64,000 nucleotides of DNA from Bacteroidales bacterium (GTDB taxonomy: Bacteria > Bacteroidota > Bacteroidia > Bacteroidales > F082): positions 62,001 to 126,000 of the forward strand of contig JAQVLA010000003.1 of assembly GCA_028704385.1 (NCBI GenBank), read 5' to 3'. Below, piece by piece: positions 1-64,000 of the stretch. The notes below the pieces were generated by a model. It searched no databases, had not been told where the DNA came from, and saw only the letters and a program-made list of their open reading frames with translations. The translations under genes and the position numbers were made by a program. Position 1 is the stretch's first letter. Every line of letters begins with the position of its first letter.

Positions 1-2
1 GT

Positions 3-176
3 CTGGAAGGTAAAACAGCAGGTAACGGACAGCGATCAGAACCCATTGTCTGGAACGGCAAAGATCAATATGGTAATAAGATAGCTCCCGGAATCTATGT
101 TTATCAGCTTTGGCTAACCGATGACGAAGGAATTCAAAGCACTGTTTTTCAAAAGTTTACACGAATAAATAAATAG
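3..176 (+). CDS. porU: C-terminal end of PorU-like type IX secretion sortase (partial)
   Basis: The reading frame is open from the left edge and stops at TAG 174-176, giving the last 57 residues of a longer protein. The visible part reads like a FlgD/CTD-type Ig fold, with the pattern WNGKDQYGNKIAPGIYVYQL followed by a short terminal strand. That pattern is typical of the end of PorU, the Bacteroidota cell-surface peptidase that removes the sorting domain of type IX secretion cargo. The gene directly downstream is porV, and porU-porV adjacency is common in this phylum, which is the main support. Other secreted proteins also end in FlgD-like domains, so the name rests on context; the catalytic part lies outside the window. 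Confidence 0.72.
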   Translation: MEGKTAGNGQRSEPIVWNGKDQYGNKIAPGIYVYQLWLTDDEGIQSTVFQKFTRINK

Positions 177-214
177 CCTGAGCACAGGCAACAATATATA
201 ACACAAGAAAACGT

Positions 215-222
215 TACTTTTG
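215..222 (+). promoter_or_regulatory. -7 promoter element TACTTTTG of porV
   Basis: TACTTTTG matches the Bacteroidota sigma-ABfr -7 consensus TAnnTTTG and lies 34 bases before the porV ATG at 257. No clear -33 TTG was seen. It implies that porV can be transcribed separately from porU. Confidence 0.6.
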
Positions 223-256
223 CACACAATTTTTTTTGAACATTCACGCAAAATTT

Positions 257-1441
257 ATGAAGCTTAAAACCCTTATTTTAGTTGCACTTGTTATTGCCGG
301 ATTACAATCGCATGGGCAATACGCGAATTTGGCTGGTGGGAACATGAACGTTATTACAACAGCAGTACCCTTTTTGTTAATAGCACCTGATGCCCGGGCC
401 GGAGCGATGGGTGACGCCGGTGTTTCGAGTTCGCCCGACATCTATTCCATGCATTGGAACCCCGCAAAATACGCAGTTTTTGAAAAAGATATGAGTATCG
501 GACTGGCTTACAGCCCCTGGTTGCGTAATCTTGTACCGGATATGAATCTGGCATACCTTGCCTTTCACAAACGTATCAATGATATGTCAGCATTTGCAGC
601 TACACTTCGCTATTTCAGTTTGGGTGATATCACTTTTACGGATCATGAAGGTACAGAATTGAGCACTTATACGCCAAACGAATGGGCGGTTGATGCTACT
701 TACTCACGGAAACTTACGGAGAAATTGTCAGGAGCAGTTGCTGCAAGATTTATTTATTCAAATCTTACACTTGGGCAATATGTTGATAACAGAGCAACCG
801 GGCCAGGGATCTCAATCGCTGCAGACGTTGCAGTATATTGGGAAGATGAGGTGAATTGGTTCAGGGATATTGATGCCAAATTTGCATGGGGTGTAAATAT
901 TTCAAATATTGGCAGCAAGACCGGATATAGCAAAGACAACCTCGAAAAAAAGGACTTCATCCCAACAAATCTGCGTTTTGGACCAACACTTACACTTGAG
1001 TTGGATGATTATAACAGCCTGGCATTTTCTATTGACATCAATAAGCTTTTGGTTCCTACTCCTCCAAGATATGGAGACAGTTTGGATCCGTATAAAATCA
1101 CAGCAGGCATGAGTAATGATGTCTCCGTTGTAACAGGAATGATTCAATCGTTTTACGACGCACCTGACGGCTTTAGCGAGGAGATGCGTGAGCTGAGCTT
1201 TGCCGTTGGAACAGAATATTGGTACAATAAAGTGTTTGCGTTGCGTGGAGGATTTTTCTATGAAGATAAATCCAAAGGCAATCGCAAATTCTTTACTTTG
1301 GGAGCCGGACTGCGCTACAATGTGTTTGGCCTCGATTTCTCTTACCTGATACCCATTGATTCCAGAAATAATCCCTTGCAAAACACCATACGTTTCGCGC
1401 TTACTTTCGATCTGGGAAACATGAGCAAGAAAACAGAATAG
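257..1441 (+). CDS. porV: Type IX secretion outer membrane protein PorV (LptO)
   Basis: This is a 394-residue outer membrane beta-barrel of the PorV/LptO family. PorV is the shuttle of the type IX secretion system: it takes cargo from the translocon and presents it to PorU for cleavage and anchoring. A signal peptide covers about residues 1-20 (MKLKTLILVALVIAGLQSHG). The conserved N-terminal block AVPFLLIAPDARAGAMGDAG, with MHWNPAKYA after it, is diagnostic for PorV. The protein ends in alternating barrel strands (IRFALTFDLGN). ATG 257 is chosen because the frame can otherwise start only at TTG 236, which would put seven residues in front of a good signal peptide. A convergent terminator follows. 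Confidence 0.93.
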   Translation: MKLKTLILVALVIAGLQSHGQYANLAGGNMNVITTAVPFLLIAPDARAGAMGDAGVSSSPDIYSMHWNPAKYAVFEKDMSIGLAYSPWLRNLVPDMNLAYLAFHKRINDMSAFAATLRYFSLGDITFTDHEGTELSTYTPNEWAVDATYSRKLTEKLSGAVAARFIYSNLTLGQYVDNRATGPGISIAADVAVYWEDEVNWFRDIDAKFAWGVNISNIGSKTGYSKDNLEKKDFIPTNLRFGPTLTLELDDYNSLAFSIDINKLLVPTPPRYGDSLDPYKITAGMSNDVSVVTGMIQSFYDAPDGFSEEMRELSFAVGTEYWYNKVFALRGGFFYEDKSKGNRKFFTLGAGLRYNVFGLDFSYLIPIDSRNNPLQNTIRFALTFDLGNMSKKTE

Positions 1442-1464
1442 GAAAAGGTTTATTCAGAATAATT

Positions 1465-1507
1465 AAAAAAGCCGCCTGAACATCTTTTCGGGCGGTTTTT
1501 TGTTTTT
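1465..1507. terminator. Bidirectional intrinsic terminator between porV and the helicase gene
   Basis: A stem with core CCGCC (1472-1476) and GGCGG (1491-1495) is extended by A/T pairs. It is flanked by an A-run on the left and a T-run on the right, so it can terminate transcription from both sides. It lies between the convergent porV and helicase genes. Confidence 0.8.
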
Positions 1508-2930
1508 AAATATACACGGATTCCGGAAAATTGACGAGATACAGATTTTTTGTTGCCCGTGTAAAAGCTGTATAGAGCCAGCGAAAATCATTTCGGTCGG
1601 GTTTTTCCCTTGCCGCCAGAAAACCGCCATCAACAAACACTTTCGGCCACTGACCGCCCTGTGTTTTATGACAGGTAAGCGCATAAGCAAATTTTACCTG
1701 CAAGGCATTAAAGTATGGGTTTTTCTTCATCTCGGCCCATCGTTGCCGGCGCGATCCAATATGCTGATAATCTTCCTCCACTCTGGAAACAAAATCCTGA
1801 AACTCTTTTTCACCCAATGAAGGCCCCTCTGCCATTAGGGTGTCGCGGATTATCTTAACCGTAAAGGCCGGACTCCCGGGATAGTCAATAAGACTAATTT
1901 CGACCTCTGCGAAATGCAGCTCGTAAAGCTCTTCATAGTGAACAATCCGGTTCACAATTGCCAGATCGCCATTGGCTATGAAGCCCCCCTGATCATTTTC
2001 ATCGAGCCAGAAATAATTGTTTTTAACTACCATCAACAGATCGCCGGCAGCCAGTTCATTATCACGGCCCAAAATCCTGTAACGCACCTCCTGATTAAAA
2101 CGGTTGGCTCTTTTGTTTGACCTGCAAATGATAACAGCCTCATTATAATCGTGTGAACCAAAAGCCTGCTGAAGCAGATCTTCAAAATTCTCGGGCGGCA
2201 CATCAATCACATCAACAAAATTCTGAAGATTAAAAACCGGAAAATCGAACAACTGCTGATTAAGTCTGTTGCGCAGTACAGTTGCATTGGACAAGATCCC
2301 TGAATCGAGGCTTTGACGCATCACATCCTGCAGTTCGAAGCTGGCCGTTGTGATAGGATAGGCAGCCTTGAGAAAAGAAAAATCCAGTGCAGGACTAGTC
2401 TCCAAACCAACAGGAGGCAGCTGTGCCTGATCCCCTATCAACAAAAGCCTGCATTGCTCACCTTCGAAAACGTAATCCATCAAATCATCCAACAAACTGG
2501 CTGAGGTAGCAAACTGATTTTCGCTTCCCGAATCACTAATCATTGAGGCCTCATCAACGATAAAAACAGTATTCTTAAGCCTGTTAAGCATTCGTTGCAC
2601 TTTAATTGTACCATCAGCCATTGTGGTACGCTGATAAAGCTTACGATGAATCGTGGAAGCAGTCTTTCCGGAATACTGGTTGAGTACCTTGGCCGCCCGA
2701 CCTGTAGGAGCCAACAATACAAAACGCAAACCGATCAATGGAAGGATATCAACCAGCATACTCACCAGGGTTGTTTTGCCCGTTCCTGCATATCCTTTTA
2801 GCAGGTAAACAGGATTTTCTTTTCCCGATAACAAAAACGCAGCCAGATGATGCAATACCACCAACTGACCTTCCGTTGGCTCAAAAACAAAATTTTTGCG
2901 CATGAGTCGGAAAAGCTCTGCCTTATCCAT
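1506..2930 (-). CDS. RecD-like superfamily 1B DNA helicase / ATP-dependent exonuclease-type protein
   Basis: This is a 474-residue ATP-dependent DNA helicase of the RecD/Dda (SF1B) type, probably acting in recombination or replication repair. All core motifs are visible: Walker A GYAGTGKTT (46-54), motif Ia APTGRAAKVL (74-83), Walker B VDEAS (125-129), motif III GDQAQLPPVG (166-175), and near the C-terminus ALTCHKTQGGQW and YTAFTRATKNLYLV. The last two form the UvrD-like C-terminal domain that completes the helicase core. It is too short for RecD2 with its N-terminal helix-hairpin-helix region and has no RecB/RecC neighbours, so no gene name is given. Its start lies 2 bases after the tamL stop, indicating one operon. 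Confidence 0.88.
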   Translation of the reverse strand: MDKAELFRLMRKNFVFEPTEGQLVVLHHLAAFLLSGKENPVYLLKGYAGTGKTTLVSMLVDILPLIGLRFVLLAPTGRAAKVLNQYSGKTASTIHRKLYQRTTMADGTIKVQRMLNRLKNTVFIVDEASMISDSGSENQFATSASLLDDLMDYVFEGEQCRLLLIGDQAQLPPVGLETSPALDFSFLKAAYPITTASFELQDVMRQSLDSGILSNATVLRNRLNQQLFDFPVFNLQNFVDVIDVPPENFEDLLQQAFGSHDYNEAVIICRSNKRANRFNQEVRYRILGRDNELAAGDLLMVVKNNYFWLDENDQGGFIANGDLAIVNRIVHYEELYELHFAEVEISLIDYPGSPAFTVKIIRDTLMAEGPSLGEKEFQDFVSRVEEDYQHIGSRRQRWAEMKKNPYFNALQVKFAYALTCHKTQGGQWPKVFVDGGFLAAREKPDRNDFRWLYTAFTRATKNLYLVNFPESVYI

Positions 2931-2932
2931 TG

Positions 2933-5266
2933 TCAGAAAGGATAACCAATACCAAAGTTCCAGACTACATCCCTGATTTTAAGCACATCAGCCCTCCATC
3001 TGTCGCCCCTTGCACGAGCAGGATCGCGAAGTGGCAATGCGGCATCAAGCCGGAAGATAAAAAATGAAAAGTCGAACCTAAAACCAAAACCTGCATCAAC
3101 TGCCAGCTCTTCATAAAAATCATCCAGATCAAATTTTCCCTCCGGCAGGTAACTATTGTCCTTGATGGTCCAGATATTTCCGGCATCGGCAAACAAGGCA
3201 CCCTTTAAAAAACCTGAGATTGGGAACCGATACTCAAAACTGCCTTCCAGCTGGATATCCCCTATTCTTTCTACCCTTTCGGTTCCGCTAAAACTTCCCG
3301 GACCAAGTTCTCTGAACACCCAGCCACGCATACCATTTGCCCCGCCACCATAAAAACTCCTTTCGAACGGCATATCTGCTGAATTGCCATAGGGCAGGCC
3401 AGCTCCAACCAAGGTTCTGAACACCAATTGGTTATTCTGAGTAAGCATGAAATACTGCCGAAAATCAAAATCCAGACGCACAAATTGTGCATACCTTATT
3501 CCTAACAACTCTGCATAAGCTTCCTGTTTACTAATCAGAGGGGTTTCATTAAAAAGCGAAAGCAGGTTTCCGGAAGATTCCAGGTTTGCCCTGAAATAGG
3601 AGAAGTTCTTTATTTTATTAATATTCTGATTATTAAAAATAAAACTATACTTCATGCCAAAAATCAGGTGATTTGAATATTGGTCTTTGATGCGTTGGTT
3701 TATTTCCTTATCCAATATTTGCTGAAAGGCTGCCGAGGGTTTCACTCTCACAGAGTTAAGATTGAACGGCGTTAAAATATGATGTATGGTTGGAGAAGTC
3801 ATCCAGTCGTAACTCACTGTTGTTTCGGTAATGAAACGGTCATAGTTGGAGCGTTTTTCGGAGCTGTATCCCAGGTTAAAGGTCGTTTTTGGTTGATATT
3901 CAAGAACGAAATTTCTCAGCTTAATGGGGCTCAAAAATCGTGGAATCACCAAATTGGCGTTCACTCCAAACTCATAGGTATTAAAAAGATCCGATTGTGA
4001 TGCAAGTTCCTCACTCCCTTCAACCGCTGTTAAACGCTGTGCTTCTCCACCTCCGCGCAGGCTCAGTCGAAAAAGCTCTGCACCCCTGAACAGATTCTTG
4101 TTTGAATATACCAGACTACCCCTCAATCCCAGGTCACCAGCCGAATTTGTGCCTTCGACTTCAACAGAATACGCATGAACCTTTGCCCTTTGCAACTTAA
4201 TGCTTACATCCAGTAATCCAGTGTCGGCATTGGGCAGGCTAACGGTTTTAAAATCTATATCGGTGATAGCGAAGATCCTGAAATTACCCAAACCCCTGTA
4301 AGTTTGTTTTAGCTTTTTCAAACTAAACGGATCTTTCTCATGCAATTGAACGATCTGTCCAAAGGTCTGGGGCCTGATTCTTGCATTCCCAACCGAATAA
4401 AAATGCATGTTATATGGCTTTCGGTCTTTTCCGGCCTTAAATTCGAGTTTAATACTATCAGTAATTGGCTGGCCGGCCTGCGCAGGAACAAAATTCGGAT
4501 AAACCGTTACCTTATTAATCAGATAAATCTTATGTGCTTCTTTACCTTGTTCTGTTTGTAAACTATCAATTAAAAGTTTTACATCCAATACCTGTTGCTT
4601 GAAATTACTGTCAACTTCAAAATAAATATAGTCGCGCGAAAAGGCATAAAAACCATTATTTTTTAAGTAATCGGTAATTTTGTCACGCTCCTCATCCATC
4701 TTATAGGCATTGTAGTTGGCACCTGGTGCCAGTTCGGATTGAAGCTGCAAAGGCCTAACCCGATTTGCCAGGGAAGTGTCACTTATTGCATATTCAAAGT
4801 TTCGAATGGTGTATGGTTGCCTGGGATTAAGCGTATAAATAACTTCTGCCTTAAATCTGGAAGTATTTGCTTTGGTGCTGATTTCAGCGTTAAAATAACC
4901 CAGATTTCTAAGATACCTCCCCATCTGATCAGAACCTGCCTGGCTAAGTGAATTATCCAGATAAATCGGTGGTTTCCCAATTTTTTCATTGATCCACTTC
5001 CAAAATTTACGATCGGTTTTACTGATGGTTTTATAATGCACCCAAAGCGGAAAACGTGTGCCAAGCAGTTGTTTATTAGCACGTTGTCCACTGAAAGCAG
5101 TAAGGTCTGATTTGCTGAAGCTAAGTTTCTGATTGGTCGGGTTTTCTATTACTATTCTGTTCTTGTTTACAAGATATTTACCTTCAGGAACAAGTCTACG
5201 TGTGCTGCAGGCCTGAACCACTAAAACAATAATTAAAAATAAACCAAGCCTAAAAAAAACCTTCAT
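2933..5266 (-). CDS. tamL: TamL: lipoprotein of the BamA/TamA (Omp85) family
   Basis: This is a 777-residue Omp85-family outer membrane assembly protein. The N-terminus has a lipoprotein signal with lipobox VVQAC (Cys20), which marks the Bacteroidota-specific lipidated TamA homologue TamL, partner of TamB. POTRA-like domains occupy roughly residues 40-370. The second half is a 16-strand barrel (surface antigen domain) that includes the conserved block FYGGGANGMRGW and the periplasmic-turn/strand pattern FADAGNIW. It ends in FGIGYPF with a terminal aromatic residue, the outer membrane insertion signal. Its role is insertion or assembly of outer membrane proteins. It is first in an operon with the helicase gene and has its own promoter at 5281-5288. 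No tamB is visible. Confidence 0.88.
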   Translation of the reverse strand: MKVFFRLGLFLIIVLVVQACSTRRLVPEGKYLVNKNRIVIENPTNQKLSFSKSDLTAFSGQRANKQLLGTRFPLWVHYKTISKTDRKFWKWINEKIGKPPIYLDNSLSQAGSDQMGRYLRNLGYFNAEISTKANTSRFKAEVIYTLNPRQPYTIRNFEYAISDTSLANRVRPLQLQSELAPGANYNAYKMDEERDKITDYLKNNGFYAFSRDYIYFEVDSNFKQQVLDVKLLIDSLQTEQGKEAHKIYLINKVTVYPNFVPAQAGQPITDSIKLEFKAGKDRKPYNMHFYSVGNARIRPQTFGQIVQLHEKDPFSLKKLKQTYRGLGNFRIFAITDIDFKTVSLPNADTGLLDVSIKLQRAKVHAYSVEVEGTNSAGDLGLRGSLVYSNKNLFRGAELFRLSLRGGGEAQRLTAVEGSEELASQSDLFNTYEFGVNANLVIPRFLSPIKLRNFVLEYQPKTTFNLGYSSEKRSNYDRFITETTVSYDWMTSPTIHHILTPFNLNSVRVKPSAAFQQILDKEINQRIKDQYSNHLIFGMKYSFIFNNQNINKIKNFSYFRANLESSGNLLSLFNETPLISKQEAYAELLGIRYAQFVRLDFDFRQYFMLTQNNQLVFRTLVGAGLPYGNSADMPFERSFYGGGANGMRGWVFRELGPGSFSGTERVERIGDIQLEGSFEYRFPISGFLKGALFADAGNIWTIKDNSYLPEGKFDLDDFYEELAVDAGFGFRFDFSFFIFRLDAALPLRDPARARGDRWRADVLKIRDVVWNFGIGYPF

Positions 5267-5280
5267 ATTAGATCAAAAAG

Positions 5281-5288
5281 CAAAAGTA
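5281..5288 (-). promoter_or_regulatory. -7 promoter element TACTTTTG of tamL
   Basis: On the minus strand TACTTTTG matches TAnnTTTG and ends 14 bases before the tamL start codon, so the leader would be very short. Confidence 0.6.
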
Positions 5289-5403
5289 CAGCAATTTTTG
5301 GCAAAAAATACAGGGTTCAGAGCCATGCAGTAGAGCAATTGAATAATATCACTAACTGAACATGACAGAAAATTTACGGAATACTTTTTGCTGAACAAAT
5401 TCC

Positions 5404-6138
5404 ATGCAGACAACTGAAAAACAACGGGTGGTCACGAGTTTTTTCATTCCGGCACTTTTTCTGCTGCTTATGTGGCTGGTGAAAATTGCAGAGGTGATTT
5501 TTGATATTAGATTAAGTTTTCTTGGTGTTACCCCACTCAAGCTTCAGGGATTACCAGGCATTCTGCTTTCGCCCTTTCTTCACGGCGACTGGAATCACCT
5601 GATGGCTAATTCAGTTCCTGTGTTCGTGTTGATGGCTGCACTTTATTATTTTTATCGAAGCCTGGCTACCGAAATAATGATATTAACCATATTGCTTAGT
5701 GGTTTTTGGCTTTGGCTGGGTGCCCGCAGTGGGGTGCACATCGGGGCGAGTGGATTAATATACGGATTGGCGATATTTCTGATGTTTAGCGGCTTTTTCC
5801 GACGCGAAAATAAGCTGATGGCACTTTCGTTTGTGGTTATTTTTCTTTACGGAAGCCTGATCTGGGGTATCTTTCCCGAACTTTTCCCTGAAAAAAATAT
5901 TTCTTGGGAAGGCCACTTAAGCGGTCTCATCACAGGACTGGTATTAGCCTGGTATTATCGCAAAAAAGGACCTCAACGTAAACTATATTCCTGGGAAATA
6001 GAAAACGATGAAGAAGAAATTCCTGAACCTGAATTAAGCAACAACACCGATAGCCAGTCAGAAAAACCCTATTGGGACATTCCGCAACCTGATAAAAAAG
6101 ACTTGAAAGTTGTATATCGCTTCAAGCGAAAATCTTAA
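5404..6138 (+). CDS. Rhomboid family intramembrane serine protease
   Basis: This 244-residue membrane protein has about six hydrophobic segments in its first 190 residues and a charged cytoplasmic tail of about 55. The rhomboid catalytic dyad is visible: Ser116 in GASGLIYG and His171 in WEGHLSG. The family motif HGDWNHLMAN (60-69) comes before helix 2. The enzyme cleaves substrates inside the membrane; nothing here indicates which. The acidic tail (EIENDEEEIPEPE) is not part of the catalytic core. The 3' end overlaps the convergent MFS gene by 4 bases. A near-match to the promoter element (TACTTTTTG, one T too long) lies just upstream. Confidence 0.9.
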   Translation: MQTTEKQRVVTSFFIPALFLLLMWLVKIAEVIFDIRLSFLGVTPLKLQGLPGILLSPFLHGDWNHLMANSVPVFVLMAALYYFYRSLATEIMILTILLSGFWLWLGARSGVHIGASGLIYGLAIFLMFSGFFRRENKLMALSFVVIFLYGSLIWGIFPELFPEKNISWEGHLSGLITGLVLAWYYRKKGPQRKLYSWEIENDEEEIPEPELSNNTDSQSEKPYWDIPQPDKKDLKVVYRFKRKS

Positions 6139-7592
6139 AACATGCCTTTATTTGAACGCATCAACAGCCGGTCGAAGACAAAAAGCAAAAATGCCGTTGC
6201 CAGGCCAATACCGGTGAAAAGCCACCAGATATCCGAAGGATGGTAGGTATTCCAGAGATATTCGGTTAGTTCAGGCACCGTCATTTGATAGGCTCTGGCA
6301 GCCTCAAAAAATAATTCATTTTGGGTAAAACTCTCAGATAATGCAGGCATATCAATTCCTCTGACTGCCATATCCTGCTGCAACAAAAACACTTTATCTG
6401 CCCAGGTTCCGTATACAGGCCCTGACAATACGCCGGCAAAGAAATTACCTCCCGACATAGGCAAAAACGAACAACCCATATAAAGCCCCACCTTGTCAGG
6501 AGGAGCAATTCTGCCAATGTATTCCGTGATTTTTGGTGAGCTGGTCATTTCTCCAAAAGCGAAGATCAAAATAGATAAAAACAGGAAAAATGCATTGTTG
6601 AACATAAAAGTCAGGCCAATTCCAGCAGAGGCGATAATTATTCCTGCTATCATGGCATTGATCGGTCGCAGGCGCATCACAATACTGGAAATAATCACCT
6701 GAAAAAGAACAATATAAAGTGCATCAAGATTTAGGATCATTTCCGGATTAACAGTACGCTGTGTGGTTCCGAATATGCCGGCCAATAAAGGCGAAATATT
6801 TTCAAGCCACTGATACAAATTTCGCGTATCGACCCATTGATCTATAAAAACCGGGAGGGTATAGAACAATTGAAAATACATACTCCAAAATCCAACAATG
6901 AGCAATAAAAACACAAAGAACCGGAAATCCTTCAGGGCGAGAAAGATATTTTTTAGTGCCTGCAGTATATTGGTTATCAATTTGGTATCATTTTTTTCGC
7001 GGGCAGGTTCCTTGTAGAAAAATAATACCAGAACAAAATTCAATGCAATGATGGCAGCACTAAGGTAAAACACGTAATCCCAGGAAGTTTCACGCAATTT
7101 ACTGGCTACAAATGGGCCGATCAAAGCTCCCATATTCACCATCATATAAAAAATACCGAATCCAATTGAGGAGTTATCCTTGTCGGTTGTTTTGGCTATT
7201 GTGGCCGAAATCACAGGTTTAAAGAGCGCTCCACCCACAGCAATATAAAAGAAAGCAGCAAACACCAGGTTATAATCCGTCAGGTGCCCCATCACCAGAT
7301 AACCTGTTGAGAGTATGCCAAACGAGAGTAAGAGCACCTTTTTGTAACCAAGCTTATCAGCAATGCTCCCGGTAATCACCGGCAGAAAATAAAGCATGGC
7401 TGAAACAAGCCCCATCATGGTTCCTTTTTCCTCCTGTGTGAAGCCCAGTGCTCCTGTATCGCGCGATGCTGTGAGATAAATGGCCAGCACATTAAACAAA
7501 CCGTACCATGCCCATCTCTCAAAAAGTTCCAGGGTGTTAGCTACCCAGAAAGTACGCGGAAAACGTGAAAATACTCCCAATCTTGCGGCCAT
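6135..7592 (-). CDS. MFS transporter of the POT/PTR (peptide) type
   Basis: This 485-residue carrier has about 12-14 transmembrane segments. The N-terminal block ELFERWAWYG (22-31) resembles the ExxERFxYYG motif of proton-dependent oligopeptide transporters. The loop 2-3 region GSIADKLGYKKVLLL is the usual MFS motif A. It has a long insert with two extra hydrophobic stretches in the middle. Peptide import driven by protons is the likely role, but the ERFxYYG motif is degenerate (ERWAWYG), so the substrate is uncertain. It is followed at close spacing by the minus-strand lipoprotein and HhH genes upstream, which may be co-transcribed. Confidence 0.75.
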   Translation of the reverse strand: MAARLGVFSRFPRTFWVANTLELFERWAWYGLFNVLAIYLTASRDTGALGFTQEEKGTMMGLVSAMLYFLPVITGSIADKLGYKKVLLLSFGILSTGYLVMGHLTDYNLVFAAFFYIAVGGALFKPVISATIAKTTDKDNSSIGFGIFYMMVNMGALIGPFVASKLRETSWDYVFYLSAAIIALNFVLVLFFYKEPAREKNDTKLITNILQALKNIFLALKDFRFFVFLLLIVGFWSMYFQLFYTLPVFIDQWVDTRNLYQWLENISPLLAGIFGTTQRTVNPEMILNLDALYIVLFQVIISSIVMRLRPINAMIAGIIIASAGIGLTFMFNNAFFLFLSILIFAFGEMTSSPKITEYIGRIAPPDKVGLYMGCSFLPMSGGNFFAGVLSGPVYGTWADKVFLLQQDMAVRGIDMPALSESFTQNELFFEAARAYQMTVPELTEYLWNTYHPSDIWWLFTGIGLATAFLLFVFDRLLMRSNKGMF

Positions 7593-7603
7593 CTATTAAT
7601 GCA

Positions 7604-8050
7604 TTATCTTGGTTGAAAAAGATATCTTTTCACCCGATAGGCACAGCTACCCATCGAAGGAGCTGAAGCACGCTCAAATTGCATTCGAAGCAATTGATCA
7701 TCCGTTTCTTTCAATTGAACGAGCAAAACAGCCTCAACCATAACTGACATGGCCATTTCACTTCCGGGAGGCACACAGCTGGACGAAGCTGCTTTGTACC
7801 ACATATTTTTTACATCAATCCCTTTCGAAACAAGCTTTTCAACAATATCCTCCTCATCAAAACCATAAGCCGGCTGATCGCCTTCGAATTGATAAGTATA
7901 AAATACTCCTGCCGGAAACTCATATTCATTGCTTTCGTGATCCTCCGTCACCGTATTTATCACTTTTGTTGATTTATTTCGAATTGAGCCGCACGAAATC
8001 ATTATGGCTATTATTGGTAAAATCCCCAAAAAAAAGTAGTGCTTTTTCAT
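7604..8050 (-). CDS. Small lipoprotein of unknown function
   Basis: This 148-residue protein has a lipoprotein signal peptide, with lipobox IMISC at Cys20 followed by GS. The mature part is mostly polar, contains two cysteines in the second half (SSSCVPPG and GSCAYRV), and ends YLFQPR. I do not recognise a family. It lies 11 bases upstream of the MFS gene and 12 bases downstream of the HhH gene on the same strand, so it is probably in one transcript with them. The two late cysteines could form a disulfide in the periplasm, but this is inference. Confidence 0.7.
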   Translation of the reverse strand: MKKHYFFLGILPIIAIMISCGSIRNKSTKVINTVTEDHESNEYEFPAGVFYTYQFEGDQPAYGFDEEDIVEKLVSKGIDVKNMWYKAASSSCVPPGSEMAMSVMVEAVLLVQLKETDDQLLRMQFERASAPSMGSCAYRVKRYLFQPR

Positions 8051-8062
8051 TTTAAGTAGTAA

Positions 8063-9010
8063 TTAAAATTTTATATAGTATCTCAGGTAAGGTGACAAAG
8101 TGTCGGAATCCGGAACCAGCTCTTTCAACTGATCAAAATTACTGATCATTCCTTTGCGATCGCGATGATTGAAGATGGCTTTTGTGAAAGGATATGAAAA
8201 GTAAGGATGCCTTACAACATCCTTAAAATCAACAAAATTTATTGAAAGTGGATGTATCCTGCTAGTGTCAATCGTCAAATAATCTTCGAATGCTGATACA
8301 CGCTCCTGATCCATACCAAAAACCTCGAGTAGTTGTTCTTTATCCACAAATCCGCCAAGAATTTCCCGGTATTTAATAATACGATGCGCAAACCAGGGAC
8401 CTACCATAGGAAGTTGAATAAGCATGAGTGAGTCGGCTTTATTCAGTTCAACAATTTCCGGTTTGTATTTGGCAGAATTAATTGTCTCCGGAACCGGCTC
8501 TGCATTTACGGTTGATTCGGTTAGCGAAGCTCGTGCAACGCGCTGGCTTCCATACGAAGGGATCATGATAAAAGGTTCTAAAATGGCATATTCCTTTTCG
8601 GAAATAGTATAAATTTTCTTCAAATCCTCTTTGCGATAAAACTTACCCCCCTTGCTTTCGTAATTCTTTATATTACGTATCTGATTTTCAGTAAGTCCCA
8701 TCCTTCTCCAACTTGAATCCGGTAACCTATTCGGATTAAAAGGAAAAGGAGTGAGCCTTTGTTCTAAAACCGACTGATCGGGTTTGATGACATCAAATTC
8801 ATGAGACAAGGTGTTTTGTGAAAGCGTTTGCAATTCCTCTTCATGTCGGGCAATGATAGCTTCCAATTGCTGTGGTGAAAATACCTTAGACTGCACAAAT
8901 AAATCCGGAATCAGGTTAAGACCAATAAGGATAAAAGTAATAATCAGTAAAAGTATCAGGGCATACTGTTCTTTTTTGGAAAAACTTAACTGATTTTTGA
9001 AATCTGACAT
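8063..9010 (-). CDS. Membrane-anchored helix-hairpin-helix (ComEA-like) protein
   Basis: This 315-residue protein has one N-terminal transmembrane segment (about residues 17-37) and then a periplasmic region with repeated helix-hairpin-helix units. The clearest is ELNKADSLMLIQLPMVGPWF followed by AHRIIKYREILGGF, the ComEA family signature. An earlier unit is SWRRMGLTENQIRNIKNYES and a later one is near the C-terminus (DQLKELVPDS). ComEA proteins bind double-stranded DNA in the periplasm during uptake. Proteins with this three-HhH layout are widespread in Bacteroidota without other competence genes nearby, so DNA binding is likely but a role in uptake is only inferred. Confidence 0.82.
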   Translation of the reverse strand: MSDFKNQLSFSKKEQYALILLLIITFILIGLNLIPDLFVQSKVFSPQQLEAIIARHEEELQTLSQNTLSHEFDVIKPDQSVLEQRLTPFPFNPNRLPDSSWRRMGLTENQIRNIKNYESKGGKFYRKEDLKKIYTISEKEYAILEPFIMIPSYGSQRVARASLTESTVNAEPVPETINSAKYKPEIVELNKADSLMLIQLPMVGPWFAHRIIKYREILGGFVDKEQLLEVFGMDQERVSAFEDYLTIDTSRIHPLSINFVDFKDVVRHPYFSYPFTKAIFNHRDRKGMISNFDQLKELVPDSDTLSPYLRYYIKF

Positions 9011-9030
9011 GCTAGGTTTGCTTCATTCTA

Positions 9031-10410
9031 TTAATCACCACTACCAAAGAACCTAAATAAGCCCAAACCATGCATAAAAACAAAAGCGATAGCCACCGGT
9101 GCTAAAAACTTCACTATGAACAAATACAGATAACGAAACCCGGCTTTTAGGTTTCCCTGATTTGAAATTTCAGCAAATACTTTTTCTTTAGAGAGGTGCC
9201 ACCCCACAAAGATCACGATAAGCAATCCCCCCAGAGGCAAGATAATATTAGCCGAAATCATTTCGAGCAAATCAAACAGGTTTTTGTCACCTACACTAAT
9301 CCCTGACCAGGGACCCTGACTCATGGTACATGCCACACCCAACACAGCTATGGAAGATGCAGCCAGGAGGGTGGCCTTTTTGCGACCTAAACTGAGCTCT
9401 TCGGACAGATAAGCCGTTACCACTTCGAGCACAGATATGGTAGAAGTGAGTGCAGCAATAGATAATAGCAGGAAAAAGATCAAGGCAAAGAAATATCCAC
9501 CAGTCATTTGTTCAAAAATCAGTGGCAGTGCGATGAAAACCAGACCTGTACCCGATTCCGGAGCTATCCCAAAAGCAAAAACTGCCGGGAAAATGGCTAC
9601 ACCTGCTAAGATAGCAATCAAGGTGTCAGCAGCCGAAACCGACAAGGCAGTATTACCAAGTTTCACATTCTTGCCGATATAAGATCCATAAGTTATCAGG
9701 GTACCCATGCCTATCGAAAGGGAAAAGAACGACTGGCCCAGGGCTTCCAGAACAACTGCACCTGTTATTTTACTGAAGTCGGGTTTAAACAAAAACAACA
9801 AACCTTCTCCGGCTCCAGGCAATGTTATACTTCTGATTCCCAATATTATAATTATCAATAACAATAAAGGCATCAATATTTTGCTGTATTTTTCAATACC
9901 ATTTCGTATTCCCCGATAAACAATAAAAGCTGTTAAAAACATAAATATATTTTGCCAAATCAATGGCCTCAATCCGCTTGTCCTGAAGCTTTCGAAACTC
10001 ATGGCCAGGTTTTCAGCTGTTTTGGTTTTAAAACTATCTGTAATGGCCAGGTATAAATATTCGAGTGTCCATCCGGAAACGGTGGTATAAAAAGCCAGGA
10101 TGGAAAAAGCGGCGATGATACCCAGAAATCCGGTAAGCGGCCATAATGTTTTTGGGGCCAGGCTATTAAATGCACCAACCGGATTGCGCTGCGCACTTCG
10201 TCCAATCACAAACTCCGATATCATCACCGGAACTCCGATCAGGATAATAAAACCGATATAAACCATCAGAAAAGCACCACCCCCGTTCTCACCAGCCACA
10301 TAAGGGAAACGCCAGATATTACCCAGCCCGATTGCCGAACCGGCAGCAGCTGCAATTACCCCGAGACGTGAGCCAAAACTATCACGGGGCGTTTTCACGT
10401 TGATTGCCAT
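9031..10410 (-). CDS. Sodium-dependent transporter of the neurotransmitter:sodium symporter (SNF) family
   Basis: This 459-residue inner membrane symporter has about 11-12 transmembrane segments. The family signature is clear at the N-terminus: SRLGVIAAAAGSAIGLGNIW then RFPYVAGENGGGAF, the unwound helix 1 that binds Na+ and substrate in LeuT-type transporters. Bacterial members import amino acids with Na+; the substrate cannot be read from sequence. The start ATG 10408-10410 is preceded by a 97-base spacer with no exact promoter match. The stop lies 20 bases upstream of the HhH gene. Confidence 0.9.
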   Translation of the reverse strand: MAINVKTPRDSFGSRLGVIAAAAGSAIGLGNIWRFPYVAGENGGGAFLMVYIGFIILIGVPVMISEFVIGRSAQRNPVGAFNSLAPKTLWPLTGFLGIIAAFSILAFYTTVSGWTLEYLYLAITDSFKTKTAENLAMSFESFRTSGLRPLIWQNIFMFLTAFIVYRGIRNGIEKYSKILMPLLLLIIIILGIRSITLPGAGEGLLFLFKPDFSKITGAVVLEALGQSFFSLSIGMGTLITYGSYIGKNVKLGNTALSVSAADTLIAILAGVAIFPAVFAFGIAPESGTGLVFIALPLIFEQMTGGYFFALIFFLLLSIAALTSTISVLEVVTAYLSEELSLGRKKATLLAASSIAVLGVACTMSQGPWSGISVGDKNLFDLLEMISANIILPLGGLLIVIFVGWHLSKEKVFAEISNQGNLKAGFRYLYLFIVKFLAPVAIAFVFMHGLGLFRFFGSGD

Positions 10411-10507
10411 TTGATAAAATTTTCAGTTATGGTAAAATGATTGCAATGATATAAAATCAAGATTAAAAGACAAAATAAACGTTCATGATTATTGGCGAAA
10501 GCTAAAT

Positions 10508-11755
10508 TTACTCGTATCTCAAAGAATCGACAGGATTGAGTGAAGCTGCCTTGTTAGCTGGTAATATACCCGAAATGAGTGCCACTACAAAACACAAGAT
10601 TACAGCAACGATTATCCACAACCAGGGTATGATAAACGAGCTTCCAATCAACACTGACATTATATTCCCGATGCCAATCCCTGCAGCAATTCCCAGCAAT
10701 CCTCCAATTTGTGCTATAACGACAGCTTCAGCCAGAAATTGATTGCGAATGGTTTTACTTGTTGCACCAACGGCTTTTCTGATGCCAATTTCGCGGGTTC
10801 GTTCTGTTACACTAACCAGCATGATGTTCATCAATCCGATGGCTGCACCAAAAAGTGTGATCAAACCAATAAAAGTAGCTCCCAACCTGATCTGTCCGGT
10901 AAGGTTTAACAACATATTGGCGACATTATCACTTTTAACAATGCTAAACGAATTATCCTCTCCAATCTTATCACCACGTATCACCCTGAATATTCCGGTT
11001 GCCTCCCCAATCACAGCATCCATTATTTCGGGTTTATCTACCCGAACGCTTATTCCATAATTCATATTAGGACGCGAAAAATACTGCCGTACATTATTCA
11101 CGGGCATCAGGCAGTTCATGTCGCCGCTAAAGCCCATGCTGGAACCCTTTTCTTTCATCACGCCCACTACCTTGTATCGCCCCGGCCCAACAGTTATCAC
11201 CTTTCCGACAGGATCTTCCCCTCCTTTGAAAAGACTTTTAACAATACCCGCGCCCACTACCACCACATGTGCCCCTGTATAAACTTCGTGTGAACTTATG
11301 TTACGTCCAAATTCAATTTCAAATCCGGAATTATAAATATAGTTTTCATCAATACCTACTACCTGAATATTTGGATTGGTCTTTTCGTTTCCATATTTCA
11401 GTGTTGCTATTCCGGTACCATTGGTTGACATACTTGTTGAAACAGGCAGGTTAAACTGTTCTTTAAAAGCCAAAGCTTCACGATACGAAATATACTTATT
11501 TGCTTTGGGGCGTGTGCTGCTGCCCCCCATGTGTACCACCATATCCCTGTTGCGGATATTAAACGTATTAGATCCCATCATAGAGAAATTCTCAGTCAGG
11601 TAATATTTCATACTGTCAATTGCAGTTAAAATACCCACCAACGCCATGATCCCGAAGGCTATAATGGCAACTGTGAGCGCTGTTCGAAGGGAATGACTCC
11701 GGATTGATTCAATTGAAACCCGCAGGTTTTCGGCGATGAGTTTACGCGAGTCCAT
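10508..11755 (-). CDS. MacB-like ABC transporter permease (FtsX/MacB_PCD family)
   Basis: This 415-residue permease has the MacB layout: one N-terminal transmembrane helix (about 25-45), a large periplasmic MacB-type core (about 50-260), and three C-terminal helices forming the FtsX domain. That domain includes the conserved RTREIGIRKAVGATSKTI loop. Such permeases work with a separate ATPase in mechanotransmission or lipoprotein/peptide export. No ATPase gene is adjacent; the nearest are the ftsE-like gene at 23.9 kb and nosF, neither likely a partner. It starts 12 bases after upp and may share its transcript. Confidence 0.87.
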   Translation of the reverse strand: MDSRKLIAENLRVSIESIRSHSLRTALTVAIIAFGIMALVGILTAIDSMKYYLTENFSMMGSNTFNIRNRDMVVHMGGSSTRPKANKYISYREALAFKEQFNLPVSTSMSTNGTGIATLKYGNEKTNPNIQVVGIDENYIYNSGFEIEFGRNISSHEVYTGAHVVVVGAGIVKSLFKGGEDPVGKVITVGPGRYKVVGVMKEKGSSMGFSGDMNCLMPVNNVRQYFSRPNMNYGISVRVDKPEIMDAVIGEATGIFRVIRGDKIGEDNSFSIVKSDNVANMLLNLTGQIRLGATFIGLITLFGAAIGLMNIMLVSVTERTREIGIRKAVGATSKTIRNQFLAEAVVIAQIGGLLGIAAGIGIGNIMSVLIGSSFIIPWLWIIVAVILCFVVALISGILPANKAASLNPVDSLRYE

Positions 11756-11767
11756 TTTGTACCGTTA

Positions 11768-12424
11768 TTAATCTTTCTCGCCAAAAGCCAGGTCACCTGC
11801 ATCACCCAGCCCTGGAACGATGTATGCTTGTGCAGTTAGCTCGTCATCAATGCCGCCAACCCAAACTGTTAGGTTATGAAGCGATAGGTTCCGTTTTATG
11901 TACTCCAACCCTTCCGAACTGGCCAAAACCGATACGATGTGCAATGCTTTAGGCATCCCGCTGGCAAGCAGGCTTTTCATTGTTTTTACAATGGAAGCTC
12001 CGGTGGCAAGCATCGGATCAGAGAGTACCAGGATTTTGTCTCCAATCGAAGGACTTGAAACATACTCCACACGAATGGTGAAATCCTCATTCTTATCGTA
12101 TTTGCGGTAGGCAGTGATGAAAGCACTATCGGCCCTGTCGAAATAATTGAGCAAGCCCTGATGAAGTGGCAAACCTGCACGCAGGATTGTGGCCAGTAAA
12201 GGCTGTTCAACGAGTTGATTAACAGTGGCAACACCAAGCGGAGTAGTAACATCATGCGGCTGGTAATCCAACACTTTACTTATTTCGTAGGCAAAAATTT
12301 CGCCAATACGTTCCAGATTGCGTCTGAAACGCATTCTGTCCTGTTGGATTTCGGTGCTTCTCAGTTCGGCGATGAAATGATTGAAAATGGAATTCGATTC
12401 TCCAATATTGATGATGGTAGTCAT
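11768..12424 (-). CDS. upp: Uracil phosphoribosyltransferase
   Basis: This 218-residue enzyme of pyrimidine salvage makes UMP from uracil and PRPP. The PRPP-binding loop LSDPMLATGAS (about 134-144) and the uracil-binding C-terminus YIVPGLGDAGDLAFG are both intact. ATG at 12424 is preferred over TTG at 12445, because that TTG is the last three bases of a promoter element (12443-12450) and so cannot lie well inside the transcript. The downstream MacB-like permease is on the same strand at 12 bases. Confidence 0.93.
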   Translation of the reverse strand: MTTIINIGESNSIFNHFIAELRSTEIQQDRMRFRRNLERIGEIFAYEISKVLDYQPHDVTTPLGVATVNQLVEQPLLATILRAGLPLHQGLLNYFDRADSAFITAYRKYDKNEDFTIRVEYVSSPSIGDKILVLSDPMLATGASIVKTMKSLLASGMPKALHIVSVLASSEGLEYIKRNLSLHNLTVWVGGIDDELTAQAYIVPGLGDAGDLAFGEKD

Positions 12425-12442
12425 AGCAGGAATGTTAAGGAG

Positions 12443-12450
12443 CAAAAATA
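12443..12450 (-). promoter_or_regulatory. -7 promoter element TATTTTTG of upp
   Basis: TATTTTTG on the minus strand matches TAnnTTTG and ends 18 bases before the ATG at 12424. It overlaps an apparent TTG start, which supports the shorter gene model. Confidence 0.6.
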
Positions 12451-12487
12451 ACCATTAAAATGCAGAATCAAAAAGCTTTCAAAAAAA

Positions 12488-13417
12488 TCAATGTCGTTTC
12501 ACTATTCTTAAGGCCAATCTCCCAAGTAATGGTAATCGGTTGATTTTAATTCCAGGATAATAAGTCTCCTTACTCCCAAAACCTTTGTAAAATCGCGCCA
12601 AACCCGGCTGGTCTGATCCTTCAAAATCAAAAACCAACTGACCCGGGCAATGCATTTTTATCACTTCATCTATCAAAAAACTTAGTGCGTGATTGGTTTT
12701 GGCCTCCTGGCTGGTACCCGAAAACAGAAAAACAAGCTTACCATGGCTGCGCATAAATATGGCACCGGCACACAATTCGTTAGGCTTGCTATACACCCCA
12801 AAAACTCCTGCTTGTCCGCGATAGATTCCAGTATAGGCAAGCTGTTTTAACCTGTTATATTCCAAGTCGTTCCAATGGCTGATCGTACGACCGCGATTGG
12901 CTCTGAACAAAGCTATCACATTTTCGGGGTTCACGTTTTTAACCAGTTGCAGCTTGGCCTGTTCGGCTTTTTTCAGGTTTCGTTTGGTGTTGGAACTGTA
13001 GTTTTTGTAAATACGATCGTAGTTGTTTATTAGGTCCAGTTCGTGATTGCGGTGCCAGCTGAGTCCTTTGTTTTGCTCTCCGGGTTTGTTATGTGTGTTA
13101 AGTCGTATCTCGGCAAAACGAAATTTAGCAGGTATGGCTTCCAGAAAGTCATCGATGATATCAGGGTTTAAAAGTGTGCGGGAATAAATTCCGAGCTGCT
13201 GTGCAAAAAAGGGCTGAAATAAATAACTCAGGCCAAATTTTCTTTTTCCGGTAAGCGGAAAAACGCGTTCATAATCATTTTCGACAAGGGCATGCCATTC
13301 CGGATGAACAATATCCAGGTACCATGACCAGGCATAGATATTTCCATTGAAACTCTGTTTGATACAGCTGTCCCATTTCACTTTGTCTATTTCGTCCTGT
13401 TTTAGGTATCGGATCAT
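12488..13417 (-). CDS. FemAB/BioF2-like GNAT acyltransferase
   Basis: This 309-residue soluble protein resembles the FemAB-like / BioF2-like acetyltransferase group. The central part has the pattern KNYSSNTKRNLKKAEQAKLQ, typical of the N-terminal subdomain of these proteins. The C-terminal part reads LVFDFEGSDQPGLARFYKGF then GSKETYYP, the usual end of the second GNAT fold. Members transfer amino acids or acyl groups to peptidoglycan or surface polysaccharide. It is 11 bases downstream of a polysaccharide deacetylase gene, which suggests a shared role in cell surface glycan modification. The substrate is unknown. Confidence 0.75.
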   Translation of the reverse strand: MIRYLKQDEIDKVKWDSCIKQSFNGNIYAWSWYLDIVHPEWHALVENDYERVFPLTGKRKFGLSYLFQPFFAQQLGIYSRTLLNPDIIDDFLEAIPAKFRFAEIRLNTHNKPGEQNKGLSWHRNHELDLINNYDRIYKNYSSNTKRNLKKAEQAKLQLVKNVNPENVIALFRANRGRTISHWNDLEYNRLKQLAYTGIYRGQAGVFGVYSKPNELCAGAIFMRSHGKLVFLFSGTSQEAKTNHALSFLIDEVIKMHCPGQLVFDFEGSDQPGLARFYKGFGSKETYYPGIKINRLPLLGRLALRIVKRH

Positions 13418-13428
13418 GAAAAATGGTG

Positions 13429-14745
13429 TTAAGGCAGGGCACTTTCTACCAGATTTTGATATACTTTTCGCCAGCCTGTCCAGCGTTTTTGATCGCTGAG
13501 AGTTTCGTTGTGCCAGAGCAAAATAAATTTCCCGTTCACGGCTTTAACGCTGTTGATCAGGTCCTCAGCCTTGCTAACCGCTTCCTCTGCATCCAATTGC
13601 ATATAGTCGCGCAAGGTGCCATCCATCACGGCAAAAGGATGTATGCGCAGTGCTGTTTTTACCTCGTGATCCAGATCATAAAAATAAAAGTCATCGGCAA
13701 TGCCGGCTCTAAAACCGGGCATCGCAGCATATCCCATAGTATAATCATTTAGAATATTATGCTCAATCAGGTTTTGATAAGTCTCTGGCAAACTCATTCG
13801 CAAAAAATGCTGGCGGCTGCAACTCACTTCGCGATTCAGGATGGCACTCAACTGGTTCAGCTCATGCTTGAGCAATTGCTTATTTGAGTAAGAGGCATAA
13901 GACGGATGAATGCCAATATCGGCATAGTCGCCAAGATATTTGATCAATTGTTGAAAATGCCGGTTTCGAACGCTGATGTTCTTATCATTATGTCCGTACG
14001 CGGCAAACAGGATAAAATATACAGGCCGTAACTTATACTGCTGTTGTAAGCTAAGCTGCAAGTGGAAGGTATCGAAAGGATCGTTGGCTTTACCTCTTAA
14101 TACAGCAGTCCGGCTTTTCATCTCACTAAAGTCAGCTTTCACCAGGTCTTTCATATAAGCACCCATCGTCCTGATCAATCCTTTGTGCTGATAAGCCCAG
14201 GCAGCATCAATATCGTAAGTTGGAATAAACCGGTACGATTTTCGACGGATTTCTATACCCGGAAAAACCTCTTTAAGCCGCTTTTCGAGCTGAATGATCC
14301 ACAGATTTACAATTGGTTTATCCAACACCTTTAATTCGAAAAGTACAGAGGAAGCCGCATCAAATCGTCCGTGCTGATCACGTACAAAAGGAAGATATTC
14401 TTCATAGCGGCTAACAAGATAAAATACAGCGGCCAACACATCAAAAGGCAGGATCGACTTTTTGTTATAAATCGGGAAAAAGGCCTTAACACCTTCATAA
14501 TCAAATGCTTTAAGTTCAAGGCTATTTATCTCGCGTTCGAATAATAAGGAAACATTCTGCAAAAAAGCACCCTTCCCCGGAGCCTGAGTACCATAAGCCA
14601 GTGCAGCACCTTCCCACAACAGATAACGAGCCATATCCGTGGTTAATTCGTAATCAATCCCAAGTTGTTCTGTCAGCACTAAATCGAGCGTATAGCGCAA
14701 ACGGTTTGTGATCCTGGATGAATGAATTAATAGCTGAGGTTTCAT
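13429..14745 (-). CDS. Polysaccharide deacetylase family protein with DUF7033-like N-terminus
   Basis: This 438-residue protein has an N-terminal half (about 1-165) of the DUF7033 type and a C-terminal deacetylase-like fold. Visible elements are IPTYDIDAAW (the DD metal motif region, about 188-197), DIGIHPSYAS (the HxxxS-type metal histidine motif) and KFILLWHNE near the end. It would remove acetyl or similar groups from a cell-surface polysaccharide. A promoter element lies at 14764-14771. The FemAB-like gene follows at 11 bases, so the two form an operon. No signal peptide is seen, which suggests a cytoplasmic substrate or one handled before export. Confidence 0.8.
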   Translation of the reverse strand: MKPQLLIHSSRITNRLRYTLDLVLTEQLGIDYELTTDMARYLLWEGAALAYGTQAPGKGAFLQNVSLLFEREINSLELKAFDYEGVKAFFPIYNKKSILPFDVLAAVFYLVSRYEEYLPFVRDQHGRFDAASSVLFELKVLDKPIVNLWIIQLEKRLKEVFPGIEIRRKSYRFIPTYDIDAAWAYQHKGLIRTMGAYMKDLVKADFSEMKSRTAVLRGKANDPFDTFHLQLSLQQQYKLRPVYFILFAAYGHNDKNISVRNRHFQQLIKYLGDYADIGIHPSYASYSNKQLLKHELNQLSAILNREVSCSRQHFLRMSLPETYQNLIEHNILNDYTMGYAAMPGFRAGIADDFYFYDLDHEVKTALRIHPFAVMDGTLRDYMQLDAEEAVSKAEDLINSVKAVNGKFILLWHNETLSDQKRWTGWRKVYQNLVESALP

Positions 14746-14763
14746 AAGCTCGTATTGGCTTCA

Positions 14764-14771
14764 CAAAAGTA
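14764..14771 (-). promoter_or_regulatory. -7 promoter element TACTTTTG of the polysaccharide deacetylase operon
   Basis: TACTTTTG on the minus strand matches TAnnTTTG and ends 18 bases before the ATG at 14745. The rest of the 270-base gap up to purB holds the purB promoter and no other clear feature. Confidence 0.6.
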
Positions 14772-14989
14772 AATGAAATTTTGGGAAGACCTTATTGGCC
14801 GGACAATATTGTATGCTGCCGGACTGAATTAATCCTTTAGTAATCATTACCAAAAGTGTTACATAATAATTTTTATTCCTTCTCATTTGCCAACGGGCCT
14901 AAGTAAATATCGTGTTCATAAATTAAGCTTCATTAAAATACAATTTCCGTTGCCTGAATTTACTATTTCAAGCACCTGAAATTATTGCG

Positions 14990-14997
14990 TATTTTTG
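14990..14997 (+). promoter_or_regulatory. -7 promoter element TATTTTTG of purB
   Basis: TATTTTTG matches TAnnTTTG and ends 18 bases before the ATG at 15016. Its last bases form the apparent TTG start at 14995, which is therefore not used. Confidence 0.6.
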
Positions 14998-15015
14998 CCC
15001 TTTAAATGCATACTT

Positions 15016-16380
15016 ATGGAATTGTCAGCTCTCACTGCCATCTCACCTGTGGATGGACGTTACAGAAACAAAACGTCAGCCTTCTCAGAATATTTTTCTG
15101 AATATGCCCTCATTCGTTATCGTGTAATGGTTGAAGTGAATTATTTTATTGCGCTTTGTGAAATACCCTTACCTCAGTTGAAAAATTTCAAGAAAGAAGA
15201 TTTTGATCTGCTTCATGCACTCTATGAAGAGTTTACAGTGGAAGATGCAGAAGAAATAAAAACCATCGAACTGGAAACCAATCACGATGTTAAGGCTGTT
15301 GAGTATTTTCTGAAAAGACGATTTGATGATTATGGATGGGAGCAATACAAGGAATTTATTCATTTCGGACTTACGTCTCAGGACATCAATAACGTAGCAT
15401 TGCCCCTTTCCATTCGCGACGCACACAGGCTTGAGCTGATGCCAGCATTGGAAAGTCTTTTAAATCATATTATCAAACTTGCTTACGAATGGGCTGATAT
15501 TAGCATGTTGGCCCGCACACACGGACAGCCAGCCAGCCCAACAAAACTTGGAAAAGAGTTTTATGTTTTTGCCGAACGACTCGAAAATCAAATAGAATTG
15601 TTAAAAAGCATCCCCTTTTCAGCTAAATTTGGAGGTGCCACAGGCAACTTTAATGCCCATCATATTGCTTTTCCCTCGATTGACTGGGAGCAGTTTGCCT
15701 GTAACTTAATAACAAAAACACTTGAATTACATCGTCAGCGAACTACCACACAAATAGAACATTACGACTATCTGGCAGCCTATTTTGATGCCCTCAAACG
15801 CATCAACACCATTTTGCTCGATCTGAGCCGCGATATCTGGCTGTATATTTCGATGGATTATTTCAAACAAAAAATCAAAGCCGGCGAAGTAGGATCTTCG
15901 GCTATGCCGCACAAGGTGAATCCAATTGATTTTGAAAATGCTGAAGGAAACCTTGGAATTGCCAATGCCCTCTATGAACATTTGAGTGCAAAGCTTCCTG
16001 TGAGCCGCCTGCAGCGCGATTTGACCGACTCAACAGTAACACGTAATGTTGGTGTTCCACTGGCCCATACCCTGATTGCCCTAAACGCAATAGAAAAAGG
16101 ACTGAATAAACTGCTTCTCAACAAAGACAAAATTGCGGCTGATCTGGAACAGAATATCCTTGTTGTTGCCGAAGGCATACAAACCATCTTGCGCCGGGAA
16201 GGTATTGCAGGTGCCTATGAAATGTTAAAAGAACTGACGCGAACAAATCAAAAGATTGATCTGAAAATAATTTATGATTTCATCGAAACACTACCTGTTT
16301 CAGATGATGTTAAAGCTGAAATGCATGGCATCACTCCTGAGACCTATACCGGGATCAACCTCTTAAGACAGGATTCATGA
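15016..16380 (+). CDS. purB: Adenylosuccinate lyase
   Basis: This 454-residue enzyme of the fumarase/aspartase superfamily cleaves SAICAR and adenylosuccinate to release fumarate in purine synthesis. The signature loop SSAMPHKVNP (about 294-303, with the catalytic serine) is intact. So are the other conserved blocks FGLTSQDINN (about 117-126) and RTHGQPASPTKLGKEF. The N-terminus LSALTAISPVDGRY is the usual start of PurB. ATG 15016 is used because the only upstream option, TTG 14995, lies inside the promoter element. The stop overlaps the start of the ABC exporter gene by four bases (ATGA). Confidence 0.95.
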   Translation: MELSALTAISPVDGRYRNKTSAFSEYFSEYALIRYRVMVEVNYFIALCEIPLPQLKNFKKEDFDLLHALYEEFTVEDAEEIKTIELETNHDVKAVEYFLKRRFDDYGWEQYKEFIHFGLTSQDINNVALPLSIRDAHRLELMPALESLLNHIIKLAYEWADISMLARTHGQPASPTKLGKEFYVFAERLENQIELLKSIPFSAKFGGATGNFNAHHIAFPSIDWEQFACNLITKTLELHRQRTTTQIEHYDYLAAYFDALKRINTILLDLSRDIWLYISMDYFKQKIKAGEVGSSAMPHKVNPIDFENAEGNLGIANALYEHLSAKLPVSRLQRDLTDSTVTRNVGVPLAHTLIALNAIEKGLNKLLLNKDKIAADLEQNILVVAEGIQTILRREGIAGAYEMLKELTRTNQKIDLKIIYDFIETLPVSDDVKAEMHGITPETYTGINLLRQDS

Positions 16381-18197
16381 AGAAATTTTATCGCGTACTG
16401 GCGTATCTAAAGCCCTACTGGGGATATGCATTGCTAAATGTATTTTTCAACCTGCTTACCATAGTATTTTCCTTGTTTTCGATGACACTTTTGGTTCCTT
16501 TCCTGAACCTGTTATTTGGAACAGATACTTTGGTAACCCAAAAACCTGAGTTTGCATTCAATGCCGACAGCATCATTCAAACGTTGAATTATTACATCAG
16601 CCAGATTATCATCACCGAAGGCCAGTATAAAGCACTTATTTTCATCTGTATAATCCTGATTGTGGCCTTTTTCCTGCGCAACCTCACCCGCTTTTTTGCA
16701 ATGTTTTATATGGCTAATGTTCGAATAGGTGCAGTAAAAGATCTCAGAAACAGCATTTACCAAAAAATCCTTATCCTGCCACTTTCGTTTTACAATAAAC
16801 AACGCAAAGGAGATATCATATCCAGGGTGACGACAGATGTCCAGGAAGTGGAATATTCGATCATGAATTACCTGGAAATGATTGTGCGCGATCCGATTAC
16901 AATTCTGGTTTATATTGCCTTCATGTTCAGTGTAAGCCCTCAACTTACACTTTTTGTGCTGATACTTCTGCCCTTAACGGGTTTTTTAATCGGCCGGATA
17001 GGAAAAAGCCTGCGCAAAAGTTCAAAAATTGGTCAGGCACGGATGGCCGGGATGTTATCAATAATCGAAGAAACAATCAGCGGACTTAGAATTATCAAAG
17101 CTTTTGGAGCAATAAATTATTCCAACACAAGATTTAAAGATCAGAACAGCCTGTTTTCGAAGTTGATGATAAGTATTTATCGCCGTCGCGACCTTAGCTC
17201 ACCCTTAAGTGAATTTTTATCGTCAGTGGTTATTGTGATCGTTTTATGGTTTGGAGGCCGGTTGGTACTTGGAGATTCTCCTGTTATTCAGGCAGCTGAT
17301 TTTATCGTTTACATCATCGTCTTTTCGCAAATCATTCCTCCAGCAAAAACATTTGCACAAGGATTTTACAGCATCCAAAAAGGTATTGCCTCAGCCGAAC
17401 GTATTTTTGAAATACTTGATGCTGAAGAGGTGATCACCGAAAAAATGGACGCCAAAGCCATTAAGTCCTTTAACCACAGCATTAAATATCAGGATGTATG
17501 GTTTGCCTACGACAAAGAACCTGTTCTGAAAAATATTAACCTTGAAATCGGAAAAGGAAAACTCATTGCCCTGGTTGGTGAGTCGGGAGGGGGAAAATCA
17601 ACCCTGGTTGACCTGCTTCCCCGCTTTTACGATGTTGTTGGTGGCCAGATATTTATTGATTCTAATGATCTTCGCGATTATAAAATTGACGACTTACGCA
17701 GCTTGATGGGAATCGTAACCCAGGAGAGCATTTTATTCAACGATACTGTTTTTAGCAATATCGCCTTTGGCGACACTAGTGCCACCCTCGAATCGGTTAT
17801 TGAAGCAGCTAAAGTGGCTAATGCCCACGAGTTTATCACACGCCTCGAAAACGGATACGACACCTATATCGGCGATCGTGGTATGAACCTAAGTGGAGGT
17901 CAGCGCCAACGGTTAAGTATAGCGCGTGCCGTACTAAAAAATCCACCCATTCTCATCCTCGATGAAGCCACTTCCTCATTGGATACCGAGTCGGAGCGAC
18001 TGGTACAGGAAGCACTCGCAAAAGTGATGAGCAGTCGAACCTCCGTTGTCATTGCACATCGGTTATCAACGATTCAACATGCTGACGAAATTATAGTCAT
18101 TGTAAAAGGCCAGATAGCCGAGCGGGGTTCACACGATCAACTGCTTGCTTCAAATGGTATTTATAAACGTTTGTATGATCTGCAGACTTTTTCGTGA
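16377..18197 (+). CDS. MsbA-like ABC exporter (fused permease and ATPase)
   Basis: This 606-residue half-transporter has six transmembrane helices (about 15-330) followed by an ATPase domain. Visible ATPase motifs are Walker A GESGGGKST (401-409), signature LSGGQRQR, Walker B ILILDEATSS and H-loop IAHRLST. The layout is that of the MsbA/LmrA family, which flips lipids or exports drugs as a homodimer. In Bacteroidota a gene like this is often a candidate for lipid A flipping, but several paralogues usually exist, so msbA is not assigned. It is translationally coupled to purB by an ATGA overlap. Confidence 0.88.
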   Translation: MKKFYRVLAYLKPYWGYALLNVFFNLLTIVFSLFSMTLLVPFLNLLFGTDTLVTQKPEFAFNADSIIQTLNYYISQIIITEGQYKALIFICIILIVAFFLRNLTRFFAMFYMANVRIGAVKDLRNSIYQKILILPLSFYNKQRKGDIISRVTTDVQEVEYSIMNYLEMIVRDPITILVYIAFMFSVSPQLTLFVLILLPLTGFLIGRIGKSLRKSSKIGQARMAGMLSIIEETISGLRIIKAFGAINYSNTRFKDQNSLFSKLMISIYRRRDLSSPLSEFLSSVVIVIVLWFGGRLVLGDSPVIQAADFIVYIIVFSQIIPPAKTFAQGFYSIQKGIASAERIFEILDAEEVITEKMDAKAIKSFNHSIKYQDVWFAYDKEPVLKNINLEIGKGKLIALVGESGGGKSTLVDLLPRFYDVVGGQIFIDSNDLRDYKIDDLRSLMGIVTQESILFNDTVFSNIAFGDTSATLESVIEAAKVANAHEFITRLENGYDTYIGDRGMNLSGGQRQRLSIARAVLKNPPILILDEATSSLDTESERLVQEALAKVMSSRTSVVIAHRLSTIQHADEIIVIVKGQIAERGSHDQLLASNGIYKRLYDLQTFS

Positions 18198-18214
18198 TTA
18201 AACATGAATTCATT

Positions 18215-18222
18215 TATTTTTG
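18215..18222 (+). promoter_or_regulatory. -7 promoter element TATTTTTG of the DUF5606 gene
   Basis: TATTTTTG matches TAnnTTTG and ends 24 bases before the ATG at 18247. Confidence 0.55.
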
Positions 18223-18246
18223 CCAAAAAATTAATACACAAACACG

Positions 18247-18699
18247 ATGGATTTAACAAAGATTGTATCAATCTCAGGAAAGCCCGGATTATACCTAATT
18301 ACCGGACAAGGAAAAAACAGTGTAGTAGTTGAGTCGCTGATTGATGGCAAACGCTTTCCTGCCTTTGCTCAGGACAGAATGAGCTCGCTTGAGGAAATCA
18401 GTATTTTTACCACATCCGAAGATAAACCTTTGAAGGATGTTTTCAAAAGTATCAGGGAAACTATTGGCGAACAGCTTGATTTTGAAGTAAAAAAGCTCTC
18501 AAACGAAGCACTCAAAGAAAAATTTGCAATTGCCCTTCCTGATTTTGACGAAGAGGCTGTGTATCCTTCCGACATTAAGAAGGTGTTCAACTGGTATCAT
18601 CTGCTGATGGAGAAAAATATGCTCGATTTTTCGGAAGAAGAAACGGAAGCTGCAGATACGGAAGCCAGTGAAGCCAAAAATGAAAAGCCGGAAGAATAA
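18247..18699 (+). CDS. DUF5606 family protein (conserved in Bacteroidota)
   Basis: This 150-residue soluble protein starts MDLTKIVSISGKPGLYLI and matches the DUF5606 family, which is conserved in Bacteroidota and has no known function. The N-terminal 45 residues look like a small beta-barrel (SH3- or KOW-like: GLYLITGQGKNSVVVESL). The middle is helical and includes the pattern LPDFDEEAVYPSDIKKVFNW. The last 30 residues are strongly acidic (SEEETEAADTEASEAKNEKP). It has its own promoter and a strong terminator, so it is a single-gene unit. Confidence 0.85.
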   Translation: MDLTKIVSISGKPGLYLITGQGKNSVVVESLIDGKRFPAFAQDRMSSLEEISIFTTSEDKPLKDVFKSIRETIGEQLDFEVKKLSNEALKEKFAIALPDFDEEAVYPSDIKKVFNWYHLLMEKNMLDFSEEETEAADTEASEAKNEKPEE

Positions 18700-18702
18700 T
18701 TG

Positions 18703-18727
18703 AAGTCCCCTTGCGGGACTTTTTTTT
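18703..18727 (+). terminator. Intrinsic terminator after the DUF5606 gene
   Basis: A perfect 7-bp stem, AAGTCCC (18703-18709) with GGGACTT (18715-18721), has a 5-base loop and is followed by a run of T. It is a textbook Rho-independent terminator and lies 3 bases before the pyrD promoter element. Confidence 0.92.
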
Positions 18728-18729
18728 AA

Positions 18730-18737
18730 TACATTTG
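18730..18737 (+). promoter_or_regulatory. -7 promoter element TACATTTG of pyrD
   Basis: TACATTTG matches TAnnTTTG and ends only 3 bases before the ATG at 18741. Transcription should start at or within a few bases of the start codon, so the mRNA may be leaderless. Confidence 0.55.
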
Positions 18738-18740
18738 AAT

Positions 18741-19778
18741 ATGTACAAACAAATCATCCGACCGCTTCTTTTCCAGTTCGATCCCGAGAAGGTGCATCAT
18801 GCTGTAGTTAAACTTCTGAAGTTTGGGCTGCGCATTCCAGGAAGTCGTTGGCTGATCAGCAAAGCAACAACGATAGATAATCCGGCACTCTATCGTGAGT
18901 TGTTTGGGCTTCATTTTAAAAACCCTGTCGGTATTGCAGCAGGATTCGACAAAAACGCATCTGTTTATAACGAACTGGGCAGCCTTGGTTTTAGTCATGT
19001 TGAAATTGGAACGGTGACACCGAAAGGGCAGCCAGGAAATCCAAAACCCCGCCTGTTTCGCCTAGCAAAAGACAAAGGACTGATCAACCGGATGGGATTT
19101 AATAACCTGGGTTTGGAAGAAGCGGTTAAAAAACTACGGAATCGAAACACGAACCTGATAATTGGAGGCAATATTGGAAAAAATACAGCCACTCCCAATA
19201 GAAAAGCAGTTAATGATTATGTGACCAACTTCATAGGACTTTTTCCGGTTGTTGATTATTTTGTTGTTAACGTTAGCTGCCCCAATATCAGCGATTTACA
19301 CGAACTGCAAGATCAGGATGCGCTGATGAAGATCCTGAATGCCATCCAGCAAATCAACCTGGCCAAACCAAAACCCAAACCCATCCTCCTCAAGGTGTCG
19401 CCTGATCTGAATGAGAAGCAGTTGGATGAGGTGATCGCTATTGTTAAAGAAACACGTATTCAGGGAGTGGTAGCAACAAACACCAGCATTAGCCGCCATA
19501 CCCTACATCAAGATTCCAAAAAAGCTAAAACAATAGGCAATGGCGGCCTAAGCGGACTTCCGATCAGGGAGAGAAGCACAGAAGTGATTCGTTATCTGGC
19601 AACAAAATCAAGCAAATCCTTCCCAATTATCGGAGTTGGGGGAATTTTCACTCCGGAAGATGCTATTGAAAAGATCAAAGCTGGTGCTGACCTGGTACAG
19701 GTTTATACCGGTTTTATCTACGAAGGACCAATGATCGCAAAAAAAATTAACAGGGCCTTACTTCAAAACAAGTTGTAA
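18741..19778 (+). CDS. pyrD: Dihydroorotate dehydrogenase (quinone), class 2
   Basis: This 345-residue FMN enzyme oxidises dihydroorotate to orotate with quinone in pyrimidine synthesis. The N-terminal helical extension (MYKQIIRPLLFQFDPEKVHH) is the membrane-binding part that marks class 2. FMN-site blocks NPVGIAAGFDKNA, EIGTVTPKGQPGN and GVGGIFTPEDA are intact. The catalytic base region reads VNVSCPN (176-182), with Cys180 where class 2 enzymes such as E. coli PyrD have Ser; Cys is usual in class 1. ATG 18741 is used; the earlier TTG at 18711 lies inside the preceding terminator. The stop is 5 bases from the convergent TM2 gene. Confidence 0.93.
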   Translation: MYKQIIRPLLFQFDPEKVHHAVVKLLKFGLRIPGSRWLISKATTIDNPALYRELFGLHFKNPVGIAAGFDKNASVYNELGSLGFSHVEIGTVTPKGQPGNPKPRLFRLAKDKGLINRMGFNNLGLEEAVKKLRNRNTNLIIGGNIGKNTATPNRKAVNDYVTNFIGLFPVVDYFVVNVSCPNISDLHELQDQDALMKILNAIQQINLAKPKPKPILLKVSPDLNEKQLDEVIAIVKETRIQGVVATNTSISRHTLHQDSKKAKTIGNGGLSGLPIRERSTEVIRYLATKSSKSFPIIGVGGIFTPEDAIEKIKAGADLVQVYTGFIYEGPMIAKKINRALLQNKL

Positions 19779-19783
19779 ATAAA

Positions 19784-20137
19784 CTACTTTTTGATGTTCA
19801 TTAAGTGATGAATTTCACCTGCTACCTGCCGATTGAAAGTGAAGGTCAGGGTTTTGTAATTGACCATATCAACTATGGTTCCTATCAAACAAAGTCCGGC
19901 AGTAAAAAAGTATAAAATCCCCATTCCTATTTGATTGAGTAATATCCGGTGTATGCCGGCAAAACCGATCAATCCGGCAAAGGCAAAAAGTAAAATCATT
20001 TGCGGATCTTTTCGGCGGGCGCGGTACAAATTAGCAAAATCACGGATTTGATCATCCGAATAACCCTTCGTGAGGGTTTGCAAAAAAAACATTTCTTCGC
20101 CCTGAATGTCGGGCATCATTTCATAAATCTTGTTCAT
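19784..20137 (-). CDS. TM2 domain-containing protein
   Basis: This 117-residue membrane protein has two transmembrane segments connected by a short turn (about residues 46-65 and 70-92). The pattern FAGIHRILLNQIGMGILYFF then TAGLCLIGTIVDMV is the TM2 domain. The function of bacterial TM2 proteins is not established. It overlaps the upstream DUF2752 gene by 17 bases in another frame, so the two are translated from one transcript. TM2 and DUF2752 pairs are common in Bacteroidota. Confidence 0.85.
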   Translation of the reverse strand: MNKIYEMMPDIQGEEMFFLQTLTKGYSDDQIRDFANLYRARRKDPQMILLFAFAGLIGFAGIHRILLNQIGMGILYFFTAGLCLIGTIVDMVNYKTLTFTFNRQVAGEIHHLMNIKK

Positions 20138-20447
20138 ACCAATCCTTTTTTAATTTATTGTAATCAAAGTAGGCTTTAAATACCACTATTATCCTGAAAA
20201 TGAGCAGCAAAACAGCAACAATACCCAGCGGATGATTTTCAAACGACAGTACTAAATTGCCATGTAAAACGGCAGAGATGCTATGCCCCAATCCACATCC
20301 CGGGCAGGATTCAATACCAAGTTGGTGAAACATGCATAAACTGGTACCAGTGTGATCGACAGGCATGATGGCCAGTAATATTAACGCAAGAAGCCAGAAA
20401 AATGCCTCCAGGTTTTGCCTAAAAAATTGTGACCAATCTCGCAACAT
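20121..20447 (-). CDS. DUF2752 family membrane protein
   Basis: This 108-residue protein has an N-terminal hydrophobic segment (about 13-30) and a C-terminal one (about 70-92). Between them is the DUF2752 hallmark ESCPGCGLGHSISAVLHGN, with a CPGCG motif. The two cysteines could bind metal or haem, or form a disulfide; the family function is unknown. It is first in a two-gene unit with the TM2 gene. A 20-bp dyad (20488-20507) similar to those before the respiratory oxidase genes lies 40 bases upstream of its start. Confidence 0.85.
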   Translation of the reverse strand: MLRDWSQFFRQNLEAFFWLLALILLAIMPVDHTGTSLCMFHQLGIESCPGCGLGHSISAVLHGNLVLSFENHPLGIVAVLLLIFRIIVVFKAYFDYNKLKKDWYEQDL

Positions 20448-20487
20448 CGCTACTCAGTATATAGTTTTGATGAAGCTAATTTACGCT

Positions 20488-20507
20488 ATTTAGACCAACT
20501 TCTAAAT
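20488..20507 (-). promoter_or_regulatory. Candidate operator ATTTAGA-N6-TCTAAAT upstream of DUF2752/TM2
   Basis: A perfect 7-bp inverted repeat, ATTTAGA (20488-20494) and TCTAAAT (20501-20507), has a 6-base spacer and lies 40 bases before the DUF2752 start. The same arms with 5-base spacers occur at 30692 and 31456, and a near match at 37577. The regulator is unknown. Confidence 0.5.
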
Positions 20508-20557
20508 AAATCGCAATAAACTTACCCTTATAGCCATTTCATCAGGCCAAAATGATT

Positions 20558-21571
20558 TCAGATGATGTTAACTTCCGGATCGAGGTGGATTCCAAATTTT
20601 GTTTTTACATCCAGCTGTATCTTCATCGCCAGAGCAAAAATCTCACGACCGCTCGCACTGCCATGATTTACAAGAACTAAGGCCTGCTTATCGTGCACAC
20701 CCGCATCTCCCAGTCTGTAACCCTTCCAGCCAGCCTGCTCGATGAGCCATGCAGCCGGAATCTTGTAAGTATTATTCCCAAGCTCATATTTTGGAATCTG
20801 TGCATATTCTTTCATCAAATCATCCAATAATAATTTATGAACCACCGGATTCTTGAAAAAACTACCCGCATTACCTACGTATCTAGGATCGGGTAACTTG
20901 GATTGTCTGATGGTTTTTACAGCTTCACTAAGCTCTTTGATGCCGGGATTTTTTATTCCACTCTGCTTTAAATACTCTTCTAAATTGCCATAGGATGTAT
21001 TCAATTCTGCATTCTTCTTTAAAGCAAAGGTAACTGCACTAATGATATACCTTCCTCTGGCAGCATGTTTAAAAACACTGGACCGATAGCCAAAATTACA
21101 ACTTGGCTTATCAAAAACCCTGATATTACCAGATTGTAAATCAAAAGCCTCCAAAGAGTGAAAACAGTCCTTAAGTTCAACCCCATAAGCACCAATATTT
21201 TGCATGGGTGCAGCTCCGACTTTTCCCGGTATCAACGAAAGATTTTCCAGCCCGTGCAATCCGGCTTCAACCATTTCATCGACAAAAAAACTCCAATCGG
21301 TTCCGGCCCGGGCACACACATATACGATCTCATCTTTTTCATTTATTATCTCCCATCCCGTATTATCCATCTGGATTATCAATCCCTCGAAGAAGTCGTC
21401 TAAAAATAAAACATTGCTCCCTCCGCCCAGGATGAGTCTGCGATTTTCCTTGAAAACAGGATTCTCAATCAACTCTTTTATTTCTGCGGAATGTGCGATC
21501 CTGACAAAATAATTTGCCACAACCGGAAGCCCGAATGTGTTAAATGATTTTAAATCAATAAAACGTTCCAA
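20558..21571 (-). CDS. murB: UDP-N-acetylmuramate dehydrogenase
   Basis: This 337-residue FAD enzyme reduces UDP-GlcNAc-enolpyruvate to UDP-MurNAc in peptidoglycan synthesis. Visible elements are the FAD-binding block LILGGGSNVLF, the IPGKVGAAPMQNIGAYG motif, the YRSSVFK loop of type I MurB, the catalytic serine region GNAGSFFKNPVV, and the C-terminal Glu in LDPEVNII. The N-terminus LKSFNTFGLPV is complete. The start codon is TTG (21569-21571): an in-frame TAG lies four codons upstream with no ATG or GTG between, and the next Met is too far inside. The divergent glycosyltransferase gene also begins with TTG. Confidence 0.93.
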   Translation of the reverse strand: MERFIDLKSFNTFGLPVVANYFVRIAHSAEIKELIENPVFKENRRLILGGGSNVLFLDDFFEGLIIQMDNTGWEIINEKDEIVYVCARAGTDWSFFVDEMVEAGLHGLENLSLIPGKVGAAPMQNIGAYGVELKDCFHSLEAFDLQSGNIRVFDKPSCNFGYRSSVFKHAARGRYIISAVTFALKKNAELNTSYGNLEEYLKQSGIKNPGIKELSEAVKTIRQSKLPDPRYVGNAGSFFKNPVVHKLLLDDLMKEYAQIPKYELGNNTYKIPAAWLIEQAGWKGYRLGDAGVHDKQALVLVNHGSASGREIFALAMKIQLDVKTKFGIHLDPEVNII

Positions 21572-21669
21572 AATGCGATCCTAAAATTTCTGTAAAATTA
21601 AAGGAAATTATAATAATAGGAAGCAAAATGAAGTTATCACAATTTATCGTCATTTAATTAAAACCCCAT

Positions 21670-22785
21670 TTGAAGAAGGCTTACGTTTCTGTTATTAACG
21701 ATCTGGTTACAGATCAACGTGTTCACAAATCATGCCTCAGCTTGCAAAAAGCCGGATTTGATGTTGTGCTTATCGGACGAATCATGCACAACAGCCTTCC
21801 AGTGAATCATCGACCCTACAAAACCATCAGAATGCAGCTTCCATTCGAAAAGGGTCCGCTTTTCTATATCACCTATAATATCCGTTTGTTCTTTAAGCTT
21901 TTGGCTTCGAAACAGGATTTGCTGGTTTCCAACGATTTAGATACACTTTTGCCCAACTTCCTGATTTCAAAACTTCGCAATATTCCATTGATCTACGACA
22001 GTCACGAGTACTTTACCGAAACACCTGAACTTGTAGGACGACCTCTGATCCAAAAAATCTGGAAAACACTTGAAGCACAACTCGTAAGCCGGCTTCCCGA
22101 AATGATCACGGTAAATGAATCCATTGCAAATCTCTTTCGGAAAAAATACAATATCAGGGTTCATGTGGTCAGGAATGTCCCTTTGCGCTTAAAGAACAAA
22201 CCTACAGTTGACAGGAAACACCTCGGATTGCCGGAAGATCGTACAATCCTGTTAATGCAAGGTTCGGGTATTAATATTCAGCGAGGTGCAGAAGAGTTGG
22301 TCGAGAGCATGTTATATCTCGAAAACTGCTTGCTGCTTATCATTGGAGGTGGGGATGTTTTGGAAATCCTGAAAGAAACAAGCAAAAAGCTGCAGTTGGA
22401 TGATAAAATTAAATTTCTCGGGAAAATGCCTTACCAGCAAATGATGCAATTCACACAGCTTGCTGATTTCGGTTTTACGTTGGATAAAGATACAAACCTG
22501 AACTATCGATATAGCCTTCCCAACAAATTGTTTGATTATATCCAGGCCAATACACCAGTGATTGCCAGTAATTTGCCAGAGGTAAGAAAAATCGTGGAGA
22601 CTTTTCATATAGGCAGGATAATAGAAAGCCACACTCCAAAAAACATTGCAGAGCTAATTCGTGAATGTATTGAAGACAAAGACCTTATGAAGGAATGGGA
22701 AAATAATCTTACCTTTGCTGCCCAAACCCTTTGCTGGGAAAATGAGGAGAAAGTATTGCTGAAAGTTTATGAACAATACCATTGA
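21670..22785 (+). CDS. Glycosyltransferase family 4-like protein
   Basis: This 371-residue GT-B fold glycosyltransferase probably builds a surface polysaccharide or glycan. The N-terminus KKAYVSVINDLVTDQRVHKS is the conserved first strand and loop of a Bacteroidota GT4 subgroup. The C-terminal domain has LLMQGSGINIQRGAEELVES and the nucleotide-sugar site region YRYSLPNKLFDYIQANTPVI. The start codon is TTG at 21670, because an in-frame TAA lies at 21655 and no other start fits the conserved N-terminus. The second glycosyltransferase gene overlaps its 3' end by 17 bases. Confidence 0.86.
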   Translation: MKKAYVSVINDLVTDQRVHKSCLSLQKAGFDVVLIGRIMHNSLPVNHRPYKTIRMQLPFEKGPLFYITYNIRLFFKLLASKQDLLVSNDLDTLLPNFLISKLRNIPLIYDSHEYFTETPELVGRPLIQKIWKTLEAQLVSRLPEMITVNESIANLFRKKYNIRVHVVRNVPLRLKNKPTVDRKHLGLPEDRTILLMQGSGINIQRGAEELVESMLYLENCLLLIIGGGDVLEILKETSKKLQLDDKIKFLGKMPYQQMMQFTQLADFGFTLDKDTNLNYRYSLPNKLFDYIQANTPVIASNLPEVRKIVETFHIGRIIESHTPKNIAELIRECIEDKDLMKEWENNLTFAAQTLCWENEEKVLLKVYEQYH

Positions 22786-23896
22786 TCAACATTTACATCT
22801 GGTTTCGTTTGACGTACCCTGGCCGGCCAATTATGGCGGTGTGATTGATGTATTTTTCAAATTACAGGCCTTAGCGCAAAAAGGGGTCAAAGTGCATCTG
22901 CACTGTTATGAGTATGGCCGAAAACCAGTTGATATTCTCGATTCACTTTGTTATGAAGTCAATTATTATAAAAGAGATATCTCAAAAAAACACCTGTTCA
23001 AGACCATCCCTTATATAGTAAGTTCGCGCAACTCTGATGAGCTGGTTCAACGTCTGCTAAAAGACGATTATCCCATACTATTGGAAGGGCTTCATACTGC
23101 GGGGCTTCTTGAAGACATCAGGCTAAAAAACAGAAAAATAAGTGTCAGAACGCATAATATCGAACATGAATATTACCTGAATCTGGCCAAAGCCGAGACA
23201 GCTGTCTATAAAAAATACTATTTCTACAACGAGGCTGCAAAGCTTAAAAAATATGAAAAGGTTCTCAGCAAAGCAGATCAGCTTATTGCCATCAGCCAAA
23301 AGGACATGGATTATTTTTCGAAACATTTCAAAAAAGTAAGTTTCATTCCTGCTTTTCATCCACACAAAACAGTGCAGATAAAACCTGGCAAAGGCGATTA
23401 TGTACTCTACCACGGCAATTTATCCGTGGCAGAAAACTTCAATGCCGTTCGTTATTTGATAACCAGCGTTTTCAATGACCTAGACATCCCCTTTAAGGTA
23501 GCCGGCTTAAATCCGCCTGAACATCTGAGAAACCTCATCGCCGAGCATTCAAATGTTAGCCTCATCCCAAATCCGACCGATAACGAACTCTATGATTTGA
23601 TAAGTGAAGCCCATATCAATGTATCCATTACTTTTCAGGCTACAGGTCTTAAACTCAAACTTCTGAATACCTTATACAACGGGCGTTTTTGTTTAGTAAA
23701 CGACAAAATGCTTAGCGGAAGTGCCCTCGATAGCCTGTGTATCATTGCCAATGATGCAGTATCGCTAAAGAAACAAATCAAAATTTTGAAAAAGAAGGCG
23801 TTCAGTCAAAAAACTATCCGGGAAAGAGAAGAAAAACTTCTTCTGCTGTATCACAATGGATACAATATAGATAAGTTAATCAAGCTGGTTACCTGA
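22769..23896 (+). CDS. Glycosyltransferase (GT-B fold, GT4-like)
   Basis: This 375-residue protein starts ATG 22769 inside the end of the preceding glycosyltransferase gene. Its N-terminal domain carries VSFDVPWPANYGGVIDVFFK, the glycine-rich acceptor loop of mannosyltransferase-like GT4 enzymes, and SVRTHNIEHEYY. The C-terminal domain has VLYHGNLSVAENFNAVRYL and INVSITFQATGLKLKLLNTL, the usual donor-binding region. The donor and acceptor are not predictable. Its 3' end overlaps the convergent ftsE gene by 21 bases. Confidence 0.85.
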   Translation: MNNTIDQHLHLVSFDVPWPANYGGVIDVFFKLQALAQKGVKVHLHCYEYGRKPVDILDSLCYEVNYYKRDISKKHLFKTIPYIVSSRNSDELVQRLLKDDYPILLEGLHTAGLLEDIRLKNRKISVRTHNIEHEYYLNLAKAETAVYKKYYFYNEAAKLKKYEKVLSKADQLIAISQKDMDYFSKHFKKVSFIPAFHPHKTVQIKPGKGDYVLYHGNLSVAENFNAVRYLITSVFNDLDIPFKVAGLNPPEHLRNLIAEHSNVSLIPNPTDNELYDLISEAHINVSITFQATGLKLKLLNTLYNGRFCLVNDKMLSGSALDSLCIIANDAVSLKKQIKILKKKAFSQKTIREREEKLLLLYHNGYNIDKLIKLVT

Positions 23897-24559
23897 ACTG
23901 ATCACTGCACCTTCTTCGCACTTAATTATCCTGGACGGAAATTTGTGGATCAGATTATAGTTGTGTGTCGCCATCAACACTGCCTGGCCTGCCTCGCTGA
24001 TGCGAAACAACAAACGCATAATCTCATTCGATGTTTCAGGATCAAGATTACCTGTTGGCTCATCGGCCAGAATCAACAAAGGATTGTTGAGCAGTGCGCG
24101 TGCAATGGCAACCCTTTGCTGCTCACCACCTGAAAGCTGGTGCGGCATCTTGTTGCGTTTTGATCGCAGCCCTACCTCATCCAACACCTCCATGATTCGC
24201 TCGCTAATCTTGTTTTTATCCTTCCAGCCGGTTGCCTTTAACACAAAAGCCAGGTTATCGTAGATCGTCCGGTCAAACAACAATTGAAAATCCTGAAACA
24301 CTATCCCCAGTCGCCGACGCAAAAAAGGTATCTGCGCAGTCTTCAACATCCTTAGATCGAAACCGGCCACCACTGCCTGGCCGTCCAAAGCAGGCAATTC
24401 GGCATAGAGGGTTTTAAGCAAAGACGATTTTCCGCTTCCGGTTTTGCCTATCAGATAAACAAACTCCCCCTGTTGTATCTGCAAATGCACATTGGTGAGC
24501 ACCAGATTCTGCTTTTGAAAAATTGAGAGCTCAGAGAGAGAAACAATAGGATCAGCCAT
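23876..24559 (-). CDS. ftsE: Cell division ATP-binding protein FtsE
   Basis: This 227-residue ABC ATPase is of the FtsE type. With the membrane protein FtsX it controls peptidoglycan hydrolases during division. Visible motifs are Walker A GKTGSGKSS, Q-loop VFQDFQLL, signature LSGGEQQRVAIARAL and Walker B LILADEPTGNLDP, with the FtsE-like spacing and the phrase FVYLIGKTGSGKSSLLK. No ftsX lies next to it; in Bacteroidota the two genes are often apart. ATG 24559 is chosen because TTG 24565 would add only two residues and the promoter element lies at 24579-24586. Confidence 0.87.
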   Translation of the reverse strand: MADPIVSLSELSIFQKQNLVLTNVHLQIQQGEFVYLIGKTGSGKSSLLKTLYAELPALDGQAVVAGFDLRMLKTAQIPFLRRRLGIVFQDFQLLFDRTIYDNLAFVLKATGWKDKNKISERIMEVLDEVGLRSKRNKMPHQLSGGEQQRVAIARALLNNPLLILADEPTGNLDPETSNEIMRLLFRISEAGQAVLMATHNYNLIHKFPSRIIKCEEGAVISSGNQLD

Positions 24560-24578
24560 GGACAATTGATTAAAGAGT

Positions 24579-24586
24579 CAAAAGTA
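24579..24586 (-). promoter_or_regulatory. -7 promoter element TACTTTTG of ftsE
   Basis: TACTTTTG on the minus strand matches TAnnTTTG and ends 19 bases before the ATG at 24559. Confidence 0.6.
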
Positions 24587-24679
24587 GTAAATTGAAATGA
24601 AATAAACGGAATTATAAAAAGCAGCTTTAGATGTCGGTCTTACAAAGCTATACATCCAAGTTAGGATAGGATAACTTGC

Positions 24680-25030
24680 TCAGGAAGGTCGCGTCAAAAT
24701 ATACACCAGACTGCCGGCTAATATAGAAAACGCCAGCCCTGAAGCCAGCAAGGGCAGCTCTGCCAGATAAATTATTATTCCACTGGCAGAAATCCCGCCA
24801 GTAGCCAGCATCTTGGCAGGTTTCGAAATGGCTCTTTCTTCGCGCCATCGTACAACAGGAGGTCCAAAACGGGGATGGTTCAGCAACCATTGCTCTGCCT
24901 TTTCGGAGCTCTGGCTAAAAAAATACGCTGCAGTAATGAAAAATACAGTGGAAGGAAGAACCGGAAGAAAAGCCCCTAAAACTCCTATTCCGGTAAAAAA
25001 AAGTCCCAACGAAAATTTCATCCAGCGCAT
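24680..25030 (-). CDS. DUF454 (YbaN-like) inner membrane protein
   Basis: This 116-residue protein matches the DUF454/YbaN family. It has the N-terminal segment LGLFFTGIGVLGAFLPVLPS then TVFFITAAYFFSQSSEKAE, the conserved cytoplasmic block WLLNHPRFGPPVVRW, and two further transmembrane segments at the C-terminus. The function is unknown. The 120 bases downstream, up to ftsE, contain only the ftsE promoter. The start ATG 25028-25030 gives the complete conserved N-terminus. Confidence 0.88.
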   Translation of the reverse strand: MRWMKFSLGLFFTGIGVLGAFLPVLPSTVFFITAAYFFSQSSEKAEQWLLNHPRFGPPVVRWREERAISKPAKMLATGGISASGIIIYLAELPLLASGLAFSILAGSLVYILTRPS

Positions 25031-25104
25031 AAGCTTAAGATAATTTTATAGCGGTGCTAAATTACAAAAACACCCAACTCTGCCCATCACTAAAATTAGT
25101 GATT

Positions 25105-25404
25105 TTAAGCCAGAACATCTTCAAATTCAATATTTCTTTCAAAAAATTTTACCACATAGCTACACTCCGGAATAATCTTCAGTTCGTTTTCGCGGGCATA
25201 TTCAATGAGCTTCAAGCTAAGTTTTCGAGCGATGCCCCGGCCCTGTAGTGATTCGGAAACAATTGTATGCTCGGCTATTATTGTATTTTCATCCTTATGC
25301 CTAAAAGACAAATAAGCATCGGGGGACTCTTCATTGCCAATAAAAAAGAGACTGCTGTCAGCTTTTGTTGTAAATAAGATCTGCTCTGAATAATTTGCTG
25401 TCAT
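25105..25404 (-). CDS. Small GNAT-type N-acetyltransferase (YidJ/GCN5-like)
   Basis: This 99-residue protein is of the short GNAT group (Gcn5-related, YidJ-like). It has the strand IAEHTIVSESLQGRGIARKL, with the acetyl-CoA loop QGRGIA, and ends with LKIIPECSYVVKFFERNIEF, where PxCSYV is the typical final motif of this group. Such proteins may acetylate small molecules or protein termini; the substrate is unknown. ATG 25404 is used rather than TTG 25428, since MTANYSEQ fits the usual length of about 95-100 residues. Confidence 0.85.
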   Translation of the reverse strand: MTANYSEQILFTTKADSSLFFIGNEESPDAYLSFRHKDENTIIAEHTIVSESLQGRGIARKLSLKLIEYARENELKIIPECSYVVKFFERNIEFEDVLA

Positions 25405-25487
25405 ACTGATACTTTTGAAGCTAAACAAATCAAAGCATACCTTTGTTCGGTACTTTGTGCAAATGACTTGCAGTAATTCAGATTTTA

Positions 25488-26351
25488 CTAAATCAGCGGA
25501 TCAACAGAGAGTGCAATGATGATGGCAAGCACAAAATAATTGATTCGCATGAAATAATAAAAAGGATTGAATGGCTTATGTTGTTTGCGTAAAATACCTG
25601 AAAAAACTATTATCAGCCAAGCAACCGAAGCCAGAATAGCTAAAGTGACTGCCACATGATGAATCAAACCAAACAGAGGAAGCATCAGGGCTGTAACAGC
25701 TGTTGCAAAAGTCCAGAGAAAGGTGATATAGCGGATATGTTTCTCATCATAAAGCTGTGTGAGGGAGGGATAACCGGCATCTTCGTATTCCTTGCCATAT
25801 TTGAGAATCAACAACCAAAAATGCGGCACCTGCCAGATGAAGAAGAAAAAGGCAAGTATCAAAACCCTGGAATCAAAAATATCTCCTCCACCAGCAACCC
25901 ATCCAACAACAGGTGGGATAGTTCCGATTACAGAACCCGGGATAACGGCAAAAGCTGTTTTTCGTTTCATCGGAGTATAAATTCCGTTATACCAGATCAA
26001 GGCAAGCAGACCCAGCTGCATCCCCAAAAAATCAGAGCCAATATAGATGAGTGCCGAACCTAAAACAGATAAAACAAGGGCAAGAAACAAAACCTGATTT
26101 TTAGTTACCCTTCCGGAAGGGATCGGACGATTGCGGGTTCTTTTCATCAATCCGTCGCGGTCGCTGTCCTGGTAGTGATTCAAGGCCGATGAGCCACAAG
26201 CCAGGATAAAAATTCCAATTGTCGGAAGGATCAAACCTGCATTAAAACTTTCACTAGCCAGTAAATAGCCTGCAATAGTTGTGAGTGCAACAGCAAAGGT
26301 TATCCTTACTTTGCTAAGTTCGGCCAATAACATCAGTTTTTGTTGCAACAT
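25488..26351 (-). CDS. ctaB: Protohaem IX farnesyltransferase (haem O synthase)
   Basis: This 287-residue UbiA-family prenyltransferase has about nine transmembrane helices. It attaches a farnesyl group to haem B to make haem O, the first step to haem A for the adjacent oxidase. The first aspartate-rich site NHYQDSDRDGLMKRTRNRPI (with RPIPSGR) and the second conserved loop WQVPHFWLL then KYGKEYEDAGYPSL are intact. It is the last gene of the caa3 oxidase unit, one base after coxB. No haem A synthase (ctaA) is seen in the window. Confidence 0.93.
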   Translation of the reverse strand: MLQQKLMLLAELSKVRITFAVALTTIAGYLLASESFNAGLILPTIGIFILACGSSALNHYQDSDRDGLMKRTRNRPIPSGRVTKNQVLFLALVLSVLGSALIYIGSDFLGMQLGLLALIWYNGIYTPMKRKTAFAVIPGSVIGTIPPVVGWVAGGGDIFDSRVLILAFFFFIWQVPHFWLLILKYGKEYEDAGYPSLTQLYDEKHIRYITFLWTFATAVTALMLPLFGLIHHVAVTLAILASVAWLIIVFSGILRKQHKPFNPFYYFMRINYFVLAIIIALSVDPLI

Positions 26352-26352
26352 G

Positions 26353-27264
26353 CTATTTCAGGTTTTTGATATAGTCAACAATATCAGCAATCTGCTCGTC
26401 AGTTACCACACCTTCGTACGAAACCATCAGACCTTTCATATAACCTTTCACTATGTCGGCATTGGGATCTTTGATCGAACGGGCAATATAAGCCGAATCA
26501 ATAACAATTTCGCGCTCAACGCCATCTGTTTCAACCATTTCTGTTTTACCATAAATTCCTTTGAATGAAGGCCCGATGATCTTGCTGCCATCCTGCGAAT
26601 GACAAGTGAGACAAGCATTTTGTTTCAATACTGCAAGCCCGGGATGTTCATCTGATGTACTGGGTGCACTGGTAAGCCAGTTTTGATAGTCTGCATCAGA
26701 AACCACTGTTACTGACGACAACATAAAGGAATGCAGCTGGCCACAATATTCAGCACAAAGGATGTCGTAACGGCCTTCAAGATTTGGATTAAACCATAAA
26801 TAGTTGTTGCCACCTGGAACCATATCTTCTTTTAGGCGGAAGGCCGGAATAAATAAACTGTGTAACACATCGCGTGAATGAAGATTTAGTTTGACATGTC
26901 TGTTTACAGGCACTACCAAGGTATCTGTAATTTTACCATCGGGATATTGAAAAGAAAATTTCCACATCTGTGCATGAGCCTCAATTACGATGGCATCATC
27001 CGGCACCTCGCGCATTGGTTTGTAACCCATCCAGCCATAATAAAACATGATCATAACGAGGATGGTAGGAATCACCGTCCAAACCACTTCGAGGGTGTTA
27101 TTCCCTTCAATATTGGTAGCTTTCGGGTTGCGCTTTTTATTATAGCGAAACACAAAGTAGATCATCACAGCAGTGATGCCTACCAAAAAGAAAACTGAAA
27201 TTCCGGCAATGATGTACAATGACAAATCAACACCTTCGGCAAAAGTTGAAGCTCCTGTTCTCAT
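26353..27264 (-). CDS. coxB: Cytochrome c oxidase subunit II with C-terminal cytochrome c domain (caa3 type)
   Basis: This 303-residue protein carries two electron-transfer sites. Two N-terminal transmembrane helices (about 15-40 and 58-80) precede a cupredoxin domain with a full CuA site: His135, Cys170, Cys174, His178 and Met181 (CAEYCGQLHSFM). A cytochrome c domain follows with haem motif CLTCH (218-222), so electrons enter through the attached haem as in caa3 oxidases. It acts in the inner membrane, probably with alternative complex III as donor, since no bc1 complex is visible. It lies between coxD-like and ctaB genes on one transcript. Confidence 0.95.
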   Translation of the reverse strand: MRTGASTFAEGVDLSLYIIAGISVFFLVGITAVMIYFVFRYNKKRNPKATNIEGNNTLEVVWTVIPTILVMIMFYYGWMGYKPMREVPDDAIVIEAHAQMWKFSFQYPDGKITDTLVVPVNRHVKLNLHSRDVLHSLFIPAFRLKEDMVPGGNNYLWFNPNLEGRYDILCAEYCGQLHSFMLSSVTVVSDADYQNWLTSAPSTSDEHPGLAVLKQNACLTCHSQDGSKIIGPSFKGIYGKTEMVETDGVEREIVIDSAYIARSIKDPNADIVKGYMKGLMVSYEGVVTDEQIADIVDYIKNLK

Positions 27265-27270
27265 ATATTG

Positions 27271-27585
27271 CTAGCGGTTAAGGTATTCAATACTGGTTAG
27301 TACAGCAAACGACACAAACAAAATGGCGACAATTAGCACAAGCCAGGTATAAATTTTCTTGTCGTATTTCAGATGCATAAAATAATAGGCCACCACAATC
27401 ACTTTCACAGTTGCAATAAGCAATGCGGTGAAAACTGACAGACTACGCAAATTAGCTCCAAAAACAGAAATAACAACAGTTATCACAGTGAGTAAAAGCA
27501 AAGCGATAAGTGTACTAAAATGATCTTTATAACTTGTGATATGAACTTGCTCCTCTTTATGAAGATTATCCTTTGTATGACTCAT
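27271..27585 (-). CDS. Cytochrome c oxidase subunit IV (caa3-type small subunit)
   Basis: This 104-residue protein has three predicted transmembrane helices (about 25-42, 48-70, 78-98) with the pattern VIVVAYYFMHLKYDKKIYTW, typical of prokaryotic cytochrome c oxidase subunit IV. It probably stabilises the oxidase core. ATG 27585 is used; the TTG at 27597 would overlap the preceding stop region and add only four residues. It sits between coxC and coxB. Confidence 0.9.
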   Translation of the reverse strand: MSHTKDNLHKEEQVHITSYKDHFSTLIALLLLTVITVVISVFGANLRSLSVFTALLIATVKVIVVAYYFMHLKYDKKIYTWLVLIVAILFVSFAVLTSIEYLNR

Positions 27586-27597
27586 AACAGTTAGCAA

Positions 27598-28227
27598 TTA
27601 ATGAATAAGATAAAATAAGGGAAACAGGTAAATCCAGATCAGGTCAACAAGATGCCAGTAGAGTCCGGCGTTCTCGGTAAGTGTATATTTTTCCTTATTG
27701 ACAAGTCCTTTATTGGTACGATGTATCACCACAGAGATGATAATTCCACCTATGATGATGTGCAGTGCGTGCAGGCCTGTCATAAAAAAATAAAGAAAAA
27801 AGAACAGGCTCTCCCCCGGAGGCAGATTATCATACACTTCAAATCCCGGAAACAATCCATGATGTATTTTAGCTGACCATTCAAAATATTTCACAATCAA
27901 AAAAACAATGGCAAGTCCAAGGGTTGTGTATAGCAATAATATTGACTTTTTGGCATTGCCTGTTTGAATGGCCGTGATGGACATTGCAATTGTCATGCTA
28001 CTTACAAGCAGTACTATGGTATTAAAAGTACCCATAGTCACATCAAGCTCAAACGAGGCCAATAAGAACGACTCGGGATTGAGGCTTCTGTACACCATAT
28101 ATACGATAAACAATCCGCCGAAAAGCAGCAGTTCAGTGAACAGAAAAAGCCACATCCCCATCTTTGAGGCCTCTGCATCTCTGTTGTGCCCCGAATTGGG
28201 CAAGCTAAAACCTGAAGTATGTTCCAT
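27598..28227 (-). CDS. coxC: Cytochrome c oxidase subunit III
   Basis: This 209-residue membrane protein has five transmembrane helices, the short form of subunit III found with caa3 oxidases. The N-terminal block SKMGMWLFLFTELLLFGGLF and the later HALHIIIGGIIISVVIHR and ENAGLYWHLVDLIWIYLFPL are family signatures, the last with the conserved WHxVDxIW. It surrounds and stabilises subunit I. It starts two bases after the coxA stop, in one operon. Confidence 0.94.
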   Translation of the reverse strand: MEHTSGFSLPNSGHNRDAEASKMGMWLFLFTELLLFGGLFIVYMVYRSLNPESFLLASFELDVTMGTFNTIVLLVSSMTIAMSITAIQTGNAKKSILLLYTTLGLAIVFLIVKYFEWSAKIHHGLFPGFEVYDNLPPGESLFFFLYFFMTGLHALHIIIGGIIISVVIHRTNKGLVNKEKYTLTENAGLYWHLVDLIWIYLFPLFYLIH

Positions 28228-28229
28228 AA

Positions 28230-29852
28230 CTATTCTTTTATCTCTGGTTTATGGTCGAAATCATAAGGGCCATCTTGCGGCAAAACCGGCATACGATCGA
28301 AATTGGCTAAAGGAGGTGGTGATAGCGTCTGCCATTCCAATGTAATTCCGGTTCCCCAAGGGTTGCGAACAATCGCTTCGCGTTTCCGTCTGAAACCGGC
28401 AATTAAATTGCCCAGCATGAGCAGAAGTCCAACTGCTACAATCCATGATCCAAAAGTGCTGATCATGTTTGGCAAATGAAATTCAGGCAAATAGTCATAA
28501 TAACGCCTTGGCATCCCCATGAGCCCCACGACCATCATCGGGAAATAAAGCAGGTTAAAACCAATAAACAAGATGAAAAAGGCAATATTGGCTACCAACT
28601 TATTATACATTCTTCCCCAAATTTTTGGATACCAGTAATGCAAAGCCCCGAAAAAGGCAAAACCTGTTCCGCCAAACATCACATAGTGGAAGTGCCCTAC
28701 CACAAAATAAGTATCATGCAGATGGATGTCGGCTGCCAGTGCTCCAAGCACCACCCCACTTAATCCACCGATCATAAACTGAAAAATAAATCCCAGTGCA
28801 TACAAAAGTGGTGGCTGCACATCAATTGAGCCTTTGTATAAAGTTGCAACCCAGTTGAATACTTTGATAGCAGTGGGGATAGCAACCAAAAAAGTCAGAA
28901 TGGAATAAATGATCCGGGCCGTACCACTCATGCCTGAAGTAAACATATGGTGTCCCCAAACAAAATAACCCACAAAAGCGATAGCCAGGGATGAGAAAGC
29001 AATGGCCTTGTAACCAAAGATGGTACGATTTGAAAATGTTGGCAACAGTTCCGAAATGATTCCAAAAGCCGGCAAAGCCATGATGTAAACCGCCGGATGG
29101 GAGTAAATCCAGAACAAATGCTGATATAAGATAGGATCACCGCCAATGGAAGGATCAAAGAGCCCGACTCCAAAAACACGTTCGGCAACAATCATCAACA
29201 GGGTGATTCCTACAATAGGAGTTGCCAGCAGCTGTATCCAGGAAGTAGCATACAAAGCCCAGGCGAAAAGCGGCATCTTCAGAAAGGTCATTCCCGGTGT
29301 TCGTAACCGATGGATGGTGACGATAAAATTTAATCCGGTCAAAATGGAAGAAAAACCCAATACAAAGGCAGCCAACACCGACATGGTGACATTCGTTCCG
29401 GTTTTTACACTATAGGGAGCATAAAATGTCCATCCAGTATCTGCCGGGCCGTCGCCAAAAATTAAAGTTGACAAGGCCATTATGGCACCAATGATATAAA
29501 TCCACCACGAAAGTAAGTTGAGCCGCGGAAATGATACATCATCCGTACCAAGCATGATTGGCAGGAAAAAATTTCCAAAGACAGCCGGGATACTTGGAAT
29601 GATAAAAAGAAATATCATAATCACGCCATGCATGGTAAATATCTGGTTGTAGGTTTGAGCTTCGAATAAATCCTTGCCCGGATTTAAGAGCTCCAAACGC
29701 ATCAACACACCCAGTGTGGCACCAACAAGAAAAAATGTGATCAACGAATAGAGGTATAAAAGTCCTATTCGTTTATGATCAACACTAAAAATCCAGGAAA
29801 AAATTCCTTTTTTAACCTGAAGATAGTTCAGATTCAATGCAGTACTTGTCAT
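28230..29852 (-). CDS. coxA: Cytochrome c oxidase subunit I (A2-type haem-copper oxidase)
   Basis: This 540-residue catalytic subunit reduces O2 to water and pumps protons. It contains the low-spin haem ligand region FTMHGVIMIF, the CuB ligands in HPAVYIMALPAFG and GHHMFTSGM, and the haem ligands in VVGHFHYVMFGG. Helix VI reads FWIYSHPAVY. It lacks the glutamate of A1 oxidases (HPEVY) and has YS directly before HP, which marks the A2 subgroup. Expected haem is A or related, fitting the ctaB gene at the end of the operon. Upstream is SCO1, the copper donor for subunit II. Confidence 0.96.
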   Translation of the reverse strand: MTSTALNLNYLQVKKGIFSWIFSVDHKRIGLLYLYSLITFFLVGATLGVLMRLELLNPGKDLFEAQTYNQIFTMHGVIMIFLFIIPSIPAVFGNFFLPIMLGTDDVSFPRLNLLSWWIYIIGAIMALSTLIFGDGPADTGWTFYAPYSVKTGTNVTMSVLAAFVLGFSSILTGLNFIVTIHRLRTPGMTFLKMPLFAWALYATSWIQLLATPIVGITLLMIVAERVFGVGLFDPSIGGDPILYQHLFWIYSHPAVYIMALPAFGIISELLPTFSNRTIFGYKAIAFSSLAIAFVGYFVWGHHMFTSGMSGTARIIYSILTFLVAIPTAIKVFNWVATLYKGSIDVQPPLLYALGFIFQFMIGGLSGVVLGALAADIHLHDTYFVVGHFHYVMFGGTGFAFFGALHYWYPKIWGRMYNKLVANIAFFILFIGFNLLYFPMMVVGLMGMPRRYYDYLPEFHLPNMISTFGSWIVAVGLLLMLGNLIAGFRRKREAIVRNPWGTGITLEWQTLSPPPLANFDRMPVLPQDGPYDFDHKPEIKE

Positions 29853-29855
29853 AGT

Positions 29856-30644
29856 TTAAAGTGCATTTTTGTTTTTCTTTCTGCGATTTGACAGGATGAG
29901 CGATCCCAAAAGAGCAAGTGCAAGCAACAAAATAATTGTGCCCGACACCCTGGTAACATTAAATACATAAGTCTTTCCTTCCGGATCGTAACTGAAACAA
30001 TAATCCAAAATTTTATTGATCGTTGGGCCGGAACGCTCCAAGCCCGCTTCCACAACAGCCATTTTCATATCAAATGGAAGATAATTCGTGCCATGCAGAT
30101 AACGGGTTATTTTTCCATGCGGACTAATCACAACCAATGTGGCAGGATGAATATATTCATCTCCCTCCTGCTTTACTTTGTACCCTATGTTATCCAGAAA
30201 ACGATCGATATTAAGGCTGTCGCCGGTAAAAAAGTGCCAGCCATGTTCCAGATCACCTTTGCCAACAAGTTTTGAGTAAGTACGTTTCTTGTTTTGAGCT
30301 AATACAGGACTTTCAATGTGAGAGAAACTAATTGTGAAAACCTGATAATCCTTTCCCAGCTCCAAATCAGACCTTTTCATCACATCGGCCAGTCCGTTCA
30401 GCAAAGGCGTGCAAATGCCAGGACATTCATAGTACACCATGGCAACAATCGTTGGTTTGTCAATGGCTTCTTTGATATTTACCTCACGAAAATTCTCGTC
30501 CGTAAAGACGATATCTTCCTCAATAAATTGATCCAGTTTTTCGTATACCCCTAACTCCTCTTGAGCCAAAATCGGGTTAAATACGATGAAAAATAACACC
30601 AACACCCAAAAACTTCGCGTTTTTGTTTTAATTAATAATCTCAT
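29856..30644 (-). CDS. SCO1/SenC family copper chaperone
   Basis: This 262-residue protein has a signal segment (about 10-27), a thioredoxin-like SCO domain and a C-terminal transmembrane helix (about 228-248). The copper site is visible: Cys74 and Cys78 in YECPGICTPLLNGL, and His166 in EYIHPATLVV. SCO proteins load copper into the CuA site of oxidase subunit II. It is the first gene of the caa3 unit, 4 bases before coxA. A candidate operator (30692-30710) lies 47 bases upstream. The extra C-terminal helix suggests attachment to the membrane by that end. Confidence 0.92.
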   Translation of the reverse strand: MRLLIKTKTRSFWVLVLFFIVFNPILAQEELGVYEKLDQFIEEDIVFTDENFREVNIKEAIDKPTIVAMVYYECPGICTPLLNGLADVMKRSDLELGKDYQVFTISFSHIESPVLAQNKKRTYSKLVGKGDLEHGWHFFTGDSLNIDRFLDNIGYKVKQEGDEYIHPATLVVISPHGKITRYLHGTNYLPFDMKMAVVEAGLERSGPTINKILDYCFSYDPEGKTYVFNVTRVSGTIILLLALALLGSLILSNRRKKNKNAL

Positions 30645-30691
30645 TTATAATTATTTAAGCAGTTTTTGCAACGACTTATTTCGAGCCGCTA

Positions 30692-30710
30692 ATTTAGATT
30701 TATTCTAAAT
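30692..30710 (-). promoter_or_regulatory. Candidate operator ATTTAGA-N5-TCTAAAT upstream of SCO1/caa3
   Basis: A perfect 19-bp dyad, ATTTAGA (30692-30698) and TCTAAAT (30704-30710), lies 47 bases before the SCO1 start. The 236-base gap between SCO1 and DUF4920 also holds a small palindrome AATCG-TTTT-CGATT near 30738-30751, and no other clear feature. Confidence 0.55.
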
Positions 30711-30880
30711 AAAAACAAACTTTAATCTAATAATTTGCAATCGTTTTCGATTAAGCACAAAAAGTCGTCACAAATCTTTAAGGAGTCAAGGGTAATAAAC
30801 CCTCAGAAGCAGAAATGCGTTTCAACAACTTGCGGGAGCATTAAACAGAATTATTGATGATTGCTGCAAAAATTTGCTAA

Positions 30881-31408
30881 TTACTCTATAATTACGCCTT
30901 TTGCATCGAGGGTATATTTCCATTCGGGTTGTGTAATGGCATCAATTTCTTCCTGGCTTTTACCGGCATCTGCAGCATAATGTTTGAGCATTTCAACCGG
31001 GATGAGTTCGCGGATGGCAGTGCCTTGCGCCCATACCGCTTTTCCGGCAGCATCTTTTGGAACCTCATAAGCATGATCGAGCATATTCACCATCAACTCT
31101 TCCCCATTCTCAAGTCCGATTGTAAGCCAGCATCCACTGTGCTGACACACCTCACTGATCGTTCCGGTAAGTTTTAATTCGAAAGTTGTATCAACAGTAA
31201 TCTGTGCCAGCGCGTCATTTACCGCAAGGGCATTTTCTTTTGTTATTTCCTGACCAAAGTTTCCGGTTGCCTGAACAGCTTGGTCTGCTGATGAAGCCAT
31301 GTGAGCGTGGTTGTGACCTTCGTGGTTTTGCTGGTTGTTGAAATTACATCCCGCAAAAAAAATCAGCCCAAACAGGATTAATCCGTTTATCAAAATTCGA
31401 TTTTGCAT
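30881..31408 (-). CDS. DUF4920 domain lipoprotein, possible copper-handling protein
   Basis: This 175-residue lipoprotein has its lipobox at Cys21 (FFAGC). A His-rich stretch follows (HEGHNHAHM, about 28-37), then the DUF4920 domain. That domain is an OB-like fold with the motif EVCQHSGCWLTI (Cys88 and Cys93) and a conserved ending IRELIPVEMLKHYA. The family function is not established. The His-rich segment, paired cysteines and position next to SCO1 and the copper-dependent oxidases suggest metal binding, which is inference. It has its own promoter (31432-31439) next to a 39-bp inverted repeat. Confidence 0.82.
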   Translation of the reverse strand: MQNRILINGLILFGLIFFAGCNFNNQQNHEGHNHAHMASSADQAVQATGNFGQEITKENALAVNDALAQITVDTTFELKLTGTISEVCQHSGCWLTIGLENGEELMVNMLDHAYEVPKDAAGKAVWAQGTAIRELIPVEMLKHYAADAGKSQEEIDAITQPEWKYTLDAKGVIIE

Positions 31409-31431
31409 AATTGTGTTGTGATAATTTGTCG

Positions 31432-31439
31432 CAAAAGTA
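31432..31439 (-). promoter_or_regulatory. -7 promoter element TACTTTTG of the DUF4920 gene
   Basis: TACTTTTG on the minus strand matches TAnnTTTG and ends 23 bases before the ATG at 31408. The dyad at 31446-31484 covers the expected -33 region, so a protein bound there would block transcription. Confidence 0.62.
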
Positions 31440-31445
31440 AAATAA

Positions 31446-31484
31446 AAATCCTTTTATTTAGACCTGTTCTAAATAAAAGGATTT
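31446..31484 (-). promoter_or_regulatory. 39-bp inverted repeat: candidate operator core inside a terminator-like hairpin
   Basis: Two perfect 17-base arms (31446-31462 and 31468-31484) flank a 5-base centre. The inner 19 bp (31456-31474) are ATTTAGA-N5-TCTAAAT, the same dyad as at 30692. On the minus strand the repeat is followed by a T-rich stretch. It could therefore both end transcripts from the TauE/UreH-like gene upstream and act as operator for DUF4920. Confidence 0.65.
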
Positions 31485-31536
31485 GCTTTCAAGGCGCTCT
31501 ATGAAAAAAGATCAGAAAAGTGAGCTGCGAATAAAT

Positions 31537-32289
31537 TTAAAATTCTCTAACTTCCATTGTCTTATCAGGGCTGCAACAACTGCCCTTTACTTTCATTTCT
31601 TTTTCAGGTGTAAGCATTTGACTTTTAGGGCTGATGTAAGGTATCCCCAAAGATAAGCCCCTCAAGATGAAGATGATCCCCAACATGACAATAAAAACCG
31701 GAATGATCTGGTTCATTTGCTTTCTGAGCTTTTGCCCGATCACATTTCCTATTAGTGCAACGCTCATCATTACAGGTAAAGTTCCCAGTCCGAAGACAAA
31801 CATAAATGCTGTTCCACTAACAACATCGTTAGTATTTAGAGCTCCTGCCACAGCAACATAAACCAAACCACAAGGCAGCAGCCCATTCAAAAGGCCAATA
31901 ACCAGCAGGTTCTTATAGGATGCCTTTCCAAAAAGCTTCCTGAACTTTGCAATCAGGCGGGCGGCATATCCGGTGAGCAGTTGGTCAAGGCTTATTTTTC
32001 CGCGAAACAACATTGGAAAAAGCACCGAAAGTATCATTACCACGCCAATCAAAATGGAAGCCCATTGCTGAAACCCTGCCATTTGAATGCCTTTCCCAAG
32101 TAATCCAAAAGCAGCTCCTAACAAACCATAAGTAGTTGCTCTGCCAAAATTATACAGCAATACGCCTACTGTTTTGCCTGCCCAGCTTCGGTCTCCAACA
32201 GGTAAGGCCACAGCGATAGGACCACACATGCCAATGCAATGAAAACTCCCGATTAACCCAATCGTTAAAGCAGTATAAAGATCAGTCAT
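31537..32289 (-). CDS. Sulfite exporter TauE/SafE (UreH-like) family membrane protein of the cbb3 assembly cluster
   Basis: This 250-residue protein has about six to seven transmembrane helices and starts with the motif LIGSFHCIGMCGPIAVALPV, typical of the UreH/TauE-like proteins found beside cbb3 oxidase genes. A second conserved block is IGLLNGLLPCGLVYVAVAGA. The HCxGMCG and LPCG cysteines and histidine suggest metal transport, probably copper, for oxidase maturation. The C-terminal tail carries GSCCSPD, an extra cysteine pair outside the membrane part. It starts four bases after ccoH. Family function is not proven. Confidence 0.83.
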   Translation of the reverse strand: MTDLYTALTIGLIGSFHCIGMCGPIAVALPVGDRSWAGKTVGVLLYNFGRATTYGLLGAAFGLLGKGIQMAGFQQWASILIGVVMILSVLFPMLFRGKISLDQLLTGYAARLIAKFRKLFGKASYKNLLVIGLLNGLLPCGLVYVAVAGALNTNDVVSGTAFMFVFGLGTLPVMMSVALIGNVIGQKLRKQMNQIIPVFIVMLGIIFILRGLSLGIPYISPKSQMLTPEKEMKVKGSCCSPDKTMEVREF

Positions 32290-32292
32290 CTT

Positions 32293-32739
32293 TTAGTAGA
32301 TATTGATTTGCTTTTCAGTGTAATAGTTTGATTGCTTGTATTGCCAATCCATTTTAAGCATATACCGGCCTTTTAGCGAAGTAACATCAAAATACAGTTT
32401 TCCATTGGTATCAGTTTCGATGAGAAAAATTTTGTCCTTTGTGTCATCAGCAATATGATAAAGTTGAATTTCACCGGTAATATATTCTGGTTCAATCATT
32501 TCAGGAAACTGTAAAATCAAAATTCCACCTTCCACCTTAACATTGATTTGCTCAGAAAGTGAAAGGGCATTCTGTCGCTTCTCGATCAAATCCTGATGCG
32601 ATTGCCCTTTGGGATAATAATCCGGCTCAACCAAACTGATCTCTTCGCGCATCATTAAAGCAGCAAAAACGATCAACATAATCATAAAGGCAGCCGTCCA
32701 GATAAATAATTTAGTTCCCCAGTTCCATTTCATAGTCAT
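32293..32739 (-). CDS. ccoH: FixH/CcoH family cbb3 oxidase assembly protein
   Basis: This 148-residue protein has one N-terminal transmembrane helix (about 9-29) and a periplasmic beta domain ending YYTEKQINIY. The start MKWNWGTKLFIWTAAFMIML and the phrase VEPDYYPKGQSHQDLIEKRQ are typical of Bacteroidota FixH. It assists assembly of the cbb3 oxidase with CcoI. ATG 32739 (or 32733 two codons later) is preferred to the upstream option at 32814, which would run back inside ccoG. It lies 4 bases after the ccoG stop. Confidence 0.9.
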   Translation of the reverse strand: MTMKWNWGTKLFIWTAAFMIMLIVFAALMMREEISLVEPDYYPKGQSHQDLIEKRQNALSLSEQINVKVEGGILILQFPEMIEPEYITGEIQLYHIADDTKDKIFLIETDTNGKLYFDVTSLKGRYMLKMDWQYKQSNYYTEKQINIY

Positions 32740-32743
32740 TGTA

Positions 32744-34198
32744 TTAATTCTTCTGATCCAGCCTGTTAGGCCCGATAAAAGTTGTTTTATAACTCGAAAG
32801 CAATTTATCGTCACTTCTTACCTCAATTACTATTCGTGTATTACTTGCATTCAAGCTTGCTTTATCGATGATTACCAAAAAATTAGCCTCTCTGATATCA
32901 CCACCTTCAACCACAATAGGATCGCCCATAATTTTGATCTCACCCTGGTGAGAAACAAGCGCCAGCTCAACAGGAAGATTATTCCTGGTTTTATTTACCA
33001 GTTGAATTTTGTAAACATTTGACAACTGATTGGGGCCATATTCCTGAAACAGTGTTGCCGGAACACGTAAAATAGTTGCTTCCACATCCGAACGCAGTGA
33101 AAACAGCGTACCCACAACCAACAATAAAATTGTCAGAACTACCGAATAAGCAATCGTGCGTCCGTTGAATATTTTTCGCACGCCTTCGGAAATGCCTTTT
33201 TCAGAATCATATCTTATCAAACCCTTTGGCAGTCCTACCCTGTTCATGATGCTGTCGCAGGCATCAATACAAGCCGTACAGTTGATACATTCGAGTTGGG
33301 TTCCATTTCGAATATCGATGCCGGTAGGACAAACGGTGATACAGCTTTTACAATCGATGCAATCACCTTTAGTTGTTGATGCTCTGTTTTCGAGTGGATT
33401 ATATTTTCCTTTGGGCTCACCTCGTTTATAATCGTACGCCACAACAATGGATTTGCTGTCCAGAAGCACCCCTTGCAAGCGACCATAAGGGCAGGCAATC
33501 AAACACACCTGTTCGCGGAAAAAGGCAAAGATGAAATAAAACACCCCCGAAAATAAAATGATGGCCACAAAACTTGCCAGATTTGCCATCGGTCCGGTTT
33601 CAACCAGTTCTTTTAACCTGTCAATTCCAACGATATAAGCCAGAAAGGTATTTGAAATTGCAAAAGCAATCGCATAAAATATAAAATGCTTAAGTGTTTT
33701 CTTCCAGATTTTTTCAAAATTCCAGGACTGACGTGCCAGTTTTTTTTGCTTGCTAAAGTCGCCTTCGATCCAGTACTCAATTTGCCTGAAGACAAACTCC
33801 ATAAAAATTGTTTGCGGACACACCCAGCCACAAAAAATCCTGCCAAAAATCACAGTAAACAAGATGATAAAAACGATGAAAGTGATCAATGACAGCACAA
33901 CCAGATGAAAATCCTGTGGCCAGAATAGTTGTCCAAAGAGGATAAATTTCCGTTCAAAAATATTGAACAGCATAAAAGGCTCGCCTTTATATTTGATAAA
34001 AGGGCCGACAAACAAAAGTGCGAGCAGCACAATCGCTACTTTCCAGCGATAGTTGTAAAGTTTTCCTTTGGGCTTTTTGGGATAGATCCAGGCTCTTTTA
34101 CCAGCGCTGTCAATCGTACTTATTTTATCCCTAAAACTTCCACTTTTGGGTTGGTAAACATCTTCATCGAAATTACTATTTGTTTTATTCTGGTTCAT
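32744..34198 (-). CDS. ccoG: Cytochrome c oxidase accessory protein CcoG (FixG/RdxA)
   Basis: This 484-residue membrane iron-sulfur protein is of the CcoG family, which reduces copper for cbb3 oxidase assembly. It begins with a soluble segment, then helices containing FGRIFCGWVCPQTIFMEFVF (the NapH/CcoG CxxxCP motif). Two 4Fe-4S motifs follow, CIDCKSCITVCPTG and CINCTACIDAC. A C-terminal immunoglobulin-like periplasmic domain (about 370-484) follows the last helix. It is first of a ccoG-ccoH-TauE unit, separated from ccoP by a terminator-like hairpin. Confidence 0.95.
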   Translation of the reverse strand: MNQNKTNSNFDEDVYQPKSGSFRDKISTIDSAGKRAWIYPKKPKGKLYNYRWKVAIVLLALLFVGPFIKYKGEPFMLFNIFERKFILFGQLFWPQDFHLVVLSLITFIVFIILFTVIFGRIFCGWVCPQTIFMEFVFRQIEYWIEGDFSKQKKLARQSWNFEKIWKKTLKHFIFYAIAFAISNTFLAYIVGIDRLKELVETGPMANLASFVAIILFSGVFYFIFAFFREQVCLIACPYGRLQGVLLDSKSIVVAYDYKRGEPKGKYNPLENRASTTKGDCIDCKSCITVCPTGIDIRNGTQLECINCTACIDACDSIMNRVGLPKGLIRYDSEKGISEGVRKIFNGRTIAYSVVLTILLLVVGTLFSLRSDVEATILRVPATLFQEYGPNQLSNVYKIQLVNKTRNNLPVELALVSHQGEIKIMGDPIVVEGGDIREANFLVIIDKASLNASNTRIVIEVRSDDKLLSSYKTTFIGPNRLDQKN

Positions 34199-34221
34199 TT
34201 GATTCAGGTTTGAAGCAAAAC

Positions 34222-34266
34222 AAAGCCGGAATCACTCTGAAAGGAATTCAAAGATCGTCCGGCTTT
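34222..34266 (-). terminator. Terminator-like hairpin between ccoP and ccoG
   Basis: Perfect 9-bp arms AAAGCCGGA (34222-34230) and TCCGGCTTT (34258-34266) have a 27-base loop. On the minus strand a T-rich stretch follows. It probably ends or weakens transcription after ccoP. Confidence 0.6.
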
Positions 34267-34294
34267 ATTACTATGTAATTTTGGTTTGCATTAT

Positions 34295-34906
34295 TTATTC
34301 ATACAGCTCACCTTGTGGTTCTTTCGGGCTGGCCGGAGTACTACCATGAAGATCAACCAAAATATAACTAATCACCTCAAGGCGCTGTTTTTCTGAAAGT
34401 TGCCCTTTATAGGAAATCATCCCTTTTTCGAGCACACCATTTTCAACAACAGTCCATAAGTCTTCCAGCTTGTTGCCATGTATCCAATAATTATCTGTCA
34501 TATTAGGTCCTACCAAGCCACCACCGTCAACCAAATGGCATACGGCACAAATCTTATCCCAGGTTTCTTTGCCACTGGCAAGCGATCCTGCGTCCTGAAG
34601 CAAAACCAATTCAAATGGTGCATTACCAGCATCCCGCTCTGCGGCTACCGCACCAGCAGCAGCCATTTCCTTCTGAAACTCTTTAGCCTGCATCAGATCA
34701 TCGGCTCTAAAAACCCAAAGCCGGACCAAATACACTGCAGCAAAGACAATACACAGGATAAACAACCATTTCCACCAGGGTGGCAAATCATTGTCCAGCT
34801 CTTGAATACCATCGTATGAATGATTCTTGATGAGCTTATCGTTTGTCAGGGTGTCAATTTCATAGTGATCATCCTGCACCGGTTGATTTTTATTTTCTGT
34901 TGTCAT
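34295..34906 (-). CDS. ccoP: cbb3 oxidase subunit CcoP, single-haem form
   Basis: This 203-residue subunit passes electrons to CcoO/CcoN. It has the N-terminal CcoP domain with HSYDGIQELDNDLPPWWKWL and one transmembrane helix (about 45-67). A single cytochrome c domain follows with haem motif CAVCH (120-124) and a Met ligand in EKGMISYKGQL. Proteobacterial CcoP has two haem c motifs and about 300 residues; this one has one, as is common in Bacteroidota. It follows ccoQ by 26 bases in the ccoS-NO-Q-P transcript. Confidence 0.95.
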   Translation of the reverse strand: MTTENKNQPVQDDHYEIDTLTNDKLIKNHSYDGIQELDNDLPPWWKWLFILCIVFAAVYLVRLWVFRADDLMQAKEFQKEMAAAGAVAAERDAGNAPFELVLLQDAGSLASGKETWDKICAVCHLVDGGGLVGPNMTDNYWIHGNKLEDLWTVVENGVLEKGMISYKGQLSEKQRLEVISYILVDLHGSTPASPKEPQGELYE

Positions 34907-34932
34907 AATCGAAGGTTTTCTTTTGTTAATTC

Positions 34933-35136
34933 TTAATGACTGCTTTCTGCATAGCTTTTGGGCTCAGTTTGATCCTTTTCGAGGGGCAGGCGGCTGATCT
35001 CATCCACTTCATTTCTATCCATCTTTACCACCCTATAGATCATAATGATAAAAAACACCAGGAAGATCAGCAATCCAAGAATTGGAAAAATCTGGATGTT
35101 AGCTATGTTTTCGAGCGCATTGGTTACGATTTTCAT
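34933..35136 (-). CDS. ccoQ: CcoQ-like small subunit of cbb3 oxidase
   Basis: This 67-residue protein has one transmembrane helix (about 16-37) with IYRVVKMDRNEVDEISRLPL after it. Size, topology and position between ccoNO and ccoP identify it as the CcoQ/FixQ-type subunit, which stabilises the complex. Sequence conservation in this family is low, so position carries much of the weight. It starts 8 bases after the ccoNO stop. Confidence 0.85.
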   Translation of the reverse strand: MKIVTNALENIANIQIFPILGLLIFLVFFIIMIYRVVKMDRNEVDEISRLPLEKDQTEPKSYAESSH

Positions 35137-35144
35137 AAGTCGAA

Positions 35145-37292
35145 TTAGTTTTCAGAAAATATAGATTCGTTTGATTCTCTGTGAATATCCGTACCAAGAC
35201 GCTGTATGTAGGCAATCAAAGCAATCACTTCTTTCTGATCTTCCACATCAATACCTCCATCGCGCAATCCCTGAGCAATTTGATTTGCCTGTTTTTGCAG
35301 ATGATCCAGGGCTTTGGTGTCGAATCCATCAGGATAAGGTACACCCAATTTCATCATGGCTCTTATTTTGCCGGCGGTAGTAGAAGTGTTCAAATCATTC
35401 TCAATTATCCACGGATAAGGCGGCATAATAGATTCGGCCACCATTTTCTGAGGGCTCATAAAATGGTTGTAATGCCAGGCATCAGGTTTGTAGTTCCGGC
35501 TTGTTTTCACGCCTTCGCGAGCCAAATCAGGTCCGGTACGTTTTGATCCAAATTGAAATGGCCTGTCGTAAACCGTTTCGCCAGCTTTGGTGTAGTCGCC
35601 ATAACGCTCCACCTCGCTTCTAAATGGTCTGATCATCTGGCTGTGACAAGTGTAGCAACCTTCGCGGATATAGATATCCCTGCCTTCCAGTTCGAGCGGT
35701 GTATAAGGTTGCACGCTGGCAATGGTAGGCACATTGGATTTGATCATAAACATGGGGATGAACTCAACCAGCCCGCCAATCAAAATGGCTACCAACGAAA
35801 GTACGGTAAACAATACCGGTTTTCCTTCGAGCCGGCGGTGGCCTTTGTCGGGATTGGGTTTTCTTATATCAAGTGCAGGTGCTTCGTCCTGTTCTTCAGG
35901 AATAAAGGAACCTTGTTTGATGGTTTTCACGGCATTGTAAATCATCAGAATGACACCGGTGATATAAAGAGTTCCGCCCAGTACGCGAATCCAGTACATG
36001 GGAAGGATTTGCGTTACCGTTTCAATAAAATTGGGGTATTTAAGGAAGCCTTCCTCGGTAAATTCTTTCCACATAAGGCTTTGCGTGAAACCAGCAAAAT
36101 AAAGTGGAATAGCAAAGAATAACATCCCGGTGGTGGCAAGCCAGAAGTGAGCATTGGCAAGTTTAATGCTAAACAGTTTGGTTTTGTACAAACGTGGCAG
36201 CAGCCAATAGATCATACCAAAAGTCAACATACCATTCCAGCCAAGAGCTCCAATATGCACGTGAGCAATAGTCCAGTCAGTAAAGTGGCTGATCGCATTA
36301 ACGCTTTTAAGCGAAAGCATTGGCCCTTCAAAAGTTGCCATACCATAAGCGGTAACGCCAACCACAAACATTTTAAGTACAGGATCTTCACGAACTTTAT
36401 CCCAGGCACCTCTCAAAGTAAGTAAACCATTGATCATACCACCCCACGAAGGTGCAATCAGCATAATCGAAAACACAACTCCCAAGGCCTGAGCCCAATC
36501 GGGAAGGGCAGAATAAAGCAAATGGTGTGGACCTGCCCAGATGTAAATAAAAATGAGTGCCCAAAAATGTATGATAGATAGTTTATAGGAATAAATCGGT
36601 CTGTTGGCAGCTTTCGGGATGAAATAGTACATCAAGCCAAGGTAAGGCGTTGTAAGGAAAAAAGCTACTGCGTTATGGCCATACCACCATTGTACCAAGG
36701 CATCCTGAACGCCGGCATAAACCGGATAACTCTTGAAAAAGCTCACCGGAAGATTGATAGAGTTAACGATGTGCAAAACTGCTACGGTAACAAAAGTGGC
36801 AATATAAAACCAGATTGCTACATAAATGTGCTTTACACGTCTCTTAACCGTTGTCATGATAAGGTTAATGCCGAAGACAACCCACACAAGGGCAATGGCA
36901 ATATCAATTGGCCATTCCAACTCGGCGTATTCCTTGCTTACTGAAATTCCGAGCGGCAATGTGATGGCTGCTGCAACTATGATCAGCTGCCATCCCCAGA
37001 AGTGAATCCTCCCGAGCAACTCGCTATACATCGGCGTTTTGAGCAAACGCGGTGTGGAATAATAAATAGCCGTAAACATCCCATTCCCTACAAAGGCAAA
37101 AATCACGGCATTGGTGTGCAAGGGTCTTAAGCGGCCAAACGAAAGCCACGAAATACCATTTGTCATGGTGGGCCAAATCAGCTCAATGGCAATGGTGAGA
37201 CCTACCAACATTCCAACAAGCCCCCAAAGTATTGTCGCCTTTAGGAACAAACTGGAAAGACGGTTGTCGTATGTAAACTTCTGTAACTCCAT
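35145..37292 (-). CDS. ccoN: Fused cbb3 oxidase subunits CcoN and CcoO
   Basis: This 715-residue protein joins the catalytic subunit CcoN (about 1-470) to the monohaem subunit CcoO (about 490-715). In CcoN the histidines for the low-spin haem, CuB and high-spin haem are visible (His59, His206, His256-257, His344 and His346). In CcoO, after a transmembrane anchor (about 492-515), the haem motif is CYTCH (546-550), followed by SQMIRPFRSEVERYGDYTKA. Fusion of N and O is a known feature of Bacteroidota. The enzyme is a high-affinity O2 reductase for low oxygen. It lies 15 bases after ccoS. Confidence 0.96.
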   Translation of the reverse strand: MELQKFTYDNRLSSLFLKATILWGLVGMLVGLTIAIELIWPTMTNGISWLSFGRLRPLHTNAVIFAFVGNGMFTAIYYSTPRLLKTPMYSELLGRIHFWGWQLIIVAAAITLPLGISVSKEYAELEWPIDIAIALVWVVFGINLIMTTVKRRVKHIYVAIWFYIATFVTVAVLHIVNSINLPVSFFKSYPVYAGVQDALVQWWYGHNAVAFFLTTPYLGLMYYFIPKAANRPIYSYKLSIIHFWALIFIYIWAGPHHLLYSALPDWAQALGVVFSIMLIAPSWGGMINGLLTLRGAWDKVREDPVLKMFVVGVTAYGMATFEGPMLSLKSVNAISHFTDWTIAHVHIGALGWNGMLTFGMIYWLLPRLYKTKLFSIKLANAHFWLATTGMLFFAIPLYFAGFTQSLMWKEFTEEGFLKYPNFIETVTQILPMYWIRVLGGTLYITGVILMIYNAVKTIKQGSFIPEEQDEAPALDIRKPNPDKGHRRLEGKPVLFTVLSLVAILIGGLVEFIPMFMIKSNVPTIASVQPYTPLELEGRDIYIREGCYTCHSQMIRPFRSEVERYGDYTKAGETVYDRPFQFGSKRTGPDLAREGVKTSRNYKPDAWHYNHFMSPQKMVAESIMPPYPWIIENDLNTSTTAGKIRAMMKLGVPYPDGFDTKALDHLQKQANQIAQGLRDGGIDVEDQKEVIALIAYIQRLGTDIHRESNESIFSEN

Positions 37293-37307
37293 AAAATTTG
37301 TTTTTGG

Positions 37308-37499
37308 TTATTGTTTAGGATCTGGATTTTCAGCTATAACTTTATCTTCTTCCTTGGGATTTTTGCTCTCAAAAAGCATACGTACCGAAGGTGAATAATC
37401 ATCATCGAACTGGCCATTGCGCACTGCCCAAACAAAAGCAATTAAAAAACCGCCTGCTACTAAAATGCCTAATAAGATCAAAACTATGATTGCACTCAT
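37308..37499 (-). CDS. ccoS: cbb3 oxidase maturation protein CcoS
   Basis: This 63-residue protein has one transmembrane helix (about 4-25) and the CcoS hallmark FVWAVRNGQFDDDYSPSVRM. CcoS is needed for cofactor insertion into cbb3 oxidase. Unusually for proteobacteria but commonly in Bacteroidota it lies directly before ccoNO. It is the first gene of its unit, with a promoter element at 37534-37541 and a large dyad upstream (37561-37610). Confidence 0.93.
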   Translation of the reverse strand: MSAIIVLILLGILVAGGFLIAFVWAVRNGQFDDDYSPSVRMLFESKNPKEEDKVIAENPDPKQ

Positions 37500-37533
37500 T
37501 TCGGTAATAAGGTTCCTGTTTACGGTTTGACGG

Positions 37534-37541
37534 CAAATTTA
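37534..37541 (-). promoter_or_regulatory. -7 promoter element TAAATTTG of ccoS-ccoNOQP
   Basis: TAAATTTG on the minus strand matches TAnnTTTG and ends 34 bases before the ATG at 37499. It is overlapped by a small palindrome TTTG-ACGG-CAAA (37526-37537). Confidence 0.58.
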
Positions 37542-37560
37542 AACAAGTGAACTTAAAGTT

Positions 37561-37610
37561 GAATACAACCCGCCCTATTTAAAAGGATTCTAAATTATTG
37601 GGCTGTATTC
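37561..37610 (-). promoter_or_regulatory. Nested dyad upstream of the cbb3 operon (operator candidate and/or ccoI terminator hairpin)
   Basis: The outer arms GAATACAACCC (37561-37571) and GGGCTGTATTC (37600-37610) pair at 10 of 11 positions. At the same centre, the inner 19 bp (37577-37595) read ATTTAAA-N5-TCTAAAT, one mismatch from the dyad seen at 30692 and 31456. It lies in the 186-base gap between ccoI and ccoS. No T-run follows on the minus strand, which argues against a simple terminator. Confidence 0.55.
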
Positions 37611-37685
37611 AAATTTATTGGGCTAAGTTAAGCAGAAAATAAATTAATGTAGATAAGGTTTCAGAAAATGTAAAATGAAATGTGC

Positions 37686-40070
37686 TTACTGTAGTTTACG
37701 TGAAGCCAGCCACCGAACGCTCAAAGTAGCAAAAACCACCACCGAAACAGAGCTTACAGGCATCAATATTGCTGCAACCAGTGGCGAAAGGACAGCTGAA
37801 ACAGCAAAGCTTAAACCAATGAAATTATAAAGGAAAGAAATGACAAAACTCAGCCTGACAACCCTAAAACTGGTTTTTGTAAAACGAATGAACTGATTAA
37901 GCTGTGCAAATTTTGAAGATTCAAGGATGGCATCGCAGGCAGGCGAAAAACTAAATACATCATCGGCGATGCTGATTCCGGTATTACTGGCAGCCAAGGC
38001 TCCGGCATCGTTCAAACCGTCACCGATCATGAGTACATTCTTCCCTGCTTTCTGTAAAGCCTCCACATAAGCCTTTTTATCTGTCGGGCTTTGGTTGAAC
38101 TTCAAAACAGCCGTTGACCCAAAAATCTGCTGCAGCCGCACTTCTTCAGCTTCATTATCGCCCGAAAGCAGGTGCAGGTCGTAATGTGATTTCAAATCAT
38201 CAATTACCGTTTGAAGGCCATCCCGATAAACATTTTTTATGCTGAAAAAACCTTTTTGTACTCCTGAAATACTCAGATAAACCCTGCTTTCCTTGCTGTC
38301 TGTTCGTTCCTCCTCACCCATCACAAACTGACGCGATCCCAGGTTGATACGTTCCTTTTCAATTGTTCCTGTGAGACCCATGCCCGGGATTTCCTCATAA
38401 TGTTCGGCTTCGTAGCGGGGTTCCGCTTTCAGATGCTCATACAAAGCCGCACTAAGCGGATGGCTTGAATGCCGCACCATGGATTTAATTTTATCCAACT
38501 GATCAGGCGACAACTCAACGCCTTCAAAGCCTACTGACATTTTGCGACTAAGGGTGAGTGTTCCGGTTTTGTCGAAAACGATAGTCGTGGTTTTGTGAAG
38601 TTGCTCAATCACATCTGCTTTCTTGAGATAAAAACCCTTCCGGCCAAAAACCCGCATCGTATTTCCAAAAGTAAATGGAATAGTTAGTGCCAAAGCACAA
38701 GGGCAGGCAATGATCAAGACCGAAGTGAACACATAAATTGCGGTATTAAAATCTCGAAAGGCCCAAAATGCAAAAGCCGTAAAAGCGATAAGCAAAACCG
38801 CCAGGGTAAAATACTGACTTATCTGATTGATATGATTATCCAGCGAATTGGTGGCCTGGCGGGTATCCTTCTGATTCCATAATTGCGTTAAATAACTTTG
38901 TTCCACCTCGTTTACTACCTCCAACACTATTGAACTGCCCACCTGCCGGCCACCTGCATAAATAAAATCATCCTTTTGTTTTGGTACCGGAATCGACTCC
39001 CCCGTAACAAAAGCATAATCAATATTTCCTTTTCCCCTGATCAAACGGGCATCTGCAGGTACAAGCTCCTGATTTCGTACCAAAATATGATCCCCTTTTC
39101 GGAGGTTTTTTATAGGGATGATTTCTTCGCTGCCCTCTATCAGTCGTGTGATTGCCACCGGAAAATAGGACTTGTAATCCCGCTCAAAAGAGAGTGCTTC
39201 GTAGGTTTTTCCCTGATACCATTTACCCACCAACAAAAAGAAAACCAATCCGGCCAGCGAGTCCATATAACCAATTCCGTTTCCGCTAAATACGGCATAG
39301 CTACTCTCAAAAAACAATGCCACGATCCCTAAAGTAATCGGCAGGTCAATACTGATTATTTTATGCTTCAGGCCTTTGTATGCTGTTAAATAATAATCAC
39401 TTGCGCTATAAAATACTACTGGCAATATTAAAACAAAACTCAGCCAGCCAAAAACATCCTTAAAATCCTGCTCCAGCAAATCACCGCCGGGTAAATATTC
39501 AGGAAAGCTGTACATCATTATGTTCAGAAAACTGAAAGCCGCAATACCAATTTTCACCAGAAGGCTTCGGCTACTGCTATGGCGTGATTTTTTTTCAAGC
39601 TGATCGAGGGTAATCTCAGGAATATAATGGATTGAAGCAAGCAGCTCGGCCAACTGGCGCAAACTGATCTGATCGTTCCGAAAGGTGATATACACTTCCT
39701 TTTTGGGAAAATTTACAGTGGAATAGCTTATCGCCGGATTCAGGGTGTCTAAATGCTCCAGCAACCAAATGCAGGAAGCACAATGAATGGAGGGTACAAA
39801 AAATTTTACCTTGGAAATATTTCCATCGGTAAAATCAAGTAACTGAGCTTTCAGTTCTTCATTATCCAAAAACGCAAACTTATTGCTGTGACTCTCCGTT
39901 TCGACACGAATTCCCGACATGGGCTGAATCTTGTAATAATCGCCCATATTTTTCTCGTGCAAAATTTGATAAACTGTTTTGCATCCATGACAACAAAAAG
40001 GCTGTTCATCCCATATTACCGGGTATTTGCCACAATCGGCACCACAGTGCACACAAGCTTGTCCGGCCAT
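37686..40070 (-). CDS. ccoI: Copper-exporting P-type ATPase CcoI (FixI) for cbb3 oxidase
   Basis: This 794-residue P1B-type ATPase supplies copper to the cbb3 oxidase. The N-terminus has a Cys-rich domain (CVHCGADCGKYP and CCHGCKTVY) and a heavy-metal domain with CASCIWLLEHL. Eight transmembrane helices follow, with the metal motif CPC in IACPCALALTIPF. The phosphorylation site DKTGTLT and hinge MIGDGLNDAGALAA are intact. The start overlaps the stop of the DUF3365 gene by one base (TAATG). The combination with ccoS and ccoNO downstream identifies it as CcoI rather than a general copper exporter. Confidence 0.95.
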   Translation of the reverse strand: MAGQACVHCGADCGKYPVIWDEQPFCCHGCKTVYQILHEKNMGDYYKIQPMSGIRVETESHSNKFAFLDNEELKAQLLDFTDGNISKVKFFVPSIHCASCIWLLEHLDTLNPAISYSTVNFPKKEVYITFRNDQISLRQLAELLASIHYIPEITLDQLEKKSRHSSSRSLLVKIGIAAFSFLNIMMYSFPEYLPGGDLLEQDFKDVFGWLSFVLILPVVFYSASDYYLTAYKGLKHKIISIDLPITLGIVALFFESSYAVFSGNGIGYMDSLAGLVFFLLVGKWYQGKTYEALSFERDYKSYFPVAITRLIEGSEEIIPIKNLRKGDHILVRNQELVPADARLIRGKGNIDYAFVTGESIPVPKQKDDFIYAGGRQVGSSIVLEVVNEVEQSYLTQLWNQKDTRQATNSLDNHINQISQYFTLAVLLIAFTAFAFWAFRDFNTAIYVFTSVLIIACPCALALTIPFTFGNTMRVFGRKGFYLKKADVIEQLHKTTTIVFDKTGTLTLSRKMSVGFEGVELSPDQLDKIKSMVRHSSHPLSAALYEHLKAEPRYEAEHYEEIPGMGLTGTIEKERINLGSRQFVMGEEERTDSKESRVYLSISGVQKGFFSIKNVYRDGLQTVIDDLKSHYDLHLLSGDNEAEEVRLQQIFGSTAVLKFNQSPTDKKAYVEALQKAGKNVLMIGDGLNDAGALAASNTGISIADDVFSFSPACDAILESSKFAQLNQFIRFTKTSFRVVRLSFVISFLYNFIGLSFAVSAVLSPLVAAILMPVSSVSVVVFATLSVRWLASRKLQ

Positions 40071-40720
40071 TAAAGCGTAACTTTTATGTTGAATCTGATT
40101 CGCCAGATGCCTCTTAAATCGCCGACGTTATAATCCACAGCTTTGTCGTCAGGATACAATTTTCTGATCAGTTTCAGATTTTCCGGACGAATATCTTTTT
40201 CAATACTTCCGTGGCATTGCAGGCAGTTTTCGCCCAAAATAATGGGTTGTGCATACACCGGAAATCCATCCGCGTCCTGCACGACCATATTCACCTGCGA
40301 GAGATCTGCTACACTCAGTTTCGTAAAGGTCTCAATCAGGCTGGCTTCAAAAGCATCTGCTTGGTTTAGAGGATTTCTGTTCTTCAAAGAAACTCGCTTA
40401 ATATCAACATCATAAATCTTTGCTAATGAGTCAGTAACAGGCAATGCTGCTGCATTACAGAAACTAAGTGCATGGGGAACTCCACCTTCCTGAATCGCAT
40501 TTTTGAGCTCCGAACTCAATGCTATAAAAGTTTCTTTCACAATCAGTTTGCCTTGTGCACGAAATCCATCCAGGCTGGTATCAGAAACAGGTTTTAAGGC
40601 TAAACCTTTGGATTTGTTTTCTGCATTTGTATTTGAATGGTCTGTAGCAGAACATCCGGTAACCCATGCAAACAATGTAAAAACAATCAGAATCCTTAAA
40701 GTATAAATCAGAGCTTTCAT
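40070..40720 (-). CDS. DUF3365 lipoprotein with one c-type haem motif
   Basis: This 216-residue protein has a lipobox at Cys23 (VTGCS) and a Tll0287/DUF3365-type domain. The haem motif CLQCH (166-170) follows the phrase YAQPIILGEN, and the end reads VGDLRGIWRIRFNIKV, the usual family ending. DUF3365 domains are PAS-like haem modules found as sensors or stand-alone periplasmic proteins. It could sense redox state or gas, or carry electrons; this is not shown. It is translationally coupled to ccoI by a TAATG overlap, which links it to cbb3 maturation. Confidence 0.87.
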   Translation of the reverse strand: MKALIYTLRILIVFTLFAWVTGCSATDHSNTNAENKSKGLALKPVSDTSLDGFRAQGKLIVKETFIALSSELKNAIQEGGVPHALSFCNAAALPVTDSLAKIYDVDIKRVSLKNRNPLNQADAFEASLIETFTKLSVADLSQVNMVVQDADGFPVYAQPIILGENCLQCHGSIEKDIRPENLKLIRKLYPDDKAVDYNVGDLRGIWRIRFNIKVTL

Positions 40721-40747
40721 AGTAAAAAATTATAAAGGATGAAGAGC

Positions 40748-41230
40748 TTAGTTTTCCGGTGACGGAATTTCTTCCGGATGTGCTGCTCTCACTGCTATCA
40801 CTTTCCCTTCAAAAGTAAGATTTTTTCCGGCCATGGGATGATTAAAGTCCATGGTAACCCTTTCTTTCATTTTCCGGATAATCTTTCCGTAGTGTCTGTT
40901 ACCGTCTTTATCCGCCATCGGAAAAACATGTCCTACCTGCACTACTTCCTCATCAATGTGACCATCTTCTTCGGCAAAAGTACTGAGCGGCAAATCAAAA
41001 ATTGCACCCGGATCAATGGGGCCATACGCCTGATCAGCTTTGGCATCGAAACGGAAAGCATCGCCAGCTTGTAACCCTATAAGCGAAGTTTCGAAAACAT
41101 CAATTAACAGATCGTGTCCAAAAAGAAATTCCTGTGGCTGATCTTCCGGAATCATTTGAATTACTTTATCCGTTTTGCCTTCTTTTACGGTGTAATAAAT
41201 ACTGGCCACCATATTTTTTTCGATTCTCAT
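40748..41230 (-). CDS. slyD: FKBP-type peptidyl-prolyl isomerase, SlyD-like
   Basis: This 160-residue protein combines an FKBP domain with an inserted IF domain, as in SlyD. It starts MRIEKNMVASIYYTVKEGK and has DVFETSLIGLQAGDAFRF, then AYGPIDPGAIFDLPLSTF. FKBP strands return in MDFNHPMAGKNLTFEGKVIA. It lacks the His-rich nickel-binding tail of E. coli SlyD. It is a protein-folding helper in the cytoplasm. ATG 41230 is chosen; the upstream part of the frame (to 41299) runs through a terminator hairpin and is not conserved. It may be transcribed into the DUF3365 gene 27 bases on. Confidence 0.9.
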   Translation of the reverse strand: MRIEKNMVASIYYTVKEGKTDKVIQMIPEDQPQEFLFGHDLLIDVFETSLIGLQAGDAFRFDAKADQAYGPIDPGAIFDLPLSTFAEEDGHIDEEVVQVGHVFPMADKDGNRHYGKIIRKMKERVTMDFNHPMAGKNLTFEGKVIAVRAAHPEEIPSPEN

Positions 41231-41245
41231 AGTTTTTAGATAAGG

Positions 41246-41276
41246 AAAGCCTCCTGCATTTTCGGCAGAAGGCTTT
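41246..41276 (-). terminator. Hairpin between actE and slyD
   Basis: Arms AAAGCCTCCTGC (from 41246) and GCAGAAGGCTTT (to 41276) pair with one mismatch and a short loop. The T-run on the minus strand is weak, so it may only reduce read-through from the alternative complex III operon. Confidence 0.55.
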
Positions 41277-41302
41277 TCACATAATTTTTCGGTTAACAAA
41301 GT

Positions 41303-41866
41303 TTATTTGGTGATACTGCGCACATACTGGATAATTTTCCATCTGTTTTCCGGACGCACCTGGCTGCCATGCGCACCCATTAAACCGGAAACCGAACCCA
41401 GGGTTATCACATGATAAATCTCGCCATCAGGCAAATCTTTAACACGACCTTCGACCAGTGAAGTAGGTTTTGCCGGGAAAAGACCGCTGGTGTATAGATG
41501 TCCGTCACCAAGTCCGGCATCACCATGACAACTGATACAAAAGATGTCGTATTGCCTTTTGCCTTCGGCTATTACAGCATCAGTGGCTTCCAACGGATTG
41601 GTGAGTTCCAGTCCGGCTTTGATTTGTTCATCCGTTGATTTAGCCTGATATGGATAGGGCATGTACCCCCGTGGAATAGTTCCTTCGACAGGAGCCAGAT
41701 TGGTGTATCCATCCGCAAAAACCGGATTGGGGGTGTAAGTTTCAAATGCCCGGGAATACTGCATATCAGGGTAATACGTATATCCCGGATTATTTTGATC
41801 CTTATTGCAGGAGGACAATCCGGCAACCAGAATTATCAGGATGAAAATAGCTATTGAATTTTTCAT
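41303..41866 (-). CDS. actE: Alternative complex III subunit ActE (monohaem cytochrome c lipoprotein)
   Basis: This 187-residue lipoprotein has its lipobox at Cys20 (LSSCNKD) and one cytochrome c domain with haem motif CISCH (110-114). The phrase DMQYSRAFETYTPNPVFADG and the ending RPENRWKIIQYVRSI are typical of ActE. It probably delivers electrons from the complex to the oxidase. ATG 41866 is used; TTG 41875 would add three residues. It follows actF here, at 5 bases, whereas the order usually described is E before F. Confidence 0.92.
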   Translation of the reverse strand: MKNSIAIFILIILVAGLSSCNKDQNNPGYTYYPDMQYSRAFETYTPNPVFADGYTNLAPVEGTIPRGYMPYPYQAKSTDEQIKAGLELTNPLEATDAVIAEGKRQYDIFCISCHGDAGLGDGHLYTSGLFPAKPTSLVEGRVKDLPDGEIYHVITLGSVSGLMGAHGSQVRPENRWKIIQYVRSITK

Positions 41867-41871
41867 GGTGA

Positions 41872-43050
41872 TCAATAATTTGTGTGATAGTGAAGACTCT
41901 CTTCGTAAAAAGGATGGTTTTTGGGTACCAAGGGTGCTTTGCTTAAGCCCCAGAAAGTTACTAACATAAAGAGTCCAATGAAACCAATCGTTAGTCCGAT
42001 CTCAAGGAATCCAATGCCGGCAGCTTCATGTCCAACTGCACCTGGCATAATCAGCTGATATAAATCCAACCAGTGCCCGATGAAGATAAGCACAGCTACC
42101 GGGATAACCACCCAATATACTCTTTTCGCATTACGTGGCATCATCAACAGAAATGGAAGCGCAAAATTAACTATCAGGTTGAGATAGAATATTGTATCAA
42201 AATACTTGAGTCTTTCATAAAAATAAATTGTCTCTTCCGGAATATTGGCGTACCAGATAAGCATGTATTGCGAAAACCAGAGATAAGCCCAAAAAATGCT
42301 CAGGCCAAACATATATTTCCCCATATCGTGGATATGTTCGTCGTTCACATGTTTCATATAACCCATCCGTTGCAGCACAAACACAAAAATCACAAGCACT
42401 GAAAAACCAGTAACAAGCATACTGCTAAACACATACCAGCCATACAAAGTACTAAACCAATGAGCATCAATAGACATCAGCCAGTCCCAGGACGACACTA
42501 CGCTGGTAACAGCCAAGAACACAACATACAAGGCGCTGTATTTGCGCAGGCGATTGAAATACTGCAAATCACCATTCATATCAAGCTGGCGCGAAGTTTT
42601 GCGGATCAGCCAGGCCAGGAGCACCCAACCGGCAAAAAACACAAAAAACCTGACAAAGAAAAAGGGTTGATTCAAATACGACACCTTTTTAATCAGGATA
42701 TGATCGAGATGGTCTTCGTGTGTCCATTCAAAAAGATGATGCATGCCGCCCGAGAGGAAAACTATCAACATGATCAAGCCCCCTACAGGAATAAACATAC
42801 TCATGGCTTCTCCAACTCGTTGCATGCTAACTTGCCAGCCCGATTCGGCGATGGCATGAACCGCAACAAAGAACAGTCCTATCAGGCCGAGGCTCACAAA
42901 ATAAAAGCTATTCAGGTGCAGGTTGGCGTAAATTCTGTTAGACTCCAATCCGGCGATCCATCCATACACCAGAGCAAGTAAGCCGATGGCCACCATCGCA
43001 ATACCTGCCATTTTTAGGTTTTTTGTTAACTTAAAGCTTGTATTTTCCAT
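41872..43050 (-). CDS. actF: Alternative complex III membrane subunit ActF
   Basis: This 392-residue membrane protein has ten predicted helices and is of the NrfD-related ActF family, one of two quinol-binding-type subunits of the complex. Signatures are SGGMHHLFEWTHEDHLDHIL, VSSWDWLMSIDAHWFSTLYG, and FSQYMLIWYANIPEETIYFY. It forms the membrane part with ActC. It starts 10 bases after actD and ends 5 bases before actE. Confidence 0.94.
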   Translation of the reverse strand: MENTSFKLTKNLKMAGIAMVAIGLLALVYGWIAGLESNRIYANLHLNSFYFVSLGLIGLFFVAVHAIAESGWQVSMQRVGEAMSMFIPVGGLIMLIVFLSGGMHHLFEWTHEDHLDHILIKKVSYLNQPFFFVRFFVFFAGWVLLAWLIRKTSRQLDMNGDLQYFNRLRKYSALYVVFLAVTSVVSSWDWLMSIDAHWFSTLYGWYVFSSMLVTGFSVLVIFVFVLQRMGYMKHVNDEHIHDMGKYMFGLSIFWAYLWFSQYMLIWYANIPEETIYFYERLKYFDTIFYLNLIVNFALPFLLMMPRNAKRVYWVVIPVAVLIFIGHWLDLYQLIMPGAVGHEAAGIGFLEIGLTIGFIGLFMLVTFWGLSKAPLVPKNHPFYEESLHYHTNY

Positions 43051-43060
43051 GGCTTAAATT

Positions 43061-43573
43061 CTATACGTTATGTGTTATTCCTTCTGCACCGGTTTCTTTG
43101 AGTGCCTGTTCTATTTCCTGCTGATTACCTTCTTTGCGAACACCAATCACTACCAGAAAACGGTCGTCTGTGATACGTTCATCATGAATTACCGTTTTTG
43201 CTCCTGGCCCAAGTTTGAAGTAAATCAAAAAGGCAAACACCATCGAAAAAGCAGCAAAAAGTACAGCCAATTCAAAGGTTACAGGCATAAAGGAAGGTAC
43301 AGCAAAGAAAGGCTTACCACCAAAATTAAGGGGATATCCTTTAGTGAAAACCCAGGCTTGAAACAAAAAACCTACAGCAGCACCAATTGCTCCTCCCCAG
43401 AATGCAACCCGAGTTAATCGGGATCTCCTCATTCCTAATGCTTTATCTAATCCATGCACCGGAAAAGGTGTGAGTACATCCAATACTTCCAGTCCTTTTT
43501 CCTTTAACTGACGTACGGCTTTCAACAGCACGTCTTCGTCATAATAATACGCGGTGATATAATCTTTATTCAT
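43061..43573 (-). CDS. actD: Alternative complex III subunit ActD (DUF3341)
   Basis: This 170-residue protein has a soluble N-terminal domain and two transmembrane helices (about 58-80 and 100-122). The phrase [20 protein letters not shown] is the DUF3341 hallmark. It is a small membrane subunit of alternative complex III. It overlaps the actC gene by 8 bases. Confidence 0.93.
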
Positions 43574-44936
43574 GATGGGCTGCTTTTTTATGATCTCCTG
43601 ATGACTTTAAAACACTCTTTATCTCAGCAATTGCAATAACAGGGAACACCCTGATGAAGAGCAAAAACAAGGTAAAGAATAATCCGATCGTACCCACATA
43701 CAAGCCAACCTCAACCAGCGAAGGGCTATACATAACCCAACTTGAAGGCAGGAAGTCGCGGTGCAAAGAAGTTACAACAATTACAAAACGCTCGAACCAC
43801 ATGCCGATATTCACAAAAATAGAAATGATGAAAGTGGCCACCAAACTGGTTCTGATTTTTTTGAACCAAAATAATTGGGGTGTTATTACATTACAGGTCA
43901 TCATAATCCAGTAAGCCCAGTCATAAGGCCCAAAAGCTCTGTTCATAAAGGCATACTGCTCATACTCAACACCGGAATACCAGGCCATAAAAAACTCTGT
44001 GATATATGCAATCCCCACAATAGAACCCGTGAGAATTATTACCTTATTCATTGATTCGATATGCGTTACGGTAATATACTCCTCCAGATTAAGTGCCTTT
44101 CGGGCTACAATTAACAAAGTGAGTACCATTGCAAAGCCTGAGAAAACCGCCCCTGAAACAAAATAAGGCGGGAAAATCGTCGTATGCCATCCTGGAATAA
44201 CAGAAGTTGCAAAGTCGAAACTAACGATGGTATGCACTGAAAGTACCAGTGGTGCTGCCAGGCCAGCCAAGATTAAACTCACTGTTTCGTGGCGCGACCA
44301 GTGTCTTGCTGATCCTGTCCAGCCAAAGCTTAAAAAACCATAGATTGCTTTGCGGATTTTCGTCTTTGCCTTGTCGCGAACGGTTCCCAGGTCAGGGATC
44401 AGACCTACATACCAAAATATAAGTGAAACAGCAAAATAAGTCGAGATAGCAAACACGTCCCACAGCAATGGCGAGTTAAAGTTTACCCACAAAGCCCTGG
44501 TATTCGGATACGGGAAAATAAAGAATCCCAGCAGGAGGCGTCCCATATGAATCAACGGGAAAAAGCCTGCACAGGCAATGGCAATAAGCGTCATGGCTTC
44601 GGCTGATCGGTTGATGCTGGTACGCCATTTCTGACGGAAGAGCAACAAGATAGCTGAGATAAAAGTACCGGCATGGCCAATACCAACCCACCAGACAAAG
44701 TTGGTAATACCCCAACCCCATCCAACGGTTTTGTTTAAGCCCCAGGTACCGATGCCATAGTAAATGGTTTGATAGGTGGCCCAGGCACCAAATAGCGCTG
44801 CAATGCCAGCCAAAGTGATACCCATATACCAATATTTGGAAGGCTTCCCTGCCATTGGAGCCAGGATTTCTTTGGTTACCTGGCCGTAGTTCTTCTCACC
44901 TCTGATGAGTGGTTCTCTGATCGGAGATACGTACAT
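43566..44936 (-). CDS. actC: Alternative complex III quinol-binding membrane subunit ActC (NrfD/PsrC family)
   Basis: This 456-residue protein has ten predicted helices and the NrfD/PsrC fold. Family signatures are [40 protein letters not shown] and [20 protein letters not shown]. It is the likely site of menaquinol oxidation, passing electrons to the ActB iron-sulfur clusters. It lies between actB and actD on one transcript. Confidence 0.95.
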
Positions 44937-44952
44937 TCCTGTAAGATTTTAG

Positions 44953-47925
44953 TTATACGGTTGTGTTCTTTACTTTGGTCAAATAACCTACCGAAGGCAA
45001 CGTATGCAGCTCTTCGAGCAGGTGATAATTACGCTCATCTTTATAATATTTGGCGATCTTACTGTCTTTGTCGTTCAAATTGCCAAATACGATTGCTTCG
45101 GAAGGACAAGCCTGTGCACAGGCAGGAACAACATCGCCATCGCGTAGTTGTCTGTTCTCTGTTTTGGCTTCCAGCTTTTTCTCCTGTATGCGCTGTACGC
45201 AGAAAGAGCATTTTTCAATTACTCCTTTTGCTCTGATTGTTACATCCGGGTTTAATACCAACCGCCTTAAATCTGTCGTCATCTCAGCCGGATCCATTTC
45301 ATTGCCTTTCAATGCATCAGATCCGTTGTAATCATAAAAATTGAAACGACGTACTTTATAAGGACAGTTATTATTGCAATAACGGGTTCCGATACAGCGG
45401 TTGTAGGCCATTTGGTTCAGGCCTTCGTTACTATGCGTGGTAGCGGCAACCGGACAAACATTTTCGCAGGGAGCATTATCGCAATGCTGGCAGGTGACAG
45501 GCTGACGTACTACTGTGGGGTCGTGCTCATCACCTTTGTAATAGCGATCGATTCTGATCCAGTGCATCTCCCTGGCCATCAAAACCTGCTCTTTGCCTAC
45601 TACCGGTACATTGTTTTCAGCCGAACAGGCTACTACACAGGCATTACATCCTGTGCAGCTATTCAAATCAACAGCCATTCCCCAATGGAATCCGTCGTAC
45701 TGGTGTTTTGGATAGAGGGTTTTAAGGTGTTTCTTGATTTCTTCCCTTATCTCGTTTCCTGAGATTGGGTTTTGCTTGTATTCTTCCAGTGTGGTTTCCC
45801 TGACAATAGCACGTCCTTCCATCGAATGATGGGTTTGTGTGCGTGCCACTTCGTAAGTTCCACCTAATTTTTCGAGGTTAACATCAGGACGCACATATTG
45901 CATATGACCATTGGCAAAACTGATCTGCGAAAAAGCATTTTTTCCAACACCAGTTGCCGGGACACCAGCTTTTTCGCGGCCATAACCCAATGCAACTGAA
46001 AGAGTTTTGTATTCTTGTCCGGGCTGTATCAAAATCGGTAATTCACCAATATTACCAACATTCACTGTATCAAATTCTTTTAAGCCTAATTCGCTGGCAA
46101 GCTTTGGCGAAACGGATACATAATTATCCCAGCAAGCCTTGCTCACTGGATCGGGTAGCTCTTGCAGCCAGGGATTATTGGCATGTTTACCGGTACCAAC
46201 GGCTACATTGGCATATACTACCAGTGCCAATTGATCCGCATTACCGGATTTGGCATTTTGCTGTGCCTGTAAGGCTGCATTGCTATCAAAGCTTAGAACC
46301 TCAGTTTCTTTCTGTCCGGATTCAAAAATGCCATCATGCAATTTACTGTTCCAGAAACCAGTGAAAGTAAGATTATCACCTTGGGCGAACAGATTGCTTT
46401 CCCAATATTGTTTGATATAACTTCTGAAATCTAAATTGATGCCCATCCACACCAGGAAGCTTTGCTGCGCCTGACGTGTATTGAAAATGGGACGAATAGC
46501 AGGCTGAGCAAGCGAATAATATCCTGTTTTGATTTCTGCATCGTTCCAGCTTTCCAGAAAATGATGATCAGGACAGATAAAGTCAGCCAACGGAGCTGTT
46601 TCTTCTTCCACAACCGGCATAGCTACTTTAAGACCAACCTTTGCCAGTCCACTCACAAACTTATCCTTTTCGGGATAATCATAAGCCGGATTTACATCAT
46701 ACAGGAATACGGCATCAATTTTACCAGCATTCATATCAGCCACCAGTTGCTGTACCTTTTCATCATCCGCCTGACGGATATTCAGCTGTACACTGGTGTC
46801 GATCGTATTGCCATAACTTTGCAGCACCTGATTGATTCCATTGATCATCAGTTGTGTTTCGGCATCGTTGGTGCCCGCTACCACCAAAGCTTTACCCTTT
46901 TTGTTGTATAGTTCCTTGGCGATGGCTTTAACATCAACAGGACTCTCGATCTGTTTAGTGCCAGACTCTCCGGCCAGCTTTTGCAACTCATAATAAAGGG
47001 CGGCCACAGTTTGCTTTTCCTGGGCCGGATGCAGCTGAATACGCTTATCGGCATTCGATCCGGTGACTGACATAGCACCTTCGAGGTGGATATGGCGCGA
47101 CATTTCCTTTTCGCCACTGGTCAGTTTACGATTCTTACTGTATTGTCTGGTAAACTCAACAGGTGTGAGCCAGCTTCCCAGGAAATCAGCATCGAAGCTT
47201 ACGATCACATCTGCTTTATCAAAATGATAAGCCGGCAAAAAGGCCTTGCCAAAGCTGAGCTTGTTAGCGTGACGCATTGCCGAAGCCGACAACACATCAT
47301 AAGTGATATGCTCGCCGGGATATTGTGTCAGAAAATCGTTGATTACAGCATTAGTTGAAGGGCTGATAATGGTACCGGAAAGCACAACTACTTTTCCACC
47401 TTTTGCTTTAATGGCATTCAGCTGGCTTATAATTGTTTGGTCAACTTCCTCCCAGCTTGAAGCAGTACCACCAGCTTGTGGCTGACGATAGCGGGAATTA
47501 TCGTAAAGCCCCAAAACAGCAGCTTGTGTGCGGGCATTGGTACCGCCCTGCGTTAAGGATGAGGCTTTGTTACCTTCAATTTTTATTGGCCGGCCATCGC
47601 GTACTTTAACAACCACCGGACAGTAGTCGATGCCATCAAAAAAGGTGGAGGCATAATAACTGGCTTTGCCGGGCACAATTTCATCAGGTTGTATCAATAA
47701 CGGAATTGCCTTACGAACAGGTTGTTCGCAACTGCTGGCAATGGCTGCCGAGGCCACCGTAAAACCGAAAACCTTCAAAAAATCACGGCGCGAAGCGGTG
47801 GTTGATTTCTTGAGTTCCTGTTGCATCTCGAAGATAAACTGCCTGTCACCAAGTGGCTTGTTGTCAGTTTCGGGACGTACATCCAATTTGAGTTCTTCGA
47901 GGCTTCTAAAATATTTTTGTTCCAT
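44953..47925 (-). CDS. actB: Alternative complex III subunit ActB (molybdopterin-type fold with iron-sulfur domain)
   Basis: This 990-residue protein has a twin-arginine signal (SRRDFLKVFGF, 45-55) after a soluble leader. A molybdopterin-oxidoreductase-like domain follows; in this family it holds no molybdenum. The C-terminal ferredoxin domain has four cysteine sets, including CTGCNACVVACSAENNVP, CQHCDNAPCENVCPVAAT, CIGTRYCNNNCPYKVRRF and CSFCVQRI. These carry 4Fe-4S and 3Fe-4S clusters between ActC and ActA. It lies 26 bases after actA. Confidence 0.95.
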   Translation of the reverse strand: MEQKYFRSLEELKLDVRPETDNKPLGDRQFIFEMQQELKKSTTASRRDFLKVFGFTVASAAIASSCEQPVRKAIPLLIQPDEIVPGKASYYASTFFDGIDYCPVVVKVRDGRPIKIEGNKASSLTQGGTNARTQAAVLGLYDNSRYRQPQAGGTASSWEEVDQTIISQLNAIKAKGGKVVVLSGTIISPSTNAVINDFLTQYPGEHITYDVLSASAMRHANKLSFGKAFLPAYHFDKADVIVSFDADFLGSWLTPVEFTRQYSKNRKLTSGEKEMSRHIHLEGAMSVTGSNADKRIQLHPAQEKQTVAALYYELQKLAGESGTKQIESPVDVKAIAKELYNKKGKALVVAGTNDAETQLMINGINQVLQSYGNTIDTSVQLNIRQADDEKVQQLVADMNAGKIDAVFLYDVNPAYDYPEKDKFVSGLAKVGLKVAMPVVEEETAPLADFICPDHHFLESWNDAEIKTGYYSLAQPAIRPIFNTRQAQQSFLVWMGINLDFRSYIKQYWESNLFAQGDNLTFTGFWNSKLHDGIFESGQKETEVLSFDSNAALQAQQNAKSGNADQLALVVYANVAVGTGKHANNPWLQELPDPVSKACWDNYVSVSPKLASELGLKEFDTVNVGNIGELPILIQPGQEYKTLSVALGYGREKAGVPATGVGKNAFSQISFANGHMQYVRPDVNLEKLGGTYEVARTQTHHSMEGRAIVRETTLEEYKQNPISGNEIREEIKKHLKTLYPKHQYDGFHWGMAVDLNSCTGCNACVVACSAENNVPVVGKEQVLMAREMHWIRIDRYYKGDEHDPTVVRQPVTCQHCDNAPCENVCPVAATTHSNEGLNQMAYNRCIGTRYCNNNCPYKVRRFNFYDYNGSDALKGNEMDPAEMTTDLRRLVLNPDVTIRAKGVIEKCSFCVQRIQEKKLEAKTENRQLRDGDVVPACAQACPSEAIVFGNLNDKDSKIAKYYKDERNYHLLEELHTLPSVGYLTKVKNTTV

Positions 47926-47951
47926 GTGGGATTTCTTTTCAGATTAATGAA

Positions 47952-49160
47952 TTAATAATGGCATTTCATACAGTCGCTGCCACCGAGCATATCGGCAGTA
48001 ACTTTTTTAACTTCACCATTTTTGAACTGTTCATGCATTAATTCATAGGACTTGAAGAATTCATTATTTGCAAATTGCACTTCAGTAGTACGATGACAAT
48101 CCAAACACCAACCCATACTAAGATCCTGAACCTGCATCACGACATCCATTTTTTCAACCTCACCATGACATTCGGCACAATCCAATTTGCCTGAATTAAC
48201 GTGCTGGGAATGATTAAAATACACATGATCGGGCAGGTTGTGAACGCGTACCCACTCAACCGGACGACCCGAGTTCCAGGCATCATGAATCTTAGCGATT
48301 TCGGTTGTTCCGGTAACTTTTCCTTCGCGCACCTGGTTGTGGCAGTTCATACAAACATTGGTGGAGGGAATTCCGGCACTTTTACTGTCTTCGGCTGATG
48401 AGTGACAATACAAACAATCGATCTTGTTTTGTGTGGCATGTATCTCATGCGAAAACCAGATAGGCTGCTCAGGTTGATAATACTGCTGACGACCCAGGGC
48501 AGTAGCCTCCTTGTAAACCACCTCACCGATGATTACCAAAGCGATCAACACAACAGTTTTATGAACAAAAGTGGCTTTGATTACTTTCGTTACAAAGAGG
48601 TCGATGATGGTGATCAGGAAAATTATCAGTGTGATGATAAAGGTAGTACCAAAATTACGATTGGCATCCCGCTCAAGTTCAGCCAGTTTAAGTTCTTTTT
48701 CTCTTAGCTCGGCGGCTCTTGCCACATCGGCTTCAGCACCTTTGTCGGCTTCGGCTTCCATCTGGGCCAGGTATTCATCAGCTACCTGTCCTCCGTTTTC
48801 GATCAAGGCCAGAATATCAATGATTTGCTCATCCGACAAGTTATGTGGGGGCATGGGAATTTTTTTGTACTTCTCGAATAAGGCCACCGCATATTCGTCA
48901 CCGGAAGCAATAACTTCCTGACTGTTGCGAATAAAGCTAATCAGCCAGGCGGTATCCCTTCGTTGCGTGATACCAGCCAGATTTGGTCCAAGTAATTCAG
49001 CTCCGTCGAGGTTGTGACAGGCCTTACATTGTTGAAAGTTCTTTAAAGCTTCGGGTGTCTGCGCTTTCGCAAAGTTGAAAGGCAGTAAAAGCAATCCCAA
49101 CAAGCCCAGAACCATCATTTTTTGTAGGTTACCCTGCAAGGTAATGATTGAGTGCGTCAT
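47952..49160 (-). CDS. actA: Alternative complex III multihaem subunit ActA (six haem c motifs)
   Basis: This 402-residue protein has a signal-like N-terminus (MMVLGLLGLLLLPFNFAKAQ) and then an extra monohaem cytochrome c domain with CKACH (45-49) and Met103. A charged alpha-helical stretch (about 125-168) and two hydrophobic segments (about 172-190 and 200-214) follow. The pentahaem part has CLYCH, CMNCH, CAECH, CLDCH and CMKCH between residues 249 and 401. The classic description of ActA is pentahaem, so this has one haem motif more. ATG 49160 is chosen over TTG 49223. It is the first gene of the act operon, with a promoter element at 49247-49254. Confidence 0.92.
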   Translation of the reverse strand: MTHSIITLQGNLQKMMVLGLLGLLLLPFNFAKAQTPEALKNFQQCKACHNLDGAELLGPNLAGITQRRDTAWLISFIRNSQEVIASGDEYAVALFEKYKKIPMPPHNLSDEQIIDILALIENGGQVADEYLAQMEAEADKGAEADVARAAELREKELKLAELERDANRNFGTTFIITLIIFLITIIDLFVTKVIKATFVHKTVVLIALVIIGEVVYKEATALGRQQYYQPEQPIWFSHEIHATQNKIDCLYCHSSAEDSKSAGIPSTNVCMNCHNQVREGKVTGTTEIAKIHDAWNSGRPVEWVRVHNLPDHVYFNHSQHVNSGKLDCAECHGEVEKMDVVMQVQDLSMGWCLDCHRTTEVQFANNEFFKSYELMHEQFKNGEVKKVTADMLGGSDCMKCHY

Positions 49161-49246
49161 AATAGATTTCCTGATGGTTGAAGAATCAAAACGGTTACTT
49201 ATGTTGTAATTTTGGCCGCGCAAAATGCTTGCGCCGTATTGCCGGA

Positions 49247-49254
49247 CAAAAATA
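49247..49254 (-). promoter_or_regulatory. -7 promoter element TATTTTTG of the act operon
   Basis: TATTTTTG on the minus strand matches TAnnTTTG and ends 86 bases before the actA ATG, giving a leader of about 80 bases. Confidence 0.5.
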
Positions 49255-49270
49255 TTAAAAAATTGTATTG

Positions 49271-49297
49271 GGCAAGGAATTTTAGTATTTCCTTACC
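49271..49297 (-). terminator. Possible terminator hairpin after the nos cluster
   Basis: GGCAAGGAA and TTCCTTACC pair with one mismatch around an 9-base loop, in the gap between the YceI gene and the actA promoter. A T-run lies about ten bases farther on the minus strand, so the fit to an intrinsic terminator is only partial. Confidence 0.4.
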
Positions 49298-49366
49298 AAA
49301 ATAGTTAAGTTTTTATGTCATTTGTTTCATTTTTGTATTAATCACTTCTTATTCAATGCTGTCAAC

Positions 49367-49999
49367 TTAATCAAATCTTTCCTCCTTTTCATCAATCTGA
49401 TTTGCGATCAAGTTAATCTGTATATAAATGGTATCGCTTACGATATAAGATTGGTCGCCTGTGCTGTGATTCTTCGACATGGCAAAAATCCCCCAATCGG
49501 TCCTGTCGAGGGTAATGCTGTCAGTTTTAGCTTCCAGCATGTTTTCGTCAACTCTTAGAAATGTCTGAAACTGAATACATGCCGGAATGTTTCGCAAGGT
49601 GAGGTCGCCTCTCAATAGCAAACTGTCTTGAGCGATTTTTTCGGAGCAACACAAATTAAAATAGCTTAATGGAAATTTAGCTGCATGTAAAAGCTCACGC
49701 GATTTGATGGTATTCTCCAATACTGCCCGCATCAAATCATAGTCGATATCCGTATTTTTTATGCTATCCATCTCTATCGCAAAACTCGCCTCTACCATTT
49801 CTTCCTCAGAAAATCCCAAAGTACCAGACTTAAATTTTGTTGTTCCCCGGTGATTATCGGCCCTCCAATTCAGGATACTTTTGCCAACATCCAGCTTATA
49901 AATAATGGTGTCAGCCTTTGATTGGGCAAAACTATCCATTGAAAGGTTAAAACCTATGAGCGTCAGAAGAAAAGATATTTTAAGTTTCAATTTCCTCAT
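49367..49999 (-). CDS. YceI family protein
   Basis: This 210-residue protein has a signal peptide (about 1-25, ending SFAQ) and a YceI-type lipocalin-like beta-barrel. Visible blocks are YKLDVGKSILNWRADNHRGT, SGTLGFSEEEMVEASFAIEM and LRGDLTLRNIPACIQFQTFL, followed by TLDRTDWGIF. YceI proteins bind isoprenoid lipids such as polyprenols or quinones in the periplasm. It is the last gene of the nos transcript and overlaps the stop/start junction with the pentapeptide gene by one base. A role with quinones in N2O respiration would be inference. Confidence 0.82.
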   Translation of the reverse strand: MRKLKLKISFLLTLIGFNLSMDSFAQSKADTIIYKLDVGKSILNWRADNHRGTTKFKSGTLGFSEEEMVEASFAIEMDSIKNTDIDYDLMRAVLENTIKSRELLHAAKFPLSYFNLCCSEKIAQDSLLLRGDLTLRNIPACIQFQTFLRVDENMLEAKTDSITLDRTDWGIFAMSKNHSTGDQSYIVSDTIYIQINLIANQIDEKEERFD

Positions 50000-50922
50000 T
50001 AATAATCATTTACGCTAAAAACAACTCCGGTTGCTTTACCATTTTCATCCATAAAAGGAATCAATTCATCCGGAATATTAATGGCTCCTGTGAAATCGGT
50101 ATCTACCAGTTCGGCAGCAAAAAAGCTTGCTCCTTTCAGGTCGGCTCCCCTGAAACTGGCTTCCTGAAGATGAGCTCCCTTAAAACTTACACCATGAAGC
50201 CGGCCATGAACAAAGCTGCATTCTTCCAGTCCGGCACCCGTAAAATCAGAATAGCTGTAATCGGCCGAATCGAATCTTGAACCGGCAAAAACTGTGATGA
50301 TAAACTTAACTTTTATGGCTTTGCTGTTCGAAAAATCAGCATCTGTAAGTTCTGATTCCTTCATCAAAGCATTCGAAAAATCAGCATATCTGAACGAAGA
50401 ACGATGGCCTTTGACGCCAAACATATTAGAACCTCTGAAATCGGAAGAGTCCAGAACCGACTCATTCATGGAAGTGCGAAACAAGATGGCCTGAGCAAAA
50501 TTGCACCGTTTCATGGCAGCATTGTTAAAAGACGACCATCTGAGATCTGCCAATCGAAAATCACCCTTCGAAAAATCAGTCCGGTTAGCATTCGCTGTGC
50601 GAAAACTTACCCCTCTGAAATCACCAAATTGTACTGATCTGTCCTGCCACTGCACCCCATCGAGATTCATAAACCTGAAATCGTCATAATCCTGTGGAAC
50701 AGCTTCGATTCCTTTGCTGCGTATTTTTCCATCCGCAAGAATGACTTCTTCATTGATTAACTTAATCCGATATGCCTGATCGGTGGATGTGGGTAAGGGC
50801 AACAACTTTGATGTATCCGAAAGTTTTGGGAATAATTCTTTATGCACACTTTCAGCAGAATGACTACTGCATCCCGCAAATGCAAGTGAAAGGAAAAGCA
50901 TAAAAACAGCAATGTATTTCAT
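49999..50922 (-). CDS. Pentapeptide-repeat lipoprotein in the nos cluster
   Basis: This 307-residue protein has a lipobox at Cys18 (AFAGCSS) and about 30 tandem pentapeptide repeats from residue 80 to 285, for example FRLADLRWSSFNNAAMKRCN and FKGAHLQEASFRGADLKGAS. These fold as a right-handed quadrilateral beta-helix. It ends with a short domain INIPDELIPFMDENGKATGV. It would sit in the periplasm, anchored to a membrane. It starts immediately at the nosY stop (one-base overlap), so it belongs to the nos transcript, yet it is not among the classical nos genes. Function unknown. Confidence 0.85.
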   Translation of the reverse strand: MKYIAVFMLFLSLAFAGCSSHSAESVHKELFPKLSDTSKLLPLPTSTDQAYRIKLINEEVILADGKIRSKGIEAVPQDYDDFRFMNLDGVQWQDRSVQFGDFRGVSFRTANANRTDFSKGDFRLADLRWSSFNNAAMKRCNFAQAILFRTSMNESVLDSSDFRGSNMFGVKGHRSSFRYADFSNALMKESELTDADFSNSKAIKVKFIITVFAGSRFDSADYSYSDFTGAGLEECSFVHGRLHGVSFKGAHLQEASFRGADLKGASFFAAELVDTDFTGAINIPDELIPFMDENGKATGVVFSVNDY

Positions 50923-51806
50923 CAGATGATGTCCCTTGTTTTGAAAAAGTAATTGCCAAACCAGCCAAACAATGCCCCCAAAATAATCGGATAGGCAATG
51001 GCAAATATAATAAACCAGCCTCTGCTCACGGTATCAAGGATAAAATAAGAAGCAGCCCCCATCACTGTGAGCTCAGGATCGAAGAGCACCAGCACAGCTG
51101 TTCGAAAAACCTGGAGTGGATTGATCATTCCAAGGCCAATTACCGTTCCGGCATCCAGCCGCAATTTCAGCAACAATCCCATCAGGATCAAATCCAGAAA
51201 AGCAACCAGCAACAACCACAATATAAAAGCTGTGCTGATAGCCAGGTCTTGCGAATGTGATACAGCCGATATGAACATGCTGATTCCCAAAAAACAAAAA
51301 ATCATAGAGGCAAGCAAAGCACTATAGAGTGCAAACAAATCCCAGGGCACATCAAGCTTCGTAAAATTACCATAAACCGCAGCCCCGAGCAAAGCGATAA
51401 AAACCGGAATATAAGTCACCAAAAATTTAGCACTGAACTTGCCCCAGAAGTAGCCTGAAAATGAAACCGGAAGCGAAAGCATGTATTCCATCACATTCGA
51501 TTCGCGATCGCCCACAACGGATCTCACCGTGGTAATCAACACGTAGATGGGCAAAATTACCATGCTCACCTGCATAAAGGTTACCATCAGCCGGCTGAGG
51601 CCAACAAATCCGATAATCTGAGATTCTGTTATCCCTGTAGAAAACATCACAGCCACAAAGCCACCAAATAAAATGCTGTAGGTCCAAAACCATTTAGATC
51701 GCAGGTTTTGCCTTATATCTGCATTCATAATCTGGATGAGGCTGGAATGGGTAAAAAGTGTACGTTGCATAGTTTCCAGTTCTTGTAAGTTACCAAACCG
51801 ATTCAT
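50922..51806 (-). CDS. nosY: NosY-like ABC transporter permease
   Basis: This 294-residue permease has six predicted transmembrane helices and the ABC-2 fold. The phrase VGDRESNVMEYMLSLPVSFS is the typical cytoplasmic coupling region of NosY. With NosF it forms the transporter that, with NosD and NosL, is needed to assemble the CuZ centre of N2O reductase, supplying copper and sulfur. It overlaps nosL by four bases (ATGA). An internal Met at 51770 is a possible alternative start. Confidence 0.9.
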   Translation of the reverse strand: MNRFGNLQELETMQRTLFTHSSLIQIMNADIRQNLRSKWFWTYSILFGGFVAVMFSTGITESQIIGFVGLSRLMVTFMQVSMVILPIYVLITTVRSVVGDRESNVMEYMLSLPVSFSGYFWGKFSAKFLVTYIPVFIALLGAAVYGNFTKLDVPWDLFALYSALLASMIFCFLGISMFISAVSHSQDLAISTAFILWLLLVAFLDLILMGLLLKLRLDAGTVIGLGMINPLQVFRTAVLVLFDPELTVMGAASYFILDTVSRGWFIIFAIAYPIILGALFGWFGNYFFKTRDII

Positions 51807-52273
51807 TCGTGATGGAGCATTTTTTTCTTCTTCAGGAAGTCTTCGCGCATGCTAAGGCCGTCGCGAATACGCTGGGCCGTAGTTGTAAAATCAAAAGCTC
51901 CTTCCGAATATTCTTTATAGGCTGCATAACCATAGCCCATCGGAGTGTCGATACCATAAACATACCAGGCTTCTTCCACTCTGATCCAATCTCCTGAAGA
52001 TGCATCAGCGATATAGGATACCGCCTCATCGCCGCCAAATTTTTCCCAGTCAGGGCTGGCCATATATTCTATCAAACAGCCCAAATCGTCATACCAAACC
52101 ACCTCATTTCGCATATTGATGGACTGTGCCGAAAATTTAGCGTCAGCCAATCCCATCAGACAGGTGACGCAAATATCACGGTCAAAATTAATTTCGCGCG
52201 GGCTTTGGTCCACTTTTCTGACGCAAAACGTCATGGTAAGCAAAGCCAGAAATAATATTATCATTCGTTTCAT
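51803..52273 (-). CDS. nosL: Copper chaperone lipoprotein NosL
   Basis: This 156-residue lipoprotein has a lipobox at Cys17 (LTMTFC) and the NosL copper motif CVTCLM (Cys35, Cys38, Met40). The remainder follows the NosL pattern, including VVWYDDLGCLIEYMASPDW and TPMGYGYAAY. NosL delivers Cu(I) to NosD/NosFY for building CuZ and CuA of N2O reductase. It lies 4 bases after nosF and overlaps nosY. Confidence 0.93.
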   Translation of the reverse strand: MKRMIILFLALLTMTFCVRKVDQSPREINFDRDICVTCLMGLADAKFSAQSINMRNEVVWYDDLGCLIEYMASPDWEKFGGDEAVSYIADASSGDWIRVEEAWYVYGIDTPMGYGYAAYKEYSEGAFDFTTTAQRIRDGLSMREDFLKKKKMLHHE

Positions 52274-52277
52274 AACA

Positions 52278-52946
52278 TCAGGTATTAGTCAATGATTTAT
52301 CTAAAACAATTTTACCCAGATCCATTTCAATCACGCGATTTACAAGATCTTTGATCTCGTCCATCCGGTGACTGCTCAAAATCATCAGGGTATCTTTGCT
52401 GTAATTTTTAAGCAGTGCAAAAAGAATCTCACGGGCTTGTGGATCCAGGTTAGCCGAAGGCTCGTCGAGCAACAGGATTTTAACCTGCCTGCCAAGCGCA
52501 AAACTTATCAGCAGTTTTTGTTTCATACCACCCGACAGCTTATAGAATGGCTTATGTAAATTTTGATCGATTTCAAGTCCAAGCTTACTGCTGATATTTT
52601 TGAAAGCAGCGGCATCTGTTTTGGTAATGCGTTCAAAAAAATGAATTAACTCATTCACCGTCAGCTTAATTGGAGGCGGTGTTTGTGGTACAAAACCGAT
52701 CTGCTGCAAAATTTCTCTGCGATCCTTTCTGGGGTTGAGCCCAAAGACATCCAGCTTTCCTTCAAAGTTATATTGCCCTAATATACAGCGGATTAAAGTT
52801 GTTTTGCCAGCACCATTCTGTCCAATAAGTGCAATACGCTGATCAGACATTAAATCCACCGACAAGGCATCAATCACCAGTTGTTGCTTGAAGCTCTTGG
52901 AAAGCTTTTCGATTTTTACAAAAGTTTTATTTAGTTGTTGAGTCAT
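52278..52946 (-). CDS. nosF: ABC transporter ATP-binding protein NosF
   Basis: This 222-residue ATPase has Walker A GQNGAGKTT, Q-loop FVPQTPPPIK, signature LSGGMKQKLLISFAL and Walker B ILLLDEPSANLDP. It energises NosY in assembly of the CuZ site. ATG 52946 is chosen: the frame extends to 53027, but that part runs back into nosH and is Cys-rich nonsense by comparison. It lies 14 bases after the nosH stop. Confidence 0.92.
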   Translation of the reverse strand: MTQQLNKTFVKIEKLSKSFKQQLVIDALSVDLMSDQRIALIGQNGAGKTTLIRCILGQYNFEGKLDVFGLNPRKDRREILQQIGFVPQTPPPIKLTVNELIHFFERITKTDAAAFKNISSKLGLEIDQNLHKPFYKLSGGMKQKLLISFALGRQVKILLLDEPSANLDPQAREILFALLKNYSKDTLMILSSHRMDEIKDLVNRVIEMDLGKIVLDKSLTNT

Positions 52947-52960
52947 ATTTTGCTTTCTTT

Positions 52961-53908
52961 TTACAAGAGAGAAGAAGCTCCTCTCACAGCATACGTTAAA
53001 GCATTGCCGGGGCAAACATCCACACACAAGCCACAGCGTGTGCAGTCAGATCCCACATAATGAACATCCTGTGTTGCAGCACCTCGTTTAACAAACCACA
53101 ATTCGTGTGGCACCAGGCACACTTTCTGGCATTCAAGGCAATAGCCACATTTGTCGTGTTCAAATTTAATTGCCAGAGGTGAAGCTTTACCTACCAGACT
53201 CCATGTTGCTCCAATCGGACAAACATACCGACACCAAAACCGACGGCTTACGAACACTTCGAAAAGAATGATGGCAAGCACCCACAACAGTAGCAGGCTT
53301 GGACCATAAATCATTGCTTTTGAAACTATTCCAACGACATTAAGATTCTCGAAGACAAGATTCCGGGTAAGCACGGCCAGCAGCAGAAATCCAACAAGGA
53401 ATACAAAACGCAATCCAATATGATAACTTCTCTCTTTGATTTTTTTCTTCTTTACCAAATAATTATGCACTTTCTCAGCCCATTCGGCCAAAAAATGATA
53501 CGGACACATCCAGGAACAATACGAGCGGCCACCAAAAATCAACCAGAAGATTAAAATGGTGAACAAGCCAATCCAGAAGTTCATGGTAAGCATGGCCAGG
53601 TATCCCGTTGTGGATGATATTGCCAACAATTGTAGCGAGTTATACGGATCCATCAGGTAAAAACCAATCAATCTGGAACCGCTCAGCGAACCTTCCAGTA
53701 TGGCCAGATCGAGCCAGTATGAGAACACAAAAAGCAGGTTCATAAACAGCAGCACTGCCCAACGTATGTTGCGCATTTTGTGATTCTTTTTTCTGGAGTC
53801 GCGCCAATCTTTAAAACTCAGTCCGGCCAGCGTATGCGGCATTTGTTCGACCGTTTTTGGAGCAAGCGGACTTTTTTTCTTAGCGTTGGAAAAATAATCT
53901 GATAACAT
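52961..53908 (-). CDS. nosH: NosH/NapH-like membrane ferredoxin (menaquinol dehydrogenase subunit)
   Basis: This 315-residue protein has about four to five transmembrane helices with two CxxxCP motifs at their cytoplasmic ends, in YCSWMCPYHFLAEW and WCRYVCPIGATW. Two 4Fe-4S motifs follow, CGYCLECQKVC and CTRCGLCVDVCPG. With NosG it matches the menaquinol dehydrogenase proposed for clade II nos clusters (as NapGH in nitrate reduction), feeding electrons to cytochromes and NosZ. No nosR, the clade I electron donor, is visible. Confidence 0.92.
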   Translation of the reverse strand: MLSDYFSNAKKKSPLAPKTVEQMPHTLAGLSFKDWRDSRKKNHKMRNIRWAVLLFMNLLFVFSYWLDLAILEGSLSGSRLIGFYLMDPYNSLQLLAISSTTGYLAMLTMNFWIGLFTILIFWLIFGGRSYCSWMCPYHFLAEWAEKVHNYLVKKKKIKERSYHIGLRFVFLVGFLLLAVLTRNLVFENLNVVGIVSKAMIYGPSLLLLWVLAIILFEVFVSRRFWCRYVCPIGATWSLVGKASPLAIKFEHDKCGYCLECQKVCLVPHELWFVKRGAATQDVHYVGSDCTRCGLCVDVCPGNALTYAVRGASSLL

Positions 53909-53919
53909 GGCCTCTGAGT

Positions 53920-54735
53920 TTAAAATGGTTCAACAACGATACTGGGTTGGGCTGTAGGGCAAACCATCTGGCAAACACCACAACCGGTGCAGCCATCAAG
54001 CACATGCGGAATGAGTTTTCTTCCGCTTCGGCTTCTACGCTGGATGATAGCTTTTTCCCCGATCGGACATTCGGTGATACACAAATCACAAACCTCCCGA
54101 TCGAAAATCCTGTCTTTCAGCGGGCTGGCAGAAACCTCATTTTTCCCAGGAGAACGATGTACTCCTTTAAAATCAGTACCCCGCGGATTGCCTTTGAAGC
54201 CTTCTCCTTTGTGTGCCAGACAAGTATTTCTGTTCACGTGTGCTTTGCCCATTCGAACAGCCTCTTTCATAGCTACCTTTTGTACCTCAAAAGGATTTAC
54301 AGTGGAAAGATCAGCCCCGGGTTCGGTGGCTGCCTTTTCAACCGCACGCACACCTTCTTCCTTAAAAGGCCTGAAATCAAGTACTGCAGTAGGACAGGTT
54401 TCTACACACTGCAGGGCATCACACGAAAAGTCGCAAGCCTGAATCCGGGGGGCAATGTAAGGTGTACCAAAACCAAGCCCCTCCCCTGCACCCGCCAGTT
54501 CGATGGCATGAACCGGACATATCTGAACACACAGTCCGCATTTAATGCAGCCATACAAAAAGTCCTCTTCGGAAATGGCTCCGGGCGGCCTCAGAAAATC
54601 TTCGCGCGGCATTGACTTTGCTGCACTTTTATCGAGAATAAAAGTGGCAGTTCCTACCACTGCCAGAGTACCTGCAGCGGCAATACCACCTTTGAAAAAC
54701 TCCCGACGATTCAGGTTCTTTTTTTCTTTGTCCAT
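53920..54735 (-). CDS. nosG: NosG/NapG-like periplasmic ferredoxin
   Basis: This 271-residue protein has a twin-arginine signal (NRREFFKGG, 9-17) and four 4Fe-4S cluster motifs. They include CIKCGLCVQICPVHAIE, CDALQCVETCPTAVL, CDLCITECPIGE and CTGCGVCQMVCPTAQP. It is the periplasmic partner of NosH in electron transfer from menaquinol. It is followed at 11 bases by nosH. The gene lies 66 bases after the TonB receptor gene with no exact promoter match between them. Confidence 0.92.
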   Translation of the reverse strand: MDKEKKNLNRREFFKGGIAAAGTLAVVGTATFILDKSAAKSMPREDFLRPPGAISEEDFLYGCIKCGLCVQICPVHAIELAGAGEGLGFGTPYIAPRIQACDFSCDALQCVETCPTAVLDFRPFKEEGVRAVEKAATEPGADLSTVNPFEVQKVAMKEAVRMGKAHVNRNTCLAHKGEGFKGNPRGTDFKGVHRSPGKNEVSASPLKDRIFDREVCDLCITECPIGEKAIIQRRSRSGRKLIPHVLDGCTGCGVCQMVCPTAQPSIVVEPF

Positions 54736-54801
54736 GGTTTTTAGTTTTTACATTTCACAAAATTCAGGCAGAAATGCGACTTCTAACTTTTTATATTAAT
54801 C

Positions 54802-56871
54802 TCAGAATGAATATTTTAATCCAATATTAAAACTCCGTCCAGGTTCATAGTACAAGCTCTGGATATCCATTCCTTTATAAGCCCTGCTCAGATGTTCAAC
54901 ATAGTTTTTGTTAAAGATATTTCGTACGCTGAACATGATATCCAGTGCGCCAAAAGCCTTGTAATCAGCATAAAAATCAAACACTGCAAAACCAGGCGTG
55001 CGGGATTCATTAAAGGAAGCAGCCACACGATCCTGTTCATCAACAATGCGTCCGTGAATCTCTGCATTAAACAACTCGGCATGATAGGCCAGAGCGGTTT
55101 GAAAAGTAAGTGGTGTGATTTCTGCCAGAGGCTCATCCCAGCTTACATTCTGCCCATAAGTGTAGGATGCAGAAAGATTATAATGCCAGTTGTCGGCAAA
55201 TTTCCAATCAAATCCAGCTTCAAATCCTGTGAGGAAAACCTCATCCACATTTCTGAACTGCTTGGTAAATTTGGGATCCTGACAGGCGTTATATATCCTT
55301 GGAATTGTGGTATCAACCGCTGCAGTGATATAATCCTGCACATAAGAATAGAAGACATCCGTAAAAATTGTTAATCCTTTGATATTCTTCTCGATACGTG
55401 CATCAATCTGATAATTTACTTCCGATTTCAGCTCAGGATTTCCGAGATACTCATACGCATCCATTCCTACACTCAGGTGATTGATAAACAATTCAGTAAG
55501 CTCCGGAGAACGTGTAGCTCTTGCTGCAGCAACATAAAGATTATATCCTTTTGGTAAAAACCAAGTAATTGATGTGGTAGCTGAAATATCGAAACGATCT
55601 TCAGGTTGAATGTCGTTATTGTATTGTTCCAAAAATCCCGCATCCGGATCCTTGATGCCATAACTTATGTAATCGGACCTTATACCCAGTGTCCAAACGA
55701 GATGCTCGTTGATATCACGCTTATTCTCGAGGAACAATCCCAAATCGTCATGATTGGAGTCCTGCCAGGTTTTATCATAGAAATATTTTGGAGGATCAAA
55801 CTCCATACCAGTGCAGGTATTCTTAAAAACCAGCCGGTCTCTTCCTCCGTCTTTACCAATATGTTTATAATCAATTCCTGCATAAAGCAAATTATTGGAA
55901 GCCGTTTGCAAGCCAAACTCTGTTCTTCCTCCAAATACCTGGGCAGTAACAGGCGAAACAGCGTGCACAGCTTTGTATGCAGGCCTTAGCGTATTACTCA
56001 TTTCATGATCTACATAACTTCCATACGCTTTGATCTTAAATGATTTGAGCAAAGGGCTGATATTGGTGTAAGCATAATCCATCGAAAGCATACTGCTATT
56101 GTCTTTATCGGCATCCATTGGGAGACCGGCATAAAGCACATCTTTGGCCATACTTTGACGCCAGGTTAGCTGAAGACGTTGGCTTTGCGTAAACTGATAC
56201 CCCATTTTCATGGCGTAGCCAAAACGCGAAAAGGAAGAAGCAATCTCCTGACCAGATCCGCTTTCGTAATTGCCATAATCCTTATAACCGGCATTGAGCG
56301 AAAAGTCGAATTTCTTCAAGACGCTTTGCACAAACAAATTACTGTAAAGATTGCCTCCATTCGACTGATATCCGGCTTCCAGGCTTCCGGCAACTTTTTG
56401 ATCTATCGAGCGATCCGGCTTGCGGTTTACGATATTGATTATACCACCCAGCGATGCACCATACCTGACGCTAAAAGGCCCTTTGATTACTTCTATTTTT
56501 TCGATCTCCTCAGGGGCAACCTGCGCAATCGTTGGATCCATGCGGTTCGGACAAGCATTGGTGCTGTGAACACCTCCATCAATCAGTACATTCAACTGAC
56601 TGTATTTGAAACCGCGCAAAACAGGTTCCATGCCGTAATTGCCACGTTTTTCAACGCCAAAACCAGCCTGGTTGATAAACATAGCTCCGCCGTCATGCGG
56701 ATTTTCGACCTGAATAATGCGGCCGGCAATATTTGATTTTGTTAAATTGAGTGTGCTCCTTCCGGTGACCAGAATTTCTTCGAGGACCAGCGTATCTGAT
56801 TGAGCATAAGATACGGTTGCCAGTGCTAATATCGCAGCTGACAGAATTATTTTTGTTATAGTTTGATACAT
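54802..56871 (-). CDS. TonB-dependent receptor, NosA/OprC-like (copper uptake)
   Basis: This 689-residue outer membrane receptor has a signal peptide (about 1-23, ending SYAQ), a plug domain and a barrel ending FNIGLKYSF. The plug includes STNACPNRMDPTIAQVAPEE followed by IEKIEVIKGPFSVRYG, a block shared with the copper receptors NosA and OprC. It lacks an N-terminal carboxypeptidase-like repeat. In a nos cluster it probably brings in copper for the reductase. ATG 56871 is used; the longer frame starts with TTG 56895. TonB-ExbBD genes are not in the window. Confidence 0.85.
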   Translation of the reverse strand: MYQTITKIILSAAILALATVSYAQSDTLVLEEILVTGRSTLNLTKSNIAGRIIQVENPHDGGAMFINQAGFGVEKRGNYGMEPVLRGFKYSQLNVLIDGGVHSTNACPNRMDPTIAQVAPEEIEKIEVIKGPFSVRYGASLGGIINIVNRKPDRSIDQKVAGSLEAGYQSNGGNLYSNLFVQSVLKKFDFSLNAGYKDYGNYESGSGQEIASSFSRFGYAMKMGYQFTQSQRLQLTWRQSMAKDVLYAGLPMDADKDNSSMLSMDYAYTNISPLLKSFKIKAYGSYVDHEMSNTLRPAYKAVHAVSPVTAQVFGGRTEFGLQTASNNLLYAGIDYKHIGKDGGRDRLVFKNTCTGMEFDPPKYFYDKTWQDSNHDDLGLFLENKRDINEHLVWTLGIRSDYISYGIKDPDAGFLEQYNNDIQPEDRFDISATTSITWFLPKGYNLYVAAARATRSPELTELFINHLSVGMDAYEYLGNPELKSEVNYQIDARIEKNIKGLTIFTDVFYSYVQDYITAAVDTTIPRIYNACQDPKFTKQFRNVDEVFLTGFEAGFDWKFADNWHYNLSASYTYGQNVSWDEPLAEITPLTFQTALAYHAELFNAEIHGRIVDEQDRVAASFNESRTPGFAVFDFYADYKAFGALDIMFSVRNIFNKNYVEHLSRAYKGMDIQSLYYEPGRSFNIGLKYSF

Positions 56872-56944
56872 GGTCGTAACTTTTTTGTGAAACAATTGGA
56901 ACCTAAATCAAGGTAAAACTGTCGGAAACAGACAAATTGCTGTT

Positions 56945-57352
56945 TTAGGAAAAAGTTACTTTTGGAGGGGGTGTGTTTACTTTTTTGGGATAAAAAATCA
57001 AATTGGTCGCATAATGGAAATACTTAGCTTCTAAAACTGTTGAAATTATTGCATTACAATTCGTTTCAACCGGTAAATAAACCATACCGGTATGACTTAT
57101 GGTTGTTTCAGGTATTTCTGCGTTGGTTTTTTCTTCCTTATTTTGATCGTCACCAGCCCTTTTTATCAAAGCAGATAAATAGGTGATATCGCCGGTTTGT
57201 GGCCTTTTATCATCATTTGAAAAATTCAAAACCTGTGTTGATTGCTCCAAACCTGCTATCAGATACAGATACCGCCATATTTGCACTTCCGGCAATACGA
57301 TAAATGCCAGATGAAGTGCAAGCAGCAAAGAAGCAATCACACGGTACTTCAT
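56945..57352 (-). CDS. Small protein of unknown function in the nos cluster
   Basis: This 135-residue protein has an N-terminal signal or anchor segment (about 5-22) and a polar middle rich in charged residues (about 45-90). The C-terminus has aromatic residues and prolines (YFHYATNLIFYPKKVNTPPP). I do not recognise a family. It is translated from the nosD transcript, overlapping nosD by four bases (ATGA), and comes just before the TonB receptor. Short orphan proteins of this kind often accompany metal receptors in Bacteroidota, which is recollection and not shown here. Confidence 0.6.
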   Translation of the reverse strand: MKYRVIASLLLALHLAFIVLPEVQIWRYLYLIAGLEQSTQVLNFSNDDKRPQTGDITYLSALIKRAGDDQNKEEKTNAEIPETTISHTGMVYLPVETNCNAIISTVLEAKYFHYATNLIFYPKKVNTPPPKVTFS

Positions 57353-58662
57353 AATTGATCCTTCATTTTTTTGTCTAATTCTTCATCCCACTTAAAGATG
57401 GGAGTTTTATCACGCAACACCAACTTCGGTTGCGAAAAAGGTGCCAGGCGTTCAAGAAAATCCAGCACCAGCAAGAGCGGAGACCCATAAAAAAACTTCA
57501 AATCCCGATCGAATGACCAGAGGTGTTCCACATAGGCAAATAAGGTATAAGGAGCATCCCCAATATTGTCACCATCCTTGTCAAAACCCTGATAATCATC
57601 AAAATAATTCTCTTGCCAACGGTTCAAATTAGCCGTTTTTCCTTCTGCTTCAACCTGAACCAGGTTGTTATGAAAATAATTATGCTTGTAGAGGTTACCT
57701 TCCTGGTTGGTATGGAACTTAATCCCCACTCCACAAAAAGCTATTTCGTTGTACATCACTGTGTTCGTCTTTTCAGGAACAAATGGAGAAACATCCACAT
57801 GAATACCTTCGGAAGAATAGATAAAACGGTTATGCAAAATTTGGTTGGAAGAAGTTTCTTTCATGCCGAGGCACATCCCACTCACGCCATTCGAATGCAT
57901 GATGGTATTGCCCGTCATCACAGTCATTTCGCTATACATCAGGAAAACTCCAACAGAGTTTTCGTAAAAATAATTGTCGTTGATCCTGTTATTGTGCGCA
58001 TACATAAAGTGGATGCTGTAACGGTTTCCGACACCTTTGTTGGCTTCAAAAGTGTTTTCGGAAGAATACCAAACCACCATATCGCGCACATTGTGCCAAA
58101 AATTTCCTTTGATGAGGTTGTTTTTTGAATACCACAGCCTGATGGCATCGCCTTTGAGTGCCATGCTGCGTTTTGAAAGAGAAGTGATTTCGTTGTACTC
58201 GATCAGATTATGCTCCGACTGAAAAATATCCACTCCAAACAGACATTCCTCAATCAGACAATTGCTTACAACATTATGATTTCCAATTATTTTAACACCA
58301 CAGTCGATTTTATCATGCGAGCCCCCTGATTCGATAATGTGTAGGTTTTTGAGCACTACATTGTCAGTCTCCAAAAAAATTACCGATGACTTACCCAGAC
58401 CCGAAATCGTTACTTTCCCTTCGCCATCAAGTGTAATAGCGTTTCGTGTAATTTTTACAGGGCCGGTATAAAATCCAGGCTCAAGAACGACATATTTTCC
58501 GGGAGGTGTGCGATCAATGATTTCCTGAAGCGGAATAGGATTGCTTCTATCCGGGTAGCCTCCAATTTTAAGGGCTGGCCCAAACTGCATTCCCTCCTGA
58601 GCCAGCAACGGCATCAAAAGTGAAACAAAAAATAATCCTGTTAATAATGCTAGCTTTTTCAT
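57349..58662 (-). CDS. nosD: NosD: N2O reductase maturation protein (right-handed beta-helix)
   Basis: This 437-residue periplasmic protein has a signal peptide (about 1-21) and parallel beta-helix repeats (NosD/CASH type), such as GVKIIGNHNVVSNCLIEECL and FGVDIFQSEHNLIEYNEIT. The ending FWGSP is replaced by FFYGSPLLLVLDFLERLAPF, the usual C-terminal NosD block. NosD assists NosFY in CuZ centre assembly. A terminator-like hairpin lies just before its start (58665-58699), so its expression may be lower than that of the genes upstream. Confidence 0.94.
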   Translation of the reverse strand: MKKLALLTGLFFVSLLMPLLAQEGMQFGPALKIGGYPDRSNPIPLQEIIDRTPPGKYVVLEPGFYTGPVKITRNAITLDGEGKVTISGLGKSSVIFLETDNVVLKNLHIIESGGSHDKIDCGVKIIGNHNVVSNCLIEECLFGVDIFQSEHNLIEYNEITSLSKRSMALKGDAIRLWYSKNNLIKGNFWHNVRDMVVWYSSENTFEANKGVGNRYSIHFMYAHNNRINDNYFYENSVGVFLMYSEMTVMTGNTIMHSNGVSGMCLGMKETSSNQILHNRFIYSSEGIHVDVSPFVPEKTNTVMYNEIAFCGVGIKFHTNQEGNLYKHNYFHNNLVQVEAEGKTANLNRWQENYFDDYQGFDKDGDNIGDAPYTLFAYVEHLWSFDRDLKFFYGSPLLLVLDFLERLAPFSQPKLVLRDKTPIFKWDEELDKKMKDQL

Positions 58663-58664
58663 TT

Positions 58665-58699
58665 TAAAAAAGTTTCGGGAGATATTTCACCCCCGAACC
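58665..58699 (-). terminator. Intrinsic terminator-like hairpin between the NosB-like gene and nosD
   Basis: On the minus strand a TTCGGG/CCCGAA stem (58692-58697 and 58674-58679) is followed by six T (58666-58671). It ends 3 bases before the nosD start, so nosD and later genes would depend on read-through or attenuation. Confidence 0.65.
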
Positions 58700-58707
58700 T
58701 TTAATTA

Positions 58708-59487
58708 TTATTCTGTTCGTAACGATTTACGTTTTAAAAGAATGGCAAGTATCATGAAGACAAATGCAGCCAATGCGATATAAAAACCGTAATAAGGATA
58801 AGATTCGGTAGTAAACTGGGCAACTTTTCCTTCACCAAATACGGTTGGCATAAAAGGTTTGATACCGGCAAAAGCCCCTCCCCCATGTAATCCCAGATTA
58901 TGACCATACCAATAAAGGTAATAGATATACACAAACAGGAAATAGAAAGGCACTAAAGCAGGGATCAATCCGGACACCAGATTAAGCTTTTTGGGTGTTG
59001 CCACGAAATACAAACCCAATAAAACAAATACCACAAAGATATAAGGTGAATTCACCATTATGAAATTCAAGGTTTTCAAGGATTGTGGTGTTACGTCCAC
59101 TTTGATTTTTTGTCCTGTTGCCGGATCATAAACATCATGACCTTCTGCGTCGCGCTGGGTGTCAAATACATAAAAACTTGGATGTTCCATTGATGGCGGA
59201 TCATTCCTACCCTGCACAATGGGATACATACCAATATAATGGTTTATTGCATTCATCTCCATCAGGCAATCAGCACCTTCGTTTGTTGCCAGTTCTTCTC
59301 TTTCCTTTACTCCTTCGCAGCCATTATAAACCCCATTAAACTTAAAATTGATACGGATTCCTTTGGGATACATTGTTTTGGGATATTGAATACTCTGTAA
59401 TGCTACACCCCAAATTGGTGCGAAATAGGTTAAGCTGACAAAAATGAGACCAATGATTGCAAAAATGATATATGTCTTTGACTTCAT
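58708..59487 (-). CDS. Membrane protein of the nos cluster (NosB-like position)
   Basis: This 259-residue protein has an N-terminal transmembrane helix (about 7-27), a periplasmic domain of about 115 residues with two cysteines (YNGCEGVKE and GADCLMEMN), and about four C-terminal helices. In clade II nos clusters a membrane protein called NosB lies between nosZ and nosD, the same position as here. The sequence alone does not prove homology. It may take part in electron flow or maturation of NosZ. It lies 18 bases after the cytochrome c gene. Confidence 0.72.
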   Translation of the reverse strand: MKSKTYIIFAIIGLIFVSLTYFAPIWGVALQSIQYPKTMYPKGIRINFKFNGVYNGCEGVKEREELATNEGADCLMEMNAINHYIGMYPIVQGRNDPPSMEHPSFYVFDTQRDAEGHDVYDPATGQKIKVDVTPQSLKTLNFIMVNSPYIFVVFVLLGLYFVATPKKLNLVSGLIPALVPFYFLFVYIYYLYWYGHNLGLHGGGAFAGIKPFMPTVFGEGKVAQFTTESYPYYGFYIALAAFVFMILAILLKRKSLRTE

Positions 59488-59505
59488 GATACTTGCTTTC
59501 GTTTT

Positions 59506-59865
59506 TTATTGCTTTGGTTCTACACCAGCTTTACTAAACATAAAACTGATGGCATCGTACAGATCCTGTTCGGAGCAGTCCATACAGGTTCCTTTTTCGG
59601 GCATTACGCCATATTTTCCGGTATATCCGGAATTGGCATGTTGTACTAATGTAGTTAAACCTTTGGCAGCAAGTTCTTCCCATCGGGGAGTATTATCAAG
59701 TGCAGCAGCACCGGCAACACCTTTTAAATGGCAGGCAATGCAAGCCTTATTATAAATAGCTTCGCCATTGGCCAGATCAGCAGTTTTTCCACCACCTCCG
59801 CCACAGCTGCTAAGGGCTGCAACAAGAAGCAGTCCTCCAAAAAGAGCAATGAATTTTCTTTTCAT
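59506..59865 (-). CDS. Cytochrome c lipoprotein (c5-like), probable electron donor to N2O reductase
   Basis: This 119-residue lipoprotein has its lipobox at Cys21 (LSSCGGGGG) and one cytochrome c domain. The haem motif is CIACH (42-46), the axial Met is probably Met88 (YGVMPEKG), and a CMDC pair (94-97) recalls the disulfide of cytochrome c5. Its place directly after the NosZ genes matches the NosC cytochromes of clade II clusters. It has its own promoter element and follows a strong hairpin, so it heads a separate unit. Confidence 0.88.
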   Translation of the reverse strand: MKRKFIALFGGLLLVAALSSCGGGGGKTADLANGEAIYNKACIACHLKGVAGAAALDNTPRWEELAAKGLTTLVQHANSGYTGKYGVMPEKGTCMDCSEQDLYDAISFMFSKAGVEPKQ

Positions 59866-59908
59866 TTTTTAAATAGTTAAAAGTTAATGTTAGTTAAATT
59901 AACGCCGC

Positions 59909-59916
59909 CAAAGTTA
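59909..59916 (-). promoter_or_regulatory. -7 promoter element TAACTTTG of the cytochrome c gene
   Basis: TAACTTTG on the minus strand matches TAnnTTTG and ends 43 bases before the ATG at 59865. It lies just after the hairpin at 59921-59955, so a new transcript can start here. Confidence 0.52.
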
Positions 59917-59920
59917 GGTA

Positions 59921-59955
59921 TTTACCGGGAGGTAGTAGTAAAACCTCCCGGTAAA
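59921..59955 (-). terminator. Strong hairpin after nosZ-A
   Basis: Perfect 13-bp arms (59921-59933 and 59943-59955) with core ACCGGGAGGT and a 9-base loop lie 6 bases beyond the nosZ-A stop. No long T-run follows, so it may protect the nosZ mRNA 3' end and only partly terminate. Confidence 0.65.
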
Positions 59956-59961
59956 AATGAC

Positions 59962-62346
59962 CTATTGTTGCTCAGTTAAGTATTGATTAGTACGGAGTTT
60001 AAGGTAAGTAATAATTTTTGCAACATCCTTTTCAGATACATTCTGATTAGGCATGGCCAGTTTATAACGCTGACGCATGGCTTCAATATCAGCTTCATCA
60101 AAATGTTCTTCAGGATTCATGATCCAGGATTTTAGCCAGTCTTCAGTACGACGTTTGTCAACCATTAAAAGGTCTGGACCATTAAAGTCTTCTCCAAATT
60201 TATGACAAGCATTACATCCATAATTCAGGAATTCCATTTCGCCTTCGAGCAGGTTTTTCATTTCTATGGCAGATGGCTGGAAGGCCTGCATCTGCATATC
60301 TGCCTGAACACGTTTTGAATAGGCGAGTAAGCGTTCGCTTTCAGCTGCTTCATTATGTTTTACTGTCAGATAACCTTGCAAAATCCTGCCATCTGCACTA
60401 TGGTAATGATCAAGCAAAAGCGGATACATCCCTGCTCTTTCGGCTTTAAACTCAAGTGTAGCTGTTTCTCCGGGCCGCCAACGATACATCTGGTCGTAAG
60501 CAGCAATCTCATACACATAATGGTCAAGCTTGCTTTGTCCGTGATTGGTGATGTGTATCTCAACATCCTTTCCCTGATCGATTGAAATATTAGCCGGCTT
60601 CACTTTACCATCACTAATGGTTGCATATACATGAACTTTGCCTCCTTTGGTTTCGGTACGTTCAGCACCCAACTCCGTGAAATAGGGAGATTTTTCCATG
60701 GTGTAAATATTGGTTCCGGTGGGATAAGTATCAACTGATTCGAAATGATCGTCGCTGATAAGTGCAGTATAGTGAGGCTCGCCCATCGGGATTGGCAGAT
60801 CATAAAGGATTGTCATCTTATCTGCATCAATATCAATCAACTGATGGTTTTGCGGGTGTAAGGGTCCAACAGGATTAAAACGGTCGATGGAAAGTTTGTT
60901 AAGTGAAATCAGGTACTTGCCATGTGGATTTATAGCATCGCCATGAGCCGAAACAAGGTGGCCCACATTATAGTGTGAGGATACATAATCAAGCACTTTC
61001 AGGTTGATGTAATCCCATTTTGTAATACGCGAATCCACATAAATGGAGGTGTAAATCACGCCGGGTTCATCATCATATTGATTGTGCAAAGGTCCCAACC
61101 CAACTTCAACGCTTCCATGAAGTGCTGTTTCGAGTGAAATTATAGGCACACCAAATTCGTCGGTGCCTTCAAAGTTTTTCTCATTGATAGCCTTGGTGAT
61201 CTTCTCCCAGGAATAAACCCAGGCGTGTGAATCGAGTTTACCAGCTACAACAATATATTTTCCATCGGGACTAACATCCACACCATGAGGTGATTTAGGT
61301 TCAGGGATCAGGAAGAAAATATTGTTTTCAACTGCTACATCTATCGGGATAACCCTGTGGCCATTGATGACTGTATATTTACCCTGTTTCACTAACTGTT
61401 CAGCCATTTTCCAGTTTACGACATGCAGGTAGTCAACATCGCGCGATGAGCAACCAGCCTCGAAAGGCGGACGGCCACTTTCGATACCACCATAATACAT
61501 CTCTGTACAGAAAGAGTTAGTAAACGACCAGCCATCACTGGCATTCTTGCCCATATCAGTTAAGTCCTGTGTATAAGGAGGAAACTCGATAGTGAAGGAT
61601 TTATCTTCCTCAATACGACCAACTTCTTTATCAAATTTCCAATAGGTCAATCCGCCACGCCAATATTTTCTGAAGTTCTTTTCGGTAAGCGGATAATAGT
61701 TGCGATCCAAAGGAGCCGGATATTGGCTAGCCTCACCAATATACTCTGAATTTGGTGTAAAAAAGCAACCACCGTGATTACTCCTAAAGATAGGATTAAC
61801 AACAGTTTGTTTGAGTTCCCAGTCTTTGAGTGAGATAACAAAAACACGTGGGTTGGCTTTGTCGTTAATGGCAGCCCATTTTCCATCGTAGTTTCCATCA
61901 GTTTCCGAAAAACCCGGATGGTGGGTATCCCCCCAATCGATTACCTGTCCGTCGATATAGCCCGACCTTAACACTTCAGAGCTTTCTTTGCTATAGCCAA
62001 ATCCATTTACAGGCTGTCTTGAAGAAGTAGGCACATATTTTACTATTCGCATAGAAGGCACTGCGTACATAATCATGTTACCAGCTTGTCCTCCTGAGTT
62101 TAGTGCAATATACTCATCCTTCAGGTTATCAGGGGTATAGGTTTTAGCAGCAGCCAGAACATCATCTGCATTTAAGCCGCGGCGCTTTACAATGTCGTTT
62201 AATGACTCATTGCCATTTGGCGCTCCTGTATCGCCGGATTTTGATTTGTCTCCGCCAGTGCCACAGGCTGTCATCAGAGCCATAGCAGCTATGACCATAA
62301 CTGTCATCAGAAGACCAGGAGTGTTGAATAGATTATATTTTTTCAT
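59962..62346 (-). CDS. nosZ: NosZ-like N2O reductase lipoprotein with CuZ ligands and cytochrome c domain but no CuA site (NosZ-A)
   Basis: This 794-residue protein has a lipobox at Cys28 (LMTACGT) and a seven-bladed NosZ propeller (about 70-545). All seven CuZ histidines are visible by motif: His142-143 (GDTHHP), His191 (SNHG), His354 (SPHGVDVSPDGKY), His421 (GPLH), His463 (VGH) and His525 (GEPH). The cupredoxin domain (about 560-665) keeps His609 but an ungapped comparison with the neighbouring NosZ-B shows the CuA ligands changed: Cys to Leu645, Cys to His649, His to Gly653, Met to Leu656. A C-terminal cytochrome c domain follows (CNACH 711-715, Met765). It starts 30 bases after NosZ-B with no promoter between them. 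It should be the catalytic half of a two-gene enzyme. Confidence 0.9.
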   Translation of the reverse strand: MKKYNLFNTPGLLMTVMVIAAMALMTACGTGGDKSKSGDTGAPNGNESLNDIVKRRGLNADDVLAAAKTYTPDNLKDEYIALNSGGQAGNMIMYAVPSMRIVKYVPTSSRQPVNGFGYSKESSEVLRSGYIDGQVIDWGDTHHPGFSETDGNYDGKWAAINDKANPRVFVISLKDWELKQTVVNPIFRSNHGGCFFTPNSEYIGEASQYPAPLDRNYYPLTEKNFRKYWRGGLTYWKFDKEVGRIEEDKSFTIEFPPYTQDLTDMGKNASDGWSFTNSFCTEMYYGGIESGRPPFEAGCSSRDVDYLHVVNWKMAEQLVKQGKYTVINGHRVIPIDVAVENNIFFLIPEPKSPHGVDVSPDGKYIVVAGKLDSHAWVYSWEKITKAINEKNFEGTDEFGVPIISLETALHGSVEVGLGPLHNQYDDEPGVIYTSIYVDSRITKWDYINLKVLDYVSSHYNVGHLVSAHGDAINPHGKYLISLNKLSIDRFNPVGPLHPQNHQLIDIDADKMTILYDLPIPMGEPHYTALISDDHFESVDTYPTGTNIYTMEKSPYFTELGAERTETKGGKVHVYATISDGKVKPANISIDQGKDVEIHITNHGQSKLDHYVYEIAAYDQMYRWRPGETATLEFKAERAGMYPLLLDHYHSADGRILQGYLTVKHNEAAESERLLAYSKRVQADMQMQAFQPSAIEMKNLLEGEMEFLNYGCNACHKFGEDFNGPDLLMVDKRRTEDWLKSWIMNPEEHFDEADIEAMRQRYKLAMPNQNVSEKDVAKIITYLKLRTNQYLTEQQ

Positions 62347-62376
62347 AACACAAAATTTCTTGGTGATTAATTATGA

Positions 62377-64000
62377 TTACATGCTGATCTGTTCAGACAA
62401 CAACTTCTTGGCTCTCAAACCCACGTCGGCAGTTTTCACTTGATATTGCCAATACTGTTCGGCCCACAGGAAAGCATCTTTCCATTTGCCTTCGGCTGCA
62501 TACCTTTCGTAATTGGCTTTTGAAGTTTTGGCCAGTTCCAATTGATCCAATGCATCCACCACAAGTGCTTCAACATAAGGATATTTTTGGTAATCATTTT
62601 CTTTCAGATAAGTTACCACACTGTTGATAACATCCTGGGTTTCGTTGATTACAACAATCTTATCTTCATAATTTTTCTTATACTCAGCCAATTGTTCCTG
62701 AGTTAGTTCAATTTCGCCGATATCTTCACCTGAAGCTACATAACCTTTAGGTCTTACCAAAAGAATACCTTCCATCTCGAGGTGAAGCGCTGAACAGAAT
62801 TCCGTACAGTAGTAAGGAAAAACACCAGATCTGTCAGCAGTAAAGGTGAGTGAAGCAGTTTTTCCGGGCTCGAAACTGCCATGCACACCATAAGTTGAAA
62901 CCGTGAATCCATGTGTTTCATCTTCGGCACGTTCCAGGTTTGTCAAATGGAAAGTAACGATATCGCCTTCTTCTACTTCAACGATTTCGGGCGTGATATG
63001 CGAACGTATCAGGGTTCCAAAAATGTGAACACGATTACCCTCACGTTCGATTTTCTCCTGACCGGCAACGGTTTTGAACCTCGAAATTTCACCAGTACGG
63101 GTATTGGTTCCCAATGGATAACGGATGATCGGCTTGATGGTTGTGCGCAACACGCTGACCGATCCATACATATTTGCCTGTGGTATTGTCATCGTATAGA
63201 TATCACGCATTTTATCCGAAGAAATATCGATCAAATGATTATAACTCGGACGAGTTGGCCCTGTGTTGAGCATATTGTCGTACAAACCTTCCTTGTCCAC
63301 CACCGTCAAATAATTTGAATGAGGCTCAACTGAATTTCCCTGTGGCGTCATTAAATGACCGGGTTTGAAACTCAAGTCGAATGTTTCATCCAGAGCCAAA
63401 GTTTCATAGTTCCAGCGAACCAGCTTTTTGTCGTTATATACTGAAGAGTAAACCATGTTTTCGCGAAAATCGAAAGCCAGATCAACGACTTTATTGCCTA
63501 ATTCAACTTGTCCGTACAACAAATCAGTTGTAATTAACTTTGGAACACCAAGCACATCCCCTGAAAAAGCCTGTTGATCTAAAGCAGCTTTAACTTTTTC
63601 AAAGTCAAACACATAAGCCGTATTAGATGCTGTAATAAAATATTTACTTGTGGGATCTACCTTCACACTCATCGCCGACTGTTCTATTGGAATAAGTGCA
63701 AAAACGCCAGCCTGTCTGGCATCGGTGAAAGGAATAACCTCAAATTCATTAACACTTTGTTTTTTAAGCGTTTGAACTTTTAAATAATCATAAACATATA
63801 CAAAATGCTGATTTTGATAGCTGGCCAAACCAACCAGTAAACCATGACCGGCCAAGCGTCCGGCATCAAAATATCCAAGTGTAAAGGGAGGAAGTTCGAT
63901 TGTAAAAGACTCTTCCTTGATCATACGCCCCACATGGTGACCAGTTCCGGCTGCATCGTCCGTATCTTCAAACTTCCAGGCTGTGATACCAGACTTAAAT
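62377..64000 (-). CDS. nosZ: NosZ-like protein with intact CuA site but lost CuZ histidines (NosZ-B, 5' end outside window)
   Basis: The frame is open to the right edge, where it reads FKSGITAWKFEDTDDAAGTG, so the N-terminus is missing. The visible part aligns with NosZ-A throughout. The CuA site is complete: His in ETHGF, then Cys (62805-62807), Cys (62794-62796), His (62782-62784) and Met (62773-62775) in YYCTEFCSALHLEM. CuZ histidines are replaced by Met (63670-63672), Asp (63481-63483) and Tyr (63166-63168); the one in KPGH is kept. The other three lie beyond the edge. A helical C-terminal extension of about 120 residues follows the cupredoxin domain. It is probably an electron-entry partner of NosZ-A. 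Confidence 0.88.
   Translation of the reverse strand, partial: FKSGITAWKFEDTDDAAGTGHHVGRMIKEESFTIELPPFTLGYFDAGRLAGHGLLVGLASYQNQHFVYVYDYLKVQTLKKQSVNEFEVIPFTDARQAGVFALIPIEQSAMSVKVDPTSKYFITASNTAYVFDFEKVKAALDQQAFSGDVLGVPKLITTDLLYGQVELGNKVVDLAFDFRENMVYSSVYNDKKLVRWNYETLALDETFDLSFKPGHLMTPQGNSVEPHSNYLTVVDKEGLYDNMLNTGPTRPSYNHLIDISSDKMRDIYTMTIPQANMYGSVSVLRTTIKPIIRYPLGTNTRTGEISRFKTVAGQEKIEREGNRVHIFGTLIRSHITPEIVEVEEGDIVTFHLTNLERAEDETHGFTVSTYGVHGSFEPGKTASLTFTADRSGVFPYYCTEFCSALHLEMEGILLVRPKGYVASGEDIGEIELTQEQLAEYKKNYEDKIVVINETQDVINSVVTYLKENDYQKYPYVEALVVDALDQLELAKTSKANYERYAAEGKWKDAFLWAEQYWQYQVKTADVGLRAKKLLSEQISM

Follow-up and report, generated by a model that had tools for sequence, protein, structure and literature searches.

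A tandem nosZ pair in a clade II nos operon

The window analyzed here, a stretch of 64,000 nucleotides (G000:C39:62001-126000) from a Bacteroidales genome of 3.46 Mb in 58 contigs, carries on its minus strand a nos operon with two nosZ-type genes, NosZ-B lying upstream of NosZ-A and the stop codon of the former being separated from the start codon of the latter by 30 bases (Table 1). NosZ-B continues past the edge of the window; its end was retrieved, the complete gene extending over G000:C39:124377-126626 (window-equivalent 62377-64626), and the whole protein of 749 residues was read. Around the pair, the gene set of a clade II nos operon is present, namely, nosD, nosG/H-like genes, nosF, nosL, nosY and a cytochrome c; the membrane protein encoded between the cytochrome c and nosD gave no Pfam or NCBIfam match. 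Elsewhere in the host genome, on a different contig, there is a nirK-type gene, and a search of the genome for cytochrome cd1 yielded no match.

Table 1. Features of the nos operon, in window coordinates except for the haem domain, which is given by residues of NosZ-A
Feature	Position	Strand	Description
NosZ-B, part within the window	62377..64000	-	Propeller without CuZ, intact CuA cupredoxin domain, helical tail as in canonical long NosZ, Sec signal
NosZ-A	59962..62346	-	794 aa; lipoprotein signal, CuZ propeller (7/7 His), cupredoxin domain without CuA ligands, C-terminal monohaem cytochrome c domain
NosZ-A haem domain	C711xxC714H715, Met765	-	C-terminal c-haem of NosZ-A
Small lipoprotein cytochrome c	59506..59865	-	Directly downstream of NosZ-A
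Membrane protein	58708..59487	-	Position conserved in the operon; putatively the NosB-like position
NosD (CuZ maturation)	57349..58662	-	TIGR04247, above cut-off
NosG-type 4Fe-4S protein	53920..54735	-	Fer4 domains; named by operon context
NosH-type membrane 4Fe-4S protein	52961..53908	-	Named by operon context
NosF-type ABC ATPase	52278..53027	-	Named by operon context
NosL copper chaperone	51803..52273	-	PF05573, above cut-off
NosY-type ABC permease	50922..51806	-	Named by operon context

The two proteins divide the copper ligands of N2O reductase between them, and neither polypeptide holds both copper sites. The alignment bears out the claim of the first-pass annotation that NosZ-A has all seven CuZ histidines (residues 142, 143, 191, 354, 421, 463 and 525); its CuA side-chain positions are occupied by Tyr, Leu, His, Gly and Leu, that is, none of the five ligands is left. 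Four of these losses had been noted before, and to them is added the fifth, His579 in the numbering of Marinobacter nauticus, such that NosZ-A is missing both bridging cysteines and every other CuA side-chain ligand. In the complete NosZ-B, the CuA set, previously read as full, is indeed present in its entirety (H572, C607, C611, H615 and M618, with E609 at the backbone ligand position), and the CuZ positions are taken by Arg, Phe, Tyr, Met, Asp, His and Tyr, leaving one histidine of seven. Only three CuZ losses had been apparent within the window; beyond position 64,000, the three N-terminal CuZ positions (Arg, Phe and Tyr) turn out to be lost too, bringing the losses to six of seven. Reading the complete NosZ-B thus restores no CuZ ligand and removes more, and the reciprocal loss proposed earlier withstands the check for misalignment. 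Replacement of an individual CuZ histidine by Ala prevents metalation at six of the seven positions (PMC11573801); NosZ-B, with six or seven of these histidines missing across its relatives, should therefore be unable to hold CuZ. Outside the copper sites, NosZ-A combines a lipoprotein-type signal that has an invariant Cys with a C-terminal c-haem; NosZ-B is haem-free, and its signal is of the ordinary Sec type.

Distribution and ancestry of the pair

Relatives were sought at the family, order and phylum levels and by a scan of GTDB genomes, and every copy covering all ligand positions was classified, duplicate records of the same genomes included. The matches listed comprise 66 A, 80 B and 59 canonical proteins, with nothing falling outside these three classes; once near-identical copies among these matches are collapsed, 53 A and 62 B remain. 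All seven CuZ histidines and zero CuA ligands are found in 66 of the 66 A copies among the matches listed, and the five CuA ligands (H, C, C, H and M) in 80 of the 80 B copies among them, where the number of CuZ histidines is zero in 62 and one in 18. A fragmentary B, split over two loci of one genome (L069 and L038 of G018) and standing outside the count, keeps two. Given that every A and every B among the matches listed conforms, the reciprocal pattern is not a product of chance or misalignment. The residues that replace the CuZ histidines in B are themselves conserved (Arg in 60/62, Asp in 62/62 and Tyr in 62/62 of the collapsed set, among the matches listed). The phylum-level sequences L163-L181 were considered as possible intermediates, and all proved to be canonical.

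The named bearers of the pair, which are MAGs, include uncultured Bacteroidales, Lentimicrobiaceae, Lutibacter and other Flavobacteriaceae, Saprospiraceae, Melioribacteraceae and ‘Chlorobiota’, the last two being names taken from the records. A NosZ match was obtained in 33 of the 173 genomes of the family search, of which 27 encode the tandem pair, 6 a single canonical NosZ and none both; these co-occurrence figures come from the family search only, the order and phylum searches having scored two candidates per genome. A single-contig assembly (G008) contains the pair only, and a search of the host genome for an intact canonical NosZ besides the pair found none, as was also the case for the 27 pair-bearing family genomes. 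At every locus with room on the contig, the two genes stand in tandem in the order B-A.

In a tree inferred after removal of the ligand columns, each of the two proteins forms one clade (SH-aLRT 100 for each). Both clades fall with the long canonical NosZ found in Proteobacteria and Myxococcota and apart from the short canonical forms that other Bacteroidota have; the branching order among A, B and long canonical NosZ is less certain (support 90). The operon encoding these long canonical proteins has the same gene order after nosZ (membrane protein, nosD, nosG, nosH, nosF, nosL and nosY), the pair occupying the place that the single nosZ has in the related proteobacterial operon. The ancestor-type helical tail is still present at the C-terminus of NosZ-B, where NosZ-A has the cytochrome c domain instead. 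On this sequence evidence, A and B are derived from an ordinary two-site NosZ, and the putative scenario is duplication of such a clade II (Sec-type) enzyme followed by complementary loss. The patchy distribution over several classes suggests that the operon was transferred as a unit. The distances within A and within B are correlated across 48 distinct pairs (r = 0.89, exceeding each of the 2000 permutations), as expected for genes that are inherited together.

Domain constraint and the inter-chain contacts

The two domains have diverged in opposite directions in the two proteins. Mean identity to canonical long NosZ is 58.5% for the propeller of A against 38.5% for that of B, and 68.3% for the cupredoxin domain of B against 32.5% for that of A, which indicates that opposite halves have been relaxed. 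Purifying selection nonetheless acts on all of the domains: the medians of pairwise dN/dS are 0.14, 0.24 and 0.16 for the propeller, cupredoxin and cytochrome domains of NosZ-A, and 0.20, 0.05 and 0.19 for the propeller, cupredoxin domain and tail of NosZ-B. The halves devoid of metal ligands are thus constrained, as a structural partner would be.

Both structure models have N2O reductases as their best PDB matches, and the sequences of A and B match solved NosZ at E-values from 1e-43 to 1e-57, which argues that both adopt the propeller and cupredoxin fold; AlphaFold models most of the B propeller with high confidence (the modelled chain is the B protein of L073, 88% identical). When B is modelled alone, its matches to NosZ chains all involve a different placement of the domains (rmsd about 13), and nothing is concluded from them here. 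A fused model, made by reading through both in-frame stop codons that separate B from A and folding the cupredoxin domain and tail of B with A, is of moderate confidence (pLDDT 75, pTM 0.59).

Canonical NosZ is a head-to-tail dimer in which CuA of one chain and CuZ of the other make up a joint active site, and the residues that face the partner chain were followed through A and B. In the M. nauticus enzyme, F617 and the gate residue M623 belong to the CuA domain, E488 and K450 belong to the propeller, and a Ca2+ loop (E260 and D274) clamps the propeller to the cupredoxin domain of the partner (PMC11573801). We mapped these inter-chain residues, in M. nauticus numbering, onto the alignment of the collapsed set (53 A and 62 B, among the matches listed). 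E488, E260 and D274 are kept in all 53 A; in B, E488 is replaced by Asn in 62 of 62, the position of E260 is gapped in 62 of 62, and D274 is replaced. The residues of the CuA domain follow the reverse distribution: F617 is kept in every one of the 62 B and is lost or variable in A; the position of W616 holds a Glu in 62/62 B, a residue that A has lost; and gate position 623, lost or variable in A, is Leu in 62/62 B, matching long canonical NosZ. The conduit lysine K450 (Lys484 of A) is kept in both A and B and does not discriminate between them. Save K450, the conserved residues are those that matter for a CuA(B)-CuZ(A) contact, and the lost ones belong to the reverse contact; this is the strongest indirect evidence for a heterodimer, and it lends support to the CuA(B)-CuZ(A) geometry that had been proposed initially.

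It is, then, very likely that A and B constitute an obligate N2O reductase whose single live site is CuA(B)-CuZ(A) and whose c-haem lies on A; that they are one enzyme we strongly infer rather than demonstrate. Neither protein should work alone because A keeps only the catalytic copper site and B only the electron-entry copper site, and the two would function only together. The A/B pair would contain exactly one live contact, the CuA cupredoxin domain of B on the CuZ propeller of A, and the opposite contact, between the dead cupredoxin domain of A and the dead propeller of B, would be structural. Electrons would pass from the operon cytochrome c to the c-haem of A, from there to CuA of B and on to CuZ of A, where N2O would be reduced to N2. 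The physical A/B complex, along with the stoichiometry, copper occupancy, activity and electron path assigned to it, is in this sense a prediction. The assembly might also be larger than a dimer, an A2B2 or higher form that keeps the canonical CuA(B)-CuZ(A) contacts and employs the second interface for gating, membrane anchoring or regulation. The conservation of both dead modules and of the residues that replace the CuZ ligands in B (Arg, Asp and Tyr) would fit such a form, as would the lipoprotein signal on A as opposed to the plain Sec signal on B; an A/B dimer is simpler, however, and we regard the larger assembly as a possible but somewhat unlikely refinement of the A/B enzyme rather than its opposite.

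The cytochromes bear on a different arrangement. Since NosZ-A has a haem of its own, electrons could conceivably bypass CuA: A would form a homodimer in which the fused cytochrome c takes over from CuA as the direct donor to CuZ, and B would be a separate soluble protein, either carrying electrons by means of CuA or donating copper, with only transient docking. Beyond residue 600, 65 of the 66 A copies among the matches listed contain a CxxCH haem motif, the remaining copy (L105) being probably cut by the contig end; none of the canonical NosZ examined contains one. In a member of the Flavobacteriaceae (L087), a homologue of the small cytochrome c is fused to the C-terminus of NosZ-A as a second cytochrome c, and in the Flavobacteriaceae loci of the operon comparison, the separate copy after A is absent, which together link the small cytochrome c to the enzyme. 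The haem motif, the second fusion and the constraint on the cupredoxin domain of A are all compatible with a homodimer of A. Yet F617 and the gate residue, which face CuZ of the partner in the canonical dimer, are kept in B, the Ca2+ clamp on the cupredoxin domain of a partner is kept in A, and B has a full-length propeller under purifying selection that a free carrier would not need, all of which makes the homodimer improbable. Finally, degeneration of one or both genes after the pair had lost its function, a reading to which the many lost ligands might lend themselves, is refuted by median dN/dS values of 0.05 to 0.24 across all domains tested, far below 1 in every one, by frames that are open across classes, by the conserved operon and by a reciprocal pattern that has no exception among the matches listed, and the replaced residues, checked in relatives for the patternless variation of decay, are conserved.

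Known relatives and implications

The nearest known proteins are the long single NosZ of Sulfuricella, Denitromonas, tubeworm symbionts and Myxococcota, within the clade II (Sec-type) family TIGR04246. They resemble A and B over their whole length, in the propeller and cupredoxin fold and in the operon order after nosZ, and they share the helical C-terminal tail with B, but they hold both copper sites in one chain, whereas A has lost CuA and carries a C-terminal cytochrome c and B has lost CuZ. Against the Sec-dependent NosZ profile TIGR04246 (cut-off 625), NosZ-A scores 684, above the cut-off, and NosZ-B 469, below it; both fall below the cut-off of 700 for the clade III lactonase-type L-NosZ profile NF052460 (A 116, B 86), to which their similarity is remote. 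Wolinella NosZ has a C-terminal cytochrome c and keeps CuA in the same chain; it thus has the monohaem c domain in common with A but differs in the retention of CuA.

A separation of the CuA protein from a histidine-bearing one has been suggested for DPANN archaea, in which CuA-only NosZ-like proteins occur, two of them with an upstream five-histidine protein as the proposed partner, and the CuA-only genes failed to complement a nosZ mutant (PMC10936187). Those proteins are shorter and lack CuZ, and the companion, with only five histidines, is found in only two MAGs (PMC10936187); A and B, in contrast, are full-length NosZ paralogues within a nos operon. The nosZ1 and nosZ2 genes of Dechloromonas aromatica, two genes in one cluster, are reported to be identical (PMC2907700), unlike the complementary A and B, and in a study of wastewater MAGs, genomes with two nosZ never have them within 45 genes of each other (PMC11409646). 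In the open-access literature searched, we found no heteromeric or split NosZ of the A/B kind; priority beyond that literature is uncertain. Overall, we consider it likely that A and B make up a natural N2O reductase of a heteromeric type, the first of its kind: two gene products that need each other would form one active site between them, and electrons would be wired across the subunits from haem c (A) through CuA (B) to CuZ (A). Such an enzyme would be spread over several lineages of Bacteroidota and would in part escape current annotation.

N2O reductase is the main known biological sink of N2O and is known as a homodimer with both copper sites on each chain. If the reading as an A/B enzyme is correct, the enzyme would contain a single active site rather than two, each copper site would be open to study alone in its native partner, and the passage of electrons between chains, out of CuA and into CuZ, could be tested directly. 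There are implications for surveys as well: annotation counts A as a full nosZ despite the missing CuA, and B falls under the cut-off, and primers directed at the 3' (CuA) region and at the 5' (CuZ) region could sample different genes of one enzyme. It appears that, in many uncultured Bacteroidota, an enzyme that destroys a greenhouse gas is shared between two adjoining sister genes.

Operon genes beside the NosZ halves

The membrane protein gene that adjoins nosZ, both in operons with the tandem pair and in proteobacterial clade II operons, encodes products 30-92% identical; the protein of the window has no match in Pfam or NCBIfam. The small frame recurs in many pair operons and evolves fast (27-87% identity). 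In the Flavobacteriaceae operons compared, the interval from nosD to nosG shows no counterpart of the TonB-dependent receptor, possibly an outer-membrane copper receptor. Elsewhere in the host genome, a nirK-type nitrite reductase scores above the cut-off; the genome has no cytochrome cd1 match.

Features in the window and beyond
Feature	Location	Setting
NosZ-A (CuZ-bearing half)	59962-62346 (-)	
Lipoprotein cytochrome c	59506-59865 (-)	directly downstream of NosZ-A
Membrane protein	58708-59487	adjoins nosZ
Small frame of unknown kind	56945-57352	after nosD
TonB-dependent receptor	54802-56895	nos operon, between nosD and nosG
Pentapeptide-repeat lipoprotein-like protein	49999-50922	immediately after nosY
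Copper nitrite reductase	G000:C47:39028-39912	outside window, same genome
NosZ-A of L087	L087:2999-5707	Flavobacteriaceae

Cytochrome c fused to NosZ-A

In L087, a further cytochrome c follows the haem domain of NosZ-A itself; it is a homologue of the lipoprotein cytochrome that has its own gene in the window. Other NosZ-A copies reach a similar length, about 900 residues (L088, L092-L094, L096, L097, L116, L118 and L142), no such separate gene lies beside them, and they, too, probably carry the fused cytochrome.

Automatic annotation of the halves

NosZ-A scores above NCBI's threshold for N2O reductase of the Sec-dependent type, yet lacks CuA, and NosZ-B, the CuA-bearing half, falls below it; automatic annotation will therefore label one half as the whole enzyme.
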